64,000 bases of DNA from a virus. A program made the position numbers and the translations under genes. Below the pieces are notes generated by a model, which ran no database searches, was not told the DNA's origin, and saw only the letters and a list, made by a program, of their open reading frames with translations. The DNA is taken from positions 1 through 64,000 of the IMG/VR virus record IMGVR_UViG_3300007546_000003; one strand, given 5' to 3'. This document shows, one piece after another, positions 1-64,000 of the stretch (the stretch's first letter is position 1; every line of letters starts with the position of its first letter).

Positions 1-2
1 CC

Positions 3-233
3 TTTCGTTTTGCTGTTGAGTTGCTTGCTTGGGCTATTAGCATTGGTTGTGCGATCACTATGGCTGTCACAGTTCCCAATCCCCCTTTATTGGCTCTTTA
101 TCCTGTTTGGATCTCTGGTTGTGCCATGTACGCTTGGGCTGCTTATACTAGGAAATCATTTGGCATGCTTGTTAACTACCTCTTGTTAGTAGCAATTGAT
201 ATGTTTGGTTTGTTTCGGATGCTTACTCAGTGA
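3..233 (+). CDS. Small integral membrane protein, 5' end outside window
   Basis: The reading frame is open from the window edge (first readable residues FRFAVELLAW), so the true start probably lies upstream; TTG at 21 is the only internal candidate near the edge and lacks a ribosome binding site. The visible 76 residues are mostly hydrophobic, with two to three candidate membrane segments (around LAWAISIGCAITMAV, PLLALYPVWISGCAMYAW and MLVNYLLLVAIDMFG). The stop overlaps the GTG start of the next gene, so the two are probably co-translated. Small membrane proteins of this style are common in T4-like phages of aquatic bacteria; no function can be assigned. Confidence 0.7.
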   Translation, partial: FRFAVELLAWAISIGCAITMAVTVPNPPLLALYPVWISGCAMYAWAAYTRKSFGMLVNYLLLVAIDMFGLFRMLTQ

Positions 234-841
234 ATATATTTTATCTTCACGAAGATACTAAAGAATGTGCAAAACAACATCTTGACAAACATGTCGTTAA
301 GATGATTCTAGAATACGCACAACTTTTGTCCACTGCTCATCGTCTTCTTGATGGGTATGAGTATGAAGGTAAGTCTATTTCTGGTCGCAAAGCAATGCGA
401 TGGAAATTAGATGATTCTCGTGAAGATAATTTGTATCTTGCATCGCATATGAAACACCCATCTGGTATTTGGTGTCGTCAATCACAAGATAATTATTGGT
501 GGTTATATAATCTGTGGCGAGATCTTATGAAAGAATATACATTTCGTTATGGTAAGCATCATGTCGCAGAAAGATTGATTCCATTCTTATCTTTTGCGCC
601 AACTAATATAACAGAAAGTATTGCAACTCCAATGCCACAGTGCATGCCAGAGCAATATAAAGTACCAACTGATTCTATTCAAGCATACCACAACTACTAT
701 ATTAATGACAAACAACCATTTGCTGTTTGGACAAATAGACCAATTCCAGAGTGGTATGTTTGTGAGTGGAAAAATAGAAACCACAAAGCAGTATATCAAA
801 AACAAAACGATAAAATAAAATTTAGAATGGTTCCTGCTTAA
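230..841 (+). CDS. Conserved phage protein with His/Asp-rich N-terminal motif, unknown function
   Basis: A 203-residue soluble protein starting at GTG 230, overlapping the upstream stop by 4 nt (GTGA). The N-terminus has the signature MNIFYLHED followed by HLDKHVVKMILEYAQLLSTA, a block I recognise from conserved hypothetical proteins of T4-like cyanophages and relatives. Conserved His and Asp in that block plus aromatic-rich stretches (DNYWWLYNLWRDL, FAVWTNRPIPEWY) suggest an enzyme or nucleic-acid-binding fold, but I cannot name the activity. It is immediately followed by an oxygenase-like gene with no gap, implying one operon. Confidence 0.75.
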   Translation: MNIFYLHEDTKECAKQHLDKHVVKMILEYAQLLSTAHRLLDGYEYEGKSISGRKAMRWKLDDSREDNLYLASHMKHPSGIWCRQSQDNYWWLYNLWRDLMKEYTFRYGKHHVAERLIPFLSFAPTNITESIATPMPQCMPEQYKVPTDSIQAYHNYYINDKQPFAVWTNRPIPEWYVCEWKNRNHKAVYQKQNDKIKFRMVPA

Positions 842-1444
842 ATGCAATACATAAATTTATTTCCAACACCATTGTTTATTGATGATCAATTAGTCCTTGC
901 AAAAGAAATTCTACCTGTCGCTGAAGATTATATAAACCAACATGGTATTAAATATCTTGGACAGGAATCGTACGATTCTACTTATAGCATTAACTCTGCA
1001 TCACTTTTGCAACAAAATGATTTTAGATTAAATAAACTTAATAATTATATAAGCACTGTCTCTAGAAAATACTTTGCAGATAATTGTATAGATTCTAGTA
1101 TGTGGACTCTTAAACCATATTATCTGTTTAATAAAATAAAAGCAGGTGGCACTCATCAAGCGCATACCCATCCAGGATCTATACTTTCTGGATGTTTTTA
1201 TTTAAAAGTCCCACAGAATTCTCCACCAATAATTTTTAATGATCCCAGAGTTTACTGGAAATTTATACATTATGCTATTAATTTCGGGAGACCCCGAGAA
1301 GATTATAAATTACTACCTGAGTATGTGATTAATCCGATCGAAGGAACATTTTTAATGTGGCCAAGTTGGTTAGAGCACCAAGTACCTACAAGTATTAGTT
1401 CTGAAGAGCGAATTTGTGTCGCTTTCAATCTTAATCCGAACTAA
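842..1444 (+). CDS. Putative 2OG-Fe(II) oxygenase (TIGR02466-like)
   Basis: A 200-residue protein of the putative 2-oxoglutarate/Fe(II) dioxygenase group typical of T4-like aquatic phages. It opens with YINLFPTPLF, the usual N-terminal FPTP motif. The iron-site pattern is visible as HQAHTHPGSILSGCFYL (first His pair, then the glycine and strand), a distal His in LMWPSWLEHQVPTS, and a following Arg (EERICVAFN) suited to binding 2-oxoglutarate. Substrate is unknown; nucleotide, protein or lipid hydroxylation are all possible. It starts directly after the upstream stop codon. Two further oxygenase-like genes occur in the window (3746-4213 and 8943-9581). Confidence 0.75.
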   Translation: MQYINLFPTPLFIDDQLVLAKEILPVAEDYINQHGIKYLGQESYDSTYSINSASLLQQNDFRLNKLNNYISTVSRKYFADNCIDSSMWTLKPYYLFNKIKAGGTHQAHTHPGSILSGCFYLKVPQNSPPIIFNDPRVYWKFIHYAINFGRPREDYKLLPEYVINPIEGTFLMWPSWLEHQVPTSISSEERICVAFNLNPN

Positions 1445-1463
1445 ATAAAACGAAGGAGTTATT

Positions 1464-1712
1464 ATGCCAACTTATGTATTTCGTAATAAAGAAACTGGTG
1501 AACAGTTTGAAAAATTGATGAAGATCTCAGAACTCGACTCATTCAGAGCCGACAATCCCCAATTAGAAACAGTAATTCAAGCAGTGTCATTTGGAGATCC
1601 CACTAAATTAAGTTCAACACGTAAATTTGATACTGGATTTAAAGAAGTCCTACAAAGGATACATGAAAAAACTCCAGGAAGTCAATTAGATAAGTCATCT
1701 TCACAACTATAA
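1464..1712 (+). CDS. Small FmdB-like conserved phage protein lacking the zinc cysteines
   Basis: An 82-residue protein preceded by a clear ribosome binding site (GAAGGAG, 1452-1458). The start MPTYVFRNKETGEQFEKLMKISE resembles the FmdB-type zinc-ribbon N-terminus (MPTYxFxCxxCGxxFE), but the cysteine positions are occupied by other residues, so zinc binding looks lost. This degenerate form is common in T4-like aquatic phages. It sits directly upstream of the PhoH-like gene. Function unknown; a small regulatory or DNA-associated role is a guess. Confidence 0.7.
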   Translation: MPTYVFRNKETGEQFEKLMKISELDSFRADNPQLETVIQAVSFGDPTKLSSTRKFDTGFKEVLQRIHEKTPGSQLDKSSSQL

Positions 1713-1721
1713 GGAATTCTA

Positions 1722-2489
1722 ATGGCTCGTACCACAGCAGCAAAAAAAGTAATAGATCTACATAATGAAGAACGTGAGTCAAAGCCAGTTGCTAGTAATC
1801 AATTAAAATTACGATTAGATAATTTAAAAACATTTCAACCATTAACAGATAATCAAAAAAAATTCTTCGATGCTTATAAACTAGGTGACTACTTTATAGC
1901 ATTGCATGGTGTCGCAGGAACAGGTAAAACTTTTATCGCACTTTATAAAGCAATAGAAGAAGTTCTCGATAAAAATAATCCATTCAATAAAATTATTGTA
2001 GTTCGATCTGCAGTACAATCACGTGAGATGGGACATCTTCCAGGAGATGTAGGTGAGAAGATGGAAATCTATGAACAACCTTATCGTCAAATCTGTCACC
2101 AGTTTTTTGATCGCAAAGATGCATGGGATCGTTTAGAAGAACAGGGTCATATTAGTTTTATCTCTACATCTTTTATTCGTGGTATGTCATTTGATAATGC
2201 TATTATTATTGTTGATGAGATGCAGAACTTAACTTATGAAGAGATTGATACAGTTATGACTCGTGTGGGACATATGTCTAAAATTCTTTGGTGTGGTGAT
2301 TATCGTCAAACTGATCTAAATAAGAAACGTAATGATATGTCAGGTATTCTTAAATTCTTTGATATCGCTCAGCATATGAAAGCATTTACTCGTATTGAGT
2401 TTACTGTAGACGATATTGTTCGGTCATCCTTAGTCAAGGATTATATTTTGGCTAAACTAAAATACGAAGATTACGAGGACAGAAAATGA
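1722..2489 (+). CDS. phoH: PhoH-like P-loop ATPase
   Basis: A 255-residue PhoH family ATPase. Walker A is GVAGTGKT (about residues 62-69) and Walker B is IIIVDEMQN (about 163-171), with the family's downstream WCGDYRQTD motif. PhoH proteins are cytoplasmic P-loop proteins frequent in aquatic phages, historically linked to phosphate starvation; nuclease/helicase activity has been proposed for relatives. The gene follows the FmdB-like gene by 9 nt and its stop overlaps the start of the endolysin gene (ATGA at 2486), so these are translationally coupled. An extra N-terminal stretch of about 45 residues is charged and probably flexible. Confidence 0.9.
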   Translation: MARTTAAKKVIDLHNEERESKPVASNQLKLRLDNLKTFQPLTDNQKKFFDAYKLGDYFIALHGVAGTGKTFIALYKAIEEVLDKNNPFNKIIVVRSAVQSREMGHLPGDVGEKMEIYEQPYRQICHQFFDRKDAWDRLEEQGHISFISTSFIRGMSFDNAIIIVDEMQNLTYEEIDTVMTRVGHMSKILWCGDYRQTDLNKKRNDMSGILKFFDIAQHMKAFTRIEFTVDDIVRSSLVKDYILAKLKYEDYEDRK

Positions 2490-3106
2490 TAACATCAGAA
2501 CAATTTCACCATCTATTTCCAAGAGCACAAGACCCAACATCATGGGCAGAGTCTATGTGTAATGTATTTCCAACATATGATATAACAACACCAAAACGTG
2601 TGGCAGCATTCCTCGCTCAGTGCGGTCATGAGTCTGGTGGTTGGACAGTGTTTGAAGAAAACCTTAACTATTCAGCACAAGGATTAAATGGTATCTTCAA
2701 GAAGTATTTTCCTACACTTGAATCTGCACAACCTTATGCACGCAAACCAGAAATGATTGCCAATAAGATCTATGCTAATCGTATGGGTAATGGCGCACCA
2801 GAATCAGGTGATGGATATAGGTTTCGTGGTCGTGGACCAATTCAACTAACTGGTCGTGCAAACTATACAGCATTTGCTAAAGAGATGTTTGAAGACTGGC
2901 AGAATGTGGTAGATAATCCTGACTGGGTTACTGCTGATCGTGATTTTGCTCTTATGTCAGCTATTTGGTTCTGGAATAAAAATGGACTAAACAAAGAAGC
3001 AGACGCAGGTGATCTAAAATTAATGACCAAAAAGATTAATGGTGGTTACATTGGACTTGAAGATCGCATTAAACATTATAATGAGTGTATTGATTTACTT
3101 ACCTAA
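2486..3106 (+). CDS. GH19 chitinase-fold endolysin
   Basis: A 206-residue glycoside hydrolase family 19 protein, expected to cut peptidoglycan at the end of infection. The catalytic-region signature is AAFLAQCGHESGGW with the general-acid Glu in HES, followed by the conserved YRFRGRGPIQLTGRANY and a C-terminal ISAIWFWN-like helix (MSAIWFWNKNGLN). No signal peptide is visible, so export would depend on the phage holin (15449-15871, minus strand). The start is coupled to phoH by ATGA overlap and the stop overlaps the next gene by TAATG. A second GH19 domain occurs inside the tail spike at 20939-23989. Confidence 0.9.
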   Translation: MITSEQFHHLFPRAQDPTSWAESMCNVFPTYDITTPKRVAAFLAQCGHESGGWTVFEENLNYSAQGLNGIFKKYFPTLESAQPYARKPEMIANKIYANRMGNGAPESGDGYRFRGRGPIQLTGRANYTAFAKEMFEDWQNVVDNPDWVTADRDFALMSAIWFWNKNGLNKEADAGDLKLMTKKINGGYIGLEDRIKHYNECIDLLT

Positions 3107-3756
3107 TGCCAACATTTATACATCATGATCTTCCCAAATTGGAACGTACCGACTCTAACCAAGTTAGACTTTACAAAACCCCGTCGGGTCGAGCCTATCC
3201 AAGCATCACCACCATTACAGGACTCCACTCAAAACAAGGAATCCTCGAATGGCGAAAAAGAGTCGGAGAAGCAGAAGCAAATAGAATCTCCAGCCAAGCA
3301 AGTAAACGTGGAACAAAAGTCCATGGATATTGTGAATCATATCTCCGCAGTGAACTCTGTGAACCTGACACGTTCGATTCAGAGATATTTGGAAGAATTA
3401 GACCCTACCTCGAAAAAATAGATAACATACATGCATTAGAAACACCATTGTATTCTGATCATCTTGAGGTTGCTGGGACTGTTGATTGTATTGCTGAGTA
3501 TGAAGGTAAACTTTCAGTTATTGATTTTAAAACTTCAAGCAAACCAAAGACTAGAGATCACATCCATGGCTATTTTATGCAGACTGCAGCATATGCTGTG
3601 GCATTCGAAGAACTAACAGGAATTCCAGTAGGAAGACTGGTTATCATAATGGGTATAGACGATAATCCGACAAAAATATTTGTCGAAAAAAGAGATGACT
3701 GGATCGATGGATTTAAAAGTCTAAGATTAGAATATAAAAGTAAACATGGAATCTAA
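3106..3756 (+). CDS. PD-(D/E)XK exonuclease, RecB/MGME1-like
   Basis: A 216-residue nuclease of the PD-(D/E)XK superfamily. The core appears as VAGTVDCIAEYEGKLSVIDFKTS (motif Asp then DxK-type DFKT), followed by the helix residues QTAAYAVAFEE that form the QxxxY motif of the RecB/Cas4/MGME1 branch. An upstream GTKVHGYCESYL helix supplies the conserved His. The likely role is DNA end processing during phage replication or recombination. It starts at TAATG within the endolysin stop and overlaps the following oxygenase-like gene by 11 nt. Confidence 0.8.
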   Translation: MPTFIHHDLPKLERTDSNQVRLYKTPSGRAYPSITTITGLHSKQGILEWRKRVGEAEANRISSQASKRGTKVHGYCESYLRSELCEPDTFDSEIFGRIRPYLEKIDNIHALETPLYSDHLEVAGTVDCIAEYEGKLSVIDFKTSSKPKTRDHIHGYFMQTAAYAVAFEELTGIPVGRLVIIMGIDDNPTKIFVEKRDDWIDGFKSLRLEYKSKHGI

Positions 3757-4213
3757 TATTAATTTTTTTGAGCATGTATTATCTAATGATGACTGTCAGA
3801 CATTAATAAATTATTTACTAAATGATACTCCATCAGCAGTTTCATTAGATTATAATAATTTAAAAAGAACACGAGTATTAGAGCATTACATTGTTATTGA
3901 TCTAAGTAAAAAATTAAATATCAATTTTGATCGAGCGTTTTTAATGCATTATAATGCAGGAATTGGTTCCGTATTACATAATGATAACTATTCGATTGAA
4001 GAATCACGAGAAGTATTTAATGCATGGAAATCTTCTGCTGTTGTGTTTTTAAATCAAGAATTCGATGGTGGAGAATTGATTTATCCAAATCAGGGGATTA
4101 CTATAAAACCAGTAACAGGTAATATGGTAATTGCACCAGCAGATGAAAGCGCACCACACTTCGTGAGTCCATCATCTTCAGATAGATATGTATTAGTATT
4201 AAGAATTATTTGA
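3746..4213 (+). CDS. Putative 2OG-Fe(II) oxygenase, prolyl-4-hydroxylase-like
   Basis: A 155-residue protein with the 2OG-Fe(II) dioxygenase pattern: the H-x-D pair in VLHNDNYS, the strand AVVFLNQEFDGGELIYP, the GNMVIAPADESAPHFVSP segment with the distal His, and Arg (SSSDRYVLVLRI) for 2-oxoglutarate. The short length and FDGGEL motif resemble prolyl hydroxylase-like phage enzymes. Substrate unknown. It overlaps the upstream exonuclease gene. Its TGA stop lies inside the -35 hexamer of the promoter that drives the tmRNA. Confidence 0.75.
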   Translation: MESNINFFEHVLSNDDCQTLINYLLNDTPSAVSLDYNNLKRTRVLEHYIVIDLSKKLNINFDRAFLMHYNAGIGSVLHNDNYSIEESREVFNAWKSSAVVFLNQEFDGGELIYPNQGITIKPVTGNMVIAPADESAPHFVSPSSSDRYVLVLRII

Positions 4214-4238
4214 CACGTAAGAATATATAATGTATAAT
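4210..4238 (+). promoter_or_regulatory. Consensus sigma70 promoter of the tmRNA
   Basis: TTGACA (4210-4215), 17-nt spacer, TATAAT (4233-4238): a perfect housekeeping-sigma promoter. A second TATAAT at 4226-4231 has only a 10-nt spacer and is probably fortuitous. The predicted transcription start is near 4245, just upstream of the tmRNA acceptor segment. The -35 box contains the TGA stop of the preceding gene. Confidence 0.85.
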
Positions 4239-4244
4239 TGTGAT

Positions 4245-4584
4245 ATTGCTGTATGAAGCAAAGAGAAAAGTGTTCTGGACGGGAGTTCGATTCTCCCCAC
4301 CTCCACCAAAAAGATAATTATGAAAAATAGATATACCGCATTGTGTCCAACTTGTTTTATTAGATTTCAGTGGATAAAGGACAATGGGTTATCGAAACAT
4401 AAGTGTCTTTCTGATGGGGGTGACTAGGTTTCGACAGGGCAACAAGTAAATGCGTGGACAGCACGAGACAGATACTCGTTAAAAGTAAAAAACCGTAAAC
4501 GCAAACGACGCACAGTTCGCATTAGCAGCCTAAACACTGCTTAGGGTTTCGGTAGGTTTCCTCGTAACAGAATAACCTACCACT
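4245..4584 (+). ncRNA. ssrA: Circularly permuted two-piece tmRNA
   Basis: The acceptor half comes first: T-stem GGGAG (4281-4285), loop TTCGATT, CTCCC (4293-4297), then CACCTCC and encoded ACCA (4298-4308). The coding half starts with GGGGGTG (4416-4422), which pairs with CACCTCC to give a 7-bp acceptor stem with one G-U, followed by the tmRNA hallmark GGTTTCGACAGG. The resume codon is GCA at 4501; the tag reads ANDAQFALAA with TAA at 4531-4533. CCTAA (4529-4533) can pair with TTAGG (4541-4545) like helix P5, and GGTAGGTT/AACCTACC (4551-4558, 4574-4581) closes the piece. The intervening segment 4309-4415 would be removed. The outer ends are estimates from the promoter and the last hairpin. 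Role: ribosome rescue and peptide tagging. Confidence 0.9.
4320..4427 (+). CDS. 35-residue putative zinc-finger peptide inside the tmRNA intervening segment
   Basis: A short frame from ATG 4320 to TAG 4425-4427 encodes 35 residues containing C-x2-C-x3-F-x7-L-x2-H-x-C, close to the classical zinc-finger spacing with a terminal Cys. The frame fills almost the whole excised segment between the tmRNA halves and its last 12 nt overlap the start of the coding half. No strong ribosome binding site precedes it. The residue pattern argues for a real gene; the lack of a binding site and the position inside a processed RNA argue against. Small zinc-finger proteins are common in T4-like phages. Confidence 0.4.
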   Translation: MKNRYTALCPTCFIRFQWIKDNGLSKHKCLSDGGD

Positions 4585-4590
4585 TTATTA

Positions 4591-4621
4591 TGCCAGCCAC
4601 GTAGTGTGCCAGCCATATAAT
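4591..4621 (+). promoter_or_regulatory. Tandem TGCCAGCCA repeat ahead of a TATAAT box
   Basis: Two identical 9-mers, TGCCAGCCA at 4591-4599 and 4607-4615, are spaced 16 nt start to start and abut TATAAT at 4616-4621, 32 nt before the start of the outer membrane protein gene. No -35 hexamer is present at the right distance, so the repeats may be an activator site replacing the -35 element. Expression by read-through from the tmRNA promoter is the alternative. Confidence 0.4.
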
Positions 4622-4652
4622 TTTAACCTTATTACAACTTATAGGAAAATAA

Positions 4653-5216
4653 ATGAAATTGAAACTTATCACTGCTGCTTCTCTAGTAGCATTCTCTGCA
4701 ATGGCAAGCGCACAGTCATCTGTAACTGCAACATATGGTGTTAAAGAAGCAAATGTTACAAGTGTGCAGAGCCATGTAACGAACATGTCTGTTAAGACTC
4801 GTGCATTTACCAATGTCGATCTTGATGCAGGTATCAATACTGAAACTGCTGACGTAGCACGCACTGTTACAAATCGTTATGAAATTGGTGTATCTACAGG
4901 AATGGATCTAACTTCATTTCTTCGTGGTGATGTTCGTCTTGGTACTGGTATGAAGCAAAAATCAGGTGTTCAAGACTTTGGTTACTACTCTGTAGAACCT
5001 GGAGTTACTGCAAAGTTTGGTGATATTAGCACACGTGTAGCATATCGCTATCGTACTGCATATGACTCAAATGTTAATGCTGATACTAGTCAAACTATGC
5101 GTTATAGCGTAGGTTATGCATTAACTAAGAAAGATGCTATCCGACTTGGATATGATGTTCAAAGTGGTGATGGTGCTAACAAGCAAACTACTATCGCTTA
5201 CACTCGCTCATTCTAA
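4653..5216 (+). CDS. Outer membrane beta-barrel (porin-like) protein with signal peptide
   Basis: A 187-residue protein with a textbook Sec signal peptide (MKLKLITAASLVAFSAMASA, cleavage after ASA) and mature start QSSVTATYG, close to the AQSSVTLYG start of betaproteobacterial porins. The remainder shows alternating polar/hydrophobic strands rich in Tyr, Thr and Gly (for example YEIGVSTGM, GYYSVEPGVTAKFG, TRVAYRYRTAY, MRYSVGYAL, AIRLGYDVQSG) and ends in Phe (TIAYTRSF), the C-terminal signature for BAM-dependent insertion. About eight strands are expected. A ribosome binding site (TATAGGA) precedes the start. Probable roles are host-surface alteration, superinfection exclusion or permeability change. 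It follows the tmRNA directly. Confidence 0.8.
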   Translation: MKLKLITAASLVAFSAMASAQSSVTATYGVKEANVTSVQSHVTNMSVKTRAFTNVDLDAGINTETADVARTVTNRYEIGVSTGMDLTSFLRGDVRLGTGMKQKSGVQDFGYYSVEPGVTAKFGDISTRVAYRYRTAYDSNVNADTSQTMRYSVGYALTKKDAIRLGYDVQSGDGANKQTTIAYTRSF

Positions 5217-5225
5217 TTTAAGAGT

Positions 5226-5248
5226 TGATGGTCTCTTTAAAACCATCA
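5226..5248 (+). terminator. Hairpin after the outer membrane protein gene
   Basis: TGATGGT (5226-5232) and ACCATCA (5242-5248) form a 7-bp stem with a 9-nt loop, 10 nt after the stop codon. There is no T-run, so it may be an mRNA 3'-end stabiliser rather than an intrinsic terminator. Confidence 0.35.
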
Positions 5249-5363
5249 TGGATTAGTGAAGTCTTCGCTTGATGTTAGCAACCGATCACCCAATGGTATC
5301 TTGTACTAACTTATAGTGGCAACATTAATATTGTCAATTTATTTTTAATTGTTAGGATATGAT

Positions 5364-5600
5364 ATGAAATCACTTATCGCATTGGTAGCATTGGCATTCG
5401 CATCACTTTCTTTTGCAGCTGAACCTGTTAAGAAAGAAGAATCAAAGGCTCCAGCAAAAACTGAAGCAAACTGCGTAACTAAAGATAAATCTGGTAAGTG
5501 TCCACCTGCTCCAAAGTCTGAAAAGCCTACTCCTAAAAAAGTAGAACATAAAGACGAAAAGAAAGCAGACGCACCAAAAGCAGAAGCCGTAAAGAAGTAA
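5364..5600 (+). CDS. Small secreted Lys/Ala/Pro-rich protein
   Basis: The ATG at 5364 is chosen over an upstream TTG (5349) because AGGAT at 5354-5358 is correctly spaced and the protein then begins with a clean signal peptide (MKSLIALVALAFASLSFA, cleavage before AEPVKK). The mature part of about 60 residues is almost entirely Lys, Ala, Pro and Glu, with two Cys bracketing VTKDKSGK (possible disulphide loop). Such low-complexity periplasmic proteins are common in aquatic Betaproteobacteria, and host origin is plausible. It follows the outer-membrane gene and may act with it in the envelope; function unknown. Confidence 0.7.
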   Translation: MKSLIALVALAFASLSFAAEPVKKEESKAPAKTEANCVTKDKSGKCPPAPKSEKPTPKKVEHKDEKKADAPKAEAVKK

Positions 5601-5621
5601 CAATTCCTAAATAATTGTTAC
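5597..5621 (+). promoter_or_regulatory. Inverted repeat with late-promoter-like CTAAATA at its loop
   Basis: GTAACAATT (5597-5605) pairs with AATTGTTAC (5613-5621), a perfect 9-bp stem with a 7-nt loop; the late-type element CTAAATA (5607-5613) occupies the loop and first stem base. It lies between the Lys-rich secreted protein and the gene at 5683, and could both end the first transcript and start the second. A second weak hairpin (TGAAGG 5629-5634 / CCTTCA 5647-5652, then TTTT) follows. Confidence 0.45.
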
Positions 5622-5682
5622 AGTGGGTTGAAGGATCCCAATAAAACCTTCATTTTACACACACAACACAAAGGAGTATTTT

Positions 5683-5958
5683 ATGTCAAATCTGACACCA
5701 TTCGAAATTCGTCTTGAACTATTAAAAATGGCCAAAGACATGTTAAATGATGATTATTATGGGAAGCGTGAGGTTATTAGCAATGTTTGGCAATCCAAAC
5801 TAGAAATTGCTAAAATCAATGGTGGTGAGTTGCCCGAACATCCAGGGTTTCCAACTTATCCATCAGAAGCTGAAATCATTTCAAAAGCACAAGTGCTTAA
5901 TGGTTTCGTTTCAAACATCCCAAATATAGATACAAAGACTAGCAAAAAGTCTGCCTGA
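5683..5958 (+). CDS. Conserved T4-like phage protein, unknown function
   Basis: A 91-residue soluble protein with a strong ribosome binding site (AAAGGAG). The N-terminal sequence LTPFEIRLELLKMAKDMLND followed by YYGKREVISNVWQSK is a block I recognise from small conserved proteins of T4-like cyanophages and relatives. Predicted mostly helical, with a Pro-rich centre (ELPEHPGFPTYPSEAEI) and a Ser/Lys-rich tail. No catalytic motif is visible. It is followed by a strong hairpin terminator, so it may form a single-gene late unit with the upstream CTAAATA element. Confidence 0.75.
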   Translation: MSNLTPFEIRLELLKMAKDMLNDDYYGKREVISNVWQSKLEIAKINGGELPEHPGFPTYPSEAEIISKAQVLNGFVSNIPNIDTKTSKKSA

Positions 5959-5967
5959 TCGGGATAG

Positions 5968-5995
5968 GAGAAGTGCATTTTGCACTTCTCTCTAA
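5968..5995 (+). terminator. Intrinsic terminator-like hairpin
   Basis: GAGAAGTGCA (5968-5977) pairs perfectly with TGCACTTCTC (5981-5990), a 10-bp stem with a 3-nt loop, 9 nt after the stop of the preceding gene. The tail (TCTAACTTT) is only moderately T-rich. Confidence 0.6.
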
Positions 5996-6011
5996 CTTTA
6001 AAAGGAGAACT

Positions 6012-6572
6012 ATGCGACAATATCGTTTATATGTTCCAATCATACTATTAATACTATGTTTAAGTTTTTATTTGAATTCAGTACTATCAAGTAAAGACAT
6101 TTATTTAAAGATTAACTATTCACAGTTAACACCAGAATCTCAAGAACAAGTGCGTTGTCTTGCAGACAACATTTATTATGAGGCTGGCTATGAGCCAGAT
6201 GATGGTAAACTTGCAGTCGCACTCGTCACAATGAATCGTTTACAAGATCCAAGATATCCAAAAGATATTTGCTCTGTAGTCAAACAAAAGGTAAGATCAA
6301 CATGTCAGTTTAGTTGGTTCTGCGAAAACGTAAAAGCCAAAAGAAATGAAGTATACAATAAAGCAATGGAAGTTGCTCTTGATGTCTATGCTAATTATGA
6401 GAAGCTGACAGACATCACGTATGGTGCATTATTTTATCATGCTGATTACGTCAATCCAAGATGGAAGTTAGAAAAGACGACTGTTATCGGTAGACATATT
6501 TTTTATAAAGAAAGTGAAGGAAAAGATGATGCAAAAAATGAACATTCAACTAAAGGAAGATCAGTCTTCTAA
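6012..6572 (+). CDS. SleB-like cell wall hydrolase with N-terminal membrane anchor
   Basis: ATG 6012 is chosen because AAGGAG (6002-6007) precedes it. Residues about 5-25 form a hydrophobic signal-anchor (LYVPIILLILCLSFYLNSVL). The catalytic domain is of the SleB/hydrolase_2 type: VRCLADNIYYEAGYEPDDGK with the conserved Glu, VALVTMNRL, the QKVRSTCQFSWFCE segment, and GALFYHADYVNPRW near the C-terminus. It is expected to degrade peptidoglycan from the periplasmic side, independently of holin if the anchor exports it. Its 3' end overlaps the next gene by 44 nt in another frame. Confidence 0.8.
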   Translation: MRQYRLYVPIILLILCLSFYLNSVLSSKDIYLKINYSQLTPESQEQVRCLADNIYYEAGYEPDDGKLAVALVTMNRLQDPRYPKDICSVVKQKVRSTCQFSWFCENVKAKRNEVYNKAMEVALDVYANYEKLTDITYGALFYHADYVNPRWKLEKTTVIGRHIFYKESEGKDDAKNEHSTKGRSVF

Positions 6573-7086
6573 ACATTCCTTCTTCTTACTAATGGAAGAA
6601 GTTACGTTGACTAGTGTGAAACAAGCAGTTGAGTGGATATTCGAAGCCAACTTCTCTGAAGAACCACCTGAACTAATGAATTTAATCATTACAAGTCCAG
6701 GTGGTGATTTAAATGCTGCATTTGCATTGATTGATACTATTCGTGGTTCTTCAATTCCAGTTAGAACAATTGGACTTGGACAAGTTGCCTCAGCAGGATT
6801 GATGATCTTTATTGCAGGACATAAAGGACATCGTCTGCTGACACCAAATACATCAATACTCTCGCATCAATACTCTTGGGGTGCGTTTGGTAAAGAACAT
6901 GAACTGTTCGCTACTGTGAAAGAGTTTGATTTAACTACCAAGAAGATGATTTCCCATTACAAAAAATGTACTGGGTTATCAGAAACAAAAATTCGAGAAG
7001 TGCTATTGCCACCTCAGGATATCTGGCTTAGTGCTATCGAAGCAAAAAAGTTAGGACTCTGCGATGACATTAAAGAACTTTCTTAA
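6529..7086 (+). CDS. clpP: ClpP-like serine protease
   Basis: A 185-residue protein of the ClpP/crotonase fold. The nucleophile motif GQVASAG places Ser at residue 88, His113 is in ILSHQYSWG and Asp164 in PPQDIWLSAIEAKKLGL, so the catalytic triad looks complete. It also has the ITSPGGDLNAA oxyanion-hole region. ATG 6529 is preferred over ATG 6526 because AGGA (6518-6521) is then 7 nt upstream. T4-like aquatic phages often carry such a protease, presumably acting with host ClpX/ClpA or alone to redirect host proteolysis; T4 itself lacks it. It overlaps the SleB-like gene upstream and the next gene downstream. Confidence 0.85.
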   Translation: MQKMNIQLKEDQSSKHSFFLLMEEVTLTSVKQAVEWIFEANFSEEPPELMNLIITSPGGDLNAAFALIDTIRGSSIPVRTIGLGQVASAGLMIFIAGHKGHRLLTPNTSILSHQYSWGAFGKEHELFATVKEFDLTTKKMISHYKKCTGLSETKIREVLLPPQDIWLSAIEAKKLGLCDDIKELS

Positions 7087-7255
7087 TTATTGTAAGTATT
7101 CTGGTGTATGGATTTCTCTCACATTAAATCCATATCACTGGAGATTATCATTTGACTACACAAAACCAGATGATATGGATCCAAGTTTATATTCTATCCA
7201 TATCAGCATTGCGCCATTATCAATAAAATTTGTATTGGATGATGGATCATGGTAA
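7064..7255 (+). CDS. Small conserved T4-like phage protein, unknown function
   Basis: A 63-residue protein overlapping the end of clpP by 23 nt. It contains GVWISLTLNPYHWRLSFDY, then KPDDMDPSLYSIHISIAPLS, and ends FVLDDGSW. This Trp/Tyr-rich pattern ending in DDGSW recurs as a conserved small protein in T4-like aquatic phages. It appears beta-rich without a signal peptide. Function unknown. Confidence 0.7.
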   Translation: MTLKNFLNYCKYSGVWISLTLNPYHWRLSFDYTKPDDMDPSLYSIHISIAPLSIKFVLDDGSW

Positions 7256-7305
7256 CAGGAATTTTTACAAAACTTAAACCACCTTCTTTTTTAAAGGAAC
7301 TTATT

Positions 7306-7545
7306 ATGTCAGATAATGTTTTTATCATTTCAATTGCACTTGCTGTTTTGACTGCGATTTGCGCACTTGGTCATGATTCATATGTTTCAACAAAATCTAT
7401 TGAAAGAAACATTGAATCCGCTATCGTTAAAGGTATCGATCCATTAGCTGTTCGTTGTGCTTATGCTAAACGAGATGACACTATTTGTATCGTTTATGCA
7501 TCTTCACACAACTCACCCTCCAGTTTGTCTAGTTCTAAAAAGTAA
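7306..7545 (+). CDS. Small single-pass membrane protein
   Basis: ATG 7306 is preferred over ATG 7249 because AAAGGAAC (7293-7300) precedes it and the N-terminal extension would be non-hydrophobic. The 79-residue product has one transmembrane segment (VFIISIALAVLTAICALG, residues about 5-22) and a soluble tail with two Cys (LAVRCAYAKRDDTICIVYA). Unknown function; a lysis accessory or inner membrane modulator is possible. It is followed by a strong terminator. Confidence 0.65.
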   Translation: MSDNVFIISIALAVLTAICALGHDSYVSTKSIERNIESAIVKGIDPLAVRCAYAKRDDTICIVYASSHNSPSSLSSSKK

Positions 7546-7564
7546 TACTTTAGGATTCTAGCCG

Positions 7565-7593
7565 ATACCCCTCATCTTTTGAGGGGTATTTTT
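7565..7593 (+). terminator. Strong intrinsic terminator
   Basis: ATACCCCTC (7565-7573) and GAGGGGTAT (7581-7589) form a 9-bp GC-rich stem with loop ATCTTTT, ending in TTTTT (7589-7593). It terminates the 5683-7545 gene group. Confidence 0.9.
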
Positions 7594-7604
7594 CCTTGTA
7601 GAAT

Positions 7605-7636
7605 CAACAACTTACCCTCTCTCCAGAAAGTTGTTG
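7605..7636 (+). other. Second hairpin in the 7546-7692 spacer, with a weak promoter downstream
   Basis: CAACAACTT (7605-7613) pairs with AAGTTGTTG (7628-7636), 9 bp with a 14-nt loop. GATTCTA (7554-7560) and TAGAATC (7599-7605) additionally flank the first terminator. TTGTCT (7634-7639), 17 nt and CATAAT (7657-7662) make a weak promoter candidate for the genes starting at 7693. Confidence 0.4.
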
Positions 7637-7692
7637 TCTTTAATCGACCTTTGGAGCATAATATATCTTATAGTGAATGAGAAAGGTTTATT

Positions 7693-7866
7693 ATGAGTCG
7701 AATGGCTGAATTAGACATGGAAATAAACGATGCGTTAGATGCACATCGTGGTCCAGAAAATTGGATGTCCTGCGAGGAAATTGCATTTCAATTGGAAATT
7801 CCAGTTGAGTTGGTGCATCAGGTTGTTGAAAACAGATGGAACATTTTGATTGGAGAATCAGTATGA
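7693..7866 (+). CDS. 57-residue helix-turn-helix-like protein
   Basis: ATG 7693 follows GAAAGG at a suitable distance, and the TGA stop overlaps the next start (ATGA at 7863). The C-terminal half contains WMSCEEIAFQLEIPVELVHQ and continues VVENRW, which reads as a helix-turn-helix (EEIAFQL, turn IP, recognition helix VELVHQVVENRW). The N-terminal half is acidic and helical (MAELDMEINDALDAH). I infer a small DNA-binding regulator. Translational coupling to the GP88-like gene supports it being real. Confidence 0.6.
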   Translation: MSRMAELDMEINDALDAHRGPENWMSCEEIAFQLEIPVELVHQVVENRWNILIGESV

Positions 7867-8564
7867 GTTTACTTACAGTCGGCAACCCAAAATTGCTTAA
7901 AGGTGAGAAGAAAGGCTATTTGTCTTCTGTTCTACACTTTGCGCCAGCAACTCTTTCTGGTAAAGAAGTCTGCCCCAAGCGCACAGCTGGATGTACTGCT
8001 GCATGTTTGAATACTGCTGGTCGTGGTGGCATCTTCAAGAAAGGTGAAACCACCAATGTGATTCAAAAAGCACGGATCCGTAAGACCAAAGCATTCTTCG
8101 AAAATCGTCAAGCATTTCTCAATGAGTTGACTGTTGAGATTATCAAAACAAAAACCAAAGCAGAAAAACAAGGACTGATTCCAGTCTTTCGTTTGAATGG
8201 CACTTCAGATCTCGCATGGGAAAAGTATGAAGTTGCAAATGGTAAAAACATTTTCCAAATGTTTCCAGAAGTGCAATTTTACGATTACACCAAAATCAAC
8301 AATCGCAAAGTTGCACACATTCCAAACTACCACCTGACTTTCTCTAAAGCAGATGGAAACGATATGGATACTCGACTTGCAATTTCAAATGGTATGAATG
8401 TCGCAGTTGTATTCCACAAAGTGCCAGAGAACTATCTTGGTCGTCCAGTTATCAATGGCGATGAGACTGATCTTCGTTTCTTGGATCCTAAAGGTGTTAT
8501 CGTTGGTCTCAAAGCCAAAGGTAAAGCCAAGAAGGATCTTTCTGGATTCGTAGTTACTGCTTGA
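7863..8564 (+). CDS. GP88-like phage protein (gene product 88 family)
   Basis: A 233-residue protein starting at the ATGA overlap with the preceding gene; an alternative upstream frame start at 7836 lacks a binding site. The N-terminus reads LTVGNPKLLKGEKKGYLSSV followed by LHFAPATLSGKEVCPKRTAGCTAACL and NTAGRGG, the hallmark of the GP88 family first named in mycobacteriophages. Conserved Cys residues in CPKRTAGCTAAC could bind metal or a cofactor. The central RLNGTSDLAWEKY and FYDYTKINNRK motifs also fit. Biochemical function unknown. Its TGA stop lies inside the -35 box of the next promoter. Confidence 0.8.
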   Translation: MSLLTVGNPKLLKGEKKGYLSSVLHFAPATLSGKEVCPKRTAGCTAACLNTAGRGGIFKKGETTNVIQKARIRKTKAFFENRQAFLNELTVEIIKTKTKAEKQGLIPVFRLNGTSDLAWEKYEVANGKNIFQMFPEVQFYDYTKINNRKVAHIPNYHLTFSKADGNDMDTRLAISNGMNVAVVFHKVPENYLGRPVINGDETDLRFLDPKGVIVGLKAKGKAKKDLSGFVVTA

Positions 8565-8589
8565 CATTAATTCATAATTAGAGTATAAT
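8561..8589 (+). promoter_or_regulatory. Consensus sigma70 promoter
   Basis: TTGACA (8561-8566), 17-nt spacer, TATAAT (8584-8589). The predicted transcription start is at about 8596-8597, which coincides with the ATG of the next gene, so the mRNA would be leaderless or start translation at the in-frame second ATG (8603). Confidence 0.85.
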
Positions 8590-8596
8590 AGAACTT

Positions 8597-8941
8597 ATGC
8601 AGATGCTACATACATCACTTGGTAAAACCAAGAAGAAGAAACCGACTGCCAAACAACGAGAGTTGCAGTCGTCGTGGGAAACCATGTTAAAGAAGTATGC
8701 CACAAAGACGATTGCACCTAAACAACAATCACTCAGTGAAGTATACTCGCTCGGGAGACCTGCTGGTCGGGAGACCCCTAAGATTCCGAGTCTTCCATTC
8801 AGTGGTGCACCATGCACTAAAAAAGACTCACCAGTCTACACTGGATCTCTAATTAAGGGTATTGGTACTATGCACAAATCAAATGCCATACCAATTTTTA
8901 GTGATGAACAAGCAGTTGAAATTGCAACAATGAGGAGATGA
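8597..8941 (+). CDS. Conserved basic phage protein, unknown function
   Basis: A 114-residue basic protein. The N-terminal part is Lys/Gln-rich (GKTKKKKPTAKQRELQSSWETML), the middle has Pro/Gly-rich SLGRPAGRETPKIPSLPF, and the C-terminus GTMHKSNAIPIFSDEQAVE followed by IATMRR is a block that recurs in many aquatic phage proteins. A nucleic-acid-binding or scaffold role is plausible from the charge, but unproven. Transcription from the promoter at 8561 starts at its first codon. Confidence 0.7.
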   Translation: MQMLHTSLGKTKKKKPTAKQRELQSSWETMLKKYATKTIAPKQQSLSEVYSLGRPAGRETPKIPSLPFSGAPCTKKDSPVYTGSLIKGIGTMHKSNAIPIFSDEQAVEIATMRR

Positions 8942-8942
8942 T

Positions 8943-9581
8943 ATGAAAGTGTTCTCTGCATTCCCAACTCCGATATATATTAATAATATTGAATACGATA
9001 ATGATCTACTTAATACTGTGAAAACCTATGACTATGAATCATTTCACTCTAAAGAACTATCTGGTCGTTACACAGTATCTAAAAATATATTAGATAAATC
9101 TGAGTTGAAATTTTTAAGAACAATTATTGAACAAAATTATAATACACTTTTTTATGATATACTTGGCTTTAATAAAGAAATTGAATTTAGAATAGCAACA
9201 TCTTGGGTAGTTAAATTAGAACCACAAGATTTTGGACACAAGCACTATCATTGCAATAGTTTTTTTAGTGGAGTGCTCTATTTGGAAGTTGATGAGACCA
9301 CTAGTCCCATCGTCTTTTATAGAAATACATCAAACATAAATGAAATGGGTAATCCAGTTATAATTGAAATTCCATTTGATGAAGACTTCTATTATAATGA
9401 ATTTAATTCGCCATCTTGGAAATATCAACCAAAGAAGGGTGATTTGATTTTATTTCCATCTAATTTGGCTCATATGATGCCAGAAAATAGTTCTAACATC
9501 ACAAGATATTCACTGGCATTTAATATATTTCCTTATGGAATATTCGGTAAAAATACTGAAAACGCATTGGAGTTAAAATGA
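8943..9581 (+). CDS. Putative 2OG-Fe(II) oxygenase (TIGR02466-like)
   Basis: A 212-residue relative of the protein at 842-1444, starting KVFSAFPTPIYI (the same FPTP motif). The iron-binding region reads FGHKHYHCNSFFSGVLYLEV, with the distal His in LILFPSNLAHMMPENSS and a 2-oxoglutarate-type Arg in ITRYSLAFNI. It is AT-rich like its neighbours. Substrate unknown. A ribosome binding site (GAGGAG) precedes ATG 8943, and its TGA stop overlaps the next start (ATGA at 9578). Confidence 0.75.
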   Translation: MKVFSAFPTPIYINNIEYDNDLLNTVKTYDYESFHSKELSGRYTVSKNILDKSELKFLRTIIEQNYNTLFYDILGFNKEIEFRIATSWVVKLEPQDFGHKHYHCNSFFSGVLYLEVDETTSPIVFYRNTSNINEMGNPVIIEIPFDEDFYYNEFNSPSWKYQPKKGDLILFPSNLAHMMPENSSNITRYSLAFNIFPYGIFGKNTENALELK

Positions 9582-9766
9582 AAACTTTACAACAACAAGA
9601 AACTGAAGCAGTCTTAGCAATGGGCGAGCAGTTAAAAATTTATGAACAACAAATTGATGTTCTCAAGAAACGAATCGAGAAACTTGAGTCTGATAATGAA
9701 GCCTTAGTTATGGATGTTGCATTCTATGGTGGTAACTTGCTTAACTTGTCTTGCAATAATAAATAA
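9578..9766 (+). CDS. Small coiled-coil protein
   Basis: A 62-residue protein dominated by a heptad-like coiled coil (EQLKIYEQQIDVLKKRIEKL followed by ESDNEALV). The start overlaps the oxygenase stop (ATGA). The C-terminus is short and hydrophobic (VAFYGGNLLNLS). Unknown function; such small coiled-coil proteins are frequent in the early regions of T4-like phages. Confidence 0.65.
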   Translation: MKTLQQQETEAVLAMGEQLKIYEQQIDVLKKRIEKLESDNEALVMDVAFYGGNLLNLSCNNK

Positions 9767-9774
9767 GGTATAAT
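9746..9774 (+). promoter_or_regulatory. Candidate promoter TTGTCT-N17-TATAAT
   Basis: TTGTCT (9746-9751), 17-nt spacer, TATAAT (9769-9774). The predicted start, near 9781, lies inside the next gene (ATG 9776), so it would serve gp33 and gp59 rather than that gene. AATAAATA (9757-9764) also occurs in the spacer, so a late-promoter reading is possible. Confidence 0.4.
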
Positions 9775-9775
9775 T

Positions 9776-10012
9776 ATGAATAACTTTGAACTGGCTAACC
9801 TACACTTCAAATATCAAGATCTGCAATTAGAGGTTATGAAATTGGATAAATTTTTCACGATGTACTTAGATAAATTTTCTAAAAAATTAGATCCTGAAAA
9901 ACCAAATACTCCAATCTGGAAATTATACAAACAAAAAACGAAAGAATATCATGATCTTTGCAGAGAACTTCGAATCACCGACTACTACATTAAAAGAAAA
10001 ACCAATGTTTAA
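9776..10012 (+). CDS. Small helical protein, unknown function
   Basis: A 78-residue, strongly charged, helical protein (LHFKYQDLQLEVMKLDKFF, then YLDKFSKKLDPEKP and WKLYKQKTKEYHDLCREL). It overlaps the start of the gp33-like gene by 8 nt. No binding motif or membrane segment is visible. It may be a phage-specific regulatory partner; nothing in the sequence is decisive. Confidence 0.6.
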   Translation: MNNFELANLHFKYQDLQLEVMKLDKFFTMYLDKFSKKLDPEKPNTPIWKLYKQKTKEYHDLCRELRITDYYIKRKTNV

Positions 10013-10220
10013 AACAGCCAACGAATTTTCAATGCATATTGAAGAAATTGTTCGTGATAAGAGATTGTCTTATATGGATGCTGTCTTGGAATACTGCAAA
10101 GAAAATTATTTGGAACCAGCAGATGTTGCATCTCTGATAAATAAATCTCTAAAGGATAAGATTGAAATGGATTTTAGAGAGTTGAACTATCTACCTAAAC
10201 AGGCAAAATTGGATGTGTGA
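10005..10220 (+). CDS. 33: gp33-like late transcription coactivator
   Basis: A 71-residue protein from ATG 10005 (an upstream in-frame start at 9951 would add 18 residues but has no clear binding site). The core KRLSYMDAVLEYCKENYLEPADVA continues to SLINKSLKDKIE and FRELNYLPKQAKLDV, matching the short gp33-type proteins of T4-like aquatic phages. gp33 connects the sliding clamp to RNA polymerase and, with gp55, permits transcription from TATAAATA late promoters, which fits the late elements seen in this window. Its position just upstream of gp59 and gp32 is the T4 order (33-59-32). Confidence 0.8.
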   Translation: MFKTANEFSMHIEEIVRDKRLSYMDAVLEYCKENYLEPADVASLINKSLKDKIEMDFRELNYLPKQAKLDV

Positions 10221-10831
10221 TGGATGGCTTTAAAGCGTATCGTTATTACCTAGCGATTAAACTTCATTTCACTTCTGAAAAATTTAACGTCTTCGAAAAT
10301 CGAGGTAATGTTAAAGGTACACGTGAAGCATTCACCGCCAGAAATGATAGATATATATTCGAGAAACTTGCCAACAAGTACAACGATGATAGAGAAATTA
10401 TTCAGTTCTTTGTTGCAAATTTTGCTTATGGTAATGAGTCTGCGATATATGAAGGACAACAGGCAGAAGAAAATCTTGTCGAATGGATTAAACGAAAACA
10501 GTCAATCACACAAAGGTTCATTGATGACTTAGCTACTATATTAACACACACTGAGGTAAATAGGTTACCACAAACATCTATCTTCAACTTTATTGATTCT
10601 GCATATCCAGTTACATTAGAGTTGTTTGTTGGAGGTAAGGTATCGATAGAAACTCTTAGGATTATAGATGATTTTTATCCGATAATTGCAAAATGGCAAG
10701 ATAATACCTCTATTAAATATATTTGGAATCAAGAATTGTTGAGAATTAAAAAGTTGACTGGCTTCGTTAAATACGATAGAATTAAGGCTGAAAAGATCTT
10801 TAGTCACTTCATGGAAGAAATCGAGATTTGA
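10220..10831 (+). CDS. 59: gp59-like helicase loader
   Basis: A 203-residue protein starting at the TGATG overlap with gp33; the GTG at 10217 is a less likely start. The N-terminus GFKAYRYYLAIKLHFTSEKF and the FENRGNVKGTREAFTARNDRYIF segment resemble T4 gp59, which loads the gp41 helicase on gp32-coated forks. The C-terminal half is helical and basic (LLRIKKLTGFVKYDRIKAEKI). Length is close to T4 gp59 (217 residues). Its neighbours gp33 and gp32 are as in T4. The TGA stop lies inside a TTGACA box. Confidence 0.85.
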   Translation: MDGFKAYRYYLAIKLHFTSEKFNVFENRGNVKGTREAFTARNDRYIFEKLANKYNDDREIIQFFVANFAYGNESAIYEGQQAEENLVEWIKRKQSITQRFIDDLATILTHTEVNRLPQTSIFNFIDSAYPVTLELFVGGKVSIETLRIIDDFYPIIAKWQDNTSIKYIWNQELLRIKKLTGFVKYDRIKAEKIFSHFMEEIEI

Positions 10832-10856
10832 CATCATGGGCAAGACATATTATAAG
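10828..10856 (+). promoter_or_regulatory. Near-consensus sigma70 promoter ahead of gp32
   Basis: TTGACA (10828-10833), 17-nt spacer, TATAAG (10851-10856). Transcription would start near 10863, inside the small gene 10836-11054, so the likely target is gp32, which is made in large amounts in T4. Confidence 0.6.
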
Positions 10857-11054
10857 TCATCGAAATCAGATGATGATAGTTTTGGTGGTCGTTCAGGGAA
10901 ACCTGCCAAACATGCTAGTGGTCGAAAGACTGGTGGTATGAGAACGATAAATAGTTATGTTGAAGAAGATTATGATTTAAACAATGAAGACTTTGATGAC
11001 GACATTGAACTAGATGATAAAATACAAATCGACCATACTAAAAATAAACCGTAA
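10836..11054 (+). CDS. Small acidic phage protein between gp59 and gp32
   Basis: A 72-residue, charge-segregated protein: a basic Gly/Ser/Lys-rich first half (YYKSSKSDDDSFGGRSGKPA then SGRKTGGMRTINSYVEE) and an acidic second half (DYDLNNEDFDDDIELDD). Probably disordered. A similar short protein occurs at this place in T4-like cyanophages. No clear ribosome binding site precedes the ATG. Function unknown; interaction with gp32 or gp59 is a guess from position. Confidence 0.65.
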   Translation: MGKTYYKSSKSDDDSFGGRSGKPAKHASGRKTGGMRTINSYVEEDYDLNNEDFDDDIELDDKIQIDHTKNKP

Positions 11055-11075
11055 TATTAATATAAAGGAAATACG

Positions 11076-11978
11076 ATGGACATTCAAACACTCCGCAAAA
11101 TGCGCAATCAAGACTTCGGAAAAATCTCTGGAGAATTCGATAAGATTGCTAATCCCCAAACCGAAAAGAAATCATATTCAGACGATCGCTTCTGGCGTCT
11201 CGAAGGTGACAAAGCTGGCAATGGCACAGCAACTTTCCGATTCCTACCACGTGTAGAAGGTGATGAACTCCCATGGGTTCGAATCTTTTCTCATGGCTTC
11301 CAAGGTCCAACTGGAAAGTGGTACATCGAAAATTCTCTAACCACTCTTGGTGAGAATGACCCTGTTGGTGAGTTGAACACAACTCTTTGGAACTCTGGTT
11401 CTGAAGCCAACAAAGAAATCGCTCGTAAACAAAAACGTAAGTTGTCATTTATTGCCAACATTCTCATTGTGTCTGATCCAAAGCATCCAGAGAATGAAGG
11501 TAAGGTATTCTTGTTTAAATTTGGCAAGAAAATCTTTGATAAGATCATGGACAAAGCACGTCCAACTTTCGAAGACGAAAAGCCTGTAAACGTGTTTGAT
11601 TTGTGGGAAGGTTCTAACTTCAAATTGCGTATGCGTAAGAAAGATGGCTACGCAAACTATGACGAATCTTCTTTTGCAGATCCAGCACCTGCTGCTTCTG
11701 ATGAAGACTTGGTTCGTATCGTAAATGGTCAGTACAAGTTGTCTGAGTTTACTGATCGTAGTAACTTCAAGTCTTATGATGAGTTGAAGAAGAAACTAGA
11801 TGCAGTTCTTTCTGGTGATTCTTTTGCTGGTAAGTCTGCTGCACAAATGGCTGAAGAAGAAGATCGTCCTGTTGCATCTGCACCAAAGATGGCTTCTAAA
11901 CCAGCACCTGTGTCAAAGTCGATGGATGACGATGAAGATGTTATGTCTTATTTTCAGAAGATCGCTAAAGAAGACTAA
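11076..11978 (+). CDS. 32: gp32-like single-stranded DNA-binding protein
   Basis: A 300-residue homologue of T4 gp32 (301 residues), coating ssDNA during replication and recombination. It has the basic N-terminal cooperativity region (MDIQTLRKMRNQDFGKISGE), the OB-fold core (FRFLPRVEGDELPWVRIFSH, then GKWYIENSLTTLGENDPV), and an acidic C-terminal tail (SMDDDEDVMSYFQKIAKED) that recruits partners. The zinc ligands of T4 gp32 are largely absent: the Cys positions after WYIEN are replaced by non-Cys residues. A strong ribosome binding site (AAAGGA) precedes the ATG, and a bidirectional terminator follows. Confidence 0.95.
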   Translation: MDIQTLRKMRNQDFGKISGEFDKIANPQTEKKSYSDDRFWRLEGDKAGNGTATFRFLPRVEGDELPWVRIFSHGFQGPTGKWYIENSLTTLGENDPVGELNTTLWNSGSEANKEIARKQKRKLSFIANILIVSDPKHPENEGKVFLFKFGKKIFDKIMDKARPTFEDEKPVNVFDLWEGSNFKLRMRKKDGYANYDESSFADPAPAASDEDLVRIVNGQYKLSEFTDRSNFKSYDELKKKLDAVLSGDSFAGKSAAQMAEEEDRPVASAPKMASKPAPVSKSMDDDEDVMSYFQKIAKED

Positions 11979-11990
11979 TTAGTTTTTACC

Positions 11991-12021
11991 AAAAAGAAAG
12001 GGGACGAAAGTCCCCTTTTTT
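11991..12021. terminator. Bidirectional intrinsic terminator between gp32 and the minus-strand late block
   Basis: AAAGGGGAC (11997-12005), GAAA tetraloop, GTCCCCTTT (12010-12018), with T-run to 12021 on the plus strand and an A-rich flank (11991-11999) giving U-rich RNA on the minus strand. It separates two convergent genes, whose stop codons lie 12 nt and 2 nt away. Confidence 0.95.
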
Positions 12022-12022
12022 A

Positions 12023-14113
12023 TTATGCGAATTTAGATCGTAACCAACTACTTGCTGATGATTCAGGATTTCTTATCGCTGGTCTTGTTACTTGCGTTAC
12101 ATTAGAGTTGTTTGTTACTGGTGCATTTACTGCGACAGTGCCACCACCCTTAGCATTTTGTCCCTTAACTTCGGCAGAAGTATCTGCATTCATTTTAGAA
12201 GCATTGGCTACTTTAGTACCATCCACTTGCATGGCACCACCAGCTGCAACGAATGCTGTTGCTTTTAGCCATGGGAAGTCATTGACAGCATCCATTCCAC
12301 CTTTTGGAATTTTACCGAATGCTACCATAGCACCACTCAACTTATCGAGTCCCATTGCTGCTTTCATCACACCTTCGCCATTTTGACCAATTTTAATCAA
12401 TTGTTCAACAGGACTATCAGTGCCAATAGTCAATAGTCTACCAACTAAGTTTCCGATACCAGCAACTGCCTGACCAGCACCAAATGCTGCCATAGCAAGA
12501 CCCAATGCAGCTACACCTGCTGCTACTGATAGTAAATTACTACCATCCATCTTTCCTATTCGTTCGAGACCATCGGTCATGTCAGAAAAACCTTTTCCAA
12601 CTGCCTGCATGGCTTCACCGATTACATACAACGCACCACCCATTAATCCTAATGCCACTGCGCCAGCAATAATTAAAGGTGCTGCTGTACCAGCAATTGC
12701 ACCGATTATTCCAAGTCCTGCCACTGCTGCTAATCCTTTACCGATTGTTTCCCAATCTAATCCTTGGAAATTTTGCATAGCATCACCAGTGATCCATAGA
12801 GCACCAGCAAGTATTACTAATGCAGCACTGCCAATTAACATAGATGGAGAAGATTTTCCAAGCAACATAGCAATGCCAGCAAGTCCTAACAATGCCACCC
12901 CACCCATAGCGATACTTTCCCATTCGACATCAGCGAATTCTTGAAGTGCTTTTGCCGTTACGTATAATGCGCCAGCAAGTATCACCATCGATGCAGCACC
13001 TTTGATTACATTTGCATTACCAAATGAACCAATACCTTTAGCGATTCCAGTTAACAAACCTTGTATACCTGATCCAATACCTTTACCTAGTCCAGCGATA
13101 CCACCACCAAGTGCTTTAAGACCAGCACCAATTCCAGCCATTATACCGCCACCACCTTCTCCACCAGATGCAGCCTGTGCTTTAACTGGTGTAGAATCAC
13201 CTCTGGTATTTTCCTCAATCTTTTCCAGAAGATCAGTTTGAGAACCCATCATTCGATTATTTTCTAATTCAGTTTCTTCAGACTTACCTGCATTTGCTGC
13301 AGCTGTGGTAGCAGTTGGTGGTTTTAATCCAGCCGAGTTACCACTAAGATTACTAAGTATCGCTCTGTTCACTGGAGTTGGACTTTTCACATCAGTACTA
13401 TAATCGTACTTTGCATATTCATCTGCACTGGCTTGTCGTTTATCTAATAAAGCACGACCTGCTTTAGATTTACCCATCTCGTCATCACTATGACCCGTAA
13501 TAGATTTAAACTTTTCTATAGCAGCTTCATTTTTCTTTATTTCTTTTGACGCATTGTGCGCACCCTCATAATCTTTTTTCAGCTGTTCACGTGTTCCTGG
13601 ATTACCGAGTGCTTTTTGTTTTTCAATAAACTTTTCTCTTTCCATACTTTTATTGAATACACCACCGATGTTAAGTGCACCCATTACCTTCTGTTTCACA
13701 TTACTAACAGATAGAGATTGTTTTAAGTTGTCTTTTTTATCTTGAATCTTTTCGCCGAGTGTTTTGAATGTTGTCATACCTTTAGCAATTTCAGATATTG
13801 CTTTGGCTTCTTTGTCCCATTCTTTTTGGAAATCTTCGTCAGACTTCCCCATTCGTTTCGTAGTTTTTAACTGATCAGATAGAGTATCTCTAATTTTAGC
13901 GAGGATAGCAGTATCGCTTGCCTGTCCTCCACCAAGTTTAGCAGCAGTGGCAGATTGAACCTTATTCGATAATTCCATTAGTTGTTTAATGGAAGTCAAC
14001 TCACCTAATGTAGCAGATTGAACTGCTAAAATTTGTGAGAATCCTTCAGTAGTAGTACTGGTCTGTTCTCTAATACTAGAATTTACCGAACTGTTGCTGG
14101 TTCTCTTTGCCAT
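12023..14113 (-). CDS. 29: Tail tape-measure-like protein (gp29 position)
   Basis: A 696-residue protein. The N-terminal third is charged and helical (coiled-coil-like), the middle has long Gly/Ala-rich hydrophobic stretches (GGGIMAGIGAGLKALGGGIA, several VILAGALYVTA-type segments at about residues 320-560), and the C-terminus is polar (VAVNAPVTNNSNVTQVTRPA, ends SSWLRSKFA). This is the usual composition of tape-measure proteins. It lies downstream of gp26 and gp51, matching the T4 order 26-51-29, so I infer it fills the gp29 tail-length role. T4 gp29 is 590 residues. A minus-strand start with binding site is not obvious; ATG at 14113 follows the gp51 stop by one base. Confidence 0.65.
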   Translation of the reverse strand: MAKRTSNSSVNSSIREQTSTTTEGFSQILAVQSATLGELTSIKQLMELSNKVQSATAAKLGGGQASDTAILAKIRDTLSDQLKTTKRMGKSDEDFQKEWDKEAKAISEIAKGMTTFKTLGEKIQDKKDNLKQSLSVSNVKQKVMGALNIGGVFNKSMEREKFIEKQKALGNPGTREQLKKDYEGAHNASKEIKKNEAAIEKFKSITGHSDDEMGKSKAGRALLDKRQASADEYAKYDYSTDVKSPTPVNRAILSNLSGNSAGLKPPTATTAAANAGKSEETELENNRMMGSQTDLLEKIEENTRGDSTPVKAQAASGGEGGGGIMAGIGAGLKALGGGIAGLGKGIGSGIQGLLTGIAKGIGSFGNANVIKGAASMVILAGALYVTAKALQEFADVEWESIAMGGVALLGLAGIAMLLGKSSPSMLIGSAALVILAGALWITGDAMQNFQGLDWETIGKGLAAVAGLGIIGAIAGTAAPLIIAGAVALGLMGGALYVIGEAMQAVGKGFSDMTDGLERIGKMDGSNLLSVAAGVAALGLAMAAFGAGQAVAGIGNLVGRLLTIGTDSPVEQLIKIGQNGEGVMKAAMGLDKLSGAMVAFGKIPKGGMDAVNDFPWLKATAFVAAGGAMQVDGTKVANASKMNADTSAEVKGQNAKGGGTVAVNAPVTNNSNVTQVTRPAIRNPESSASSWLRSKFA

Positions 14114-14114
14114 T

Positions 14115-14264
14115 TTATCTTACTCTCTTTTGTGATTCTAATCTACGTTTTTCTTCTTCTAAATACTGAATCAACATATGCACATATATTTCTCGTTCAA
14201 ACGGTATCATTTCCTCAATTTCCGTAAGCGAGTACTTGTGGTATTGCATTAAAGCAAAATTCAT
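14115..14264 (-). CDS. 51: gp51-like baseplate hub assembly protein
   Basis: A 49-residue frame from ATG (14264) to TAA (14115-14117). It contains NFALMQYHKYSLTEIEEMIP followed by FEREIYVHMLIQYLEEEKRR, a pattern I associate with gp51-type hub assembly proteins of T4-like phages. The frame stays open upstream of this ATG back to the gp26 stop region (LCHETLHNYYK precedes the Met), so the natural product may be longer and made by frameshifting from gp26. No good ribosome binding site precedes the ATG. Lies between gp26 and the tape-measure gene, as in T4. Confidence 0.7.
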   Translation of the reverse strand: MNFALMQYHKYSLTEIEEMIPFEREIYVHMLIQYLEEEKRRLESQKRVR

Positions 14265-14302
14265 CTTATAATAATTGTGCAATGTCTCATGACAAAGGTT
14301 TA

Positions 14303-15025
14303 TTAAAAAAAACTTTGGAGTCCCTCCAATGTCTTCTTATGTTCTTTACTACAAAGGGGACATGTGTACTCAATATCTTTTTTAATCTTAGGCATTGTAG
14401 TAAAGAATTTTTGTACTTTCAGAAACTGTTCTGAAGTTAAATTCTCAACGAATGCTAAAAGTTCTTTTTCTGTTTGTTCATGACCATGGAAAATTTCATC
14501 GCCTTGATAGATATAATCTATTGAATTTGCGATAATCTTAAAGATATTGTCGATATTTTCTGTATCTGCAAGTTCTAGTTTCTTGGACATTTCTACTGTT
14601 GGATATTTCATCACAACACCAACATCTCCAAACAACTCAATCTTTTTATTATGGTCTGCATCTTTTTCTACGGACAGTTTTGTTAAGTCAATACTAATCT
14701 TAACTTTGGCTTTGTCGTTTTCTTCACCATGATCTACATCACATGGGACTAAAATTTCAATAATTTCTCCAACAGACTTAGCACGAATCTGAGTAAACAT
14801 ATACTCAAGATCAAATGTTGCCAGTTTGTTAATATCAATCTTATCAAGAACACAAGAGCCGATAACACCCTTCAGACTATCTACCATCACAGATAAATCT
14901 TCACTTTGTTGGGCAATCAGCAGAGCCTTTTCTTCTTTAATAAGAAATGGACGGTATTTAATCGATTCATTAGTTGAGGGAACCACCATACTGTATGTTG
15001 GTGTACTCATCATTGGTAAAGACAT
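14303..15025 (-). CDS. 26: gp26-like baseplate hub subunit
   Basis: A 240-residue protein related to T4 gp26. It begins LPMMSTPTYSMVVPSTNESI and KYRPFLIKEEKALLIAQQS, the conserved N-terminal block, and ends with a half zinc knuckle (YTCPLCSKEHKKTLEGLQSFF). A good ribosome binding site (AAAGGAG) precedes ATG 15025. The last codons run through a T8 homopolymer (14305-14312), and a -1 slip there would continue into the gp51 frame to give a 303-residue fusion. The role is assembly of the central baseplate hub. Confidence 0.85.
   Translation of the reverse strand: MSLPMMSTPTYSMVVPSTNESIKYRPFLIKEEKALLIAQQSEDLSVMVDSLKGVIGSCVLDKIDINKLATFDLEYMFTQIRAKSVGEIIEILVPCDVDHGEENDKAKVKISIDLTKLSVEKDADHNKKIELFGDVGVVMKYPTVEMSKKLELADTENIDNIFKIIANSIDYIYQGDEIFHGHEQTEKELLAFVENLTSEQFLKVQKFFTTMPKIKKDIEYTCPLCSKEHKKTLEGLQSFF
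14305..14312 (-). other. Candidate -1 frameshift slippery site between gp26 and gp51
   Basis: On the minus strand the gp26 frame ends AGT TTT TTT TAA on a run of eight T. A -1 slip on T-TTT-TTT reads TTA ATA AAC onward and stays open for 63 codons, through the entire gp51 frame to its stop at 14115. The segment added before the gp51 Met (LINLCHETLHNYYK) looks like normal protein. Confidence 0.55.
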
Positions 15026-15026
15026 A

Positions 15027-15443
15027 TTATTCTCCTTTAGACATATTCTTAATTAACTTATTCAACTCACTTGTGCTACCTACAAAGATAGCATTGTTTG
15101 TCACCTTCTTACTCGTTTCTGATTTAGAAGGTGCATCAAGTTTGGCTTTTTGCTGATGTATATCCATAAGTTGTTGGTTAACATCGGCTAACTGTTTCAT
15201 CAAATTACCCACGACTTCAAAAGCACGTGGGTGTTCACTAGATTTTGCTACTTCCAAAGCATGCATTAAAGCATTTTGTCCTGTAGTAAGTAACTCACGA
15301 AGATTATCTCTGGCTGTATCATAGTCAGATTCAATTCTTTCATTTGGTGGAGTTACTATTTCTCCTGTTTCAGCAACAATCATTTCATTCTTTGGTATTG
15401 AAGGGATATCAAAGACTTGTGACAAAGAATCATCAATTTTCAT
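15027..15443 (-). CDS. 16: gp16-like small terminase subunit
   Basis: A 138-residue protein resembling T4-type small terminase. The central helical segment reads YDTARDNLRELLTTGQNALM, HALEVAKSSEHPRAFEVVGN and LMKQLADVNQQLMDIHQQKA, the coiled-coil region used for ring assembly; SEHPRAFEV is the characteristic motif. It would regulate DNA cutting and packaging by the large subunit (56830-58407, opposite strand). In T4 genes 16 and 17 are adjacent; here they are over 40 kb apart. The stop overlaps the ribosome binding site of gp26. Confidence 0.85.
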   Translation of the reverse strand: MKIDDSLSQVFDIPSIPKNEMIVAETGEIVTPPNERIESDYDTARDNLRELLTTGQNALMHALEVAKSSEHPRAFEVVGNLMKQLADVNQQLMDIHQQKAKLDAPSKSETSKKVTNNAIFVGSTSELNKLIKNMSKGE

Positions 15444-15448
15444 ATTTA

Positions 15449-15871
15449 TTAATCGTTTCTAGTGTTTCTTGTTGGTGGGTCACCTGGAAATCCTGCACCA
15501 AAACTTGCTGCTGGCGCAGGGGTTGGGAATGCTGGCGCAGGTACACCAGCAACTGGGAATGCTGGAGTTGTTGGTGTGATAGTAGGTGTAGCATTTGTTG
15601 CTGTTCCTGCAATCTTTTCTTGAGTTCTTCCGAATGCTGCGATACCTAATACCGCACCCATGGCTAAGTGAAACAAACCAGCACCTTGTAGTGTCAGTGG
15701 ATTCCATTGAGTGACTGGCTGTTTCATTGTTGCCTGTAGTAATGCCCACAGAACTGGAAATATAACCATGTCACACATACACACAATCATGTACATCCAA
15801 CCCATAGCTGGACGCCACTTTTTCTGCATCCAGTCTTCGTCTTTTTTAACTTCTTTAATTTCATCAGCCAT
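15449..15871 (-). CDS. Holin (3TM GTA-holin type)
   Basis: A 140-residue membrane protein. A charged cytoplasmic N-terminus (EIKEVKKDEDWMQKKWRPAM) is followed by a membrane segment GWMYMIVCMCDMVIFPVLWA (about 24-43) and a second around GAGLFHLAMGAVLGIAAFG (about 63-81), ending RTQEKIAG. The KWRPAMxWMY and WNPLTLQGAGLFH motifs are those of the 3TM holin family frequent in aquatic T4-like phages. A Pro/Ala-rich tail of about 55 residues follows. It would open the inner membrane for the GH19 endolysin. Ribosome binding site AAGGAG precedes ATG 15871. Confidence 0.85.
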   Translation of the reverse strand: MADEIKEVKKDEDWMQKKWRPAMGWMYMIVCMCDMVIFPVLWALLQATMKQPVTQWNPLTLQGAGLFHLAMGAVLGIAAFGRTQEKIAGTATNATPTITPTTPAFPVAGVPAPAFPTPAPAASFGAGFPGDPPTRNTRND

Positions 15872-15881
15872 CTTTATCTCC

Positions 15882-16610
15882 TTAACGTCTTCTTAACAGA
15901 CTTGGTATTTTTGTAACTAATTTTGCACCAATTGCACCTATAGCAAAATTCTTCAATTTGTCCACTAATGTATTTTGTTGTTTTGGACTAACTGAATCAA
16001 CAGTTGTTGTAAAGTCTGGACTATATCTGCTCGCTGAATCTGGAATCACCCCATAAGTCTGGGATATGTGTTCATCAGATAATTTAAATCCATCTGCAAC
16101 TCTTTCCGTAATATAGTATTTGTAGACAAAGTTCACTGACATCTTCATGACATCTTTTGAAGTTGTATCTAATTGTATAGCACCTACACTTTTTGGGTAT
16201 GCTTCAAACATAGTGACTTTATATCTAACATTATTTTCTAGATCTTCCACGAATACTGTAATGTCTGTAATGTATTCTTTATAGTAGCTGAACAGACGAG
16301 TATCTGGATTTTGAATAGAGATTGTCCATGTATCAAACAATTCTTTAACTGCCATTGCTCTGTCTACATAAAATGACATTGATATTGGTTCGTAAAGTCT
16401 TTCATATGGTGTTTCTCTAAATTCACCGAATGCTCTATTCTGTGTTGTTGAATAATTAGTACCTGGAATTTGTACTTGGTCACAAAGTAATCCAACTAAT
16501 CCTATCACTTCTGGATCCAGAAAAGGTGGTTGGAACATAACATGGAATCTATTAGTTCTAGATAATCCACCTCTTTTTATTTGAGCAACAAATTCGTTTA
16601 GTTCAGCCAT
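15882..16610 (-). CDS. 54: gp54-like tail tube initiator / tube-fold protein
   Basis: A 242-residue protein whose first half has the tail-tube fold signature: FVAQIKRGGLSRTNRFHVMF, CDQVQIPGTNYSTTQNRAFG, then PISMSFYVDRAMAVKELFDTW, paralleling the tube protein at 60870-61457. A C-terminal extension of about 60 residues ends in basic LVTKIPSLLRRR. T4 gp54 sits on the baseplate hub and starts tube polymerisation; size and location in the late block fit that. It could be a different tube-fold protein, so the gp54 name is tentative. Its start overlaps the stop of the next upstream gene by one base. Confidence 0.65.
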   Translation of the reverse strand: MAELNEFVAQIKRGGLSRTNRFHVMFQPPFLDPEVIGLVGLLCDQVQIPGTNYSTTQNRAFGEFRETPYERLYEPISMSFYVDRAMAVKELFDTWTISIQNPDTRLFSYYKEYITDITVFVEDLENNVRYKVTMFEAYPKSVGAIQLDTTSKDVMKMSVNFVYKYYITERVADGFKLSDEHISQTYGVIPDSASRYSPDFTTTVDSVSPKQQNTLVDKLKNFAIGAIGAKLVTKIPSLLRRR

Positions 16611-17209
16611 TATAGTTTTCTTATTTTCTTTCTGGAGTCAGACCAGACTTGTTGTTTAGATGCGCCAACAAATCGTTCTACAGGAAGCAACATAGCAGTT
16701 GCCCAGTCAGCAGAACTAACTCTTCTAAATTGGCTTCTTACATGACTATTTAAATATTGTTTAACACATGGATGGGCTGCTTTGTATTTCGAAACACCAT
16801 CTATAAGAGCCCATGAATATTTCAACTTTGTAGTTTCATCCCAACGACTATTGTTCTTAAAGGTTAGCAGAGCATCTAATAAATAGATTCGAAGGTCGTA
16901 TGGAAGATAATGCATATTAAGACCATAGAATCCATCTGCAGTTTTTCTAAATGGAAACACTAGAGGGAATCTATCATAGTATGGAAGATCCTCTTTTGTT
17001 TTTGGATCATAAGCATACATATACAAACTTCCAGGTTGTATAGTAGTTGTATTCTGTGAAGGATCACCTTTTATCACTTGATTTGGGGTGATGTTTTGCT
17101 GGGCGAGAGAACTCACCTGTTTGTTGAACCAACTAGTAGATCGTTTAACTGATGTTAATAGATCGTACTGATTACGTTCAAATACGTCTTGCATTGGTTT
17201 TTTAGCCAT
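16610..17209 (-). CDS. Conserved T4-like virion-cluster protein, unassigned
   Basis: A 199-residue protein with the motif GSLYMYAYDPKTKEDLPYYD continuing RFPLVFPFRKTADGFYGLNM and HYLPYDLRIYLLDAL. This block is conserved in T4-like aquatic phages next to gp4, but I cannot confidently match it to a T4 gene; gp2 (DNA end protector) and gp3 (tail completion) are candidates by position only. The C-terminal region is basic (WSDSRKKIRKL). A CTAAATA element on the same strand (17215-17221) ends 5 nt before its ATG. Confidence 0.7.
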   Translation of the reverse strand: MAKKPMQDVFERNQYDLLTSVKRSTSWFNKQVSSLAQQNITPNQVIKGDPSQNTTTIQPGSLYMYAYDPKTKEDLPYYDRFPLVFPFRKTADGFYGLNMHYLPYDLRIYLLDALLTFKNNSRWDETTKLKYSWALIDGVSKYKAAHPCVKQYLNSHVRSQFRRVSSADWATAMLLPVERFVGASKQQVWSDSRKKIRKL

Positions 17210-17222
17210 AATGTTATTTAGG

Positions 17223-17660
17223 TTACTTCAAACCAAGTTCGTGTTCTGTTATTATTTTAAATTCCCATCCACGATCTTTAGCGTATGCTCTTGCAGCAGC
17301 CCATTTGGCTTGATTTTTGATATACATAAACGATTCTTGTAGATAACGCTGGGTTTGTTTCCCAGGATATTGTGGAGGATTGGTTTGTTTCTCTGGCTTA
17401 ACTTCAATTAAGTATGTTTTCAACTTACCGTCATTAGAATTAACCTGTATTTTAAAGTCTACAAAGTAACGATGGATCAGGTTATCTGTTGGACAACGAT
17501 ATGGAACAACAGTTTCTTCTGAACTCCATTTAATAACACTAGGGTTCTTATCGCACCACATGGCAAAGCGTGTTTCCCAGCTAGATCTCATAATTATATT
17601 TGTAGGATCCCCTGCATATTTTTCTGCAAAAACTGGCTTGAACGATCTTTTATGGAACAT
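17223..17660 (-). CDS. 4: gp4-like head completion protein with nuclease fold
   Basis: A 145-residue protein of the T4 gp4 (gp50) type. It reads KYAGDPTNIIMRSSWETRFA, MWCDKNPSVIKWSSEETVVP, then RYFVDFKIQVNSNDGKLKTY and LIEVKPEKQ. The SSWE, YFVDF and IEVKP positions form a PD-(D/E)XK (TnsA-like) active site. Head completion proteins of this type are thought to trim or finish DNA ends before tail joining. First gene of the minus-strand late block; a CTAAATA element lies 34 nt upstream (17694-17700). Confidence 0.85.
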   Translation of the reverse strand: MFHKRSFKPVFAEKYAGDPTNIIMRSSWETRFAMWCDKNPSVIKWSSEETVVPYRCPTDNLIHRYFVDFKIQVNSNDGKLKTYLIEVKPEKQTNPPQYPGKQTQRYLQESFMYIKNQAKWAAARAYAKDRGWEFKIITEHELGLK

Positions 17661-17683
17661 AAATAACTAATTAGAAATAAATA
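17658..17683 (+). promoter_or_regulatory. Late-promoter-like elements driving gp48
   Basis: CATAAATA (17658-17665) and AATAAATA (17676-17683) both match the T4 late core TAAATA and precede the gp48 start at 17710 by 27-45 nt, the distance expected for a short leader. Confidence 0.5.
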
Positions 17684-17693
17684 ACATCCCCTT

Positions 17694-17700
17694 TATTTAG
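17694..17700 (-). promoter_or_regulatory. Late-promoter-like element driving gp4 block
   Basis: CTAAATA on the minus strand, 34 nt before the gp4 start codon. Together with the plus-strand elements just beside it, it forms a divergent late promoter region in the 49-nt gap between gp4 and gp48. Confidence 0.5.
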
Positions 17701-17709
17701 AGAAACCAA

Positions 17710-18912
17710 ATGGCACTACAATATAACGACGATGGCGAACCAGAAGATCAGCCAGTAGAAACACCTGATAATCAGGCAGAGGTTCAAGCGCAAACACGTG
17801 CCGTACCTGTTTCTAAGAGAGAAACTTATCCAGAAAAACAAGCAACTAAATTTGAACAATTTGGTAAAGAAACTGGTAAGTATGACATCGGTAATTATCA
17901 GTATCCTGATGATTTAACTACTGATTTTAGGTATGGTGGTAACTATGTTATTTTTTACATTAACGTAGCAGAAGATTCGAAGTTAATATCAAAATATAAA
18001 GCAGATACGGTAGATGATTTCCCAGCCAGAGATGTTGGAGATAATCGTGCCATGAATTGGGATCAAAAGAGTCTTATCGGAGCAAATGCTGGGGTTAATA
18101 CTATTACTGGTATTGCAGGTGGAACCATCGGATTCGGTCCAGCTAAAAGTGTTGCTGAGGGTGTTGGTAATGCAGCTAAAGGTGCAGCTGTAGCAAATAT
18201 TGGAACTGTTGGTATTGCAGTAGCATCTACAATGACTACTGATCAGTTAAGATCTCAGAAAAGATTAAAGACTGCTATTGCTTTACATATACCAAACAAA
18301 CTTGGTATAAAGTATGGAGTTACATATGACTCCACTGATACTGCTGGGCTTGGTATGGTAAAAGCACTTGGTGGAGAAACAGCTGATGCTATTATGAATG
18401 CGCTTGGAAAATCTAGTAAAGAAAGTAATGTTACTGGTGTGGCTCAGGCAGTTATCACAAACCTAGCATTATCAAAAGGACCAAATGCCGAAGCAAATTC
18501 ACAGATGCTTGGCATGGCAGCAAATCCTAAGAAAGAACAAGTATTTAAGGGTGTTGACTTTAGATCGTTCTCTTTTGAATATCAATTCTTTCCAAGAGAT
18601 TATAGCGAAGCACAAAATGTACTTAGGATCATTGAAGAATTTAAGTTTCATATGCATCCAGAATTTAAAGATGACAATAACTTCGTTTATCTCTATCCTT
18701 CTGAATTTGATATTTTTTACTATCAGGGTGGAGAAGAGAATTTAAATTTACATCGTCATACGTCATGTGTTCTTACAGATTTAGATATTGATTATACTCC
18801 AAATGGACAATTTACTACATTTGCTGATGGCATGCCAACTCAAATTAATGTTACTTTAGCATTTAGAGAATTGGCTCTGTTGACAAAAGATAAGATTAAG
18901 GCAGGTCTATAA
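17710..18912 (+). CDS. 48: gp48-like baseplate tail tube cap protein
   Basis: A 400-residue protein corresponding to T4 gp48 (364 residues). The C-terminal tube-fold part is clear: GVDFRSFSFEYQFFPRDYSE, AQNVLRIIEEFKFHMHPEF, FVYLYPSEFDIFYYQGGEEN and INVTLAFRELALLTKDKI. A central Gly/Ala-rich hydrophobic stretch (ITGIAGGTIGFGPAKSVAEG onward) is typical of this protein. gp48 sits on the central hub and connects it to the tube with gp54. First gene of the plus-strand late block; its stop overlaps the gp53 start (TAATG). Confidence 0.85.
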   Translation: MALQYNDDGEPEDQPVETPDNQAEVQAQTRAVPVSKRETYPEKQATKFEQFGKETGKYDIGNYQYPDDLTTDFRYGGNYVIFYINVAEDSKLISKYKADTVDDFPARDVGDNRAMNWDQKSLIGANAGVNTITGIAGGTIGFGPAKSVAEGVGNAAKGAAVANIGTVGIAVASTMTTDQLRSQKRLKTAIALHIPNKLGIKYGVTYDSTDTAGLGMVKALGGETADAIMNALGKSSKESNVTGVAQAVITNLALSKGPNAEANSQMLGMAANPKKEQVFKGVDFRSFSFEYQFFPRDYSEAQNVLRIIEEFKFHMHPEFKDDNNFVYLYPSEFDIFYYQGGEENLNLHRHTSCVLTDLDIDYTPNGQFTTFADGMPTQINVTLAFRELALLTKDKIKAGL

Positions 18913-19661
18913 TGTACTTCGAAAATTTTCAAAAAATATTATATGATTTTGACATAGAAGCAAAGGCTGGCACTGGCACTCAGGCATATGCAATCTGTGA
19001 TTTGGCTGGTGGTGGTGTGAATGCAATTACTGTAACGAACGTGGGTTCTGGATATACTTCAGCAACTTGTATATTTGGACCACCCGATAATGGTGAAGCT
19101 GGTGTATCTGCAACTGGAAGAGTAGTAGTTATTGGTGGACAGATATCATCTATAGTTGTAACAAATCCAGGAACTGGATATACTACTATACCAGATGTAA
19201 CAATTTCTAATCCATATGGTATCACTAGAAAATTTCATAAACTTATTGCCATGACGGATATTACTACAAATATTCGTTTTAGAAAAGAAATTCTATCTAA
19301 TGTAACTACATATGACTCATATGATATTAAAGATGGAGATACTCCAGAAATTCTTGCTGAGAAAATATATGGTAGTCCAGAATATCATTGGGTTATAATG
19401 TTAGCAAATAATCGTTATGATTATTTGGCTGACTGGCCACTAACGTATGGTGCTCTTCAAGAATATGTAGATTCAAAATATGGAGCCACTGCAGATAGCA
19501 TTCGTCATTATGAAGATGCCAATGGTCATGTAGTTATGGGTGGTGTTTCAGTATCTAATAGAGAATATGAAGAACGAATAAATGAAAGAAAGAGAAGAAT
19601 AAAAATAATTTCTCCTTCTTTAATTAGCACTATTCTGGCGAATTACAAAGATTTGATTTAA
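18912..19661 (+). CDS. 53: gp53-like baseplate wedge protein with inserted GxGYT repeats
   Basis: A 249-residue protein. The gp53 body is split: MYFENFQKILYDFDIE at the start, then after about 90 residues KFHKLIAMTDITTNIRFRKE, then YDIKDGDTPEILAEKIYGSP and EYHWVIMLANNRYDYLADWP, characteristic of gp53. The intervening segment (about residues 20-105) contains two copies of a beta-repeat, VTNVGSGYTSATCIFGP and VTNPGTGYTTIPDVTIS. Without the insert the length would be near that of other gp53 proteins. gp53 completes wedges and links them to the hub during baseplate assembly. The repeats also appear in several other virion proteins of this phage. Confidence 0.85.
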   Translation: MYFENFQKILYDFDIEAKAGTGTQAYAICDLAGGGVNAITVTNVGSGYTSATCIFGPPDNGEAGVSATGRVVVIGGQISSIVVTNPGTGYTTIPDVTISNPYGITRKFHKLIAMTDITTNIRFRKEILSNVTTYDSYDIKDGDTPEILAEKIYGSPEYHWVIMLANNRYDYLADWPLTYGALQEYVDSKYGATADSIRHYEDANGHVVMGGVSVSNREYEERINERKRRIKIISPSLISTILANYKDLI

Positions 19662-20939
19662 ATGACAGCCAAAACAATAAGATTCGCTGGTGATGTAAGC
19701 GTAAATTCTATTAAGATTGTTACCAGATCTGGTAACTCTCAGAATATTACTGCTCAGGTTATTAACATCCAAATATTCGAAGACTTATTTTCTCCATTTA
19801 TCACAGGCTCTCTTGTACTTAAAGAATCATTAGATTATGTTAATTTATTACCATTCACTGGTGAGGAACAAGTAGAAATTGATATTAGTACTCCAACCTT
19901 ATCCAAGGGTAATATTAAAGGTACATTTTATATTTACAAATTAACTGATAGAGAACTGCTTGGAGATAAGTCTGTTACATATCAGTTACATTTTATATCA
20001 ATGGAAGCCATTGTTGATTTAAATAAAAAGATTAGCAGAGTTTATACTGGTAAAGTTAATGATGTTATTGCAGATATACTAACAAATAAAACTGATGGTC
20101 TTCAATCTACTAAAAGATTTATATCAGAAGAATCATCTCGTTCAGTTAAATTCATATCTAATTTTTGGTCTCCTGTTAAGTCCATTAATTATGCTGCACA
20201 GTTTGCAGAAAATAACAATAACTCTCCAAGTTTTTTATTCTTCGAAAATAGAGATGGATTTTATTTCACTAGTTTAGAATCTATGTATGAATCTCAATCG
20301 GTGCAGAAGTTTACTTATGACAGATATACACGTGATAAAAAGCCTAATGGAGAAGATGCTAGAAATGTAACTGAAGATTTCAAACGAATAAACCTAATAA
20401 GTATACCAATAGGGTTTGATTATATTGATAGAATAAGAAGTGGTATGTTTGCTTCTAAAGCAACTTCGTATGATCTAACTAAAAAGTCTTATAGAGTTAA
20501 GACATATAATATGTTTGATAAATTTGATACATCTAAACATCTCAACAAATATAACGTGGCTTCTTTAAATTCTATTTTTAGAACAAATTCTTCCATGATG
20601 ATTATACCAAGATACACTGACGGATTTAGTGGTGGTGGTGATCTTAGTTATTTTAAATCAATTCAACAAAGAATTTCTTTATTGAAAGCAGCAGAGGCGA
20701 ACAAGATTCACATTTCTGTTCCTGGAAGATTAGATTATACAGTCGGGCAAAAAGTAGAAGTTAGATTGAATAAAGTAGAACCATTAAGAAGCAGTGATAG
20801 AGATATCGAAGATAAAATGTTTTCAGGTTTTTATATAATTTCTGCTATCAATCATAATGTAGATAAAGAAATGCATGAGTGTCATATGGAATTGATTAAA
20901 GATAGTTTGTTAATGAGTGTAGATAAGGCGAAAAAATAA
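19662..20939 (+). CDS. 27: gp27-like baseplate hub protein
   Basis: A 425-residue protein at the gp27 position, directly upstream of gp5 with a 1-nt overlap (TAATG). It reads INIQIFEDLFSPFITGSLVL, a tube-like beta domain opening, then KVNDVIADILTNKTDG, FYFTSLESMYE and a C-terminal ISAINHNVDKEMHECHMELI. Two tube-fold domains plus peripheral helices are expected, as in T4 gp27 (391 residues), which forms the trimeric torus carrying the gp5 spike. The sequence is AT-rich but otherwise unremarkable. Confidence 0.8.
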   Translation: MTAKTIRFAGDVSVNSIKIVTRSGNSQNITAQVINIQIFEDLFSPFITGSLVLKESLDYVNLLPFTGEEQVEIDISTPTLSKGNIKGTFYIYKLTDRELLGDKSVTYQLHFISMEAIVDLNKKISRVYTGKVNDVIADILTNKTDGLQSTKRFISEESSRSVKFISNFWSPVKSINYAAQFAENNNNSPSFLFFENRDGFYFTSLESMYESQSVQKFTYDRYTRDKKPNGEDARNVTEDFKRINLISIPIGFDYIDRIRSGMFASKATSYDLTKKSYRVKTYNMFDKFDTSKHLNKYNVASLNSIFRTNSSMMIIPRYTDGFSGGGDLSYFKSIQQRISLLKAAEANKIHISVPGRLDYTVGQKVEVRLNKVEPLRSSDRDIEDKMFSGFYIISAINHNVDKEMHECHMELIKDSLLMSVDKAKK

Positions 20940-23900
20940 TGTTTTATTCAGGTATTGTAGAAAACAGATCAGATCCACTTCAACTTGGTCGTTGTCAGGT
21001 TCGTATTGTGGGATTACACACCCATGATAAAACTCAATTACCGACTAATGAATTACCATGGGCACTTCCAGTACAACAAATTGGTTCTGCTGCAATGAAT
21101 GGTATTGGTTATACTCCAGTTGGTCCAGTTGAAGGTACTACTGTTATTATTATGTTTGCTGATGAAGATCAACAACAACCAATTATACTTGGTACTATTG
21201 GTGGTATACCACAAGCACCAACTGCTATTGATGATGATGACAACTCTAGTCCTGTAGAAGATAGCACAGAAGTTTCTAAGATAGAGTTGAGAACTATTGT
21301 TGGTCCAGTTAATGGAAAGAAATTAACATTCATAGACAAAGCAACAGGAAGAACTGATTTAACTAAAGATCTAAAAGCCAATATGAAAGTTATTGGCTTT
21401 CAGTTACCTGAAGATACATTTATTGTTAGTGTAGATAGTGGCACTCAGATAACTATTAATAATGTAGTTGCAGGTTATGGTGAAAATATCATAACATTTA
21501 AAGATGCACCCACTAATCTTGCAGAAGTTAATGCAAGTAAAGCACAAAATTATTTGACAGATGGCTCAGGAAAACCAGTTACTTCTGGAGATGGAACACC
21601 AATTACCGTTGGAGAATCTCCAGTTCAACCAACGAAAACTAATCTTGCAATACCTACAAAACCACCAAAAGGTGCATCTCTAAATCCTGCTAAAGCGGAG
21701 GAAGGCATCAAAGCACTTATTGCTGCATGTGATAAAGTTGGATTAACTACCAGAGAACAGAAGTGTGCGCTGCTTGGTATTGCTGGTGGTGAGTCTGGTT
21801 GGATCCCACAATTAGAAAGTTATAATTACAGTAAAGATCGTCTGAAACAAATATTTTCTTTTGCGACTGATGCTACTGCTGAACAATATTCACAAGCATC
21901 AAAAAAGGGAATGACTAGAGCACAATTTTTCTCTTGGGTTTATGGACCAACTACACGTGGTAAAAACTTTCTTGGTAATCAAACAGATGAAGATGGTGGT
22001 AAGTATTTCGGTCGTGGATTTATTCAGTTAACTGGTAAAGCAAACTATAAAAAGTATCAGGACATGTCAAACAAGATGGGTCTAAATTTAGATCTTATCA
22101 ATAATCCTGACTCACTTGATACTGATATTAATACATCTGCTTTAGTTGCTGCTCTCTATATTAAAGACAGAGTGCCATCTTCTGCAAAAACAACAGATCA
22201 TCCTGGATATTTTTATGCTGCTAAAAAAGCAGTTGGTGTTAACTCACCAGATATCGCAGCACGTAAATTATCTTATTATGAATATTTTTATGGAGAAGTA
22301 GCAGGTGGTGTAGTAGAAAAAGACGCAGGAACAAAAGCAGCAACACCACCAAAAGATGGATCTTCTCCAACTCCTGGACCATCTGCAGAATCTAAAAAAC
22401 GAGGTTCAGATAATACTGGATTTAGAGATCCAAATAATAAGTATCCTTTAAAATCATATATTAATGAGCCAGACACAAATCGTTTGGCACGTGGTATAAT
22501 TACTGGAACTGTTATAGAGAAAAAAGATTCTAATATAAAAAAGGGTGTGCCGAAAGCAGTAGATCAAGGATCATGGGATCAACCAAATAATGGCTTTGGC
22601 TCAAAATATCCTTTCAATAAAGTTATGGAAACTGAGTCTGGTCACATTCAAGAATTTGATGATAGTCCTGGACATGAGAGAATACATACGTATCATCGCT
22701 CTGGTACATTTACTGAGATTGATCCAAATGGAACTCAGGTAAATTATATCATTGGTGATAATTTCACACTAATGGAACGAAATGGTTCTATCCATGTGGC
22801 TGGTGAATATAATCTAACTGCTGATGGAAACGCAAATATATTCTGCAGATCAGATGCAAACATTGAAGTCTCGTCTAATGCAAATGTTCGAGTTGGAAAT
22901 AATGTATCACTTGCAGTGGCAAACGATGTAGATATTGCAGTTGGTGGTCATTTTAATGTTAAGGCAGTTGGTGATTTTAATGTTCAGGCTGCAAATATTA
23001 ATCAGTTAGCTGACAGTGCTATGAAAATAGGATCGAGTGGAACTGTTGATATTAATTCTTCTGGTGTTATGAATGTTAATTATAGTCGAGGTAATTTTGG
23101 TGTTAGCGCAACAACACCTTCTACTGTAGCAGGTACACCACCACCAGCAGGGCAACCTTTAAATCCAACTATTCCTTATTTAATTCCTCCAGAAAGAGAA
23201 CTCGAACAACAGGCTGCAGTAGAAACCCCAGAAGATTTTAATACACCAGAAGGTCGTAAGCAATCACAAATACAAACACAAAAGGGCGAGCCTAATGCTC
23301 CAGCACCTGTTGCAACAGAAGAAGCACCAACACCAACTGGTGGAGCACAATCTAAACCAGTTGCTGCTGATTGTAAGATAATCTATACTACTAAGAATTT
23401 CACTAATGACTATACGATATCTAAGAATTTTACATTGGGTATGTTAATGGATGGTGGTGTTAATGGAAAACATAAACTTGTTGACCAAATGCTTCAACCA
23501 ACGGCTAATACACCATTAAGATTATATACTGTTCAAGAAATTGTTTGTAATTTAGCGATGAGTGCTCAGAATCTACTTGAAAATTATCTAGCTGTTCTTC
23601 CAAACGGCATAAGTGGATATAAGAAACAATGGACTATTTCTTCTGGTTATAGATTAAAGGGTGTTGTTAGTTATGAGAGCGCAACATCAGATCACTGTAA
23701 GGGACACTGTTTTGATGTTTGTTTACTAGGTGCAGATGTGAGTAATAAAACATATGATCTCGTTCAGAAGATGGAACCACTAGTAACATATGATCAGATG
23801 ATTTTAGAATATAGAAATCCGACTTCAGTGTGGATTCATTCTAGCTACAAAGCCCCAGGATCACCAGCAGGTGGTAATCGTAAGATGGCATTCACTATGG

Positions 23901-23989
23901 TAAATGACACAACTTATAAACGAAATGCTAAAGGGATACCTGAGGGATTCGTCTTAATTAATCCAATACCTCCAAAGAATAAAGCATAA
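20939..23989 (+). CDS. 5: gp5-like central spike with GH19 domain and M15-like peptidase domain
   Basis: A 1016-residue spike. Residues 1-95 are the gp5 OB-fold (MFYSGIVENRSDPLQLGRCQ, PVGPVEGTTVIIMFADED, QQPIILGTIGG). Residues about 255-455 are a GH19 domain (LLGIAGGESGW with catalytic Glu; KYFGRGFIQLTGKANYKKY) in place of T4's GH24 lysozyme. Residues about 615-720 are the beta-helix (GNANIFCRSDANIEVSSNAN and following). Residues about 800-1010 contain SSGYRLKG, SDHCKGHCFDVC and VWIHSSY, the Ser-x-His, Gly-x3-Asp and C-terminal His arrangement of zinc M15 D,L-peptidases. Pro-rich linkers separate the parts. The protein would puncture and locally digest the host wall. A PAAR tip gene follows directly. 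Confidence 0.9.
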   Translation: MFYSGIVENRSDPLQLGRCQVRIVGLHTHDKTQLPTNELPWALPVQQIGSAAMNGIGYTPVGPVEGTTVIIMFADEDQQQPIILGTIGGIPQAPTAIDDDDNSSPVEDSTEVSKIELRTIVGPVNGKKLTFIDKATGRTDLTKDLKANMKVIGFQLPEDTFIVSVDSGTQITINNVVAGYGENIITFKDAPTNLAEVNASKAQNYLTDGSGKPVTSGDGTPITVGESPVQPTKTNLAIPTKPPKGASLNPAKAEEGIKALIAACDKVGLTTREQKCALLGIAGGESGWIPQLESYNYSKDRLKQIFSFATDATAEQYSQASKKGMTRAQFFSWVYGPTTRGKNFLGNQTDEDGGKYFGRGFIQLTGKANYKKYQDMSNKMGLNLDLINNPDSLDTDINTSALVAALYIKDRVPSSAKTTDHPGYFYAAKKAVGVNSPDIAARKLSYYEYFYGEVAGGVVEKDAGTKAATPPKDGSSPTPGPSAESKKRGSDNTGFRDPNNKYPLKSYINEPDTNRLARGIITGTVIEKKDSNIKKGVPKAVDQGSWDQPNNGFGSKYPFNKVMETESGHIQEFDDSPGHERIHTYHRSGTFTEIDPNGTQVNYIIGDNFTLMERNGSIHVAGEYNLTADGNANIFCRSDANIEVSSNANVRVGNNVSLAVANDVDIAVGGHFNVKAVGDFNVQAANINQLADSAMKIGSSGTVDINSSGVMNVNYSRGNFGVSATTPSTVAGTPPPAGQPLNPTIPYLIPPERELEQQAAVETPEDFNTPEGRKQSQIQTQKGEPNAPAPVATEEAPTPTGGAQSKPVAADCKIIYTTKNFTNDYTISKNFTLGMLMDGGVNGKHKLVDQMLQPTANTPLRLYTVQEIVCNLAMSAQNLLENYLAVLPNGISGYKKQWTISSGYRLKGVVSYESATSDHCKGHCFDVCLLGADVSNKTYDLVQKMEPLVTYDQMILEYRNPTSVWIHSSYKAPGSPAGGNRKMAFTMVNDTTYKRNAKGIPEGFVLINPIPPKNKA

Positions 23990-24285
23990 TGGCTAAGGTA
24001 ACGTATAAGGGAGCTATGTCAGATGCATCTTGTGGTTTACCTGCAAATGCATTGACTACTGAAGTATGTACCAAAAGTTTTGTAGCAGAGGGTGCTATAG
24101 GACTAGTTGGTTCTAAATTCACACAACAGCAGGTGGGAAGTAGTATACATCCTATTAGTGCTAGAAATATAAGTTCTGGTGCATCTAAAACTTTCTTTGA
24201 AGGTAAGGCTGCAGCAAGAATTGGAGATTCAATTTCTTGTGGTGATAAAGTAAAAGATGGATCTGCAAAAACGAACGTAGAGTAA
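23989..24285 (+). CDS. PAAR-domain spike tip protein
   Basis: A 98-residue PAAR-type protein that would cap the gp5 beta-helix. It shows the repeated Pro/Ala/Gly-rich strands of the family, SDASCGLPANALTTEVCTKS, VGSSIHPISARNISSG and FEGKAAARIGDSISCGDKVK, with His and Cys positions suitable for the zinc site near the tip. It overlaps the gp5 stop by one base (TAATG). T4's equivalent is gp5.4. Confidence 0.8.
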   Translation: MAKVTYKGAMSDASCGLPANALTTEVCTKSFVAEGAIGLVGSKFTQQQVGSSIHPISARNISSGASKTFFEGKAAARIGDSISCGDKVKDGSAKTNVE

Positions 24286-24286
24286 C

Positions 24287-24293
24287 CTAAATA
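24287..24293 (+). promoter_or_regulatory. CTAAATA element immediately before gp25
   Basis: CTAAATA ends 5 nt before the gp25 ATG (24299). If it is a late promoter, transcription would start at or next to the start codon (leaderless). The same arrangement is seen on the other strand before the gene ending at 17209. Confidence 0.35.
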
Positions 24294-24298
24294 AGAAT

Positions 24299-24691
24299 AT
24301 GGCAAGAAATACAAGAATCTTCTCTGATCTAGACTTCAATTTCACGGCTCACCCAGTGACTAAGGATTTGACACGTCGATATGGCGACAATGCCATAAAG
24401 ACTGCGCTAAAAAATCTTATCCTAACCAACAACTTTGAACGACCATTTCATAGTGAAATTGGTAGTCCTATTAGACGTTTACTGTTCGAGCCAGCAACTC
24501 CTCTACTTGCAGCTTCCCTAAAACAGGCTATTATTAATACTATTAATAACTTCGAGCCAAGAGTAGAGCTAATTAATGTAATAGTTAGCGTAGATGAAGA
24601 TTCTTATTCAGTTGGAGTTTCTATAGAATTTCAAGTTATTAATACAACAAGACCACTAACTCTTGACCTAACGCTAGAGAGAACACGATAA
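24299..24691 (+). CDS. 25: gp25-like baseplate wedge protein
   Basis: A 130-residue protein of the gp25 family (T4 gp25, 132 residues; lysozyme-like fold without activity). Visible motifs: FSDLDFNFTAHPVTKDLTRR, then NAIKTALKNLILTNNFERPF, HSEIGSPIRRLLFEPATPLL and a C-terminal beta sheet ISIEFQVINTTRPLTLDL-like segment. It sits at the inner baseplate wedge and binds the sheath base. The EPR-type core of gp25 (FERPFHSEIG) is intact. gp6 follows after 1 nt. Confidence 0.95.
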   Translation: MARNTRIFSDLDFNFTAHPVTKDLTRRYGDNAIKTALKNLILTNNFERPFHSEIGSPIRRLLFEPATPLLAASLKQAIINTINNFEPRVELINVIVSVDEDSYSVGVSIEFQVINTTRPLTLDLTLERTR

Positions 24692-24692
24692 A

Positions 24693-26522
24693 ATGGCAAA
24701 TAAAAGAATCACCGTAACAGAGTTAGACTTTGATGGTATCAAAGGAAACTTAAAGAATTTTTTAAAAGGACAGACAGAATTTCAAGATTACGATTTTGAA
24801 GGTTCTGCTATGTCAGTTTTAATAGATGTTTTAGCATACAACACGCATTATAATGCTTTGTACAATAACATGTCTATTAATGAGATGTTTCTTGATTCTG
24901 CTAGAAAACGTAACAGTGTAGTTTCTATTTCTAAGATGCTTGGTTATTCTCCAAGATCAGCAACATGTTCTCAAGCAACAGTCAATATAGTAGTTTCTGG
25001 TGGAACTTCTTCTCCTGGAAATTTATCGTTACCTTCATATAGTCCATTCACAAGTAGTATAAATGGAAAGACATATACTTTCTATACACAGGGAACTATA
25101 ACTGTGAATAGAGTAGCCAATTCATACACATTTGCTGATGTTTCTATCATTGAAGGTACTCCTCTTTCTTATCAATATAATGTTTCTGCTGGAACACGTT
25201 ATGTTATACCAAACCTTGGTATTGATCTTGCTACATTAAAGGTTAGAGTACAAGAAAATTCTTCTTCCAACGTCTATGAGACATGGTATAAAGCAGGAGA
25301 ACTTGTAGATATTGATAATAGCACTCTTGCATATTGGACGAAAGAAATTGATGATGGTTTATATGAACTAACATTCGGAGATGATAATCTTGGTAAAGCA
25401 CTAGAAGCTGGTAACGTAGTTCACTTAGATTATTTTGTATCTAGTTTAGAAGCACCAAATGGTGCACGATCATTCACATATAATGGATCAACTTTAATTT
25501 CTGGTGCTACTGTTGCTATTACAACAAACGATCCTGCCAATAATGGTGCTGATCGTGAAGACACAGAAAGTATTCGTTTTAATGCGCCAAGATCATATGC
25601 AGCACAAAATCGTGCAGTAACTCCAGATGACTACAAAGCATTGATTTATTCTGCTGTTCCAGAAGCACAATCAGTAACAGTTTGGGGTGGTGAGGATAAT
25701 GATCCTCCAGTATATGGCAAAACATACATTTGTGTTAAACCTAGAAATGCTAGTAAGTTAACATCAATCCAAAAGGCTAATATTATTAGTACGGTTTTGG
25801 GCAAACGTGGTGTTGTTTCAGTTATACCAGAAATTGTAGATCCAGAATATATTAATATTGCTTTACATGTAACTGTTTATTATAACGAACAAACAACAAC
25901 AAAAACATCAGATGAAATTGCTAGTCGAGTTAGAACAGCAGTCATGGAATATAATAATACAGATCTCCAAACTTTCGATGGTGTTTTTAGATTCTCTAAA
26001 TTGAGTAAACTTATAGATGAAACAGATACATCTATCGTAAATAATATTACAACTGTTCTTCTTCGTAGACAACTAACTCCAAGATATAATGTACGTGCTC
26101 AGTATATTCTTAATATGATTAACCCTATTTTGAGTACTGGGCTTCCAGAAAATGCTTTTAGTAGTACTGGTTTTTATATTTCTGGTTCGGATCAAATTCA
26201 CTATCTTGACGATGATGGTGTTAAATATGTTCGTCTTTGGAGATATGGCGATAATGGTATTAAAATTATTGTAGACAATCAATTGGGAACTATTGATTAT
26301 GCCAAAGGATATGTTGATATACGCAATCTAAATATTGTTGCACTAGCAGATATTGATTTAGAAATTTCAATTCGTCCGCTATCCAATGATGTAGTTTCAG
26401 CACTTACACAAATTGCAGAAATTGCAACTGACCACTTATACATAACAGCTATTGCGGATAAAACTGCTTCTGGGGATTTACGTGGTGGTTATAACTATAC
26501 ATTCGCTTCAAGTAGATCATAA
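24693..26522 (+). CDS. 6: gp6-like baseplate wedge protein
   Basis: A 609-residue homologue of T4 gp6 (660 residues), the protein that builds the (gp6)2-gp7 wedge iris. The N-terminus reads ITVTELDFDGIKGNLKNFLK, FQDYDFEGSAMSVLIDVLAY and NTHYNALYNNMSINEMFLDS, the defining block. The middle contains the J-like core APRSYAAQNRAVTPDDYKAL and AVPEAQSVTVWGGEDNDPPV. Size and neighbours (gp25 upstream) are as in T4. No insertion of the repeat domains found in its neighbours is seen. Confidence 0.95.
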   Translation: MANKRITVTELDFDGIKGNLKNFLKGQTEFQDYDFEGSAMSVLIDVLAYNTHYNALYNNMSINEMFLDSARKRNSVVSISKMLGYSPRSATCSQATVNIVVSGGTSSPGNLSLPSYSPFTSSINGKTYTFYTQGTITVNRVANSYTFADVSIIEGTPLSYQYNVSAGTRYVIPNLGIDLATLKVRVQENSSSNVYETWYKAGELVDIDNSTLAYWTKEIDDGLYELTFGDDNLGKALEAGNVVHLDYFVSSLEAPNGARSFTYNGSTLISGATVAITTNDPANNGADREDTESIRFNAPRSYAAQNRAVTPDDYKALIYSAVPEAQSVTVWGGEDNDPPVYGKTYICVKPRNASKLTSIQKANIISTVLGKRGVVSVIPEIVDPEYINIALHVTVYYNEQTTTKTSDEIASRVRTAVMEYNNTDLQTFDGVFRFSKLSKLIDETDTSIVNNITTVLLRRQLTPRYNVRAQYILNMINPILSTGLPENAFSSTGFYISGSDQIHYLDDDGVKYVRLWRYGDNGIKIIVDNQLGTIDYAKGYVDIRNLNIVALADIDLEISIRPLSNDVVSALTQIAEIATDHLYITAIADKTASGDLRGGYNYTFASSRS

Positions 26523-26534
26523 TTAGTTAATAAA

Positions 26535-28856
26535 ATGGCAATCACAAAACCGCAGTTAAAGTCGCTGGTCAAATCCCAGCTACCAGAATTCGTAAGAGAA
26601 GAGTACGACACATTCGTACAATTCCTACAAGCATATTATGAATTTCTTGAAACGACTCAGGTAAATTTAAATACGACACGTGATTTAGATAACACATTAG
26701 AAAGTTTTGTTAGTTATTTTAAAAATGAGTTAGCTGCTAAACTTCCTTATTCTACTATAGATGAGAGATTTTTATTACAACATATTAAAGATCATTATCG
26801 TGCTAAAGGTTCTGAGAACTCATTTAAACTTTTATTCAGGATTCTTTTCAATAAGGAAGTTACACTAGACTATCCATCGAAACAGATGCTACGTGCATCA
26901 GATGGTAAATGGAATCAAGATGTATCAGTATTCGTTAGAATCATTCAAGGAAACCCAAACGATATCGTCGGTAAACTTGTTGATGTTGTAACAACTACTA
27001 AAATCATTCGTGTCTTAGTTGATCGTCGTCAGTATGTTGAGGTAGAAGTAGATCGTGCAATTCGAATCTCTGATGATGTTTATGAGTTTATCATAGATCG
27101 TCGTTTCTTCGGTAATATTTCTGTCGGTGATAGATTACGTTATCGAGATGATGCCAATGGCATTTTCTTTAATGGTACGATCTTAACTACAACAGCTAGC
27201 CTTATAATTCAACAACCTGGAACTGGATTTAAAGTAGGTGATTTATATAATGTTAAAAACTTTGATGGTTATGGATCTATATTAAAAGTTTCAGGTGTAA
27301 CATCAACAGGTGGTATGGCATCTGCTGTTTTTATTAAATATGGTATTGGATATACCACTGACTTTACTACTACAATTTCTTCTACAAGTGGTCAGGATGT
27401 AGCTGGTACTGCAGGAACAATTATTCAGCGTGTAGATTCTATAGTTGGTGGGGTTAATACATTAAGTACATTAACCATATCAGAAGGTATGGATGGCTTC
27501 TCTGAGAGTGGAACATTCAGTGTGGCAGACTATAACCAACAGGTACCAGCAGATTCTAACTATGCGACTGGACCAGCAATAGATGGAACTTATGCTGGTC
27601 TTGTTGTTCGTGAATTTGGTATTAGTTCTGTAGATTCTCAAGCATCTACAACTGAACCAGCTATTCTTAAAGTTACTCTTGGACCACTTGCAAAATATCC
27701 AGGTTATTATATTAATAATGATGGATTCTTGGATGATGCAATTTATATCCAAGATAGTCGTTACTATCAATCATACTCTTATGTTATTAAGATTGATGAA
27801 GCATTAGACAGTTACAAAACCGCTGTTAAGAATTTAATTCACCCCGCTGGTATGGCAATTTTCGGTGAATATGATATTCGAAATGAATTTAATGTCGGTA
27901 TTACTTTGGAGTCTATGTTAAAGATTCTAAACGTAACTGTGAACGATTCGTTCATGCTTGGCGATACTACTGGAACATTATTCACTAGAACTGTCCCGTA
28001 TTTAAATTTATCAAAACCGATTGATGATACTACATTAAATTATGATAATTACGCTGATGGACATTCTGTAACTATAACAGAAATTGGATATGCGAGTGAT
28101 TTAACGAGAACACTTCCGTATCTTGATTTATCAAAACCAATTAATAGTACTACATTAAATTATGGTTTAGTCACAGAATCGCAGGATGTAACTCCAAGCG
28201 AACTTACATCTACATATGCTGATGCTAGCACTCGTTTGGGTGCAAATATATTTGACTTCTCCAAGAGTTTAAGTCTTGGACACTTTATTAACAATGGAAC
28301 TACGACAGACGATGAATCTGTTATAATGACTGAAACTGGTTATACTGCAGATCTTGGTAGAACTCTACCAATTTTAAATGTTTCTAAGTTACTTTATAAC
28401 AACACATTTAACTATGATAATGTATTAGACGATAATACAGCGACTATGACAGAAGTTGATTATGCTGGTATTCTAGGAACCAGACTTGGCATTTCAGCAA
28501 TTGATAGTAATAAAGTACTAAGTGCTGGACATTATTTACTTGATGGTTCATCTACAGATACTGAAACTGCCACTATGCTGGATACAGATGCCTCAAGCGC
28601 ATCTGACCTAAATAGAACAAACCCTGCATTCTCTTTAACAACTACCCTAAATAGTCAGTACTACATTGTTGGTACTGCTACATATGCTGGCGATAATAGT
28701 ATTACTTTACCCACTGGTGGTGAGAGTGGTGTTTTAGATCTTAACCCATATGCTGCAGGAGATTATTTCTTGCATGACGATGGTTTATACGTTGGAGTTC
28801 TATATGTTGCAGGGCAAGGATACGGATATCAGACCTTTACTGGGGCTGGTGTATAA
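26535..28856 (+). CDS. Baseplate wedge / tail protein at the gp7 position with C-terminal repeats
   Basis: A 773-residue protein. The N-terminal ITKPQLKSLVKSQLPEFVRE, EEYDTFVQFLQAYYEFLET and LQHIKDHYRAKGSENSFKLL block is conserved in baseplate proteins of T4-like aquatic phages; it holds the genome position of T4 gp7 but is shorter. The middle has two degenerate GxGY repeats (QQPGTGFKVGDLYNVKNF; KYGIGYTTDF). The C-terminal 280 residues carry four to five imperfect repeats of about 40 residues with the motif RTLPYLDLSKPINSTTLNY. The repeats may form peripheral fibre-like extensions. Assignment as gp7 is by position only. Confidence 0.65.
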   Translation: MAITKPQLKSLVKSQLPEFVREEYDTFVQFLQAYYEFLETTQVNLNTTRDLDNTLESFVSYFKNELAAKLPYSTIDERFLLQHIKDHYRAKGSENSFKLLFRILFNKEVTLDYPSKQMLRASDGKWNQDVSVFVRIIQGNPNDIVGKLVDVVTTTKIIRVLVDRRQYVEVEVDRAIRISDDVYEFIIDRRFFGNISVGDRLRYRDDANGIFFNGTILTTTASLIIQQPGTGFKVGDLYNVKNFDGYGSILKVSGVTSTGGMASAVFIKYGIGYTTDFTTTISSTSGQDVAGTAGTIIQRVDSIVGGVNTLSTLTISEGMDGFSESGTFSVADYNQQVPADSNYATGPAIDGTYAGLVVREFGISSVDSQASTTEPAILKVTLGPLAKYPGYYINNDGFLDDAIYIQDSRYYQSYSYVIKIDEALDSYKTAVKNLIHPAGMAIFGEYDIRNEFNVGITLESMLKILNVTVNDSFMLGDTTGTLFTRTVPYLNLSKPIDDTTLNYDNYADGHSVTITEIGYASDLTRTLPYLDLSKPINSTTLNYGLVTESQDVTPSELTSTYADASTRLGANIFDFSKSLSLGHFINNGTTTDDESVIMTETGYTADLGRTLPILNVSKLLYNNTFNYDNVLDDNTATMTEVDYAGILGTRLGISAIDSNKVLSAGHYLLDGSSTDTETATMLDTDASSASDLNRTNPAFSLTTTLNSQYYIVGTATYAGDNSITLPTGGESGVLDLNPYAAGDYFLHDDGLYVGVLYVAGQGYGYQTFTGAGV

Positions 28857-28880
28857 TAAATCACTCAATAGGAGATTCTT

Positions 28881-29348
28881 ATGAATTTAAACGAACAAGA
28901 TATAAAAGCAACAGGACATGTAGAAATTGTTGTTACCGATAAACAAGGCAAGATTAAAGAAACACGTAGTGTAAAGAATCTCGTTATGACTGTTGGTAAA
29001 GCATATATTGCACAACGTATGACTTCTGGTTCTACGCAGATTATGAACACAATGGCCATTGGTGTTGGAACTACAACCCCAGCTGCTACTCAGACTGCTT
29101 TGTCATCTGAGGCTGGTCGTGTTGCGACTTCTTCTTTCTCTGCAGGTGGTACTTCTGGTAATGAAGTTACTGCGACTGCTACATTTCCAGCTGGTACTGG
29201 TACTGGATCTATTACTGAAGCGGGAATTTTTAACCCATCTTCAGCTGGTGCAGCTGCTGGTACTATGATGTGTCGTACAACCTTCCCAGTTGTTAGTAAA
29301 GCTGCTGGTGATTCTATCGCCATCACATGGAAAGTTACTGTATCCTAA
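28881..29348 (+). CDS. Small phage tail protein, conserved
   Basis: A 155-residue beta-rich protein with the widespread phage tail pattern: GHVEIVVTDKQGKIKETRSV, then KNLVMTVGKAYIAQRMTSG, then IMNTMAIGVGTTTPAATQTA, and a C-terminal SITEAGIFNPSSAG segment. Proteins with KNLV-x-GK-x-IA followed by MAIGTGT are common as tail or fibre-base components in many tailed phages. Located between the gp7-position and gp8-like wedge genes; a good ribosome binding site (AGGAG) precedes ATG 28881. Exact place in the particle unknown. Confidence 0.7.
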   Translation: MNLNEQDIKATGHVEIVVTDKQGKIKETRSVKNLVMTVGKAYIAQRMTSGSTQIMNTMAIGVGTTTPAATQTALSSEAGRVATSSFSAGGTSGNEVTATATFPAGTGTGSITEAGIFNPSSAGAAAGTMMCRTTFPVVSKAAGDSIAITWKVTVS

Positions 29349-29363
29349 ACTAGGAAAATCTAA

Positions 29364-31940
29364 ATGGCATCACTACTGAAATCACCATTACACAATTCGA
29401 TTGCAGAAGGGTTGTATAATGAACTTCAGAATCGTACATCACGATACTATTATTTCTTAGGAAAATCTCTCAGTTGGACAGATTCGGATACACCTCCACT
29501 GCCTATTGATAGTTTTGACTATGAGTTACAAACACGTAACGAAATAATTACAATGAAGGAGATAAAGTCCACAGACGTGGCTTTCGTCATTCTACGCAGA
29601 GACTGGATTTCTGGTACAATCTATGATATGTATGATGATCAATATAGTGATGAACTGCAAGGTATTAATTTAATCTCTGGTGGATATGGTTATTCAGATA
29701 CACCAAGTGTAACTATTACTGGTGGTGGTGGTACAGGTGCTACAGCAACAGCACAACTAACAGATGGATTCGTTACATCAATAATTTTATCTTCTCGTGG
29801 CAGAGGTTATACAACTGCTCCAACAGTTAATATTTTAGGTGGTGGTGGAGAAGGTGCTGCTGCACTTGGTGTTATCACTAAAGCACCTTCTGGAACTCAA
29901 AAATTAGAAGACACTAACTGTTATGTAATGACAGATGAATACAACGTATATAAATGTCTCGATAACAACAATAATGCGATTTCTACTTACAAACCAATTG
30001 GTACTGTTGTAGATCCTGTTATCATGCCAGACGGATATATGTGGAAATATTTGTATAGTATTCCAATTGCATTGCGCAATAAATTCTTGACTGATGTCTA
30101 TATGCCTGTTGTTAATGCATTAAGATCTCAGTTTTATTCTGATGGCGAAATCCTAAACATAGTTGTTGAGAATGGTGGGCAGAATTATACCACAGCAAGC
30201 ATTTCAGTTGCTGGTGATGGATATAGAGCATCAGATCCTCTATTACTAACTGGTGTTAATATAACTACTGGAGGTACTGGATATAGTGGTGGAGCCACAT
30301 GTTTAATGACTCCTCCTTTCAATGGTGCAAATAACTGGGTTGCTAACATAGGTATTCTTCTTGGACAATTGGTGGAGCATGATAATAACATTTATATTGC
30401 AACTCTTACTGGCACCACAGCAACTCCTGCCCCATCTCATAAATCTGGAATTGTTGCCAATGGAACTGCAGCACTAAAATATATTGGTTCAAGAGTAACT
30501 GGTACACCAATAGTTTCTAGTGGTGTAATAACTGGTGTTACTCTTAATGGTAGTATTTATGATATTACTATGGCGACTTCTGGATCAGGATATACATCTG
30601 CTCCAGCTGTAACATTAATTGGTGGAGGTGGTTCTGGATTTGTTGGTTCTTCAATTATGAATGGTACTTCTGTACAAAGAGTATACATAACTAATTCTGG
30701 AATAAATTTTACTAGCGTTCCAACTGTAAGATTTGGAACTTTATTTACAAATTCTACTGTATATACTGTTGGACAACAGGTATACTTTTCAACTAGATTA
30801 TATACTGTGACTGGTGCAGGAACATCCCATGCATCTACTACACCGAGCCACACTTCTGGAGCAGTTGTTAATGGAACTGCTACATTAACATATGTTGGCT
30901 CTCCTGCAACTGGTACTGCTACTCTAAAATATGGTGCTGGTTATTCTACACTACCATCTATATCGTTCTCTCCGATTTCAGGTGGGGCTGGTGGAACAGG
31001 TTATTTTGCAGGTATAAAATCTGAAGCCAAACTAATTCCTATATTAAACAATGGACAGATTTATGGTGTGCAGATTGACGATGGTGGTGTTGGATATACA
31101 TATGCTAACTTAACTGTTACTGGTAATGGTACTCTTGCTTCTCTAACTGCAGATCTATCTCCAGGTGATATTAATACACTTCAAGCGAATACTGAATTGT
31201 TGACACCTGATGGTCGTATTATGGCTTACCCAGTTATTTCTGGGGGTTTTGGATACGGTGGTGCTCCTACTGTTACTGTTACTGGTGATGGTACAGGGGC
31301 TAGTGCAACAGCTACTGTTGTAAATGGGGCTGTTAAAAAGTTAATTGTTGTTGATTATGGTACTGGTTATCGTTGGGCAAATGTTTCTATAACAGGTTCT
31401 GGATATGGAGCATCAGCTAGAGCAGTTCGTGCGCCATATGGTGGCCATGGTAAAGATCCAATTACTGGTATGTTTGCCAATACATTGATGTTTTATACTA
31501 ATATTTCTAAAGATAAAAATCAAGGATTTGATGTTAATAATGACTTCAGACAACTTGGTATAATTAAAAACCCCAGACAGTTTGGTTCTTATGGAAACCT
31601 AAAAAGTGCGCTAGCATCTGCATGCTATGTTGTAACTGCTTCTATGAACACTACATATTTTACACAAGATATGCAAGTAAGACTTGGTACTCTAACTGGA
31701 CCAAGATTTACAATTGTTGCACTAACAACAACTTCTTGTTTACTTCAATCTATAGATAATGCTGTTCCTGCTGTTGGGTCTGTATTTCTAAATTCTGTGG
31801 CACAAACATTTAGTGCAGCTGGTGTCACTACTCCAACGGCAGATAAATACTCAGGACACATCTTGTTTATTGATAATAAACAAGCATTTACTCCTACAGC
31901 AGACCAGACTGTTACTTTGAGAACTGTTATAAAATTCTAA
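29364..31940 (+). CDS. 8: gp8-like baseplate wedge protein expanded by repeat domains
   Basis: An 858-residue protein. Its ends match T4 gp8 (334 residues): near the N-terminus DVAFVILRRDWISGTIYDMY, then CYVMTDEYNVYKCLDNNNNA, PDGYMWKYLYSIPIALRNKF; near the C-terminus FRQLGIIKNPRQFGSYG and HILFIDNKQAFTP. The intervening sequence holds about ten GxGYT beta-repeats (SGGYGYSDTPSVTITGGGGT and variants) and two modules with a PSH-x-SG-x4-NGTA core (APSHKSGIVANGTAALKYIG; TPSHTSGAVVNGTATLTYVG). The additional domains probably decorate the baseplate rim and may contact glycans, but this is inference. Confidence 0.8.
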   Translation: MASLLKSPLHNSIAEGLYNELQNRTSRYYYFLGKSLSWTDSDTPPLPIDSFDYELQTRNEIITMKEIKSTDVAFVILRRDWISGTIYDMYDDQYSDELQGINLISGGYGYSDTPSVTITGGGGTGATATAQLTDGFVTSIILSSRGRGYTTAPTVNILGGGGEGAAALGVITKAPSGTQKLEDTNCYVMTDEYNVYKCLDNNNNAISTYKPIGTVVDPVIMPDGYMWKYLYSIPIALRNKFLTDVYMPVVNALRSQFYSDGEILNIVVENGGQNYTTASISVAGDGYRASDPLLLTGVNITTGGTGYSGGATCLMTPPFNGANNWVANIGILLGQLVEHDNNIYIATLTGTTATPAPSHKSGIVANGTAALKYIGSRVTGTPIVSSGVITGVTLNGSIYDITMATSGSGYTSAPAVTLIGGGGSGFVGSSIMNGTSVQRVYITNSGINFTSVPTVRFGTLFTNSTVYTVGQQVYFSTRLYTVTGAGTSHASTTPSHTSGAVVNGTATLTYVGSPATGTATLKYGAGYSTLPSISFSPISGGAGGTGYFAGIKSEAKLIPILNNGQIYGVQIDDGGVGYTYANLTVTGNGTLASLTADLSPGDINTLQANTELLTPDGRIMAYPVISGGFGYGGAPTVTVTGDGTGASATATVVNGAVKKLIVVDYGTGYRWANVSITGSGYGASARAVRAPYGGHGKDPITGMFANTLMFYTNISKDKNQGFDVNNDFRQLGIIKNPRQFGSYGNLKSALASACYVVTASMNTTYFTQDMQVRLGTLTGPRFTIVALTTTSCLLQSIDNAVPAVGSVFLNSVAQTFSAAGVTTPTADKYSGHILFIDNKQAFTPTADQTVTLRTVIKF

Positions 31941-31946
31941 TAAATA
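31939..31946 (+). promoter_or_regulatory. Late-promoter-like AATAAATA
   Basis: AATAAATA overlaps the stop codon of the gp8-like gene and lies 28 nt before the next start (31975), a suitable spacing for a short late leader with the GAAGAAAAAG binding region. Confidence 0.45.
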
Positions 31947-31974
31947 ATAGTAACTAACATAAAGAAGAAAAAGA

Positions 31975-34900
31975 ATGCTAGATTTTAATACCGAACCGTA
32001 TAATGATGATTTCGATGAAGAAAAAAAATTCTATCGAATTTTGTTTCGCCCTTCTTTTGCTGTTCAGGCACGTGAACTAACACAACTCCAGACAATCCTT
32101 CAGAATCAGATTACTCGCCATGGCGATAATATTTTCAAACAAGGTGCCATGGTTATACCTGGACAGGTATCTGCTGAAACTATTACTAATACTACAAAAG
32201 GTATTGATTATGTTAAACTACAGGCATTGTATAATGGTGTAGCCGTTGCTACATTTATTGATTCTTTGCAGGGTTTAGTTATCACAGGTTCAAGTGGATT
32301 AAAAGCACAGGTTATCAAGGCACAACGAGCAGAAGATACAGATCCAACAACTCTTTATGTTCGCTATTTAAATTCTGCAACTGATACTACGCAAAAAGTT
32401 TTTGCTGGTAATGAAGTTCTTCATACTGATACTGGTTTTTATTTTCAAGCACAAGCAAGTTCAGCTACAGGTAAAGGATCTTTGGCTACAATTGAGAGAG
32501 GTGTCTATTACATTAATGGACATTTTGTTCTTTGCGATACACAAGCAATTACACTAAACAAATATGACCCTTCTCCATCATATCGTGTTGGATTGAATGT
32601 ATCAGAAAATATCACTACTGCAGAAGATGATGAAACTCTTTTAGATAATGCGCAGAATAGTTATAACTTTGCTGCTCCAGGTGCTCATCGTTACTTTATT
32701 GATTTAACACTATCTAAAAGATCTTTGGAGTCAACTGATGATCAGAACTTCGTAGAATTGATTCGTGTAACTGGTGGTGTTGTTAATACCATTGTTAAAG
32801 AAACTGCATATAATATAATCTATACTCAGATTCAAAATGAGATGGAAAGAAGAACATTCGATACTAATGGTGATTACACTGTTAATGGATGGTCTGTAGA
32901 TGTTCGTGAATCACGTAATAATAATCGTGGAGCATGGGCTCAAAATAGTGCATATCTAATTAATGATATTGTTACATATGGTGGTTATACATATACTGCT
33001 AAAAATAGTGCATCTTCAGTAACTACTCCTCCAACTCATAATTCTGGCTCAGCATATGATGGTGCAGGTAATAGCGGTGTTAACTGGCAATATGATGAAA
33101 ATCCAGTATACAATCGTGGTATAAAATTAACTGGTAATGAAGGTGATCTTGCTATCGGTATTGATGCTGGAAGAGCATATGTTTCTGGAGCAGAACTTGA
33201 AAATCCTGCTACTGCATACATAACAGTACCAAAGGCTAGAGATTATGATCAAGCGATCGATTCTGTAATAACTCCAGTTGTTGGAAATTATGTTATTGTA
33301 ACTAACTTAAATTATGTACCAACTATCGATACAGGTACGTTAGTTAATATCTATGACGGTATCACTGGATCTTCTAATCGAGGTAATGCGTCAGCAGTTT
33401 CTAATGCACAATTAATCGGAACTGCCCGTGCTCGTTTTATTGAGTGGCACAATATTCTTCCTTATGGATCTACTTCACAATATAAATTAGGTCTATGGGA
33501 TATCCAGATGAAATCTGGATTTGATTTCAACAGAAATGCTAAGTCTTTCTATACTGTTGGCAGTGGTGTTGGGACTTCTTTCTCAGCCGACATACAACCA
33601 GCATTAGTTAATTTAACTGGTTCAGTTACTGCAGTTGCAACTAATACTGTAACTGGTGTTGGGACTTCTTTCCTAACAGATTTAAAAGTTGGTGATTACA
33701 TCCTTATTAACGATTCTCTGTATAGAAGAATCTCAGCCATTACTTCTCAAAATTCTTTAACAGTTGATAGCTCAATATCATCAGTGACTGGTGTAAAATA
33801 TCAACTAGTAACAACTGTTCTACAAGAAGCCATAGCAAATAATTTAGTGTTCCCTCTTGCATATAGTTCTGTTCGTTCTATGAGAACATCTGGCAATAGT
33901 GGAGTTAACAATTTAAACTATACAGCTTATGTTAAGTTTAATAGTGTAAATACTGCTACTACTACTCTTGCATTAAATACATCAGGTAATTTTGCTTCTG
34001 CTGCAGATAATGATAGTTATCTTGTAGTTAAAGATTCTGATGGATCTGTTGTGAACATCACAGCATCTAATATTAGTGGTACTGGTACTTCTAACGTAAG
34101 TATCACTGTTCCGACATCTGGAACATATACTGTAATTGCTGCAGTTATTCGTTCTGGATCTGGTTTCGAAAAATCAAAAACACTAACACAAGTCACTGAA
34201 ACATTCATTAGTGCTACTGCTGCTCAACAAGCATCAATCGTTCTAGATAAAGCAGATATATTCAGAATCATAAGCATTAAGATGGCTCCAGGAACTGCCT
34301 TTGATAGCACTCCAGGATCTTATACTCAAGATATTTCAGAGAGATATTCTTTCGATAATGGTCAGCGTTTGACACATTATGATTATGGTAAATTAAATTT
34401 ACTACCATCTTATACTCAACCATCTAATCCAGTTCAAGTTGTATATGAATACTTTGAACATGGTGCTGGTGACTATTTTGATGTTAACTCTTATAGTGGT
34501 ATTGATTACAAACAGATTCCTGCCAATCTACGAGACTCTATTGATTTTAGACCAAGAGTTGCTAATAAAACAACTGGTAGTGGAGTGAAGAACTTTACTA
34601 GCACAGGCTCTTCTATGACTTCTATACCAAAACGTGGTGAATATGTCAAAGCAGATTACAGTTACTATCTTGCTAGAAAAGATAAAATTATTTTAGAGCC
34701 AACTGGTAAATTAGTTGATATACAAGGCGTTCCATCTACTGTTCCTGGAGAACCAGTAACACCAGCACTTGGAATGGTATTGTATAATCTATCTCTAGAA
34801 CCATATACTTTTGGTACTGCATCAACTAATGTGAGCGTTTCAAAAGTTGATAATAAACGCTACACAATGCGTGACATCGGTAAGTTAGAAAATAGAATTA

Positions 34901-37900
34901 ATAATTTAGAGTACTACACATCATTATCTCTGTTGGAATCAGAAACATCTAGTTTAAAAATTCCAGATAGTAATGGTATGGATAGAATGAAGAATGGTTT
35001 TGTTGTTGATAACTTCGGTAGCAGTGCTCTTGTAGCTGATCCAAAAACTTCTGATCTTAGCTGTTCTATTGATATGGGGGCTAACTTACTGCGCCCAGCG
35101 CACACAATGCATAATGTAGATTTAATCGAACAAGCCTCTACTACTTCTGCAAGAACTAATGCTAATTATCAGCTAACTGGTGATATTATAACTTTACCTT
35201 ATACTACTACACCTCTGGTCACACAGGCATATGCGTCTAGACTAGAATATGTTAATCCATTTGCCATCTATACATTCTTAGGAAGTGTTCAGATAACCCC
35301 AGCATCAGATGATTGGTTTGACACTGACAGAGTACCTGATCTTATTCAGCAGGTAGAGGGGAATTATAATTCTCTTAAGAATATGATAGATTTAAATAAT
35401 GGTTGGCCAATTTATGGCGCATGGACTACAGATTGGTCTGGAACTCCTCAACATACTGTTACTACTAATAACTACATAAGTGGTAATCTTTTGATGGAAA
35501 CAACTACTGATTCATGGTCTCAGACTGGTATTAAGTCAAGAAATGGTACTAAAACTTCTATAGTAGCAAAAACAGATTATGAGTCAGTTGGTGACAGAAC
35601 AGTATCAACTTCTATCGTTCCTTATGTACGATCACGTTTTGTATTAGTTCAATCTAAACAATTAAAGCCATCTACTCGCTTTTATGCTTATTTTAATGAA
35701 GTTGATATAAATTCATATTGTACTCCAACGACTAAACTGGTGTATACTCCAACAGGTTCTACTGAAATTCTAAAAGCAGCAAACCATAAACTTTGGAATA
35801 CTTCAACTAATGTCGGTGGATCTAGCACAGACATTAAAAGAAGAATCGGTACAGACGTACAAGTTTGTTTAACACGTGGTGACGTAATAACAAAATCAGA
35901 CAATTCTGCATCAGCAGTAGTTGTTGGTAAATATTTAATACATAATGATGATGGTACTACATCTTATGCGCTTGATTTAGTTAATATTATCGGAACATTT
36001 AGTTCAGGTAATACATTTACTGGATCTATTAGTAATCAAACAGGAACTGTAGTTTCGGTAACAACTAATACTACATTAACTACAAATCAATCAGGTGAAG
36101 TAAACTTCTTGTTTAATATACCAAATACTGAATCTGTTCGTTTCCGTACTGGTAAATCTACATTAAAACTAATGGATTCTGCAACTTCTACAGGAAATTA
36201 TACTTCTCGTGGAATCGGCACTTATGAAGCCACTGGAACACTTCAAACTGTTCAAGGTATAGTTAATGCTGTTAGAAATTCTACTATTGTTCAAGAACAG
36301 ATTAATCCTCGTGCTGGTGATCCTAATACTTATGAGGTCGTTAATAGAAATGGTAGTTCTACTTCTACCAGAGTTATTGCTGATTTAACACCAGCATGGA
36401 CAGATCCACTTGCACAATCATTTTATGTAGAATCAAGAGGTGGTGCATTCTTAACAAGTATTGATTTATTCTTTGCAACTAAATCTGCAAATGTCCCAGT
36501 AACTGTACATATTCGTGAGATGGTCAACGGTAATCCGACACATCAGGTTCTTCCATTCAGTAGTGTAACTTTAAATCCAGATTTGGTTAATGCTCCTGTT
36601 TCTGGAACTACTGCAGAAGCATCAGGATATACATCTGTTGCTCTGCCTGATGGTAATTCTTATGCAGACTATAACACAGCAACGAAATTCACATTCGAAT
36701 CTCCTGTCTTTGTAGAAGACAGTAAAGAGTATGCATTTGTTATTCAGTCTGATTCAAATGATTACAGAGTTTGGATTTCTAATATGGGTGATGTCATCCC
36801 AGGAACAAGTAGAACTATTTCTGAACAACCATATGCTGGTGTAATGTTCAAATCTCAGAATGCTTCTACATGGACACCAGATCAAAATCAAGATATTAAA
36901 TTTACAATACATCGTGCTGTATTTGCTACAAATACGGTTGGTGCTATTGTTATGACGAATAATGTTTTACCTCATGACCAATTGAAAAATAACCCAATCC
37001 AAACTGTTACTGGATCTAATGTTATTAGAATTTGGCATCCTAATCATGGTATGTCTTCTGGTTCTAGTGTTCAACTTAGTGGATTGACTTCTAATATTAA
37101 TGGAATCCCAGTCGGTGAAATCAATACGACTAAAGTTATTGCTAACGTAGATGCTCATTGTTATACAATAACTACTAGCACAGTTGCTACTTCTACTGGT
37201 TATTCTGGTGGTAACTTACTAAAGGCTTCTAGAAATATTGCATATGATTTAATTAAACCAACTTTGCAGATGCAAACTTTCGGTGAATCATTAGCAAAAT
37301 TCTCTATGAAAACAACATCAGGAACATCACCTGATGGAGCACAAACATCATATGTTATAGATACTTCTTATTCTCCAGTTGTAGTTGATATTGACAACAT
37401 TTGGGACAAAACAAGAGTTGTTGCTTCTGAGGTTAATGAAAACACTTATATGAGTGGAGAAAAATCTCTACAATTGTTGTGTCAGATTTCTACTACAAAC
37501 AATGCAGTTTCTCCTGTTATTGATACTGCTCGTTCTAGTGCAGTATTAGTTTCAAATAAATTAAATTATCCTACTGAATCTAATACAAATGTGGCTTCTT
37601 TAGATACAAAAATAATGTTTGCTGGAGCAGCTGGAACTATTACTGGTGTTCCAAATAGTGGTGTGGCAGTAGCAGTTACTGGTGGATCATATAACTATGC
37701 TATTACTGGAACTCTATTAACTTTATCAGGCTCTCAATCCTTAACTCAAGGAACACAGTACTATTATGGAAATAAACTTTACCTATGTACTGTAGGAGGA
37801 ACTGCTAGTGTCAGCGCACCTACTCACACATATGGTGTAGCAACAAATGGCACAGCAACTTTACAGTGGGTTGGAAGTGCATCTTCTATAACTTCTACTA

Positions 37901-38493
37901 ATGCGACTGTTAGAGGATTAATGGCTGGACTTGGAATTGGTAGATATCTAACTACTGGTGGTTCTTCAAACACAGCAAATAATAGTACATGGATAGTTAC
38001 TGGCTATGGTGATAATGGTACTACTGGAACTGTTTATGTAGATTCTGTTTCTGGGGCTGTATTCACTGCAGAGACAGTTACTTCTTCTGCAATTTATGTT
38101 GCAGTCAGAGAATTATTCTACGATGAAATCGCCCCACGTGGAGGAAGTTCGCTAAGTAAGTATGTAACAACACCTATTAAATTTGCGAATTCTTCTAGTT
38201 TCGTGAGAATTAAACTTGGAGCTAATTGCCCGAATGAGGCTGATATCAAAGTTTACTATAAGACTTGTCTGGGTGATAGCAAACAGTTAGATACTATTAG
38301 ATATACGCTAGCCTCCGCTGATAATAATGGAATAATTAAAGTCGACAATGGAAACTATGCATTCTCTGATGTAGACTATACTATGAACAATATGACACCA
38401 TTCGATACTATTGCGATTAAAATCGTTATGCAGTCCACTAATAGTTCTGCTACTCCAATCATCAAAGACTTTAGGGTTATTGCCTGCGCATAA
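31975..38493 (+). CDS. Giant DUF4815-type baseplate/fibre-anchor protein
   Basis: A 2172-residue protein, the largest in the window. The N-terminus matches the DUF4815 domain of aquatic T4-like phages: EEKKFYRILFRPSFAVQARE, LTQLQTILQNQITRHGDNIF, KQGAMVIPGQVSAETITN. It contains a carbohydrate-binding-like module (NSAYLINDIVTYGGYTYTAK with TPPTHNSGSAYDG), a module NIIGTFSSGNTFTGSISNQT, an HGM beta-repeat (WHPNHGMSSGSSVQLSGLTS), a second PTH-type module (APTHTYGVATNGTATLQWVG) and a C-terminal jelly-roll-like domain (FVRIKLGANCPNEADIKVYY). It probably fills the peripheral baseplate role of gp10 or anchors fibres. Position and size support a structural role; the T4 counterpart is unclear. Confidence 0.75.
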   Translation: MLDFNTEPYNDDFDEEKKFYRILFRPSFAVQARELTQLQTILQNQITRHGDNIFKQGAMVIPGQVSAETITNTTKGIDYVKLQALYNGVAVATFIDSLQGLVITGSSGLKAQVIKAQRAEDTDPTTLYVRYLNSATDTTQKVFAGNEVLHTDTGFYFQAQASSATGKGSLATIERGVYYINGHFVLCDTQAITLNKYDPSPSYRVGLNVSENITTAEDDETLLDNAQNSYNFAAPGAHRYFIDLTLSKRSLESTDDQNFVELIRVTGGVVNTIVKETAYNIIYTQIQNEMERRTFDTNGDYTVNGWSVDVRESRNNNRGAWAQNSAYLINDIVTYGGYTYTAKNSASSVTTPPTHNSGSAYDGAGNSGVNWQYDENPVYNRGIKLTGNEGDLAIGIDAGRAYVSGAELENPATAYITVPKARDYDQAIDSVITPVVGNYVIVTNLNYVPTIDTGTLVNIYDGITGSSNRGNASAVSNAQLIGTARARFIEWHNILPYGSTSQYKLGLWDIQMKSGFDFNRNAKSFYTVGSGVGTSFSADIQPALVNLTGSVTAVATNTVTGVGTSFLTDLKVGDYILINDSLYRRISAITSQNSLTVDSSISSVTGVKYQLVTTVLQEAIANNLVFPLAYSSVRSMRTSGNSGVNNLNYTAYVKFNSVNTATTTLALNTSGNFASAADNDSYLVVKDSDGSVVNITASNISGTGTSNVSITVPTSGTYTVIAAVIRSGSGFEKSKTLTQVTETFISATAAQQASIVLDKADIFRIISIKMAPGTAFDSTPGSYTQDISERYSFDNGQRLTHYDYGKLNLLPSYTQPSNPVQVVYEYFEHGAGDYFDVNSYSGIDYKQIPANLRDSIDFRPRVANKTTGSGVKNFTSTGSSMTSIPKRGEYVKADYSYYLARKDKIILEPTGKLVDIQGVPSTVPGEPVTPALGMVLYNLSLEPYTFGTASTNVSVSKVDNKRYTMRDIGKLENRINNLEYYTSLSLLESETSSLKIPDSNGMDRMKNGFVVDNFGSSALVADPKTSDLSCSIDMGANLLRPAHTMHNVDLIEQASTTSARTNANYQLTGDIITLPYTTTPLVTQAYASRLEYVNPFAIYTFLGSVQITPASDDWFDTDRVPDLIQQVEGNYNSLKNMIDLNNGWPIYGAWTTDWSGTPQHTVTTNNYISGNLLMETTTDSWSQTGIKSRNGTKTSIVAKTDYESVGDRTVSTSIVPYVRSRFVLVQSKQLKPSTRFYAYFNEVDINSYCTPTTKLVYTPTGSTEILKAANHKLWNTSTNVGGSSTDIKRRIGTDVQVCLTRGDVITKSDNSASAVVVGKYLIHNDDGTTSYALDLVNIIGTFSSGNTFTGSISNQTGTVVSVTTNTTLTTNQSGEVNFLFNIPNTESVRFRTGKSTLKLMDSATSTGNYTSRGIGTYEATGTLQTVQGIVNAVRNSTIVQEQINPRAGDPNTYEVVNRNGSSTSTRVIADLTPAWTDPLAQSFYVESRGGAFLTSIDLFFATKSANVPVTVHIREMVNGNPTHQVLPFSSVTLNPDLVNAPVSGTTAEASGYTSVALPDGNSYADYNTATKFTFESPVFVEDSKEYAFVIQSDSNDYRVWISNMGDVIPGTSRTISEQPYAGVMFKSQNASTWTPDQNQDIKFTIHRAVFATNTVGAIVMTNNVLPHDQLKNNPIQTVTGSNVIRIWHPNHGMSSGSSVQLSGLTSNINGIPVGEINTTKVIANVDAHCYTITTSTVATSTGYSGGNLLKASRNIAYDLIKPTLQMQTFGESLAKFSMKTTSGTSPDGAQTSYVIDTSYSPVVVDIDNIWDKTRVVASEVNENTYMSGEKSLQLLCQISTTNNAVSPVIDTARSSAVLVSNKLNYPTESNTNVASLDTKIMFAGAAGTITGVPNSGVAVAVTGGSYNYAITGTLLTLSGSQSLTQGTQYYYGNKLYLCTVGGTASVSAPTHTYGVATNGTATLQWVGSASSITSTNATVRGLMAGLGIGRYLTTGGSSNTANNSTWIVTGYGDNGTTGTVYVDSVSGAVFTAETVTSSAIYVAVRELFYDEIAPRGGSSLSKYVTTPIKFANSSSFVRIKLGANCPNEADIKVYYKTCLGDSKQLDTIRYTLASADNNGIIKVDNGNYAFSDVDYTMNNMTPFDTIAIKIVMQSTNSSATPIIKDFRVIACA

Positions 38494-38494
38494 A

Positions 38495-38722
38495 ATGGAT
38501 TATTTGAAAGTTCAAGGACATGATGGCTTAGTTAGAGATACCTCTACTGGAGCCATTATAAATACTAATAGAACAGAATATGAAACCTATATGAGCAGAA
38601 AAAAGATGGCTGAGCAGAGAGAGTTAGAGATTTCTCAACATACAGAAGACATAAATATATTGAAGAACGAACTGCAAGACATAAAATCTCTTATTTTACA
38701 GCTTTTGCACAAAAAAGATTGA
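38495..38722 (+). CDS. Small coiled-coil virion-cluster protein
   Basis: ATG 38495 follows the stop of the giant gene by 1 nt. The 75 residues read MDYLKVQGHDGLVRDTSTGA, IINTNRTEYETYMSRKKMAE and a coiled coil DINILKNELQDIKSLILQLL. This pattern (HxGLVRDxxxxAIxNTN then a coiled coil) recurs in T4-like aquatic phages between baseplate and capsid genes. It may be a fibre trimerisation or assembly factor. Function unknown. Confidence 0.7.
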   Translation: MDYLKVQGHDGLVRDTSTGAIINTNRTEYETYMSRKKMAEQRELEISQHTEDINILKNELQDIKSLILQLLHKKD

Positions 38723-38736
38723 CTAAGGAAACTTAA

Positions 38737-39942
38737 ATGCCAAATATTACATCCGCATCTATTACGCTAAGATCGACTAAGGGTAGTCCTCTTACGAATA
38801 CAGAAGTCGATAATAACTTTAATAACTTAAACACAGCCATTGCGACTGGTTTAACTGCAGCCAGCTATACCGCAGCTGATGTTCTAGCCAAACTAGTTAC
38901 TGTTGATGGTGCTGGATCTGGTCTAGACGCTGACTTACTTGATGGACTGACTACTGCTTCAGCAAATACAGCATCTACTGTTGTTGTTCGTGACGCTTCT
39001 GGTAACTTCTCTGCTGGTACTATTACTGCAGCGTTAACTGGCACAGCGACTATCGCTTCCAGCTTGAATTATACAGTGGCTATCTCTGGTGGTGGTACTG
39101 GTGCTACTACTGCATCATCTGCTAGATCTAACTTAGGTTTGGCAATCGGCTCTGATGTTCAGGCTTATGATGGTGAACTAGCTGCGTTGGCTTCTACCAC
39201 TTCTTCAGCAAATGCACTACCTTACTTTACTGGCGCAGGTACTGCTTCTACTACAACTCTTTCTGCATATGGTCGCACTCTTATCGATGATGCAGATGCA
39301 TCTACTGCTCGTGGTACACTTGGTTTAACGATTGGTTCTGATGTTCAGGCTTATGCGGCAAACTTAGCTGCACTTGCAGGTGTTTCTGGTAATGGTCTTT
39401 ATATTCGTACTGGTGCAGGTACTGCTGTTAATAGATCAATTGCAGCTGGTTCTGGTATTACTGTCTCCAATGGTGATGGTGTTTCTGGTAATCCAACGAT
39501 TAATGCAAACGTATTGTCTGTTCAGGGTAATACTGGTAACGTAATCGTTTCAGTTCCTGTTACTTCTGTTCAGGGTAATACTGGTGCGGTTATTGTTTCT
39601 AACATTGCTGGTAATGCTGCCACTGCCACCAACGCACATGCTGCACATACTTCTCAGTTCTCACACCATGCTCAGTATACTCCATGGTCTCAGGTTCAAG
39701 GTCGTCCACACCACTTATCTCAATTTGCCAACGACTTAGGTAACTATGGTGGTTGGGTTCCACATAATACTAAACATACTAACCCAGATGTCAGCTCTAC
39801 CATTGGGCGAAATGCTGGTGGTGTAGGAAATTGTGGTAATATCGTATCTAGAAACGTATCGAGAATGCACTTAGATACAAACCACCATTTTGATCCTCAC
39901 CATCACCACAATAATTGTACCAATTGTAACTGTAACTGTTAA
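38737..39942 (+). CDS. Tail fibre protein with His/Cys-rich C-terminus
   Basis: A 401-residue fibre-like protein. The N-terminus [20 protein letters not shown] and NNLNTAI is a common fibre-attachment block. The shaft has repeated [16 protein letters not shown] and [12 protein letters not shown] motifs. The last 100 residues are unusual: rich in His ([39 protein letters not shown]) and ending CTNCNCNC. Histidine-coordinated metal ions stabilise the T4 gp37 fibre tip, so metal-dependent tip folding is plausible. The Cys-rich end is also a candidate substrate for the radical SAM maturase at 40965-42356. Confidence 0.75.
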
Positions 39943-39959
39943 TAGGTAATAGGAAAACT

Positions 39960-40895
39960 ATGCAATATATAACTAAACTCCAACATCGTGCTAGATATTT
40001 GGGATACCCAAATGCAGTATTACCAAAACATTTCGATGATTCGGTAGGTTTAACTGGTATCACTGATCCTGTAGAATACGATAGAATATCAGCTGCTGCT
40101 GACCCAACTATTTTCGAACAGATGGAATTTGATTTTAAGTGGGATTTAAATTTAACTGGTAATATTTTAAAAGCAAAATTTATTAATGTTACCGAAAATA
40201 ATAGAATTATTAATAATTTTTCTATTGATATGTCATATTTAAGTAATGCAGACGCATGTACTCTTTGGTATATTAAAGATGATATTATTTTAAGTAATAT
40301 ATCCAAAGTACTTGATGCAGATGCAGAAGAACTAACTATAGTAGATACAGATCTAGTTAATTCTTTCGCAAATACTTTACCAACCAAAAATTTTAATATT
40401 TATGGAACCCATGGTTTAATAGTATTTTATGTGACTAAAGATAATCCAACTCCTGCTGATATTATCACTTGTATTATTAGACCTATAGTTAGCACAGATA
40501 CGGACTATAATACAGTTTTACCAGAAATGTTAAGAAATAATATCGAAATTAAACCACTAGGTGATTATAGAGTTACTGTTACAGGTAATTTGACTAAGCA
40601 TCCTGCTGATCCTACTACATTACTGATTATTGATACACTTTTACCAGAAATAACAGTGACATCTTCAACAGTATCTGGTGATATTGTTACAGTTAATTTT
40701 ACAACAGATTCGAAAATCAATAACATTTATCTGGTCCAATCTGAAGGTTATTTACCAAAATTAAAAATCCCAGTTACTAATGGAACTGGTTCTTTTAAAG
40801 TAGTCACAACTGGTATGGATGCAGGTGATACTATTAAAGTTAAAATGGGTTTTAAATATTGGGTTAACAGAACTGAGTTCACTAAAATATTATAA
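39960..40895 (+). CDS. Beta-rich protein of the fibre region, unknown
   Basis: A 311-residue protein with a good ribosome binding site (AATAGGA). I do not recognise it. It starts YITKLQHRARYLGYPNAVLP, has a central IKDDIILSNISKVLDADAEE region, and the C-terminal 100 residues look like an immunoglobulin-like domain (ITVTSSTVSGDIVTVNFTTD and VKMGFKYWVNRTEF). No signal peptide or membrane segment. A structural or fibre-accessory role is inferred from its place between the His/Cys-rich fibre and the radical SAM operon. Confidence 0.6.
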   Translation: MQYITKLQHRARYLGYPNAVLPKHFDDSVGLTGITDPVEYDRISAAADPTIFEQMEFDFKWDLNLTGNILKAKFINVTENNRIINNFSIDMSYLSNADACTLWYIKDDIILSNISKVLDADAEELTIVDTDLVNSFANTLPTKNFNIYGTHGLIVFYVTKDNPTPADIITCIIRPIVSTDTDYNTVLPEMLRNNIEIKPLGDYRVTVTGNLTKHPADPTTLLIIDTLLPEITVTSSTVSGDIVTVNFTTDSKINNIYLVQSEGYLPKLKIPVTNGTGSFKVVTTGMDAGDTIKVKMGFKYWVNRTEFTKIL

Positions 40896-40912
40896 AATTT
40901 ATATTTTGAACA

Positions 40913-40945
40913 TATCCTATCGGAGATAAATACTCTGATAGGATA
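40913..40945 (+). terminator. 14-bp hairpin carrying a late-promoter element in its loop
   Basis: TATCCTATCGGAG (40913-40925) pairs with CTCTGATAGGATA (40933-40945) through 13 pairs including one G-U, leaving loop ATAAATA (40926-40932). ATTTATTTT follows. It would terminate the upstream fibre transcript; the loop GATAAATA (40925-40932) is a late-promoter match 33 nt before the radical SAM start. Confidence 0.65.
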
Positions 40946-40964
40946 ATTTATTTTGAGGGATAGT

Positions 40965-42356
40965 ATGGCAACTTTTGAAATTTCAGCATGGAGTCCAGCA
41001 GAAAAGGTTACTAAGAAATTATTTTACAATAGTTCTCTTAGCACATTAAAGTGGGAAGATGGTTCCAATGTTATTGCAGATGTTAGAACACAACCTGATG
41101 TTGTTTCTCCTGCAAAGATTGAACATGGTAAAAAAGATTTAAAAACTGTTAAGATTCAACTAGGTCTTTCTTGTAACTTTGAATGTGATTATTGCAATCA
41201 AAGATTCGTACCACATGCAGATGAAACTAATCCAAACGATGTAGATCCATTTGTATTGAATATGGACTCATGGTATGAAGGTGGGTCTGATGGATTTGGT
41301 AAAGATACAAACTTCGAGTTTTGGGGTGGTGAACCATTTGTTTATTGGAAAACAATGAAGCCTCTTGCAGAAGCACTTAATAAAAAATACCCAAATGCTC
41401 GTATGTCAGTAATTACAAATGGTAGTTTATTAGACATAGAAAAAAATGAGTGGTTAGAACGATATAATTTTGGTGTGGCGGTTTCACATGATGGTCCAGG
41501 ACAACCAGTTCGTGGACCAGATCCTTTAGATGATCCAAAATCTAAAGAAGGTATTATAGATCTTTATAAAAGACTTGCACCAAAGCGTATGTTTAGTTTT
41601 AATTCTATGATTAACTCTAAGAATACTAGTCGTGCTGAGATTGAAAAATTCTTCTTCAATTTTGTTGATACTGAAATCGGTGAGAAATATAAACAGTTCT
41701 TAACAATAGGCGAAGGTGCTTTCGTTGATGCTTATGATGAGGGTGGATTAGCAAATTCTTTAGTTGATGGTGAAGAAGATATTTCTTATAGAAATCAAGC
41801 ATTAGAAGAATTGCGTGCTGGTAAGGTAACAAGATTTGATGTTATCGGGCAGAAAGTCGGTGGGTTTATTGACTCATTAGCGAATGGTGTTAGAATCGAA
41901 TCACTACCCCAAAAGTGTGGTATGGATAAATCTAATTCTATTGCTCTTGACTTAAATGGTAATGTTTTAACCTGCCAAAATGTAAGTCCAGTTTCTACAA
42001 ATCCCGCAGGTATATCTCATAAACTTGGACATATATCTGATCTTTCTTCAACTAGATTAGATTCAGCTACTCATTGGAGTGATAGAAAAGAATGCCCAAA
42101 CTGCCCAGTAGTACATATTTGCAAGGGTGCTTGTATGTTTCTTTCTGGTCCACTATGGGATGCTTCTTGTGATAATGCATTTAGTGATAATATCATCCCA
42201 TTTTGTATCGCAATTGAAGAGATAACAGGATGTATCCCTGAGTATATCGAGGGTCCATTAAGAGAAGATCGTAAAGATATTTTCTGGTGGGTTAAGGGTA
42301 AACCAGAAAAGGTTAGAAAACCTAAAAAGATTATACCGATTGTGATGGCATCATGA
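40965..42356 (+). CDS. Radical SAM/SPASM peptide or protein maturase
   Basis: A 463-residue enzyme; ATG 40965 is preferred over TTG 40953 because GAGGGA (40955-40960) precedes it. The radical SAM cluster motif C-x3-C-x2-C is LSCNFECDYCNQ (residues about 70-77), followed by FEFWGGEPFV (the GGE motif). The C-terminus has a full SPASM signature: C-x13-G-x4-C (from CGMDKSN to GNVLTC), CPNCPVVHICKGAC (C-x2-C-x5-C-x3-C) and further Cys. This arrangement is that of anSME-type sulfatase maturases and RiPP maturases, which modify peptide or protein side chains using auxiliary 4Fe-4S clusters. The stop overlaps the next gene (ATGA). Substrate unknown. Confidence 0.9.
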   Translation: MATFEISAWSPAEKVTKKLFYNSSLSTLKWEDGSNVIADVRTQPDVVSPAKIEHGKKDLKTVKIQLGLSCNFECDYCNQRFVPHADETNPNDVDPFVLNMDSWYEGGSDGFGKDTNFEFWGGEPFVYWKTMKPLAEALNKKYPNARMSVITNGSLLDIEKNEWLERYNFGVAVSHDGPGQPVRGPDPLDDPKSKEGIIDLYKRLAPKRMFSFNSMINSKNTSRAEIEKFFFNFVDTEIGEKYKQFLTIGEGAFVDAYDEGGLANSLVDGEEDISYRNQALEELRAGKVTRFDVIGQKVGGFIDSLANGVRIESLPQKCGMDKSNSIALDLNGNVLTCQNVSPVSTNPAGISHKLGHISDLSSTRLDSATHWSDRKECPNCPVVHICKGACMFLSGPLWDASCDNAFSDNIIPFCIAIEEITGCIPEYIEGPLREDRKDIFWWVKGKPEKVRKPKKIIPIVMAS

Positions 42357-42667
42357 GTAGTTTCTTTAAAGGATACGTATTAGAGATTAATCAATTCCCT
42401 AGAATTGTAGGAAACATTGGAACTATCGAACACTATACAGTCAAAGAAGTATTTGAATTTGATAGTGATACTAAAGAATATGGGTACAGAGATAGCCTAA
42501 TTCCACTACAATCTGTTATAAATAAAGATGAGATTGACCTAAATACAATTAAAGATCTTATAAATAATAAGGTGGCTTTCTTGAGAAGAACCTTAAATTT
42601 TCAGAACCAAACACAAGTCTGGTCTTTTGATACCAGCAAATTAGGAGAACTAAAAAATGACAGTTAA
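42353..42667 (+). CDS. 104-residue protein coupled to the radical SAM gene, unknown
   Basis: A protein of 104 residues whose start overlaps the radical SAM stop (ATGA at 42353) and whose end overlaps the DctP-like gene by 11 nt, so all three are translationally coupled. It reads FFKGYVLEINQFPRIVGNIG, TIEHYTVKEVFEFDSDTKEY, then LNTIKDLINNKVAFLRRTLN. It contains no Cys and no obvious leader-peptide motif. It could be an adaptor or substrate-recognition partner of the maturase, but there is no family match I recognise. Confidence 0.65.
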   Translation: MSSFFKGYVLEINQFPRIVGNIGTIEHYTVKEVFEFDSDTKEYGYRDSLIPLQSVINKDEIDLNTIKDLINNKVAFLRRTLNFQNQTQVWSFDTSKLGELKNDS

Positions 42668-43604
42668 AAATGTAAAATGGGTTATCGCTCATGAGCCTAT
42701 TGGTTTATTTTTGAAGGTAGCCGAAGCATTTTCCAAAGAAGTTAACGAAAGAACTAATGGGAAATTTAATGTTGAGATTCTCTCATTGACTGAGTATTCT
42801 CAAAAGTACAATTTCGGTAAACAACTAACAAAACGATCTATGATGGATTTAGTTGGTTCTGGACAAGTTGAGATGGGTCACATCTATACAACTTGGCTCG
42901 CAGATATCAATCCAGATCTTAATGTTTTAGATTTACCATTCTTGTTTAGAGATCACGATCATGCTGATGCTATTCTTGATGGTCCAATCGGTGCTGATTT
43001 GTTAGCTGGTGTTGAGAAGAACTCTCAGATCAAAGCAATGGCATTTACATATTCTGGTGGATATCGTGTGGTTCCTGCTAATTTTAAAGCAGATACGATT
43101 GAATCTTGGAAAGGTAAAAAAGTTAGAATTAGTTCTAGCCCAGTTGCCCAAGCAACTTTCGAAACACTCGGTGCAATTGCAAATCCTAATATCGAATTAG
43201 AACAAATGAATGAACAAGCCGATCGTGGAAACATCGATGCAGGTGAATCAACTTATGTTCGCATTTTCCCACTACAGCAAAACAAATCTTTCAAGTATGT
43301 TAATGATACTGCACACAGTTTGTTCTTGACTTCTATTATTGTCAATGAGGCTTTCTTCAATCAGTTTGACGATGAAACTAAACAGATCATGTCTGAAGCA
43401 GCATTTAATGCAGCAAAGGCAGAACGTAAAGAATCTGTTGCAGATATTCCAAATATTTTAGATCAATGTAAAGCTGAAAAAGTTGAAGTTATCTCTATGT
43501 CTAAATCTGAACAGAAAAAGATGCAAGATCTATTGACCCCTCTCCATGATAGATTTGAGGCTTCCTTTAGTGATGGATTAGTCAAGAGCATTAAGTCTCA
43601 TTAA
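42657..43604 (+). CDS. DctP-like TRAP solute-binding protein without signal peptide
   Basis: A 315-residue protein with the DctP (TRAP transporter periplasmic subunit) fold: VKWVIAHEPIGLFLKVAEAF, SKEVNERTNGKFNVEILSL, VEMGHIYTTWLADINPDLNV, LDLPFLFRDHDHADAILDGP, then YSGGYRVVPANFKADTIESW and KGKKVRISSSPVAQATFETL. The Arg in KVRISSSPV is the family's ligand carboxylate-binding position. The mature fold starts at residue 3, so there is no signal peptide and the protein should stay in the cytoplasm or enter the virion. It is the third coupled gene after the radical SAM enzyme. Host origin of the fold is likely. Confidence 0.85.
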   Translation: MTVKNVKWVIAHEPIGLFLKVAEAFSKEVNERTNGKFNVEILSLTEYSQKYNFGKQLTKRSMMDLVGSGQVEMGHIYTTWLADINPDLNVLDLPFLFRDHDHADAILDGPIGADLLAGVEKNSQIKAMAFTYSGGYRVVPANFKADTIESWKGKKVRISSSPVAQATFETLGAIANPNIELEQMNEQADRGNIDAGESTYVRIFPLQQNKSFKYVNDTAHSLFLTSIIVNEAFFNQFDDETKQIMSEAAFNAAKAERKESVADIPNILDQCKAEKVEVISMSKSEQKKMQDLLTPLHDRFEASFSDGLVKSIKSH

Positions 43605-43610
43605 TCTAAA

Positions 43611-43617
43611 CTAAATA
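43611..43617 (+). promoter_or_regulatory. Late-promoter-like CTAAATA
   Basis: CTAAATA lies between the DctP-like stop and a strong terminator only 10 nt downstream (43627-43651). A transcript starting here would pass through that hairpin at once, so it may be an attenuated start or a chance match. Confidence 0.35.
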
Positions 43618-43626
43618 TATTATACA

Positions 43627-43651
43627 GGGGATGTTTAGCATCCCCTTTTTA
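43627..43651 (+). terminator. Strong intrinsic terminator after the DctP-like gene
   Basis: AGGGGATG (43627-43634), loop TTTAG, CATCCCCT (43640-43647), then a T-run to 43651. It closes the radical SAM operon. Confidence 0.9.
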
Positions 43652-43655
43652 TTTT

Positions 43656-44711
43656 ATGGAAAATATAATGAAACCTAGAATTTTATATTATAACAAAAAA
43701 CAAGCACCTTTCTTAATTAATAGAGATGCTTCTTCAATGTCACCATTTTTATCTAAAACGTATACATATAAAATTTTTAATTCATATGAGACACTTGGAT
43801 TAAATAAACATAATATGGTATATGATAGATCTGGTTCTGTACCACATTATTTAAATATTGCAGAAGATGCCCACCCAATACCAGAGGTGGGTATTTCTTT
43901 TAATAAATCATTTTATCAAGCATGTGAAGAACGTGCAAAGCACCTCCTAAGTCTTAATAAAGTAGTACATGTACTTTGGTCTGGTGGAATTGATAGCACT
44001 TTTGTTTTATTCATGTTAAAGAAATTCTCCAACGATCCCGATCAGGTTAGAGTTTGGGGTACATTAAATTCTATCTTAGAATCTGGTGATATGTTTGATA
44101 GAAGATTAAAGAATGAATTTCCTTACACTATCCTAGAACCAACAGATAATGAGTTTTCCTTTAATGTAAATGAATGTATTTTTGTCAGTGGGATGGGTGG
44201 GAATCAGTTATTTGGACCAACAGATGATATGTTCGCCACTGGTGGAACTGCTATGTTCCACCACACTCTTGGTACTCCAGAAACTATATACGAATCTTAC
44301 GAGAATAACATAGACCCTAAACTATTAGAATTTCTGGATCCAATGATAAAGAATTCTTATAGGAAAATTGAAACAGTCGCCGATCTAAGATGGTATTGTA
44401 TTTTTAATCTAGACTGGTACACTGGCTTATATGAACATAGAACAATGCTTCAGATAGAAAAGACTAAAAAGATGCATGCGTTTTTTGATTCTGACGATCT
44501 ACAACGCTGGGCTATGACTACTAAAGAACCATTCACCAAAGTTCGTGGGAATGCCAATACACATCGTTGGCAAATGAGGCAAATTCTGTCCGAAGAATTC
44601 GGAGAACGAGATTATGCTTTAAACAAATCAAAGAAAATATCAAACCTAAACGTCCAACGTCCTCAGTGGCTATTTTTACTAGACGATTTCCATAATGTCC
44701 TGATCGACTAA
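43656..44711 (+). CDS. PP-loop ATP pyrophosphatase (asparagine synthetase-like)
   Basis: A 351-residue protein with the PP-loop signature LWSGGIDSTFVLFMLKKF (residues about 107-124), as in the C-terminal domain of asparagine synthetases and other ATP pyrophosphatases that adenylate a substrate carboxyl or carbonyl. An N-terminal glutaminase domain is absent (no Cys at position 2). Other motifs include ILYYNKKQAPFLINRDASS and FVSGMGGNQLFGPTDD, typical of AsnB-like folds. ATG 43656 and in-frame ATG 43668 are both possible; neither has a good binding site. It lies just after the radical SAM operon and may act in the same modification pathway, or independently in amide or nucleoside chemistry. 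Confidence 0.75.
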   Translation: MENIMKPRILYYNKKQAPFLINRDASSMSPFLSKTYTYKIFNSYETLGLNKHNMVYDRSGSVPHYLNIAEDAHPIPEVGISFNKSFYQACEERAKHLLSLNKVVHVLWSGGIDSTFVLFMLKKFSNDPDQVRVWGTLNSILESGDMFDRRLKNEFPYTILEPTDNEFSFNVNECIFVSGMGGNQLFGPTDDMFATGGTAMFHHTLGTPETIYESYENNIDPKLLEFLDPMIKNSYRKIETVADLRWYCIFNLDWYTGLYEHRTMLQIEKTKKMHAFFDSDDLQRWAMTTKEPFTKVRGNANTHRWQMRQILSEEFGERDYALNKSKKISNLNVQRPQWLFLLDDFHNVLID

Positions 44712-44736
44712 GTTGCAAATACAAAAATCCCTCGCT

Positions 44737-44744
44737 TATAAATA
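44737..44744 (+). promoter_or_regulatory. Exact T4 late promoter core TATAAATA
   Basis: TATAAATA, 29 nt before the start of the next gene (44774). It lies between short complementary arms CCTC and GAGG (around 44730-44750), a weak version of the motif-in-loop arrangement. Confidence 0.7.
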
Positions 44745-44773
44745 AAGAGGTAAAAGCAATTTAGGATCAGAAA

Positions 44774-45109
44774 ATGGCGACTGTTAGTAATCTATTCGTT
44801 GACGCTGGGGCTAACTACAGCAATATAATTACTGTATCCGCATCCAATGGTCAAGCACTCGATTTGACTGGATATACTGTGGCTTCTCAAATGAGAAAGT
44901 CATATCAGTCCAGCACATCCTATAATTTCACATCAAGTATATACTTAGCAGCTTCTGGTAAGGTTAGACTTCAATTAACAGATGTACAATCTGCTAGTAT
45001 TCCAGCTGGACGCTGGCTTTATGATGTAGAGATAACTTCTCCATCTGGTACAAAAACCAGAGTAGTCGAGGGAGTTGTCACAGTTAACCCACAAATTACA
45101 CAGATTTAA
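44774..45109 (+). CDS. Small beta-sandwich virion protein
   Basis: A 111-residue protein with Ig-like beta character: ANYSNIITVSASNGQALDLT, GYTVASQMRKSYQSST, SGKVRLQLTDVQSASIPAGR, WLYDVEITSPSGTKTRVVEG. This matches small conserved structural proteins of T4-like aquatic phages found upstream of fibre genes, similar in style to receptor-binding adaptor domains. It has no signal peptide. Expressed from the TATAAATA promoter. Confidence 0.7.
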   Translation: MATVSNLFVDAGANYSNIITVSASNGQALDLTGYTVASQMRKSYQSSTSYNFTSSIYLAASGKVRLQLTDVQSASIPAGRWLYDVEITSPSGTKTRVVEGVVTVNPQITQI

Positions 45110-45111
45110 TT

Positions 45112-45363
45112 ATGACAGATACAATAGCAATTGTTACCCCAGATGAAGCGTTAACTGTTGCAGTTTCCGAAGGTGTTCTTACACTTTCACAATCAAACTT
45201 AGCTGCACCAGCTGTAGTCGAATCTATGTCAAACATCGCCGATGTCGATGTTACTACGAATGGTAAGTTAAATGGATCGCTTTTAGTATACAGAACAATA
45301 ACAAATAAATGGACTGCTTCTACTACGCTTGATGCGCAGAATTTAGAAGGTGGCGAATTTTAA
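45112..45363 (+). CDS. Small fibre-adaptor-like protein, unknown
   Basis: An 83-residue protein starting 2 nt after the preceding stop. The sequence IAIVTPDEALTVAVSEGVLT, then NIADVDVTTNGKLNGSLLVY RTITNKWTASTTL-type segments look like a fibre N-terminal or chaperone fragment, since similar DVDVTTNGKLNGSLLVYRT phrases occur inside phage fibres. It ends DAQNLEGGEF. It may be an accessory of the fibre encoded next. Confidence 0.6.
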   Translation: MTDTIAIVTPDEALTVAVSEGVLTLSQSNLAAPAVVESMSNIADVDVTTNGKLNGSLLVYRTITNKWTASTTLDAQNLEGGEF

Positions 45364-45377
45364 TCGGAGAATAAAAG

Positions 45378-48053
45378 ATGGCATCAATAATTAGAATAAA
45401 ACGCTCATCGGTTTCAGGGAATCCAGCTACACTGGGTGCTGGTGAATTAGCGTATTCAGCACTTAATGGGGCTGGTGGTAATCGTCTATACATTGGTATG
45501 GGCACAGAGACCTCAGGTAATGCTGCTAACCACTTAGTAATCGGTGGTACTTACTACACTGGTTTAATTGACGCATCAGTTGCTGGCACATTAACTACTA
45601 GTGCATCCTCAATTCCAGTTCTTTCTGCAACTGGTACGATCGATACTTGGAAAGTTGGTAATACTCAATTAACTGGTAACACATTATCATCTACTGACAC
45701 CAATGGTAACATTAACCTTACACCAAATGGTACTGGTAAATTAGTTCTTAATAATCCGTACATTAATGGTACGACTGATACTCTTGCTGAGTATATCTTT
45801 GATACAGTTGGTGGAGCAGTAACTGCTGGTACAGGTATTACTGTAACACCAAGTGATGTTGGTAATACTACTACCATTTCAATAACTAATACTGCGGTAA
45901 CTCCTGGAACTTATGGCTCTGCTACTTCGATTCCAACATTCACTGTTAATCAACAAGGTCAATTAACTGCTGCAGGTAGTGCTTCTTTAGCAACTACTTT
46001 AAATATCGCTGGTGATACTGGTACGTCAGCATTTGCTCTACTAACAGACACCATGACTTTTGTTGGTGGTACTGGTATTACTTCTGTTGTCGCAAAAGTT
46101 GGTGCTGCTACTAGTGTAACTTTTGATATTGATTCAACTGTTACTACTTTAACTGGTACTCAGACACTTACTAATAAGACTTTAACTAGCCCAATAATCA
46201 ATGGTGCAACCATTGGTGCTACAGGTGCTACATTTAATGGTTCTACTTCTGGTACAATTACTGTACTTGCATCAGCTGTTGCTGGAACAAATTCATTAAC
46301 TCTACCAGCTGCAACTGATACTTTAGTCGGTAAAGCAACAACTGATACACTTACTAACAAGTCTATCAACTTAGCAAACAATACACTAACTACTACTTCT
46401 GCTCAGTTAGCAACTGCTATCTCTGATGAGACTGGTACTGGTGTTGTTGTATTCTCTAATACTCCAACTCTTGTTACTCCTATTCTTGGTGTTGCTTCTG
46501 CTACTTCTATTAATAAAGTAGCAATTACTGCTCCTGCCACTGGTTCTACTTTAACTATTGCTGATGGTAAAACCTTTACTGCAAGCAATACTTTAACTCT
46601 AACTGGTACTGATACTTCATCTATTGCTTTCGGTGCTGGTGGTACTGTTGCTTATGTAGCAAACAAACTAAGCGTATTTGCTGCCACTACTTCTGCTGAA
46701 CTTGCTGGCGTTATCTCTGATGAGACTGGTACTGGTGTTCTAGTATTCTCTAACAGCCCAACTCTAGTTACTCCAACTCTTGGTGCTGCTTTAGCAACTA
46801 GCATTACTGCCACTTCTGGCAATATGACTGTTAATGCTGCAGCTGGTAATAACAGTGTAAACTTAGTTGCAACTGGTACTGGTACTGTTGACGTTGCCAA
46901 CAAGCGTATTACTTCTGTTGCTGAGCCTACTCAGTCTAGCGATGCTGCTACTAAGAACTACGTTGATGCTGTTAAGACTGGTCTAAAAGTTAAAGATGCT
47001 GTTCGTGCTGCAACTACTGCAAACCTAGCTGCAACATATGCTAACGGATCTTCTGGTGTTGGTGCTACATTAACTAACTCTGGATCTCAAGCTGCCTTTA
47101 CAATTGATTCGATCGTATTAACTGCTGGACAACGAGTTCTTGTTAAAGATCAATCAACTGCCTTCCAAAATGGTATCTATACAGTAACAACTGTTGGTAC
47201 TGTTTCTACAAACTGGGTTCTTACTCGTGCTATTGACAATGATAGTAATGTCACTGTTCTAGAAGTTGAAGGTGGAGATTTCTGTTTCGTTCAAGAAGGT
47301 ACAGTAAACGCTGATAATGGTTTCGTTGTAACTACTAATGGATCTATTACAATTGGTACTACTGGAATTGACTATGTTCAATTCTCTGGTGCTGGACAAG
47401 TTATCGCTGGTGATGGTTTAACTAAGACTGGCAATACTCTAAACGCAGTTGGTACTAATAACCGTATCTCTATTTCTGCTGATGCGATTGACATCTCTTC
47501 AAGTTATGTTGGTCAAGCAACTATTACTACTCTTGGTACTATCGCAACTGGTACTTGGCAAGGTACTATCGTTGGTTCAACTTATGGTGGTACTGGTGTT
47601 AATAATGGATCTAGCACTATTACACTTGGTGGTAGTTTAAGCACTATCGGTGCGTTTACTACTGCGTTAACTGCAACTGCTAATACTACATTAACACTAC
47701 CTGTTACTGGCACTCTTGCTACACTAGCTGGTACTGAAACATTTACTAACAAAACTTTAACTGCTCCAGTTATCGCAACTATTGTTAATACTGGTACTTT
47801 AACACTACCAACTTCAACTGATACTTTAGTTGGTCGTGCCACTACTGATACACTTACTAATAAAACAATCACTGGTGCGATAATCACTACTGGTAGTATT
47901 AACAATACTCCAATCGGTGCCACTACTACAAACACTGGTGCGTTCACTACATTAAATGCAAGTGGTACTATTACTGCTCAAGGTAATATTACTGGTGCTG
48001 GTGCTGGTACTTCTACTCTCGATGGATTCAATATCGATGGTGGTACGTACTAA
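45378..48053 (+). CDS. Large tail fibre protein
   Basis: An 891-residue low-complexity Thr/Ser/Gly/Ala-rich fibre. The N-terminal attachment segment is IIRIKRSSVSGNPATLGAGE, LAYSALNGAGGNRLYIGMG. The shaft has tandem units: LTGTQTLTNKTLTSP and variants (three to four), and two long near-copies ISDETGTGVVVFSNTPTLVT / ISDETGTGVLVFSNSPTLVT. A conserved intramolecular block reads ATKNYVDAVKTGLKVKDAVR onward with LLTAGQRVLVKDQ-like motif VLTAGQRVLVKDQST, common in phage fibres. The C-terminus has no chaperone-like domain. Probable receptor-binding or side fibre. Confidence 0.8.
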   Translation: MASIIRIKRSSVSGNPATLGAGELAYSALNGAGGNRLYIGMGTETSGNAANHLVIGGTYYTGLIDASVAGTLTTSASSIPVLSATGTIDTWKVGNTQLTGNTLSSTDTNGNINLTPNGTGKLVLNNPYINGTTDTLAEYIFDTVGGAVTAGTGITVTPSDVGNTTTISITNTAVTPGTYGSATSIPTFTVNQQGQLTAAGSASLATTLNIAGDTGTSAFALLTDTMTFVGGTGITSVVAKVGAATSVTFDIDSTVTTLTGTQTLTNKTLTSPIINGATIGATGATFNGSTSGTITVLASAVAGTNSLTLPAATDTLVGKATTDTLTNKSINLANNTLTTTSAQLATAISDETGTGVVVFSNTPTLVTPILGVASATSINKVAITAPATGSTLTIADGKTFTASNTLTLTGTDTSSIAFGAGGTVAYVANKLSVFAATTSAELAGVISDETGTGVLVFSNSPTLVTPTLGAALATSITATSGNMTVNAAAGNNSVNLVATGTGTVDVANKRITSVAEPTQSSDAATKNYVDAVKTGLKVKDAVRAATTANLAATYANGSSGVGATLTNSGSQAAFTIDSIVLTAGQRVLVKDQSTAFQNGIYTVTTVGTVSTNWVLTRAIDNDSNVTVLEVEGGDFCFVQEGTVNADNGFVVTTNGSITIGTTGIDYVQFSGAGQVIAGDGLTKTGNTLNAVGTNNRISISADAIDISSSYVGQATITTLGTIATGTWQGTIVGSTYGGTGVNNGSSTITLGGSLSTIGAFTTALTATANTTLTLPVTGTLATLAGTETFTNKTLTAPVIATIVNTGTLTLPTSTDTLVGRATTDTLTNKTITGAIITTGSINNTPIGATTTNTGAFTTLNASGTITAQGNITGAGAGTSTLDGFNIDGGTY
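46413..46793 (+). repeat. Near-identical internal repeat within the fibre gene
   Basis: Two copies of about 78 nt (starting near 46418 and 46713, spaced about 295 nt) encode ISDETGTGVxVFSNxPTLVT. Nucleotide identity is high between them, which suggests recent duplication or gene conversion within the shaft. Confidence 0.6.
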
Positions 48054-48060
48054 CTAAATA
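48054..48060 (+). promoter_or_regulatory. Late-promoter-like CTAAATA
   Basis: CTAAATA directly after the fibre stop codon, followed by a perfect 8-bp hairpin (48071-48090). The next gene begins at 48112. Confidence 0.45.
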
Positions 48061-48070
48061 TAGTATAATA

Positions 48071-48090
48071 CTGGGGATTCTTATCCCCAG
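48071..48090 (+). terminator. Hairpin between two fibre genes
   Basis: CTGGGGAT (48071-48078), loop TCTT, ATCCCCAG (48083-48090). No immediate T-run (CTTTTT begins 7 nt later), so termination would be partial. Confidence 0.5.
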
Positions 48091-48111
48091 ATAACCTTTT
48101 TAGGAAGATGA

Positions 48112-48888
48112 ATGAGTAATCAAATCATACTCAAGAAATCATCTGTTGGAGCAAAAGTTCCAGTTGCAGGTGATTTGGCATACGGTGAATTGGCATTAAA
48201 CTATGCTGATGGTAAACTGTATTTCAAAAACTCTTCCAATGCAATTCAATCGTTCTCAAACGATTCGAATAATGCATCAAATGTTACCTTAACTGGTACA
48301 CAAACCCTAACAAACAAAACAATCGCTTTTGGTAGTAATACTATTAGTGGAACAACAGCACAGTTTAATACAGCATTAACTGATGGCGATTTTGCTACGT
48401 TAGCTGGCACTGAAACCCTAACAAATAAAACTTTAACATCTCCAAGTCTTAGTGGTACAGTTGCATTAACTTCTACTACGCTACTTTCTATTAATGGTAG
48501 TACTGGAAGTTCTGGACAATTCCTTGCACGTGGACCAACTGGTCTTACTTGGACAGCAGCACCCAGTCCAGCACTATCAACATTAAGTGATGTTGCGATT
48601 AGTGGACCAACAGCACAACAAGTTTTAACATATACAGGTTCCGCATGGATTAACGCTGATTCAAATGCAGTTGTTGCTTCTGCGGTTTTTGCCACTTCTC
48701 AATCAGATCTTGGATACGTCTATGATGGTAACGTAACTATCACAGAAGAGTTAGGTACAATTACTGAAATTGCCAACAGTATTTACGATTTGGGTGTACT
48801 AAGTTTTACAGGTATTATCTCATTAAACAACATAGACCAATCGATCAAATCAGATTATCTTGGTTACTCTATTATTTTCGGATTCTAA
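48112..48888 (+). CDS. Short tail fibre protein with Mtd-like N-terminal domain
   Basis: A 258-residue fibre. The N-terminal QIILKKSSVGAKVPVAGDLA followed by YGELALNYADGKLYFKNSSN is the small beta-domain used to attach many fibres (similar to the N-terminus of major tropism determinant proteins). A shaft of TLTGTQTLTNKTIAFGSN units and a C-terminal region DLGYVYDGNVTITEELGT onward follow. It shares the shaft repeat with the larger fibre upstream and may be a partner or alternative fibre. Confidence 0.75.
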   Translation: MSNQIILKKSSVGAKVPVAGDLAYGELALNYADGKLYFKNSSNAIQSFSNDSNNASNVTLTGTQTLTNKTIAFGSNTISGTTAQFNTALTDGDFATLAGTETLTNKTLTSPSLSGTVALTSTTLLSINGSTGSSGQFLARGPTGLTWTAAPSPALSTLSDVAISGPTAQQVLTYTGSAWINADSNAVVASAVFATSQSDLGYVYDGNVTITEELGTITEIANSIYDLGVLSFTGIISLNNIDQSIKSDYLGYSIIFGF

Positions 48889-48897
48889 GGATATACA

Positions 48898-51774
48898 ATG
48901 GCACGTCAGTTAATTGAAAAATACATCTTCTCTCCAAATGCAGCAGGATATGGTACAGTAAAATTTCCTGGTAAAGTTGATTTAACTCAACTTTTGATTA
49001 TTGCAAATAAAACTCAACAAACAAACGTCTATGCGATTGGTGACCCTACTAAGAATGGTACAATCGTATATGATCCAGATGATGTTACTTTTATGGGTAG
49101 CACAGCACAGTATTCTGAACAGGTTGGTGCAAGTACTGTAACATTCGCAGCTGATACTGCTTCAATGTTATCTACTGATAAAATTGCTATCTATACTGAT
49201 GCGCCAAAACAAATTGGTAACATCGTTCGTCCTTACGCATTCGGTGTTGATGCTATTGAACGCCAGAGGGTGGCAATGCCCCAAGCGTTAATTGACGCTG
49301 ACTTTGAGTATGGATTACAACCAACTAAATGGCAGAACTATTCTGACATTCGTGGTATTCCAGGTATTTACGAAAAACCTGGACTTGACTTGTTCATGAC
49401 TAACATTACTTCAGATGGTGGTAATCCATCTGTTATGACAGTTACATGTTCACAGGCGCATGGACTTTCTGTGGCTCAGCCAGTTATTATCTTCGGTACT
49501 GCTGGTGTATCAAATGCTGCTCGTGCTGAAGGTGCTTTCGTTGTAACAGCTGTGCCAACTTCTACTACCTTTACATTCTTTGCTAAAGGTATTGTTGGAA
49601 CTAATGGATCTTCTATTTGGAATCAGTCTACATATGCTCGTCGTGGTGGCTTTTATGCTGGTGCTGGTCTACCAATCACTGGATATGTTTCTAATGCAGC
49701 ATCTCCTTCTATCATTACTGTAACATGTTCTGCCAACCATGGTTTAGTGGCTGGTGCTCCAATCGTTAACATTGTTACTTCTTCTGGAGTATATCATGAC
49801 CTAATGGGTGGTAACTTCTTCGTTGAATCAGTTCCCACTGGAAATACATTTACATTTACTGCTCGAGTTGGTGGAGCAGTAGCAAATGCGTCTATCGTAG
49901 CTACAACATATACTCGTTCTGATGCTTATGTTCAACACAGACCATTCGATGGTGGTGTTAACATTGGTACATTCTTACCGTCTCATGGTGCATCTGTTTC
50001 TCGTCAAACTAAAAAATATATGCGTTACCAATCTGGTAAAGGTATGCTCTGGACTTCAGGTGTTCTGTTTAATCCAGTTATGAACTTAGACCAAATTTCT
50101 GCAGCAGCAACTTCTGTTGGTTCATTAATTACAGTATCCACTGAAATTGACCATGGTCTACAGGCTGGCGCAACTATTCAAATTGCTGGTGTTGTTACTT
50201 CTGGTTATAATGGTACATATGGTGTAGGAACTATTGTTAATGAATCGTCATTTACAGTTAATGCTATTCAGACTCTTGGTTCTACTTCTGCTGTTATTAC
50301 TAATCTACCACGTGTTACTGTTAAAAATTGGATTGGTGCTTCTACTCGATGCGGTCCATTTGATGATCAAAATGGATTATTCTGGGAATTTGATGGTCAA
50401 GAATTAGCAGTCGTTAAGAGATCTGCGACTTATCAGTTATCAGGATTCGTTGCTGTAACTGCTGGTTCACAATCTGTTGCTGGAACTAACTGTCGTTTTA
50501 CTCAACAATTAAAAGTTGGTGATTCTATCGTTATTCGTGGTATGACATATCGTGTTGGTTCTATTACTGATGATAACACTATGTCTATCAATCCAGAATA
50601 CCGTGGTGTTAATAATTCATCTGGTATTAAAATTGCTCACGTAATTGATACTCGCATTCCACAATCACAATTTAATTTTGATAAGATCGATGGTACTGGT
50701 ATCTCTGGTTACAATATTAACCTAAACAAAATGCAGATGTTGGGGATTTCATTCTCATGGTATGGTGCTGGTTTTATTGACTTTATAGTTCGTGGTGGTG
50801 ATGGTAATATGATTCAAGTTCATCGCATGAAACAGAATAACGTAAATGATGAAGCATATATGCGCACAGGTAATACTACTGTTCGTTATCAAGCGATTAA
50901 CGAATCTGCTAGAGATCGTTTGGCTGCAACTATGACAAACAGTCAAACAAGCATGACATTAGTAGATGCATCAAGATTTCCATCTACTGGTGGCATTGTA
51001 TTAGTTGATAGTGAATACATTTCATTTACTGGTAAAGCAGGTAATGTATTAACTGGACTAACTCGAGCAGCAACATTCTCTATGTTCGTTGGTGGATCTA
51101 CTAAAACATTCTCTGGTGGTGCAGCTGCAGTTCATGCTGTTGGTAATGGATTTAACTCAGTGACTCTTATTAGTTGCACTTGCTCTCCAATTATCAATCA
51201 CTGGGGTTCTTCATATATTATGGATGGTAACTTTGATACAGATCGTGGTTATTATTTTAACTACGCTGCAACTGGAATTGCATTAACATCTGGTCAAACT
51301 AAAACTGCATTCTTCTTAAGACTTGCACCGTCCGTATCAAACTCAATTGCTGGTCAATTTGGAGATCGAGATCTTATTAATCGTTCACAATTATTACTAC
51401 AGCAATTACAAATTCAATCAGATCAGTCAGTACAGGTTTACGGCATTTTAAATCCAGGTAATATTGATGCGTCATCATTAACTTGGACAGCGGTTAATAC
51501 TACTGCTCTTGGTTCTCAACCTTCGTTCGCTCAAGTTTCTACAAGTAGTTCAACTACTGCATCTCCAGGAGAACAAAACTTTAGTACGTTGGGTCAACCA
51601 GCTGGATTTGCGCAGATTGACTTATCAAACCTTAAAGAATTAACAAACTCAGCAATTGGTGGTTACTCAAATTATCCAGATGGTCCAGACGTCTTAGCAG
51701 TTGTTGTTAAAAATCTAACTACCAATACTGCTACTGCCAATATTAACCTATTCTGGTCAGAAGCACAAGCCTAA
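48898..51774 (+). CDS. Large conserved structural protein of aquatic T4-like phages
   Basis: A 958-residue protein. The N-terminal ARQLIEKYIFSPNAAGYGTV, KFPGKVDLTQLLIIANKTQQ and later MPQALIDADFEYGLQPTKWQ are a block I recognise from virion proteins of T4-like cyanophages. It includes three copies of a beta-repeat with the core HGL, for example TVTCSQAHGLSVAQPVIIFG and TVTCSANHGLVAGAPIV. The C-terminal part reads FGDRDLINRSQLLLQQLQIQ and DVLAVVVKNLTTNTATANIN. It probably is a peripheral baseplate or fibre-platform component; the T4 counterpart is not clear. Confidence 0.75.
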   Translation: MARQLIEKYIFSPNAAGYGTVKFPGKVDLTQLLIIANKTQQTNVYAIGDPTKNGTIVYDPDDVTFMGSTAQYSEQVGASTVTFAADTASMLSTDKIAIYTDAPKQIGNIVRPYAFGVDAIERQRVAMPQALIDADFEYGLQPTKWQNYSDIRGIPGIYEKPGLDLFMTNITSDGGNPSVMTVTCSQAHGLSVAQPVIIFGTAGVSNAARAEGAFVVTAVPTSTTFTFFAKGIVGTNGSSIWNQSTYARRGGFYAGAGLPITGYVSNAASPSIITVTCSANHGLVAGAPIVNIVTSSGVYHDLMGGNFFVESVPTGNTFTFTARVGGAVANASIVATTYTRSDAYVQHRPFDGGVNIGTFLPSHGASVSRQTKKYMRYQSGKGMLWTSGVLFNPVMNLDQISAAATSVGSLITVSTEIDHGLQAGATIQIAGVVTSGYNGTYGVGTIVNESSFTVNAIQTLGSTSAVITNLPRVTVKNWIGASTRCGPFDDQNGLFWEFDGQELAVVKRSATYQLSGFVAVTAGSQSVAGTNCRFTQQLKVGDSIVIRGMTYRVGSITDDNTMSINPEYRGVNNSSGIKIAHVIDTRIPQSQFNFDKIDGTGISGYNINLNKMQMLGISFSWYGAGFIDFIVRGGDGNMIQVHRMKQNNVNDEAYMRTGNTTVRYQAINESARDRLAATMTNSQTSMTLVDASRFPSTGGIVLVDSEYISFTGKAGNVLTGLTRAATFSMFVGGSTKTFSGGAAAVHAVGNGFNSVTLISCTCSPIINHWGSSYIMDGNFDTDRGYYFNYAATGIALTSGQTKTAFFLRLAPSVSNSIAGQFGDRDLINRSQLLLQQLQIQSDQSVQVYGILNPGNIDASSLTWTAVNTTALGSQPSFAQVSTSSSTTASPGEQNFSTLGQPAGFAQIDLSNLKELTNSAIGGYSNYPDGPDVLAVVVKNLTTNTATANINLFWSEAQA

Positions 51775-51777
51775 ATA
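51771..51777 (+). promoter_or_regulatory. Late-promoter-like CTAAATA
   Basis: CTAAATA overlaps the stop codon of the preceding gene and sits 20 nt before the fibre start at 51798; GAGGAAAAC between them provides the binding site. Confidence 0.5.
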
Positions 51778-51797
51778 TATCGAATTAGAGGAAAACT

Positions 51798-54197
51798 ATG
51801 TCAACACAAGTACAATTTAGACGAGGTACAACTACACAAAATAATGCGTTCACTGGAGCGCAGGGTGAATTGTCTGTTGACACCGATCTTAAAACGATTC
51901 GTCTACACGATGGAACTACCGCAGGTGGTGGTTCCACTATGCTTAATAACATCTCTGCACAAACTGCTTTAAATAAAACATTTAGTACTGGTTCTGTTTG
52001 GCAGGGTAATGCTGTTGGTTTAGGTTATGGTGGTACAGGTTCTGCTCTCAGCCCAGCAGCTGGTGCTGTTCTGTATTCTACTGCCAGTGGTCTTGCTCTT
52101 TCTGCAGCTGGTACTTCTGGTCAAATTCTAGTTTCTGGTGGTGCTGGTGCTCCGACATTCGTTGCTGCTTCTTCTATCGCAGCTGGTACTTCTACTACAG
52201 CTGCTACTGCTACTAACATCGCTGGCGGTTCTGCTGGTCAGTTAGTTATTCAAGCAGATACAAGTTTATCTACATTCATTACTGCTGGTGCATCAGGTAC
52301 ATTCTTGCGCTCTGCTGGTGCTGGTTATGCACCTACTTGGGCGACTGCAGACGTAACAATTGGTTCTACTGTTATTGCTCTGGGTAGTTCTTCTACTAGT
52401 TTAGCTGGTATGAATATTATTGCAGCTACTGGTACTAGCCATTGGACACTTCCAGTGGGTACAACTGGTAATCGTCCAGTTTCTCCTGCTGCTGGTATGG
52501 TTCGTTACAACTCTACAATCACTTCGTTCGAGGGTTATTCATCTGGTGCATGGTCTTCTCTTGGTGGTGTATCTTCTGTAGATAAGTTTACATACATTCA
52601 AGCAGAAACTTCTGCCAATGCTTCTAATGGTGATCTAGATTTCTTTGCTGAAGATGCAGCTGGCACTGCTGCCACTCAAGTTGGTCAGTGGAATAGAACT
52701 AACCTTAAAGATTATACTGGTACTTTAGTTGGAACACAAACTACTCAGAATGTCTTTAACGCTACTGCAACAACTGTTAATGCTTTTGGCGCAGCGACTA
52801 CACTTTCTCTTGGTGCTGCAAGTGGTACAGCGACTGTTAATAACTCAACAGTAACATTAGCCAATGCTACTGCTCTTAACATTAATGGTGCGTCTCCAGC
52901 AATTGCTACAACTAGTACTACTGCTTCCCTATTCAACTCAACAGTTACTACATTAAATATCGGTGGTGCAGCAACTACTATTTCTATAGGTGCTGCAACT
53001 GGCACACTAACAATCAATAATGCAAATACAGTTATTACTGGTAACTTAACTGTAAACGGCACAACTACAACAATTAACTCAACAGTAACTTCTGTTGATG
53101 ATATTGAATTTGAATTAGGTTCTGTTGCATCTCCAACTAATGTTACTGCCAATGGCGGTGGTATTCGTCTTAAAGGTACTACCGATAAGACTATTACTTG
53201 GGATAGCACTAATGCTAACTGGACTTCTAGTGAAAACTGGAATCTTGCTACTGGTAAGACATTTAAGATCAACAACGTATCAGTTCTAACTGCTAATGCT
53301 GTTCTTAATGATTCTACTCAAACATCTATTACTGTTGGTGGTTCTGCCACTGCGATTACTCTAGGTGCTAATAGTGGAACATTAACTATTGGTAACCCAA
53401 CTGTTGTTGGAACACAAACAACACAAAACTTATTTAATACAGTAGCAACTACTTTAAATATTGGTGGTGCATCGACTGCACTAAACTTAGGTGCATCTAC
53501 AGGTACAGCGACTATCGCTAACCAAACTGTTACATTAAGTAATGCCACTGCATTGAATTTGAATGGCGCTTCTCCTGTAATTGCTACAACTAGTACTACT
53601 GCTTCAGTTTTTAACTCATCAGTTACTACTCTCCATATTGGTAGTGCAGCAACTACACTAGCGATTGGTAATGCCACTTCTGCTACCTTGACTCTTCGTC
53701 CAGGAACTGTTGTTGGATCTAATACCACTCAGAACTTATATAATACAGTTGCCACTACTTTAAACTTAGGTGGTGCAGCAACTGCACTAAACTTAGGTGC
53801 ATCTACTGGTACTACAACAGTTAACAATGATTTAACAGTTGCCTCTGGTAAAAAGATAGTAATGACTAACATCTACGATATCGTAGCATTTAGTGGTTCA
53901 ACTTCTGGAACTGGTGCCACAGCAATAACTACTTTATCTTCTTCTGTGTATCGTTCTGGTAAAGTTGTACTGTCAATCACTAATGGTTCTGTTTATAGAA
54001 TTATGGAAATGTTGTTTATGCATGATGGTACTACTGTAACATTTAACGAAAACTACACAGTTGCCAATGAAATGCAAAGTGCAACTACTAATACTACATT
54101 TAGTGGATCTATCTCTGCTGGAACTTTAACGATCTTTGCTACTTGTTCTTCTGGAACTTCTGCAATAAAAGGTCAAGCAACTTTATTCAAGGTATAA
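51798..54197 (+). CDS. Large tail fibre protein with tandem beta-repeats
   Basis: A 799-residue fibre. The N-terminus VQFRRGTTTQNNAFTGAQGE, LSVDTDLKTIRLHDGTTAGG is the Mtd/hyaluronidase-like attachment domain. The shaft contains tandem units with the motifs TTQNLFNTVATTLNIGGAST and ALNLGASTGTATIANQTVTL, repeated at least four times. VTSVDDIEFELGSVASPTNV is a common fibre block. The C-terminal 100 residues (MEMLFMHDGTTVTFNENYTV) form a distinct compact domain, probably the tip. Coding strand is GC-poorer in repeats. Likely a receptor-binding fibre. Confidence 0.8.
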   Translation: MSTQVQFRRGTTTQNNAFTGAQGELSVDTDLKTIRLHDGTTAGGGSTMLNNISAQTALNKTFSTGSVWQGNAVGLGYGGTGSALSPAAGAVLYSTASGLALSAAGTSGQILVSGGAGAPTFVAASSIAAGTSTTAATATNIAGGSAGQLVIQADTSLSTFITAGASGTFLRSAGAGYAPTWATADVTIGSTVIALGSSSTSLAGMNIIAATGTSHWTLPVGTTGNRPVSPAAGMVRYNSTITSFEGYSSGAWSSLGGVSSVDKFTYIQAETSANASNGDLDFFAEDAAGTAATQVGQWNRTNLKDYTGTLVGTQTTQNVFNATATTVNAFGAATTLSLGAASGTATVNNSTVTLANATALNINGASPAIATTSTTASLFNSTVTTLNIGGAATTISIGAATGTLTINNANTVITGNLTVNGTTTTINSTVTSVDDIEFELGSVASPTNVTANGGGIRLKGTTDKTITWDSTNANWTSSENWNLATGKTFKINNVSVLTANAVLNDSTQTSITVGGSATAITLGANSGTLTIGNPTVVGTQTTQNLFNTVATTLNIGGASTALNLGASTGTATIANQTVTLSNATALNLNGASPVIATTSTTASVFNSSVTTLHIGSAATTLAIGNATSATLTLRPGTVVGSNTTQNLYNTVATTLNLGGAATALNLGASTGTTTVNNDLTVASGKKIVMTNIYDIVAFSGSTSGTGATAITTLSSSVYRSGKVVLSITNGSVYRIMEMLFMHDGTTVTFNENYTVANEMQSATTNTTFSGSISAGTLTIFATCSSGTSAIKGQATLFKV

Positions 54198-54200
54198 TAT

Positions 54201-55160
54201 ATGGCAATCCCAACAACTAGAGAAGGTTTAAAACAATACTGTCTCCGTGACTTGGGTGCACCTGTACTCGAAATTAACGTAGATGATGATCAACTAGAAG
54301 ATCGTATTGATGAATCGTTAGATTATTGGAGACAATATCACTATGATGGTATTGAAGAAATTTATTTAAAACAACTTATACGTGCTTCTGAGATCACTCT
54401 AACAGCTAGCGTGGCTGGTACATTTGATACTGGTGAAATAATTACAGGTGTTTCTTCTGGAGCAAAAGCAACAGTTTGTGTAGAATCTCAAAGAAAATCT
54501 AATGGAACATTACTATTAGTTAAAAAGGTCACTGGAACATTTACTGCAGGTGAAGCAATTACTGGTTCTGCTGGACATAATGCTACTCTTAGTTCTATCA
54601 CTCTAAGAGAGTACGATAACAAATACATAATTGTCCCAGATTATGTTTGGGGTATAACAGGTATTCTTAACATTGGGCAAGCATCTTCTTCTAAGAATAT
54701 GTTCGACTTGCAATACCAGTTGCGTTTAAATGACTTGTATGATTTAACTTCTACATCAATCATTTATTATACAACTGTGATGCAGCATTTAGACTTACTT
54801 GATTGGACTCTAAATGGTAAAGCAGATTTTAGATTCAATAGACTCCAAGATCGCATGTACTTAGACATTAACTGGGACTCAGATTTATTTCTTGGTGATT
54901 ACATAATCATTAAAGGATATCGTGCAATGGATCCTACCACTTGGTCTAAAGTTTGGAACGAGACTTGGCTAAAGAAATATACATCTGCATTGTTTAAGAA
55001 ACAATGGGGAACAAACCTTAAGAAATTCAAAGGTATTCAACTTCCAGGTGGAGTTGTTTTAGATGGCGATACACTATACCAAGAAGCAATTGCAGAAATA
55101 CAGATGTTAGAACAAGATTTAATTACCAAGTCTGCGCCACTAAACTTCATAATGGGCTAA
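54201..55160 (+). CDS. 13: gp13-like neck protein with inserted domain
   Basis: A 319-residue neck protein. T4-type gp13 features are TTREGLKQYCLRDLGAPVLE, INVDDDQLEDRIDESLDYWR, then NMFDLQYQLRLNDLYDLTST and HLDLLDWTLNGKADFRFNRL. A segment of about 70 residues (about 65-135) is inserted: VAGTFDTGEIITGVSSGAKA and GTFTAGEAITGSAGHNATLS, two copies of one beta-motif. gp13 and gp14 form the head-tail connector ring. The next gene starts 1 nt after its stop. Confidence 0.85.
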   Translation: MAIPTTREGLKQYCLRDLGAPVLEINVDDDQLEDRIDESLDYWRQYHYDGIEEIYLKQLIRASEITLTASVAGTFDTGEIITGVSSGAKATVCVESQRKSNGTLLLVKKVTGTFTAGEAITGSAGHNATLSSITLREYDNKYIIVPDYVWGITGILNIGQASSSKNMFDLQYQLRLNDLYDLTSTSIIYYTTVMQHLDLLDWTLNGKADFRFNRLQDRMYLDINWDSDLFLGDYIIIKGYRAMDPTTWSKVWNETWLKKYTSALFKKQWGTNLKKFKGIQLPGGVVLDGDTLYQEAIAEIQMLEQDLITKSAPLNFIMG

Positions 55161-55161
55161 A

Positions 55162-56091
55162 ATGTCAACAACAAATGTTTATTTCTCTCAGGGAACTAAA
55201 AACGAACAGTTCCTAATTGAGGATTTGATCATAGAATCGTTACGTATTTACGGTAACGAAGTTATGTACATCCCTAGAACTTTGGTTTCTAAGGATAATA
55301 TTCTTGGTGAAGATCGTCTCTCTCAATTTAAGTCTGCATTTCCTATTGAAATGTACTTCGAGAACGTAGACTCGTTTGCAGGACAAGGTGCTTTTATTCA
55401 GAAGTTTGGTTTAATGATTGAACAATCTGCCACTCTGGTATGCGCACGTAGAAGATGGGAACAGTTTGTTGGGCGCTATGGAGTAACTACAATTCCAAGT
55501 CGCCCAAACGAAGGTGATTTGATTTACTTCCCACTATCAAAGGGGTTGTTTGAAATCAAATTTGTTCAACATCAAGATCCATTTTATCAACTTGGTAAAC
55601 TTTATGTTTACAAACTGCAAATTGAATTGTTTCAATATGCTTCTGAGTTTATCGATACTGGTATACCTGCTGTAGATGCATTCGAATCTCTAAAATCATT
55701 CACAACTAATACTACCAGAAGTTCTCGTGGTGAGGTTGTTAGTATCACTATGACCAATCTTGGATCTGGATATACTTCTGTTCCGACAGTTTCATTTGTT
55801 AGTGGAAGTGGTTCTGGTGCTACTGCTACAGCAATTAGGGGAACCTCTGGAGCAAACCTTAATAAAATTACAGGTGTGACTATTACAAATGGTGGTACTG
55901 GTTATCAAAGTGCTCCAGTCGTACAATTTACTGGAGGTGGTGGAATTGGTGCTCAAGCAACTGCTACTATCGAGACTAATATAGACAAAGCAGCAGACTC
56001 TTTCGCTGACAATAATTCATTCAAGAAAGAATCTGTTAATGTTATTAATTTTGATGAATCAAATCCATTCGGTGAAATAAACAATGCTTAA
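55162..56091 (+). CDS. 14: gp14-like neck protein with GxGYT repeats
   Basis: A 309-residue protein of the gp14 type: VYFSQGTKNEQFLIEDLIIE, SLRIYGNEVMYIPRTLVSKD, then GYGVTTIPSRPNEGDLIYFP-like RYGVTTIPSRPNEGDLIYFP and YVYKLQIELFQYASEFIDTG. About residues 190-275 contain two GxGYT units (MTNLGSGYTSVPTVSFVSGS; ITNGGTGYQSAPVVQFTGGG) inserted before the conserved ending NVINFDESNPFGEINNA. It joins gp13 in the neck. The stop overlaps gp15 by 8 nt. Confidence 0.85.
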   Translation: MSTTNVYFSQGTKNEQFLIEDLIIESLRIYGNEVMYIPRTLVSKDNILGEDRLSQFKSAFPIEMYFENVDSFAGQGAFIQKFGLMIEQSATLVCARRRWEQFVGRYGVTTIPSRPNEGDLIYFPLSKGLFEIKFVQHQDPFYQLGKLYVYKLQIELFQYASEFIDTGIPAVDAFESLKSFTTNTTRSSRGEVVSITMTNLGSGYTSVPTVSFVSGSGSGATATAIRGTSGANLNKITGVTITNGGTGYQSAPVVQFTGGGGIGAQATATIETNIDKAADSFADNNSFKKESVNVINFDESNPFGEINNA

Positions 56092-56827
56092 CGATAACGT
56101 ATACTATCATGGAATAATTCGAAAAAGCATTGTTGCTTTTGGTCGTTTATTCAGCGACATCTATATTGATCGCAAACAAGGTGACTCTGTTACTGGAACT
56201 ACACTACAGCGTTTGCAGATTCCTCTTGCCTATGCACCAAAAGAAAAATGGTTAGTTAGAATTGATGGAGATCCAACTTTAGAAAATAACGTAAACACTG
56301 TTCTCCCAAGAATGTCTTTTGAGATCACTGGTTACAATTATGATGCTGCTCGTAAGACTAATCGTATGCAGCAGATTAAATCTGGTAATAGTCTTAACAA
56401 ATCAGTTATGTACACACCAGTCCCATACAACTTAGATATTTCTTTGTATGTGTTAACTAAAACACAAGAAGATGGTCTTCAAATTATCGAACAGATTCTC
56501 CCAACATTCACACCAGAGTATACATTAAGTGTTAATGCTGTGCCAGATATGGGTGTTGTTATTGATGTTCCCATTGTATTAAATTCTATTCAAGTACAAG
56601 ATGAATACGATGGCGATTTTCAAACTAGAAGATCAGTGGTTCATACATTAAATTTCCAAATGAAATTAAACCTATTTGGACCAATGTCAAATCAAGCAGT
56701 TATTGGTACTGTGTATGCCAATGTTGGTCAAAATGAAAACTTCGCAAATGCAAATAGAGTTTATACTGCAGAAGGTGATGTTACCACAGCTACTGTAACA
56801 ACAGAAGACTGGACTTCGAATTTCTAA
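56084..56827 (+). CDS. 15: gp15-like tail terminator / sheath stabiliser
   Basis: A 247-residue protein related to T4 gp15 (272 residues), which caps the tail tube and sheath. It reads NVYYHGIIRKSIVAFGRLFS, DIYIDRKQGDSVTGTTLQRL, QIPLAYAPKEKWLVRIDGDP and LPRMSFEITGYNYDAARKTN, all characteristic. Located after gp13 and gp14 and before gp17 as in T4 (with gp16 missing from this place). Confidence 0.9.
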   Translation: MLNDNVYYHGIIRKSIVAFGRLFSDIYIDRKQGDSVTGTTLQRLQIPLAYAPKEKWLVRIDGDPTLENNVNTVLPRMSFEITGYNYDAARKTNRMQQIKSGNSLNKSVMYTPVPYNLDISLYVLTKTQEDGLQIIEQILPTFTPEYTLSVNAVPDMGVVIDVPIVLNSIQVQDEYDGDFQTRRSVVHTLNFQMKLNLFGPMSNQAVIGTVYANVGQNENFANANRVYTAEGDVTTATVTTEDWTSNF

Positions 56828-56829
56828 AC

Positions 56830-58407
56830 ATGGCTGAAATTTATAATTCGAATTCGAACTTAAAAGCTGCTGGTGTAACTGTACAATTTACTCCAGAAAA
56901 TATTCAAGAGTACATTAAGTGTTCTCAAGATTACGTTTACTTTATTGAAAACTATTGCTATATCGTTACACTTGACCATGGTCTTCAGTTGTTTAAACTG
57001 TATGATTGTCAGAAAAATAAACTACATATAATCCATCAGAATCGTCGTGTGATTTTAATGGAAGGTCGTCAGCAGGGTAAGACAACTACATCAGCTGCAT
57101 ACATTTTATGGTATACCTTATTCCAAGCAAACAAAACTGTAGCGATTTTGGCTAACAAAGCTACATCTGCTCGTGAAGTTTTAAATCGTTATCAAACTAT
57201 GTATGAATTGCTTCCTCAATGGATGCAACAAGGTGTCACTACTTGGAATAAAGGTGATATTGAACTAGAGAATGGATCTAAAGTATTCACTTCAGCAACT
57301 TCTGCTTCTGGTATTCGTGGTAAATCTGTTAACTTACTTTATGTTGACGAAGCTGCGATTATCCCAAATCAAGTTGCCGAGGAATTCTTTACATCTGTTT
57401 ATCCAACGATTTCTGCTGGACAGACTACTAAGATTCTTTTATCTTCTACACCACTCGGCTATAACCATTTCTGGAAGTTTTGGAATGATGCTGAAAATGG
57501 TCGCAATGGGTTTACACCATTATTCATTCCTTATTGGGAAATTCCAGGTCGTGATGATAAGTGGGCAGCTGAACAGAAAGCCATGCTTGGTGAACTTAAA
57601 TATAACCAAGAGGTTGCTTGTAAATTCCTTGGTTCTAGTTTAACTTTAATCTCTGCAGATGTTATCGCCAAGATGCCAGTCGATCCTATCATCTATACAA
57701 AAGATGGATTGGATGTTTATGTTAAGCCACAGGCTGGACATACTTATTGTATGGTCTGTGACGTAGCAAAAGGTGTTGGTGGTGACTATTCAGCATTCCA
57801 ATTAATAGATATAACAGAAGTTCCATATAGAACAGTCGCAAAATACAGAAAGAATGATATTAGTCCTCTCTTATATCCCAATGTGATATACAAAGTGGGT
57901 AAAGAATACAACGAAGCATACGTATTAATAGAAATTAACTCGAGTGAACAGGTCGCCCATATCTTATACTCAGAATTAGAATATGAAAATCTTCTATTCG
58001 TTAATCGCCATAATATGGGTCAGTATATCGGTGGAGGATTTGGTGGAGGTAAAACTCAACTAGGTGTCAATACTGATAAAAAGATCAAAAGAATTGGATG
58101 TCACAACTTCAAATCATTGATCGAAGAAAACAAGTTACTTGTAACCGATGCAGATACGATTTCTGAAATTTCAACATTTATAGAAATTAAAGGATCATAT
58201 GCTGCTGATGAAGGATATCACGATGATTTGGTAATGCCTTTGGTGCTCTTTGGATGGGTCACAACTCAGCCGTATTTCAAAGACCTAAATAATGTTAACC
58301 TTAGAGAAATTATGTACAAAAAGCAAATACAAGCTATTGAAGAGGAATTGACACCATTCGGATTCTATGACGATGGAAGTCCTGAAAAGGCTCCACTGAA
58401 TTTTTGA
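56830..58407 (+). CDS. 17: gp17-like large terminase subunit
   Basis: A 525-residue packaging motor. The ATPase domain shows Walker A in MEGRQQGKTTTSAAY, adenine-motif AILANKATSAREVLNRYQTM, Walker B LLYVDEAAIIP and coupling motif LLSSTPLGYNHFWKFW. The nuclease domain has MVCDVAKGVGGDYSAFQLID (catalytic Asp), VLIEINSSEQVAHILYSEL, and a later Asp in GYHDDLVMPLVLFGW. T4 gp17 has 610 residues; the shortening is at the N- and C-termini. Its partner gp16 is encoded on the opposite strand at 15027-15443. Confidence 0.95.
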   Translation: MAEIYNSNSNLKAAGVTVQFTPENIQEYIKCSQDYVYFIENYCYIVTLDHGLQLFKLYDCQKNKLHIIHQNRRVILMEGRQQGKTTTSAAYILWYTLFQANKTVAILANKATSAREVLNRYQTMYELLPQWMQQGVTTWNKGDIELENGSKVFTSATSASGIRGKSVNLLYVDEAAIIPNQVAEEFFTSVYPTISAGQTTKILLSSTPLGYNHFWKFWNDAENGRNGFTPLFIPYWEIPGRDDKWAAEQKAMLGELKYNQEVACKFLGSSLTLISADVIAKMPVDPIIYTKDGLDVYVKPQAGHTYCMVCDVAKGVGGDYSAFQLIDITEVPYRTVAKYRKNDISPLLYPNVIYKVGKEYNEAYVLIEINSSEQVAHILYSELEYENLLFVNRHNMGQYIGGGFGGGKTQLGVNTDKKIKRIGCHNFKSLIEENKLLVTDADTISEISTFIEIKGSYAADEGYHDDLVMPLVLFGWVTTQPYFKDLNNVNLREIMYKKQIQAIEEELTPFGFYDDGSPEKAPLNF

Positions 58408-58425
58408 ATTGAAAACTTGTAAAAA

Positions 58426-58432
58426 CTAAATA
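58426..58432 (+). promoter_or_regulatory. Late-promoter-like CTAAATA before the sheath gene
   Basis: CTAAATA (58426-58432), 57 nt upstream of the sheath ATG. CTTGT and ACAAG flank it, and a short hairpin TAGACA/TGTCTA (58438-58458) lies in the leader, possibly stabilising the sheath mRNA. Confidence 0.5.
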
Positions 58433-58489
58433 AAATGTAGACAAGAAATTTCTGTCTAAAGTAAAAACTTATTAACAAGGAGAATTACA

Positions 58490-60832
58490 ATGCCTTTCCA
58501 ATTATCTCCAGGCGTTGCAGTCGTAGAAAAAGATTACACATCGATCGTTCCAGCTGTATCTAGCTCTCGTGGAGCGTTTGCTGGTGCTTTCCAATGGGGT
58601 CCAGTTTTGGCTCCTACTCAGGTTAGTTCCGAGAACGAATTAGTTCGTTACTTCGGTAAACCAACTGATGCGAATGCGCAAGCCTTTTTTACTGCAGCGA
58701 ACTTCCTGTCATACACAAATGCTCTCTTAATTTCTCGTGCAGACGTAACTGCAGCTAGAAATGCAGTTGCTACTCAAACTGGTACAGTTACATCAGTCAC
58801 TATGGTGACTGGTGGTACTGGTTACGATGCAACTCTTTTACCTGCTGTTACATTTAGCGCACCTCAAATTACAGGTGGTGCAGCTGCAACTGGTACTGCA
58901 ATTTCTTCTGGTGCTTCTGTTACTGGTGTCACTCTTTCAAATGGTGGTACAGGTTATAGTGCAGCAACCCTAACATTTAGCGCACCACAAGTTGCGGGTG
59001 GTGTTACTGCTACAGGTACTGCTACTATCGTTGGTGGTTCAATTACTGGTATTATTGTTACTAATGGTGGATCTGGTTACACAACTGCCCCAACTATTAA
59101 CATTACTGCTAATGGTACTAATGCAGCGATCGGTACAGTTTCTCTAGGAACTGCCACTATTACTGGTATCACAGTAACTTCTGCTGGATCTGGTTATACC
59201 GCTGCTCCAAATATATCAGTCGCTTTTGCTGGTTCTGATCAGGGAACTGCATGGTCAGCTACTACAGCATTGGCTCAAAATGTTTACGTTTCTTTTGCTG
59301 GTAGATTATATACAGTTACAGTAGCTGGAACAACAGGTTCTACTGGTCCATCTCATACAACTGGTAGTGTGGCTAACGGCTCTGCTACGTTATTGTTTGT
59401 TAGTACTGCTGCTGCCGCAACTGCAGCTATTACTGTCGGTGGTTTAAAGATCAATAACAATAATGATTACTTGGCTGCTTATGGTAGTGGACAAGCTGTT
59501 GTTGGTGAATTTGCTGCACGTTGCCCTGGAACTTTAGGAAACTCACTATTAGTTTCTCTGGCTGACTCTGCATCTTTTGCTGGTTGGACATACAAAGATA
59601 ACTTTGATGGTGCTCCTTCTACTTCAACATATGCAGCAAACAATAATGCTTCTTTAGATGAAGTTCATATTGTTGTTATTGATCAACTTGGTTACTTCAC
59701 TGGAGTTCCAGGTTATGTATTAGAAAAATTTGCGTTTGCTTCTAAAGCATCTGATGCGAAAAAGTCTGATGGTACTAATAACTACTACAAAAATGTAATC
59801 AATACAAACTCAGAATATATCTACTGGATGGATCATACAGCATCAGGTACAGATTGGGGAAGTACTGCAGTTGTTGGAGGTGCTTTTGTTACTGTTGGTA
59901 CAGCTATCACTCGTCAATTGTCTGGTGGTATTGATGGATTGACTGCTACTGCTGGTCAACTACAAACTGCTTATGCATTGTTTGCCGATGATGCTGCTTA
60001 TGATATCTCATTAGTTATGATGGGTAAAGCAGATGCAGCTACAACTGCTGCTGTTATTGGATCGGTTGCAGAAACTCGTCTTGATTGCGTAGTGTTTGCA
60101 TCTCCACAGAACACTTCTACTGGTGATCCAATTATTGGTTCTGGTTCTGGTTCTACAAATGCCATCATTGCTTACCGTAATGCACTTCCAAGTACTTCTT
60201 ATGCAGTACTAGATTCTGGTTGCAAATATCAGTATGATCGCTACAATGACGTATATCGTTGGGTTCCATTGAATGGTGACATTGCTGGTCTATGTGCTCG
60301 CACTGATTACCAACAAGATCCATGGTTCTCTCCAGGTGGTCTAAATCGTGGTCAGATTAAGAGTGTTGTTAAATTAGCACACAATCCTACTAAAGCAGAT
60401 CGTGATCTACTGTACAAAGCTGGTGTAAACCCAGTTGTTACTTTCCCAGGAGAAGGTACAGTTCTATTCGGTGACAAGACTCTCTTGGCTAAACCAAGTG
60501 CGTTCGATCGTATTAACGTGCGTCGTTTGTTTATCGTTATGGAAAAGGCGATTGCTACAGCTGCTAAATTCCAGTTGTTTGAATTCAATGATCCTTTCAC
60601 TCGTGCTCAGTTTAAGAACTTGATCGAGCCATTCCTGCGTGATGTCCAAGGTCGTCGTGGTATTACAGACTTTAGAGTTAAGTGTGATGATTCGAACAAC
60701 ACAGGACAAGTTATTGACGCAAATGAATTTGTTGCTGATATTTTCGTTAAGCCAAATCGTTCTATCAACTACATTACTTTGAACTTTGTTGCTGCTCGCT
60801 CTGGAATTAACTTCAGCGAAGTCGGTGCGTAA
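58490..60832 (+). CDS. 18: gp18-like tail sheath protein with surface insertions
   Basis: A 780-residue sheath protein (T4 gp18 is 659). The N-terminal LSPGVAVVEKDYTSIVPAVS, SSRGAFAGAFQWGPVLAPTQ and C-terminal NVRRLFIVMEKAIATAAKFQ, LFEFNDPFTRAQFKNLIEPF, LRDVQGRRGITDFRVKCDDS blocks are conserved. Between residues about 98 and 305 there are four GxGYT-type repeats (MVTGGTGYDATLLPAVTFSA and relatives) plus one module with the PSHTTGSVANGSATLLFV core. The insertion falls in the outer domains, so it is expected to be exposed on the tail surface. A strong ribosome binding site (AAGGAG) precedes ATG 58490. Confidence 0.95.
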   Translation: MPFQLSPGVAVVEKDYTSIVPAVSSSRGAFAGAFQWGPVLAPTQVSSENELVRYFGKPTDANAQAFFTAANFLSYTNALLISRADVTAARNAVATQTGTVTSVTMVTGGTGYDATLLPAVTFSAPQITGGAAATGTAISSGASVTGVTLSNGGTGYSAATLTFSAPQVAGGVTATGTATIVGGSITGIIVTNGGSGYTTAPTINITANGTNAAIGTVSLGTATITGITVTSAGSGYTAAPNISVAFAGSDQGTAWSATTALAQNVYVSFAGRLYTVTVAGTTGSTGPSHTTGSVANGSATLLFVSTAAAATAAITVGGLKINNNNDYLAAYGSGQAVVGEFAARCPGTLGNSLLVSLADSASFAGWTYKDNFDGAPSTSTYAANNNASLDEVHIVVIDQLGYFTGVPGYVLEKFAFASKASDAKKSDGTNNYYKNVINTNSEYIYWMDHTASGTDWGSTAVVGGAFVTVGTAITRQLSGGIDGLTATAGQLQTAYALFADDAAYDISLVMMGKADAATTAAVIGSVAETRLDCVVFASPQNTSTGDPIIGSGSGSTNAIIAYRNALPSTSYAVLDSGCKYQYDRYNDVYRWVPLNGDIAGLCARTDYQQDPWFSPGGLNRGQIKSVVKLAHNPTKADRDLLYKAGVNPVVTFPGEGTVLFGDKTLLAKPSAFDRINVRRLFIVMEKAIATAAKFQLFEFNDPFTRAQFKNLIEPFLRDVQGRRGITDFRVKCDDSNNTGQVIDANEFVADIFVKPNRSINYITLNFVAARSGINFSEVGA

Positions 60833-60837
60833 TTCAG

Positions 60838-60845
60838 AATAAATA
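60838..60845 (+). promoter_or_regulatory. Late-promoter-like AATAAATA before the tube gene
   Basis: AATAAATA between the sheath stop and the tail tube start (60870), 24 nt from the ATG, with AAAGGAG in the leader. Confidence 0.5.
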
Positions 60846-60869
60846 AAGAAAAGAACAAAGGAGAATTAA

Positions 60870-61457
60870 ATGGCAAATATTGCTGATTTCAAATCACAGA
60901 TGATCGGGGGCGGTGCTCGTCCCAATCAGTTTAGAGTTGAATTATCTTTTCCATCATTTGTTACACTTGGTCCAGTAGCTGGTCAGCGTGCACAGTTTTT
61001 GTGTAAGGCTGCTCAGTTACCTGCTTCTACTTTAGAGAACATCTCTGTTCTCTTCAAAGGTCGCCCAGTTAACTTTGCTGGTGAGCGTACATTCCAACCA
61101 TGGACTGTAACAATTTACAACGATACTACTTTCGGTATTCGTAATGCACTAGAACAGTGGCAATCTGGTATCCAGAATTATGACACTACTCTTGGTCGCA
61201 CAAACCCAACAGACTATCAAGTTGATATGCAAGTGCATCAATTAGATCGTTCTGGTTCTATCATCAAGACTTATAAGTTTGTTGATGCTTATCCTACTAA
61301 CATTTCTGCTATTGGTTTAGATTACGAACAGCAAAATGCTATTGAACAGTTTGATGTAGAGTTCCAATACAACTTCTTTACATCTGCTACAGGTGCATCT
61401 GGTGGCTTTGGAGTTAATGTTTCTATCGACACACCAGTTGGATCTATTCCTCTATAA
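60870..61457 (+). CDS. 19: gp19-like tail tube protein
   Basis: A 195-residue tail tube protein (T4 gp19 is 163). It reads ANIADFKSQMIGGGARPNQF, RVELSFPSFVTLGPVAGQRA, QFLCKAAQLPASTLENISVL, FKGRPVNFAGERTFQPWTVT and IYNDTTFGIRNALEQWQSGI. It would polymerise inside the sheath. The ribosome binding site AAAGGAG is strong, as expected for an abundant protein. Confidence 0.95.
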   Translation: MANIADFKSQMIGGGARPNQFRVELSFPSFVTLGPVAGQRAQFLCKAAQLPASTLENISVLFKGRPVNFAGERTFQPWTVTIYNDTTFGIRNALEQWQSGIQNYDTTLGRTNPTDYQVDMQVHQLDRSGSIIKTYKFVDAYPTNISAIGLDYEQQNAIEQFDVEFQYNFFTSATGASGGFGVNVSIDTPVGSIPL

Positions 61458-61477
61458 TTTAACCGAAGGTTTATATA

Positions 61478-63076
61478 ATGCAATTTTTTGGCTTCGAGAT
61501 AAGTCGTAAAAAAGAGAAAGAACTTGGAAGTGTAGTACCTCCGAGTCCTCAAGATGGAGCAACCGTAATAAATACTGGCGTAAATGCTGGTGGTTATTAC
61601 GGTATGGTCATGGATCTGGATGGGGTCGTTAAGAATGAAAATGATCTTATTCGTCGTTATCGTGAAGTTGCTTCATACAGCGACTGCGATATGGCGATTG
61701 AAGATATTATTAATGAAGCAATTGTTACTGATGAACACAAACCATCAGTAGAGATCAACTTAGATGATCTAACTGTTTCAGAAAGTATTAAGAAAAAAAT
61801 TCGTGAAGAGTTTAGGAATATTTTACGTGTTCTAAAATTTGAAGATTGTGGTCATGACACTTTTAGAACTTGGTATATTGATGGTCGTTTATACTATCAT
61901 ATCTTAATAGATGAGAAGAATTTAAAACAAGGTATTGTTGAATTACGTTACATTGATCCTCGCAAAATTCGTCGTATCAAAAACGTAGTTAAAGAAAAAA
62001 CACCACAAGGTGTTGAAGTTATAAAGAACATCGAAGAATACTATCTTTATAACGACAAGGGTATTACTGAAAGTACTACTCAGGGTATTAAGTTATCCTT
62101 AGATTCAGTAGTCTATGTACCATCAGGTTACTTAGATTCAAATACTGGAATGATGATGTCTTATTTACATAAGGCAATCAAACCAGTAAATCAGTTAAAG
62201 ATGATTGAGGATTCTCTAGTCATCTATCGTATTAGTCGTGCACCTGAACGCAGAATTTTTTACATTGATGTAGGTAACTTACCTAAAGTAAAAGCTGAAC
62301 AATATGTTCAGGACATCATGAATAAATTCCGTAACAAGATTGTGTATGATGCCACTACTGGCGAAACTCGTGATGATAGAAAACATCTTTCAATGATGGA
62401 AGATTTCTGGATGCCTCGTCGTGAAGGTGGTAAGGGTACTGAAATTACTACACTTCCAGGTGGTCAGAATCTTGGTGAGATTCAAGACATTGAGTATTTC
62501 CAAAATAAATTATTCCATGCTTTAAATGTTCCAATTGGTCGTTTACAGGAACAAGCAGGATTTAGTATTGGACGAGCAACTGAGATCTCTCGTGACGAGA
62601 TTAAGTTTCATAAATTTGTTGGTCGTCTTCGTAAGAAGTTTTCTAATATATTTACTGATGCATTATATGTTCAGTTAGTAGCTAAAAATATTATTCGTCC
62701 CGATGAATGGGAAGATTTAAAACATGAAATTAGATATGACTACATCGAAGACAATCATTATTCTGAATTAAAAGATAATGAAATTCTTAATGCTAGACTC
62801 GCCACTCTACAATTAGTAGAACCATACATCGGTAAGTTTTATTCTATGGACTGGATTCGTAAAAATATTCTTCAGATGAATGAACAAGAAATGGAAGAGA
62901 TGAGCAAACAGATGGAATCAGATGGTGAGATTCAGATGCAGCATGCTGAGATGGATGGAACTGTTGCAGCTGCGGCACAAGCAGCACAGCAGAACTTTTT
63001 ACAGGCAAATGCACCACAAGCAGATGAAGCACCAACTGACCAAGGTAAACAAGATAATCAAGGAGTGAATAAATGA
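61478..63076 (+). CDS. 20: gp20-like portal protein
   Basis: A 532-residue portal protein (T4 gp20 is 524). Conserved segments: MVMDLDGVVKNENDLIRRYR, EVASYSDCDMAIEDIINEAI, YYHILIDEKNLKQGIVELRY, IDPRKIRRIKNV, GMMMSYLHKAIKPVNQLKMI, EDFWMPRREGGKGTEITTLP and GGQNLGEIQDIEYFQNKLFH. It occupies the capsid vertex and conducts DNA. The C-terminal tail is Gln/Ala-rich. The stop overlaps the next gene (ATGA). Confidence 0.95.
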   Translation: MQFFGFEISRKKEKELGSVVPPSPQDGATVINTGVNAGGYYGMVMDLDGVVKNENDLIRRYREVASYSDCDMAIEDIINEAIVTDEHKPSVEINLDDLTVSESIKKKIREEFRNILRVLKFEDCGHDTFRTWYIDGRLYYHILIDEKNLKQGIVELRYIDPRKIRRIKNVVKEKTPQGVEVIKNIEEYYLYNDKGITESTTQGIKLSLDSVVYVPSGYLDSNTGMMMSYLHKAIKPVNQLKMIEDSLVIYRISRAPERRIFYIDVGNLPKVKAEQYVQDIMNKFRNKIVYDATTGETRDDRKHLSMMEDFWMPRREGGKGTEITTLPGGQNLGEIQDIEYFQNKLFHALNVPIGRLQEQAGFSIGRATEISRDEIKFHKFVGRLRKKFSNIFTDALYVQLVAKNIIRPDEWEDLKHEIRYDYIEDNHYSELKDNEILNARLATLQLVEPYIGKFYSMDWIRKNILQMNEQEMEEMSKQMESDGEIQMQHAEMDGTVAAAAQAAQQNFLQANAPQADEAPTDQGKQDNQGVNK

Positions 63077-63276
63077 GTGAAACAGTGAAAAATTTAGTAG
63101 ATGCGATTCAAGCCAAAGATGCAATTGGAACAGAGGCTGCATTTCAAGCAGCAATGGCAGAAAAGATTTCTGCTAGATTAGACAGTATGCGTCAAGACGT
63201 TGCACAGAGTATGTTTAAAACTCAAGAGGTAGAAGTATCTACTGAAGAGCCAAACGCAGAAACAGAAGTAGAATAA
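63073..63276 (+). CDS. 67: gp67-like prohead core protein
   Basis: A 67-residue, acidic helical protein starting at ATGA overlap with the portal gene. It reads ETVKNLVDAIQAKDAIGTEA, AFQAAMAEKISARLDSMRQD, VAQSMFKTQEVEVSTEEPNA, matching the short prohead core proteins placed after gp20 in T4-like phages. It forms part of the internal scaffold and is normally cleaved by the gp21 protease. The next start overlaps its stop (TAATG). Confidence 0.75.
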   Translation: MSETVKNLVDAIQAKDAIGTEAAFQAAMAEKISARLDSMRQDVAQSMFKTQEVEVSTEEPNAETEVE

Positions 63277-63821
63277 TGCGTTACTACCAATTAACAAAAT
63301 CTTTAAAGAGATCTGATGTTGTCGAAAGCATCAGATCTTACTCACATCTGATTGAAAGAACATCAGAAAATAAGATTTTGATTAATGGCGTAGAGTCAAA
63401 GTATAAAAGTTTGGAAGAAGCAAAAGATTTTATCAAACAAGAATATATCTCGCAAAAATTAGAAGAACAAGTATCAAAAGAATCATACGACGAATTATCA
63501 GACGAAAAAGTCGCTAGTATTATCAAAGAATACCATGATGTAAAAGTTACAGATACGTTAATAGAAACATATATTAAACTTGCTTCTTCCAACATTTTTA
63601 ACGTAGACCCTGTTGTTCAGAATATTCGTTCTTTGAATAAACTTGACAGAATCGTTGAAGGTAAATTACACTACGTGCTTGCTGATGAAACTATTGTTGC
63701 AATTAATCAGCAAACGCAAGATCACCTAAATAAGTTATTAGGTAATCAACCAGAGATTATCGAGTACATGAGAGAGTCAAAAGAGAACTTCTGTCATGTG
63801 CTTGAACAAATAGAGGAATAA
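63276..63821 (+). CDS. 68: gp68-like prohead core protein
   Basis: A 181-residue helical, charged protein directly after gp67 (TAATG overlap). It reads YQLTKSLKRSDVVESIRSYS, HLIERTSENKILINGVESKY, KSLEEAKDFIKQEYISQKLE and LDRIVEGKLHYVLADETIVA. Position and size fit the gp68 prohead core protein of T4-like phages, although sequence similarity to T4 itself is not evident to me. It could also be a phage-specific scaffold protein. Confidence 0.55.
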   Translation: MRYYQLTKSLKRSDVVESIRSYSHLIERTSENKILINGVESKYKSLEEAKDFIKQEYISQKLEEQVSKESYDELSDEKVASIIKEYHDVKVTDTLIETYIKLASSNIFNVDPVVQNIRSLNKLDRIVEGKLHYVLADETIVAINQQTQDHLNKLLGNQPEIIEYMRESKENFCHVLEQIEE

Positions 63822-63824
63822 CAA

Positions 63825-64000
63825 ATGGCTGTCACCAAGACTATTTTAAAGAACACTAATTTAGAGACTGTTGTCAAAATTAGTGGTACTGCAGCATCTG
63901 CTACTATTAGTTTAGCAACTGATTGTTTAGCATCTACACAAGCACTTTCTGGTGGAACACAGACTGTTGACATCATTACTTCTCAAGTAACTGGTCTATT
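63825..64000 (+). CDS. Conserved T4-like virion-cluster protein, 3' end outside window
   Basis: ATG 63825 follows a GAGGA ribosome binding site and the preceding stop by 3 nt; the frame is open to the window end. The visible 58 residues start MAVTKTILKNTNLETVVKIS and continue GTAASATISLATDCLASTQA. This opening is familiar from a conserved small structural protein found between the core proteins and gp21 in T4-like aquatic phages. It is beta-rich. Role unknown. Confidence 0.7.
   Translation, partial: MAVTKTILKNTNLETVVKISGTAASATISLATDCLASTQALSGGTQTVDIITSQVTGL

Follow-up and report, generated by a model that had tools for sequence, protein, structure and literature searches.

Gene content of the locus

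The window, which is the whole stretch of 64,000 nucleotides analysed here (positions 1 to 64,000 of the IMG/VR virus record IMGVR_UViG_3300007546_000003), contains a group of tail-fibre and neighbouring genes whose features, as described below, all lie on the + strand. A tail-fibre-like protein of 401 residues (38737–39942), which matches tail-fibre and structural-protein families of PHROG and is the proposed substrate carrier, ends at its C-terminus in the tail NCTNCNCNC (39913–39939) and lies upstream of a radical SAM/SPASM enzyme of 463 residues (40965–42356), the putative fibre-tip maturase. The gene between them, g311 (39960–40895), encodes a fast-evolving protein, with 28.2% identity on average across 11 loci; its C-terminal domain, about 90 residues long, is conserved, and Pfam gives no match up to E 1. 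Downstream of the maturase are located u104, a 104-residue protein without a recognised fold (42353–42667), a DctP-like solute-binding protein (42657–43604), and PPL, a PP-loop ATPase with an SGGIDS motif and an asparagine-synthetase-like domain (43656–44711). A flanking gene of the tail-fibre assembly protein family (44774–45109; PHROG 1084 and 3304) is retained in many relatives that share the layout of the window.

An earlier, sequence-only reading had grouped the maturase, u104, and DctP into one translationally coupled late unit, with a promoter-bearing hairpin upstream and a terminator downstream. The three reading frames and their overlaps, an ATGA at the maturase/u104 junction and 11 nucleotides between u104 and DctP, were confirmed by an ORF check. 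Terminator-like hairpins are also present on both sides, one at 40913–40945 (13 bp, TAAATA in the loop, followed by a T-rich tail) and one 3′ of DctP at 43626–43646; a scan of 4.1 kb gave five sites of this kind, these two included, against a shuffle mean of 2.0 (sd 1.8). The proposed late promoter, the 8-base TATAAATA, was rejected since its 4 occurrences in the window show no enrichment over the 7.8 expected and what relatives conserve is the shorter TAAATA. Of 14 chosen related loci, 12 have this hexamer in the gap that separates g311 from the maturase (mononucleotide-shuffle mean 1.7). In the gap that follows DctP, 9 of 10 loci have it (mean 0.6); there, in the window, it stands at 43612–43617, ahead of the ligase-like PPL gene. 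Its conservation in both gaps supports late-promoter-like elements. Judged by linkage, the genes do make up a late cassette among virion genes, but the trio is not the functional unit.

The radical SAM/SPASM enzyme

Profile matches and an alignment of relatives identify the enzyme encoded at 40965–42356. Its Pfam Radical_SAM score of 29.2 bits falls just under the cut-off of 29.5; it matches the radical SAM family PHROG 1802 with E 5e-62 and exceeds the cut-off of the NCBIfam SPASM domain TIGR04085 (34.0 bits, cut-off 27). SPASM domains follow the pattern C-x9-15-G-x4-C ... CxxC-x5-C-x3-C ... C, and the full set of motifs claimed by the sequence-only reading is borne out, with the CxxxCxxC motif (C70, C74, C77) and the seven SPASM cysteines (C318, C337, C377, C380, C386, C390, and C402) invariant in 26/26 rows of the same-family alignment.

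Known families of RiPP maturases in NCBIfam are only distantly approached: among the matches listed (25 of 42 models), the best score is 50.6 bits against a cut-off of 340, and known maturase chemistry is therefore not transferable. The nearest NCBIfam model among these matches is PapB, a ranthipeptide thioether maturase that joins Cys to Asp or Glu and tolerates Cys-Xn-Asp with n of 0–6 (PMC9413430). Neighbours with solved structures include 5wgg and the anaerobic sulfatase-maturating enzyme 4k37. The window enzyme shares with RiPP maturases the SAM core, the seven SPASM cysteines, and a gene paired with a Cys-rich C-terminal substrate candidate. Unlike in those systems, where the substrate is a small peptide, this candidate is the tail end of a structural protein of the virion, and no leader or recognition domain was identified for the enzyme; the strand–helix order of u104, considered as a RiPP recognition element, was judged unlike a winged helix (model pLDDT 83).

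That the gene instead encodes a metabolic or antiviral radical SAM enzyme, of the haem-type AhbD or viperin-like kind and carried as an auxiliary gene, is highly improbable. PADLOC viperin models do match residues 64–176 (E 5e-12), and the NCBIfam prokaryotic viperin model reaches 38.9 bits, but its cut-off is 180, the equivalog and subfamily models for maturases and viperins all stay far under their cut-offs among the matches listed, and the gene is linked to fibre tails. To our knowledge, viperins have no SPASM domain. A defence role was likewise set aside, the viperin-core matches being only weak.

The fibre and its Cys-x-Cys tail

The fibre protein is built of a conserved shaft, a hypervariable segment after LGNYG, and the Cys-Asn tail, with mean identities of 63.7, 28.1, and 93.9%, respectively, in 11 loci. 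The codons of the tail vary synonymously while its protein sequence is kept, and this protein-level conservation, together with the linkage to the maturase, makes the tail the proposed site of modification. Over 125 distinct tails, the residue x of Cys-x-Cys is N at 357 positions, A at 73, and D at 33 (463 of 487). Many phages and prophages that differ in build have the maturase gene next to a tail-fibre gene whose product ends in repeated Asn-Cys, and tail and enzyme stay paired across carriers of about 50 to more than 1000 residues in several bacterial groups. In many relatives, g311 lies between or beside the two genes.

In some relatives, among them cultured Achromobacter phages such as JWF, phage 2-1, and Burkholderia paludis, a predicted Hint self-cleavage domain, which is absent from the window, begins straight after the tail. 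In gp028 of JWF, the Pfam Hom_end_hint match (E 3e-12) begins at residue 308, where the Cys-Asn tail has just ended, and spans profile positions 1–37 of 228; in two further loci (L240 and L258) it lies under the curated cut-off. With the predicted cleavage domain placed in this way, the tail could still become C-terminal in these relatives.

Linkage of tail and maturase

Viral loci were gathered by a maturase search that used no tail information. Near-copies, weak matches, and loci with less than 4.5 kb of upstream sequence were left out, so that the counts rest on 24 of the 47 viral loci and on 47 of the 70 from bacterial genomes. A Cys-x-Cys tail stands beside the maturase on the same strand in 22/24 distinct viral and 40/47 distinct bacterial-genome loci, the latter found with a profile in which 8 of 26 rows came from tail-selected contigs. 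Among DctP loci, a same-strand tail is present in 31/33, a set that overlaps the viral one (14 of 42 DctP loci share the last 300 residues of the maturase). Opposite-strand tails were seen in 0/24 viral, 1/47 bacterial, and 0/33 DctP loci. Seven of the 47 bacterial loci have no tail by the rule, one of them (L243) carrying an internal tail.

The reverse direction was examined with 50 records that were drawn by a DNA pattern, were new to the maturase search, and retained near-copies. At E ≤ 0.001, PHROG 1802 gives matches even in each of the 14 cellular genomes used as controls, and only strong matches are therefore informative. At E < 1e-60, PHROG 1802 was found in 17/30 records in which NCNCNC-stop ends an ORF of at least 80 residues, in 1/20 in which it ends a short frame, and, outside these 50, in 0/9 control records with NSNSNS-stop; in the single short-frame record (L182), a true tail adjoins the maturase at another site. 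No maturase was detected for the tails of 13/30 records here and 8/27 in a second tail set, whose 19/27 with maturase are description only, 14 being already known to have it and at least four lying in contigs of the viral maturase search. Many of the maturase-less records are short fragments of the window's phage type; others carry the tail on different proteins (L071, L116, L128; L074, L103, L121, L136; L110). Some maturase-less records are 39–90 kb long.

A comparison restricted to relatives of the fibre shaft kept 53 of 80 loci, and most of the maturase-less ones share only the shaft with the window fibre. By the preset rule, which accepts any nearby tail, tails accompany 5/7 loci with maturase versus 2/46 without (p 1.4e-4); by a looser rule on the fibre's own end, chosen afterwards, the counts are 7/7 with and 0/46 without a detected maturase. 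Six of the seven maturase loci stem from contigs in earlier sets, and only L355 is new. The two loci counted by the preset rule as tail without maturase are L424, which is zinc-ribbon-like, and L361, which holds three PHROG 1802 matches (E 4e-46, 2e-43, and 5e-30) too divergent for the maturase rule, one of which begins about 200 bases after the tail gene.

The u104–DctP–PPL cassette

The sequence-only reading had named independent occurrence in relatives as the finding that would speak against its trio, and independent occurrence is what the conservation check revealed. The maturase lacks a DctP gene within 5 kb in 7/20 distinct viral loci (six without PPL as well, one with PPL only) and in 38/38 distinct bacterial-genome loci, and DctP lacks a maturase in 17/42 fetched loci, counted in the locus and not the whole record (loci with 1.5 kb on both sides, near-copies removed). 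On these patterns, the trio was rejected as a unit. PPL lies within 5 kb of DctP in 35/42 loci, directly adjacent in 31, and was not seen at this distance in 7/42; u104 is missing from loci that keep maturase and tail. Judged from gene occurrence, u104, DctP, and PPL are a separate, exchangeable cassette.

DctP matches Pfam PF03480 over the whole domain (E 1.7e-45) and, with Arg157 kept in 16/17, resembles the binding proteins of TRAP transporters. It differs from them in its partner, which is PPL and not DctQM, and in having no signal peptide. The latter, already stated by the sequence-only reading, agrees with the N-termini of phage relatives, none of whose 56 distinct sequences is strongly hydrophobic when judged by hydropathy alone (peaks of 0.8–1.6 versus 1.75–2.3 in four binding proteins with signal-peptide-like starts). 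No DctQ or DctM was found among the nine neighbouring window proteins scanned. Searches of a phage collection gave 13 records for DctP (21–36% identity; some annotated as bacterial TRAP proteins, the rest unannotated), one weak match for PPL, and none for u104, whose model (pLDDT 83) has no PDB fold match at E < 0.001.

PPL shares the PP-loop SGGxDS and the synthetase-domain fold with AsnB, the beta-lactam and carbapenam synthetases, and the nitrile synthetase PesC (PMC13060819). The closest folds to that of its model (pLDDT 74) are those of asparagine and carbapenam synthetases (E 6e-4; TM-scores reach 0.40), and PPL scores 12.7 bits against Pfam Asn_synthase, below the cut-off of 21. Unlike those ligases, it has no recognised glutaminase domain, and its sequence match to a nitrile synthetase is only E 0.011.

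PPL would adenylate a carboxylate and the cytosolic DctP would bind a carboxylate ligand; that DctP serves the ATP-dependent ligase in this way is a guess, which we hold to be appreciably short of even odds. It is doubtful, at slightly lower odds, that the cassette instead serves phage metabolism by handling solutes and plays no part in the virion. A role of this kind would fit relatives in which the neighbours of a cytosolic DctP are TctC-like binding proteins whose starts resemble signal peptides (L306, L310, L311, L324, L325) or TctA (L330), and one relative (L327) with a full DctQ–DctM–DctP set. It fits less well with the position of the cassette, which is within the fibre cluster both in the window and in those maturase-bearing relatives that were seen, with the late-promoter-like elements in the loci checked, and with a DctP that lacks a signal peptide and, as far as its window neighbours were examined, any transporter gene nearby.

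The sequence-only reading had also considered DctP as the substrate of the maturase, or as a packaged adhesin toward host TRAP components. Gene order and overlap with maturase and u104 speak for this, and late virion genes need no signal peptide. However, the separate occurrence of maturase and DctP argues against a substrate role, DctP of the window contains a single Cys, and it evolves slowly: its mean identity over 11 loci is 71.9%, which ranks it with the better-conserved proteins of the region, and compares with 28.1% for the hypervariable fibre segment; a fast-evolving adhesin would be a poor match for this. DctP is probably not the substrate, and either role is very unlikely.

Proposed maturation of the fibre tip

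The maturase gene beside an Asn-Cys-ending fibre gene suggests chemical remodelling of fibre tips. In our main reading, to which we give a probability of roughly 0.6, two modules adjoin: fibre gene, g311, and maturase, whose enzyme would remodel the tail, and u104, DctP, and PPL, of which the last two would handle a carboxylate. The radical SAM/SPASM enzyme would act on the C-terminal (Cys-[Asn/Ala/Asp])n tail before virion assembly, most likely by linking the sulfur of Cys with a carbon atom in a neighbouring residue, and would thereby yield a compact, redox-stable tip, located behind the hypervariable segment that presumably faces the receptor. That the enzyme cross-links or otherwise remodels the tail there is the best reading of the locus. 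The analysis establishes the genes, their motifs, the conservation of the tail, and its linkage; of the two steps deduced from them, the tail is quite likely the substrate, and a thioether as the product comes close to an even chance. The suggestion of the sequence-only reading that the maturase modifies a virion protein is probably right, as far as linkage can tell. The enzyme tracks the Cys-Asn tail of the fibre.

An alternative, which appears unlikely, is that the tail forms a metal-binding or disulfide tip, similar to metallothionein, and that the enzyme has a different target, such as g311 or some other fibre residue. CxC repeats are often found as metal-thiolate motifs, some tails have no detected maturase, and g311-like proteins accompany the tail–maturase pair in many loci; g311 could itself be the substrate. 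Yet a metal tip would need no radical enzyme, g311 has no shared conserved Cys pattern (0–4 Cys), and tail and maturase remain together over carriers of very different length and several bacterial groups.

Significance and relation to reported phage radical SAM genes

Phage receptor-binding tips are usually regarded as unmodified protein. If a dedicated tip maturase exists, it adds chemistry to host recognition, recombinant fibres of such phages miss their true tips, and peptide-modifying enzymes gain a new substrate class. Somewhat below even odds, we propose more broadly that many tailed phages differing in build and host cross-link the (Cys-Asn)n ends of their receptor-binding fibres by a dedicated radical SAM enzyme, a hitherto unrecognised class of chemically matured virion tip that some would expose by a Hint domain and others decorate further with an asparagine-synthetase-like ligase and a captive DctP ligand carrier. 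Because of the linkage, cultured phages, as well as the prophages of lake and soil bacteria in culture, are open to a direct test.

No report of a maturase paired with a Cys-tailed fibre was seen in the literature listings searched, which left aside subscription papers and most preprints, or in passages of PMC7029224, PMC9301287, and PMC6591296. The host-recognition cluster of pelagimyophages, which are T4-like, is likewise a hypervariable fibre region with radical SAM genes, in cassettes that differ between two relatives; unlike the pairing in the window, these genes are given no partner or function in the text available (PMC7029224). In the Baltic Sea virome, 261 instances of ahbD are described in viruses, with a function called speculative, and outside Archaea and Desulfovibrio only three contigs have both radical SAM domains, according to the available text (PMC9301287). 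The fibre linkage cautions against reading phage radical SAM genes, perhaps including the Baltic ahbD genes, as metabolic.

Gene neighbourhood of the maturase

The IMG/VR virus record containing the window is 72,815 bases long and, since its window proteins match T4-like baseplate, tail sheath, terminase and portal families, is assigned to a contractile-tailed phage. The three overlapping genes of the sequence-only reading are present as claimed, with overlaps of 4 and 11 nt: a radical SAM/SPASM maturase (40965-42356), a 104-residue protein, u104 (42353-42667), and a DctP-like solute-binding protein (42657-43604), all on the + strand. The maturase (PHROG 1802, 5e-62; Pfam score 29.2, just below the cut-off of 29.5) does carry the full SPASM motifs, as all seven SPASM cysteines and the SAM-binding cysteines are present, and these are invariant across 26 aligned relatives. 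The DctP-like protein (PF03480, 1.7e-45) begins directly at the mature domain, in line with the proposed lack of a signal peptide; hydropathy peaks are 0.8-1.6 in 56 distinct N-termini of its phage relatives, compared with 1.75-2.3 in four binding proteins whose starts resemble signal peptides. For u104, nothing better than E 0.05 was found in Pfam, PHROGs or NCBIfam.

The observed trio is confirmed; the functional unit is redrawn. Among 47 viral loci retrieved using the maturase alone, a frequent order is a large tail protein, a small protein, the fibre, a fast-evolving protein (39960-40895, + in the window) and the maturase, followed either by u104, DctP and a PP-loop ATPase (PPL; 43656-44711, +) and then a fibre-assembly gene, or by the latter directly. 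In 20 distinct viral loci with room on both sides, DctP stands after the maturase in 12 and before it in 1, PPL occurs alone in 1 and none of them in 6; u104 and PPL are present in all 13 with DctP. Bacterial-genome loci of the maturase have DctP in 0/38 and PPL in 3/38 (distinct loci). Conversely, PPL lies within 5 kb of DctP in 35 of 42 distinct DctP loci (adjacent in 31), with the maturase in the same locus in 25 and u104 in 23. In a 52-row DctP tree, unsure because of several long branches, the label "with maturase" changes 6 times, at least 3 of these forced by well-supported branches. From these counts and changes, the maturase and the u104-DctP-PPL cassette look like two modules joined more than once. 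Thus, although the genes and overlaps are real, a single unit does not hold, the maturase occurring without DctP within 5 kb in 7/20 viral and 38/38 bacterial-genome loci.

A Cys-x-Cys fibre tail as candidate substrate

Every listed fibre protein from maturase-fetched loci (38737-39942, + in the window) ends in a Cys-x-Cys tail, mostly NCNCNC, preceded by a hypervariable segment; across 11 loci, the shaft shows 63.7% identity, the variable segment 28.1% and the last columns 93.9%. Because tail codons vary synonymously, the tail is conserved as protein and not as a DNA repeat. Between the cysteines of 125 distinct tails, Asn fills 357 of 487 positions, Ala 73 and Asp 33. By rule, a same-strand tail was counted in 22/24 viral, 40/47 bacterial-genome and 31/33 DctP loci (distinct; the last set overlaps the viral one), and an opposite-strand tail in 0/24, 1/47 and 0/33. 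Both viral misses end NCRNCNC; of the seven bacterial ones, L243 has an internal run, L234, L255, L266, L274 and L277 showed no tail in an upstream search, and the seventh is L281.

The tail is also found on other proteins: three tandem 86-109 aa proteins near the maturase, each with its own variable segment (L048:3799-4608, L081:6202-7114, L105:2048-2972), 125-173 aa Cys/Asn-rich proteins immediately before it (records of L070, L072, L122), and, in L294, a separate protein of 128 aa. In the cultured Achromobacter phages JWF and 2-1, Burkholderia paludis MSh1 and six further bacterial loci it continues into a Hint-type Cys-Phe start, mostly CFPAGT. In JWF gp028, Hom_end_hint position 1 falls at residue 308, directly past the tail (Pfam, E 3e-12; first 37 of 228 profile positions); the match is below the curated cut-off in L240 and L258, and the other starts were assigned by sequence. 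Hint-type cleavage before the first cysteine would leave the preceding segment, here the tail, C-terminal. This putative cleavage suggests that a C-terminal position matters.

Starting from the tail, the DNA pattern NCNCNC-stop was found in at least 119 stretches, and 50 of its records were new relative to the maturase search. The pattern ends an ORF of ≥80 aa in 30 of them, 17 of which match PHROG 1802 at E<1e-60; the 20 short-frame records gave one such match, where a true tail adjoins the maturase (L102/L182), and one weak match (E 8e-4). Only strong matches were counted because E<=0.001 is positive in 14/14 cellular control genomes. PHROG 1802 was present in 19 of 27 further tail-bearing records (in 14 of the 27 the maturase was visible before the count) and in 0/9 NSNSNS-stop controls. 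Many tail records without PHROG 1802 are short pieces; others, some of 39-90 kb, encode different proteins (184-186 aa in L071, L116 and L128, 202 aa in L074, L103, L121 and L136, all ending NCNCNC; another in L110), and these argue against a strict tail-maturase rule.

In the 53 usable loci with the common fibre shaft, the Cys tail stands at the fibre's own end in 7/7 with the maturase, six of these on contigs known beforehand, and 0/46 without. The preset rule counts 5/7 with the maturase, and its table gives p 1.4e-4. L361 (record G057), scored as tail without maturase, holds three divergent enzymes (PHROG 1802 E 4e-46, 2e-43 and 5e-30; just 1e-9 to 1e-15 with our own profile), one beginning ~200 bases past the tail gene, whose tail differs in composition (CECQCQCAC).

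The fibre tail is probably the maturase substrate (roughly 80%). A maturase with a Cys-rich substrate is a known arrangement; unlike in known pairs, the candidate substrate here is a virion protein. What is new is that a radical SAM/SPASM enzyme is paired with Cys-Asn fibre tails, of which no report was found in the literature searched.

Akkermansia muciniphila MAG-labelled contigs L226 and L227, perhaps mis-binned phage contigs, carry a maturase of the same family. Some DctP-less loci carry, between the tail genes and the maturase, several genes resembling 2OG-Fe(II) oxygenases, possibly further modifying enzymes (L081:4757-5392, L029:6207-8001, L048:6160-7998, L236); the only one checked in Pfam, that of L081, scores 26.5 bits against a cut-off of 27.

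Putative chemistry of the maturase and role of the cassette

By sequence, the closest solved chains are 8vpo, a radical SAM protein without given function, 5wgg, the thioether-forming CteB, and anaerobic sulfatase-maturating enzymes. The closest NCBIfam model is PapB, although the maturase scores far under its cut-off; PapB is described as linking Cys with Asp or Glu, close spacings included (PMC9413430). Because of these structures and models and the PapB chemistry, the maturase, if it acts on the tail, would by analogy form thioethers from Cys to neighbouring residues, a preference held at slightly under even odds; different cross-links or epimerisation are possible outcomes.

PPL carries an SGGIDS motif, and its fold, compared from a model of pLDDT 74, is closest to asparagine, carbapenam and beta-lactam synthetases (E 6e-4 and weaker, TM <=0.40). 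In DctP, the Arg that holds the ligand carboxylate in this family is kept in 16/17. PPL also matches a nitrile synthetase weakly (E 0.011), and a RiPP enzyme of that type converts a peptide C-terminal carboxylate to a nitrile (PMC13060819). Tentatively, DctP would carry or sense a carboxylate on behalf of PPL. The cassette may instead have a metabolic role, since the neighbours of DctP in maturase-less loci include transporter genes and binding proteins that begin with signal-peptide-like sequence. L327, a phage contig with a head-tail adaptor gene nearby, has a full TRAP set (5058-8948; DctQ, DctM and a DctP with a signal-peptide-like start) immediately ahead of the cytosolic DctP, with PPL copies lying further upstream. 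TctC-like binding proteins with such starts accompany cytosolic DctP in L306, L310, L311, L324, L325 and L330, the last also with TctA; the TctC of L324 and the TctA of L330 were confirmed with Pfam, the remaining TctC-like calls resting on N-termini. In L346 (6946-10074), DctP copies lie in tandem, the first two each broken into two frames.
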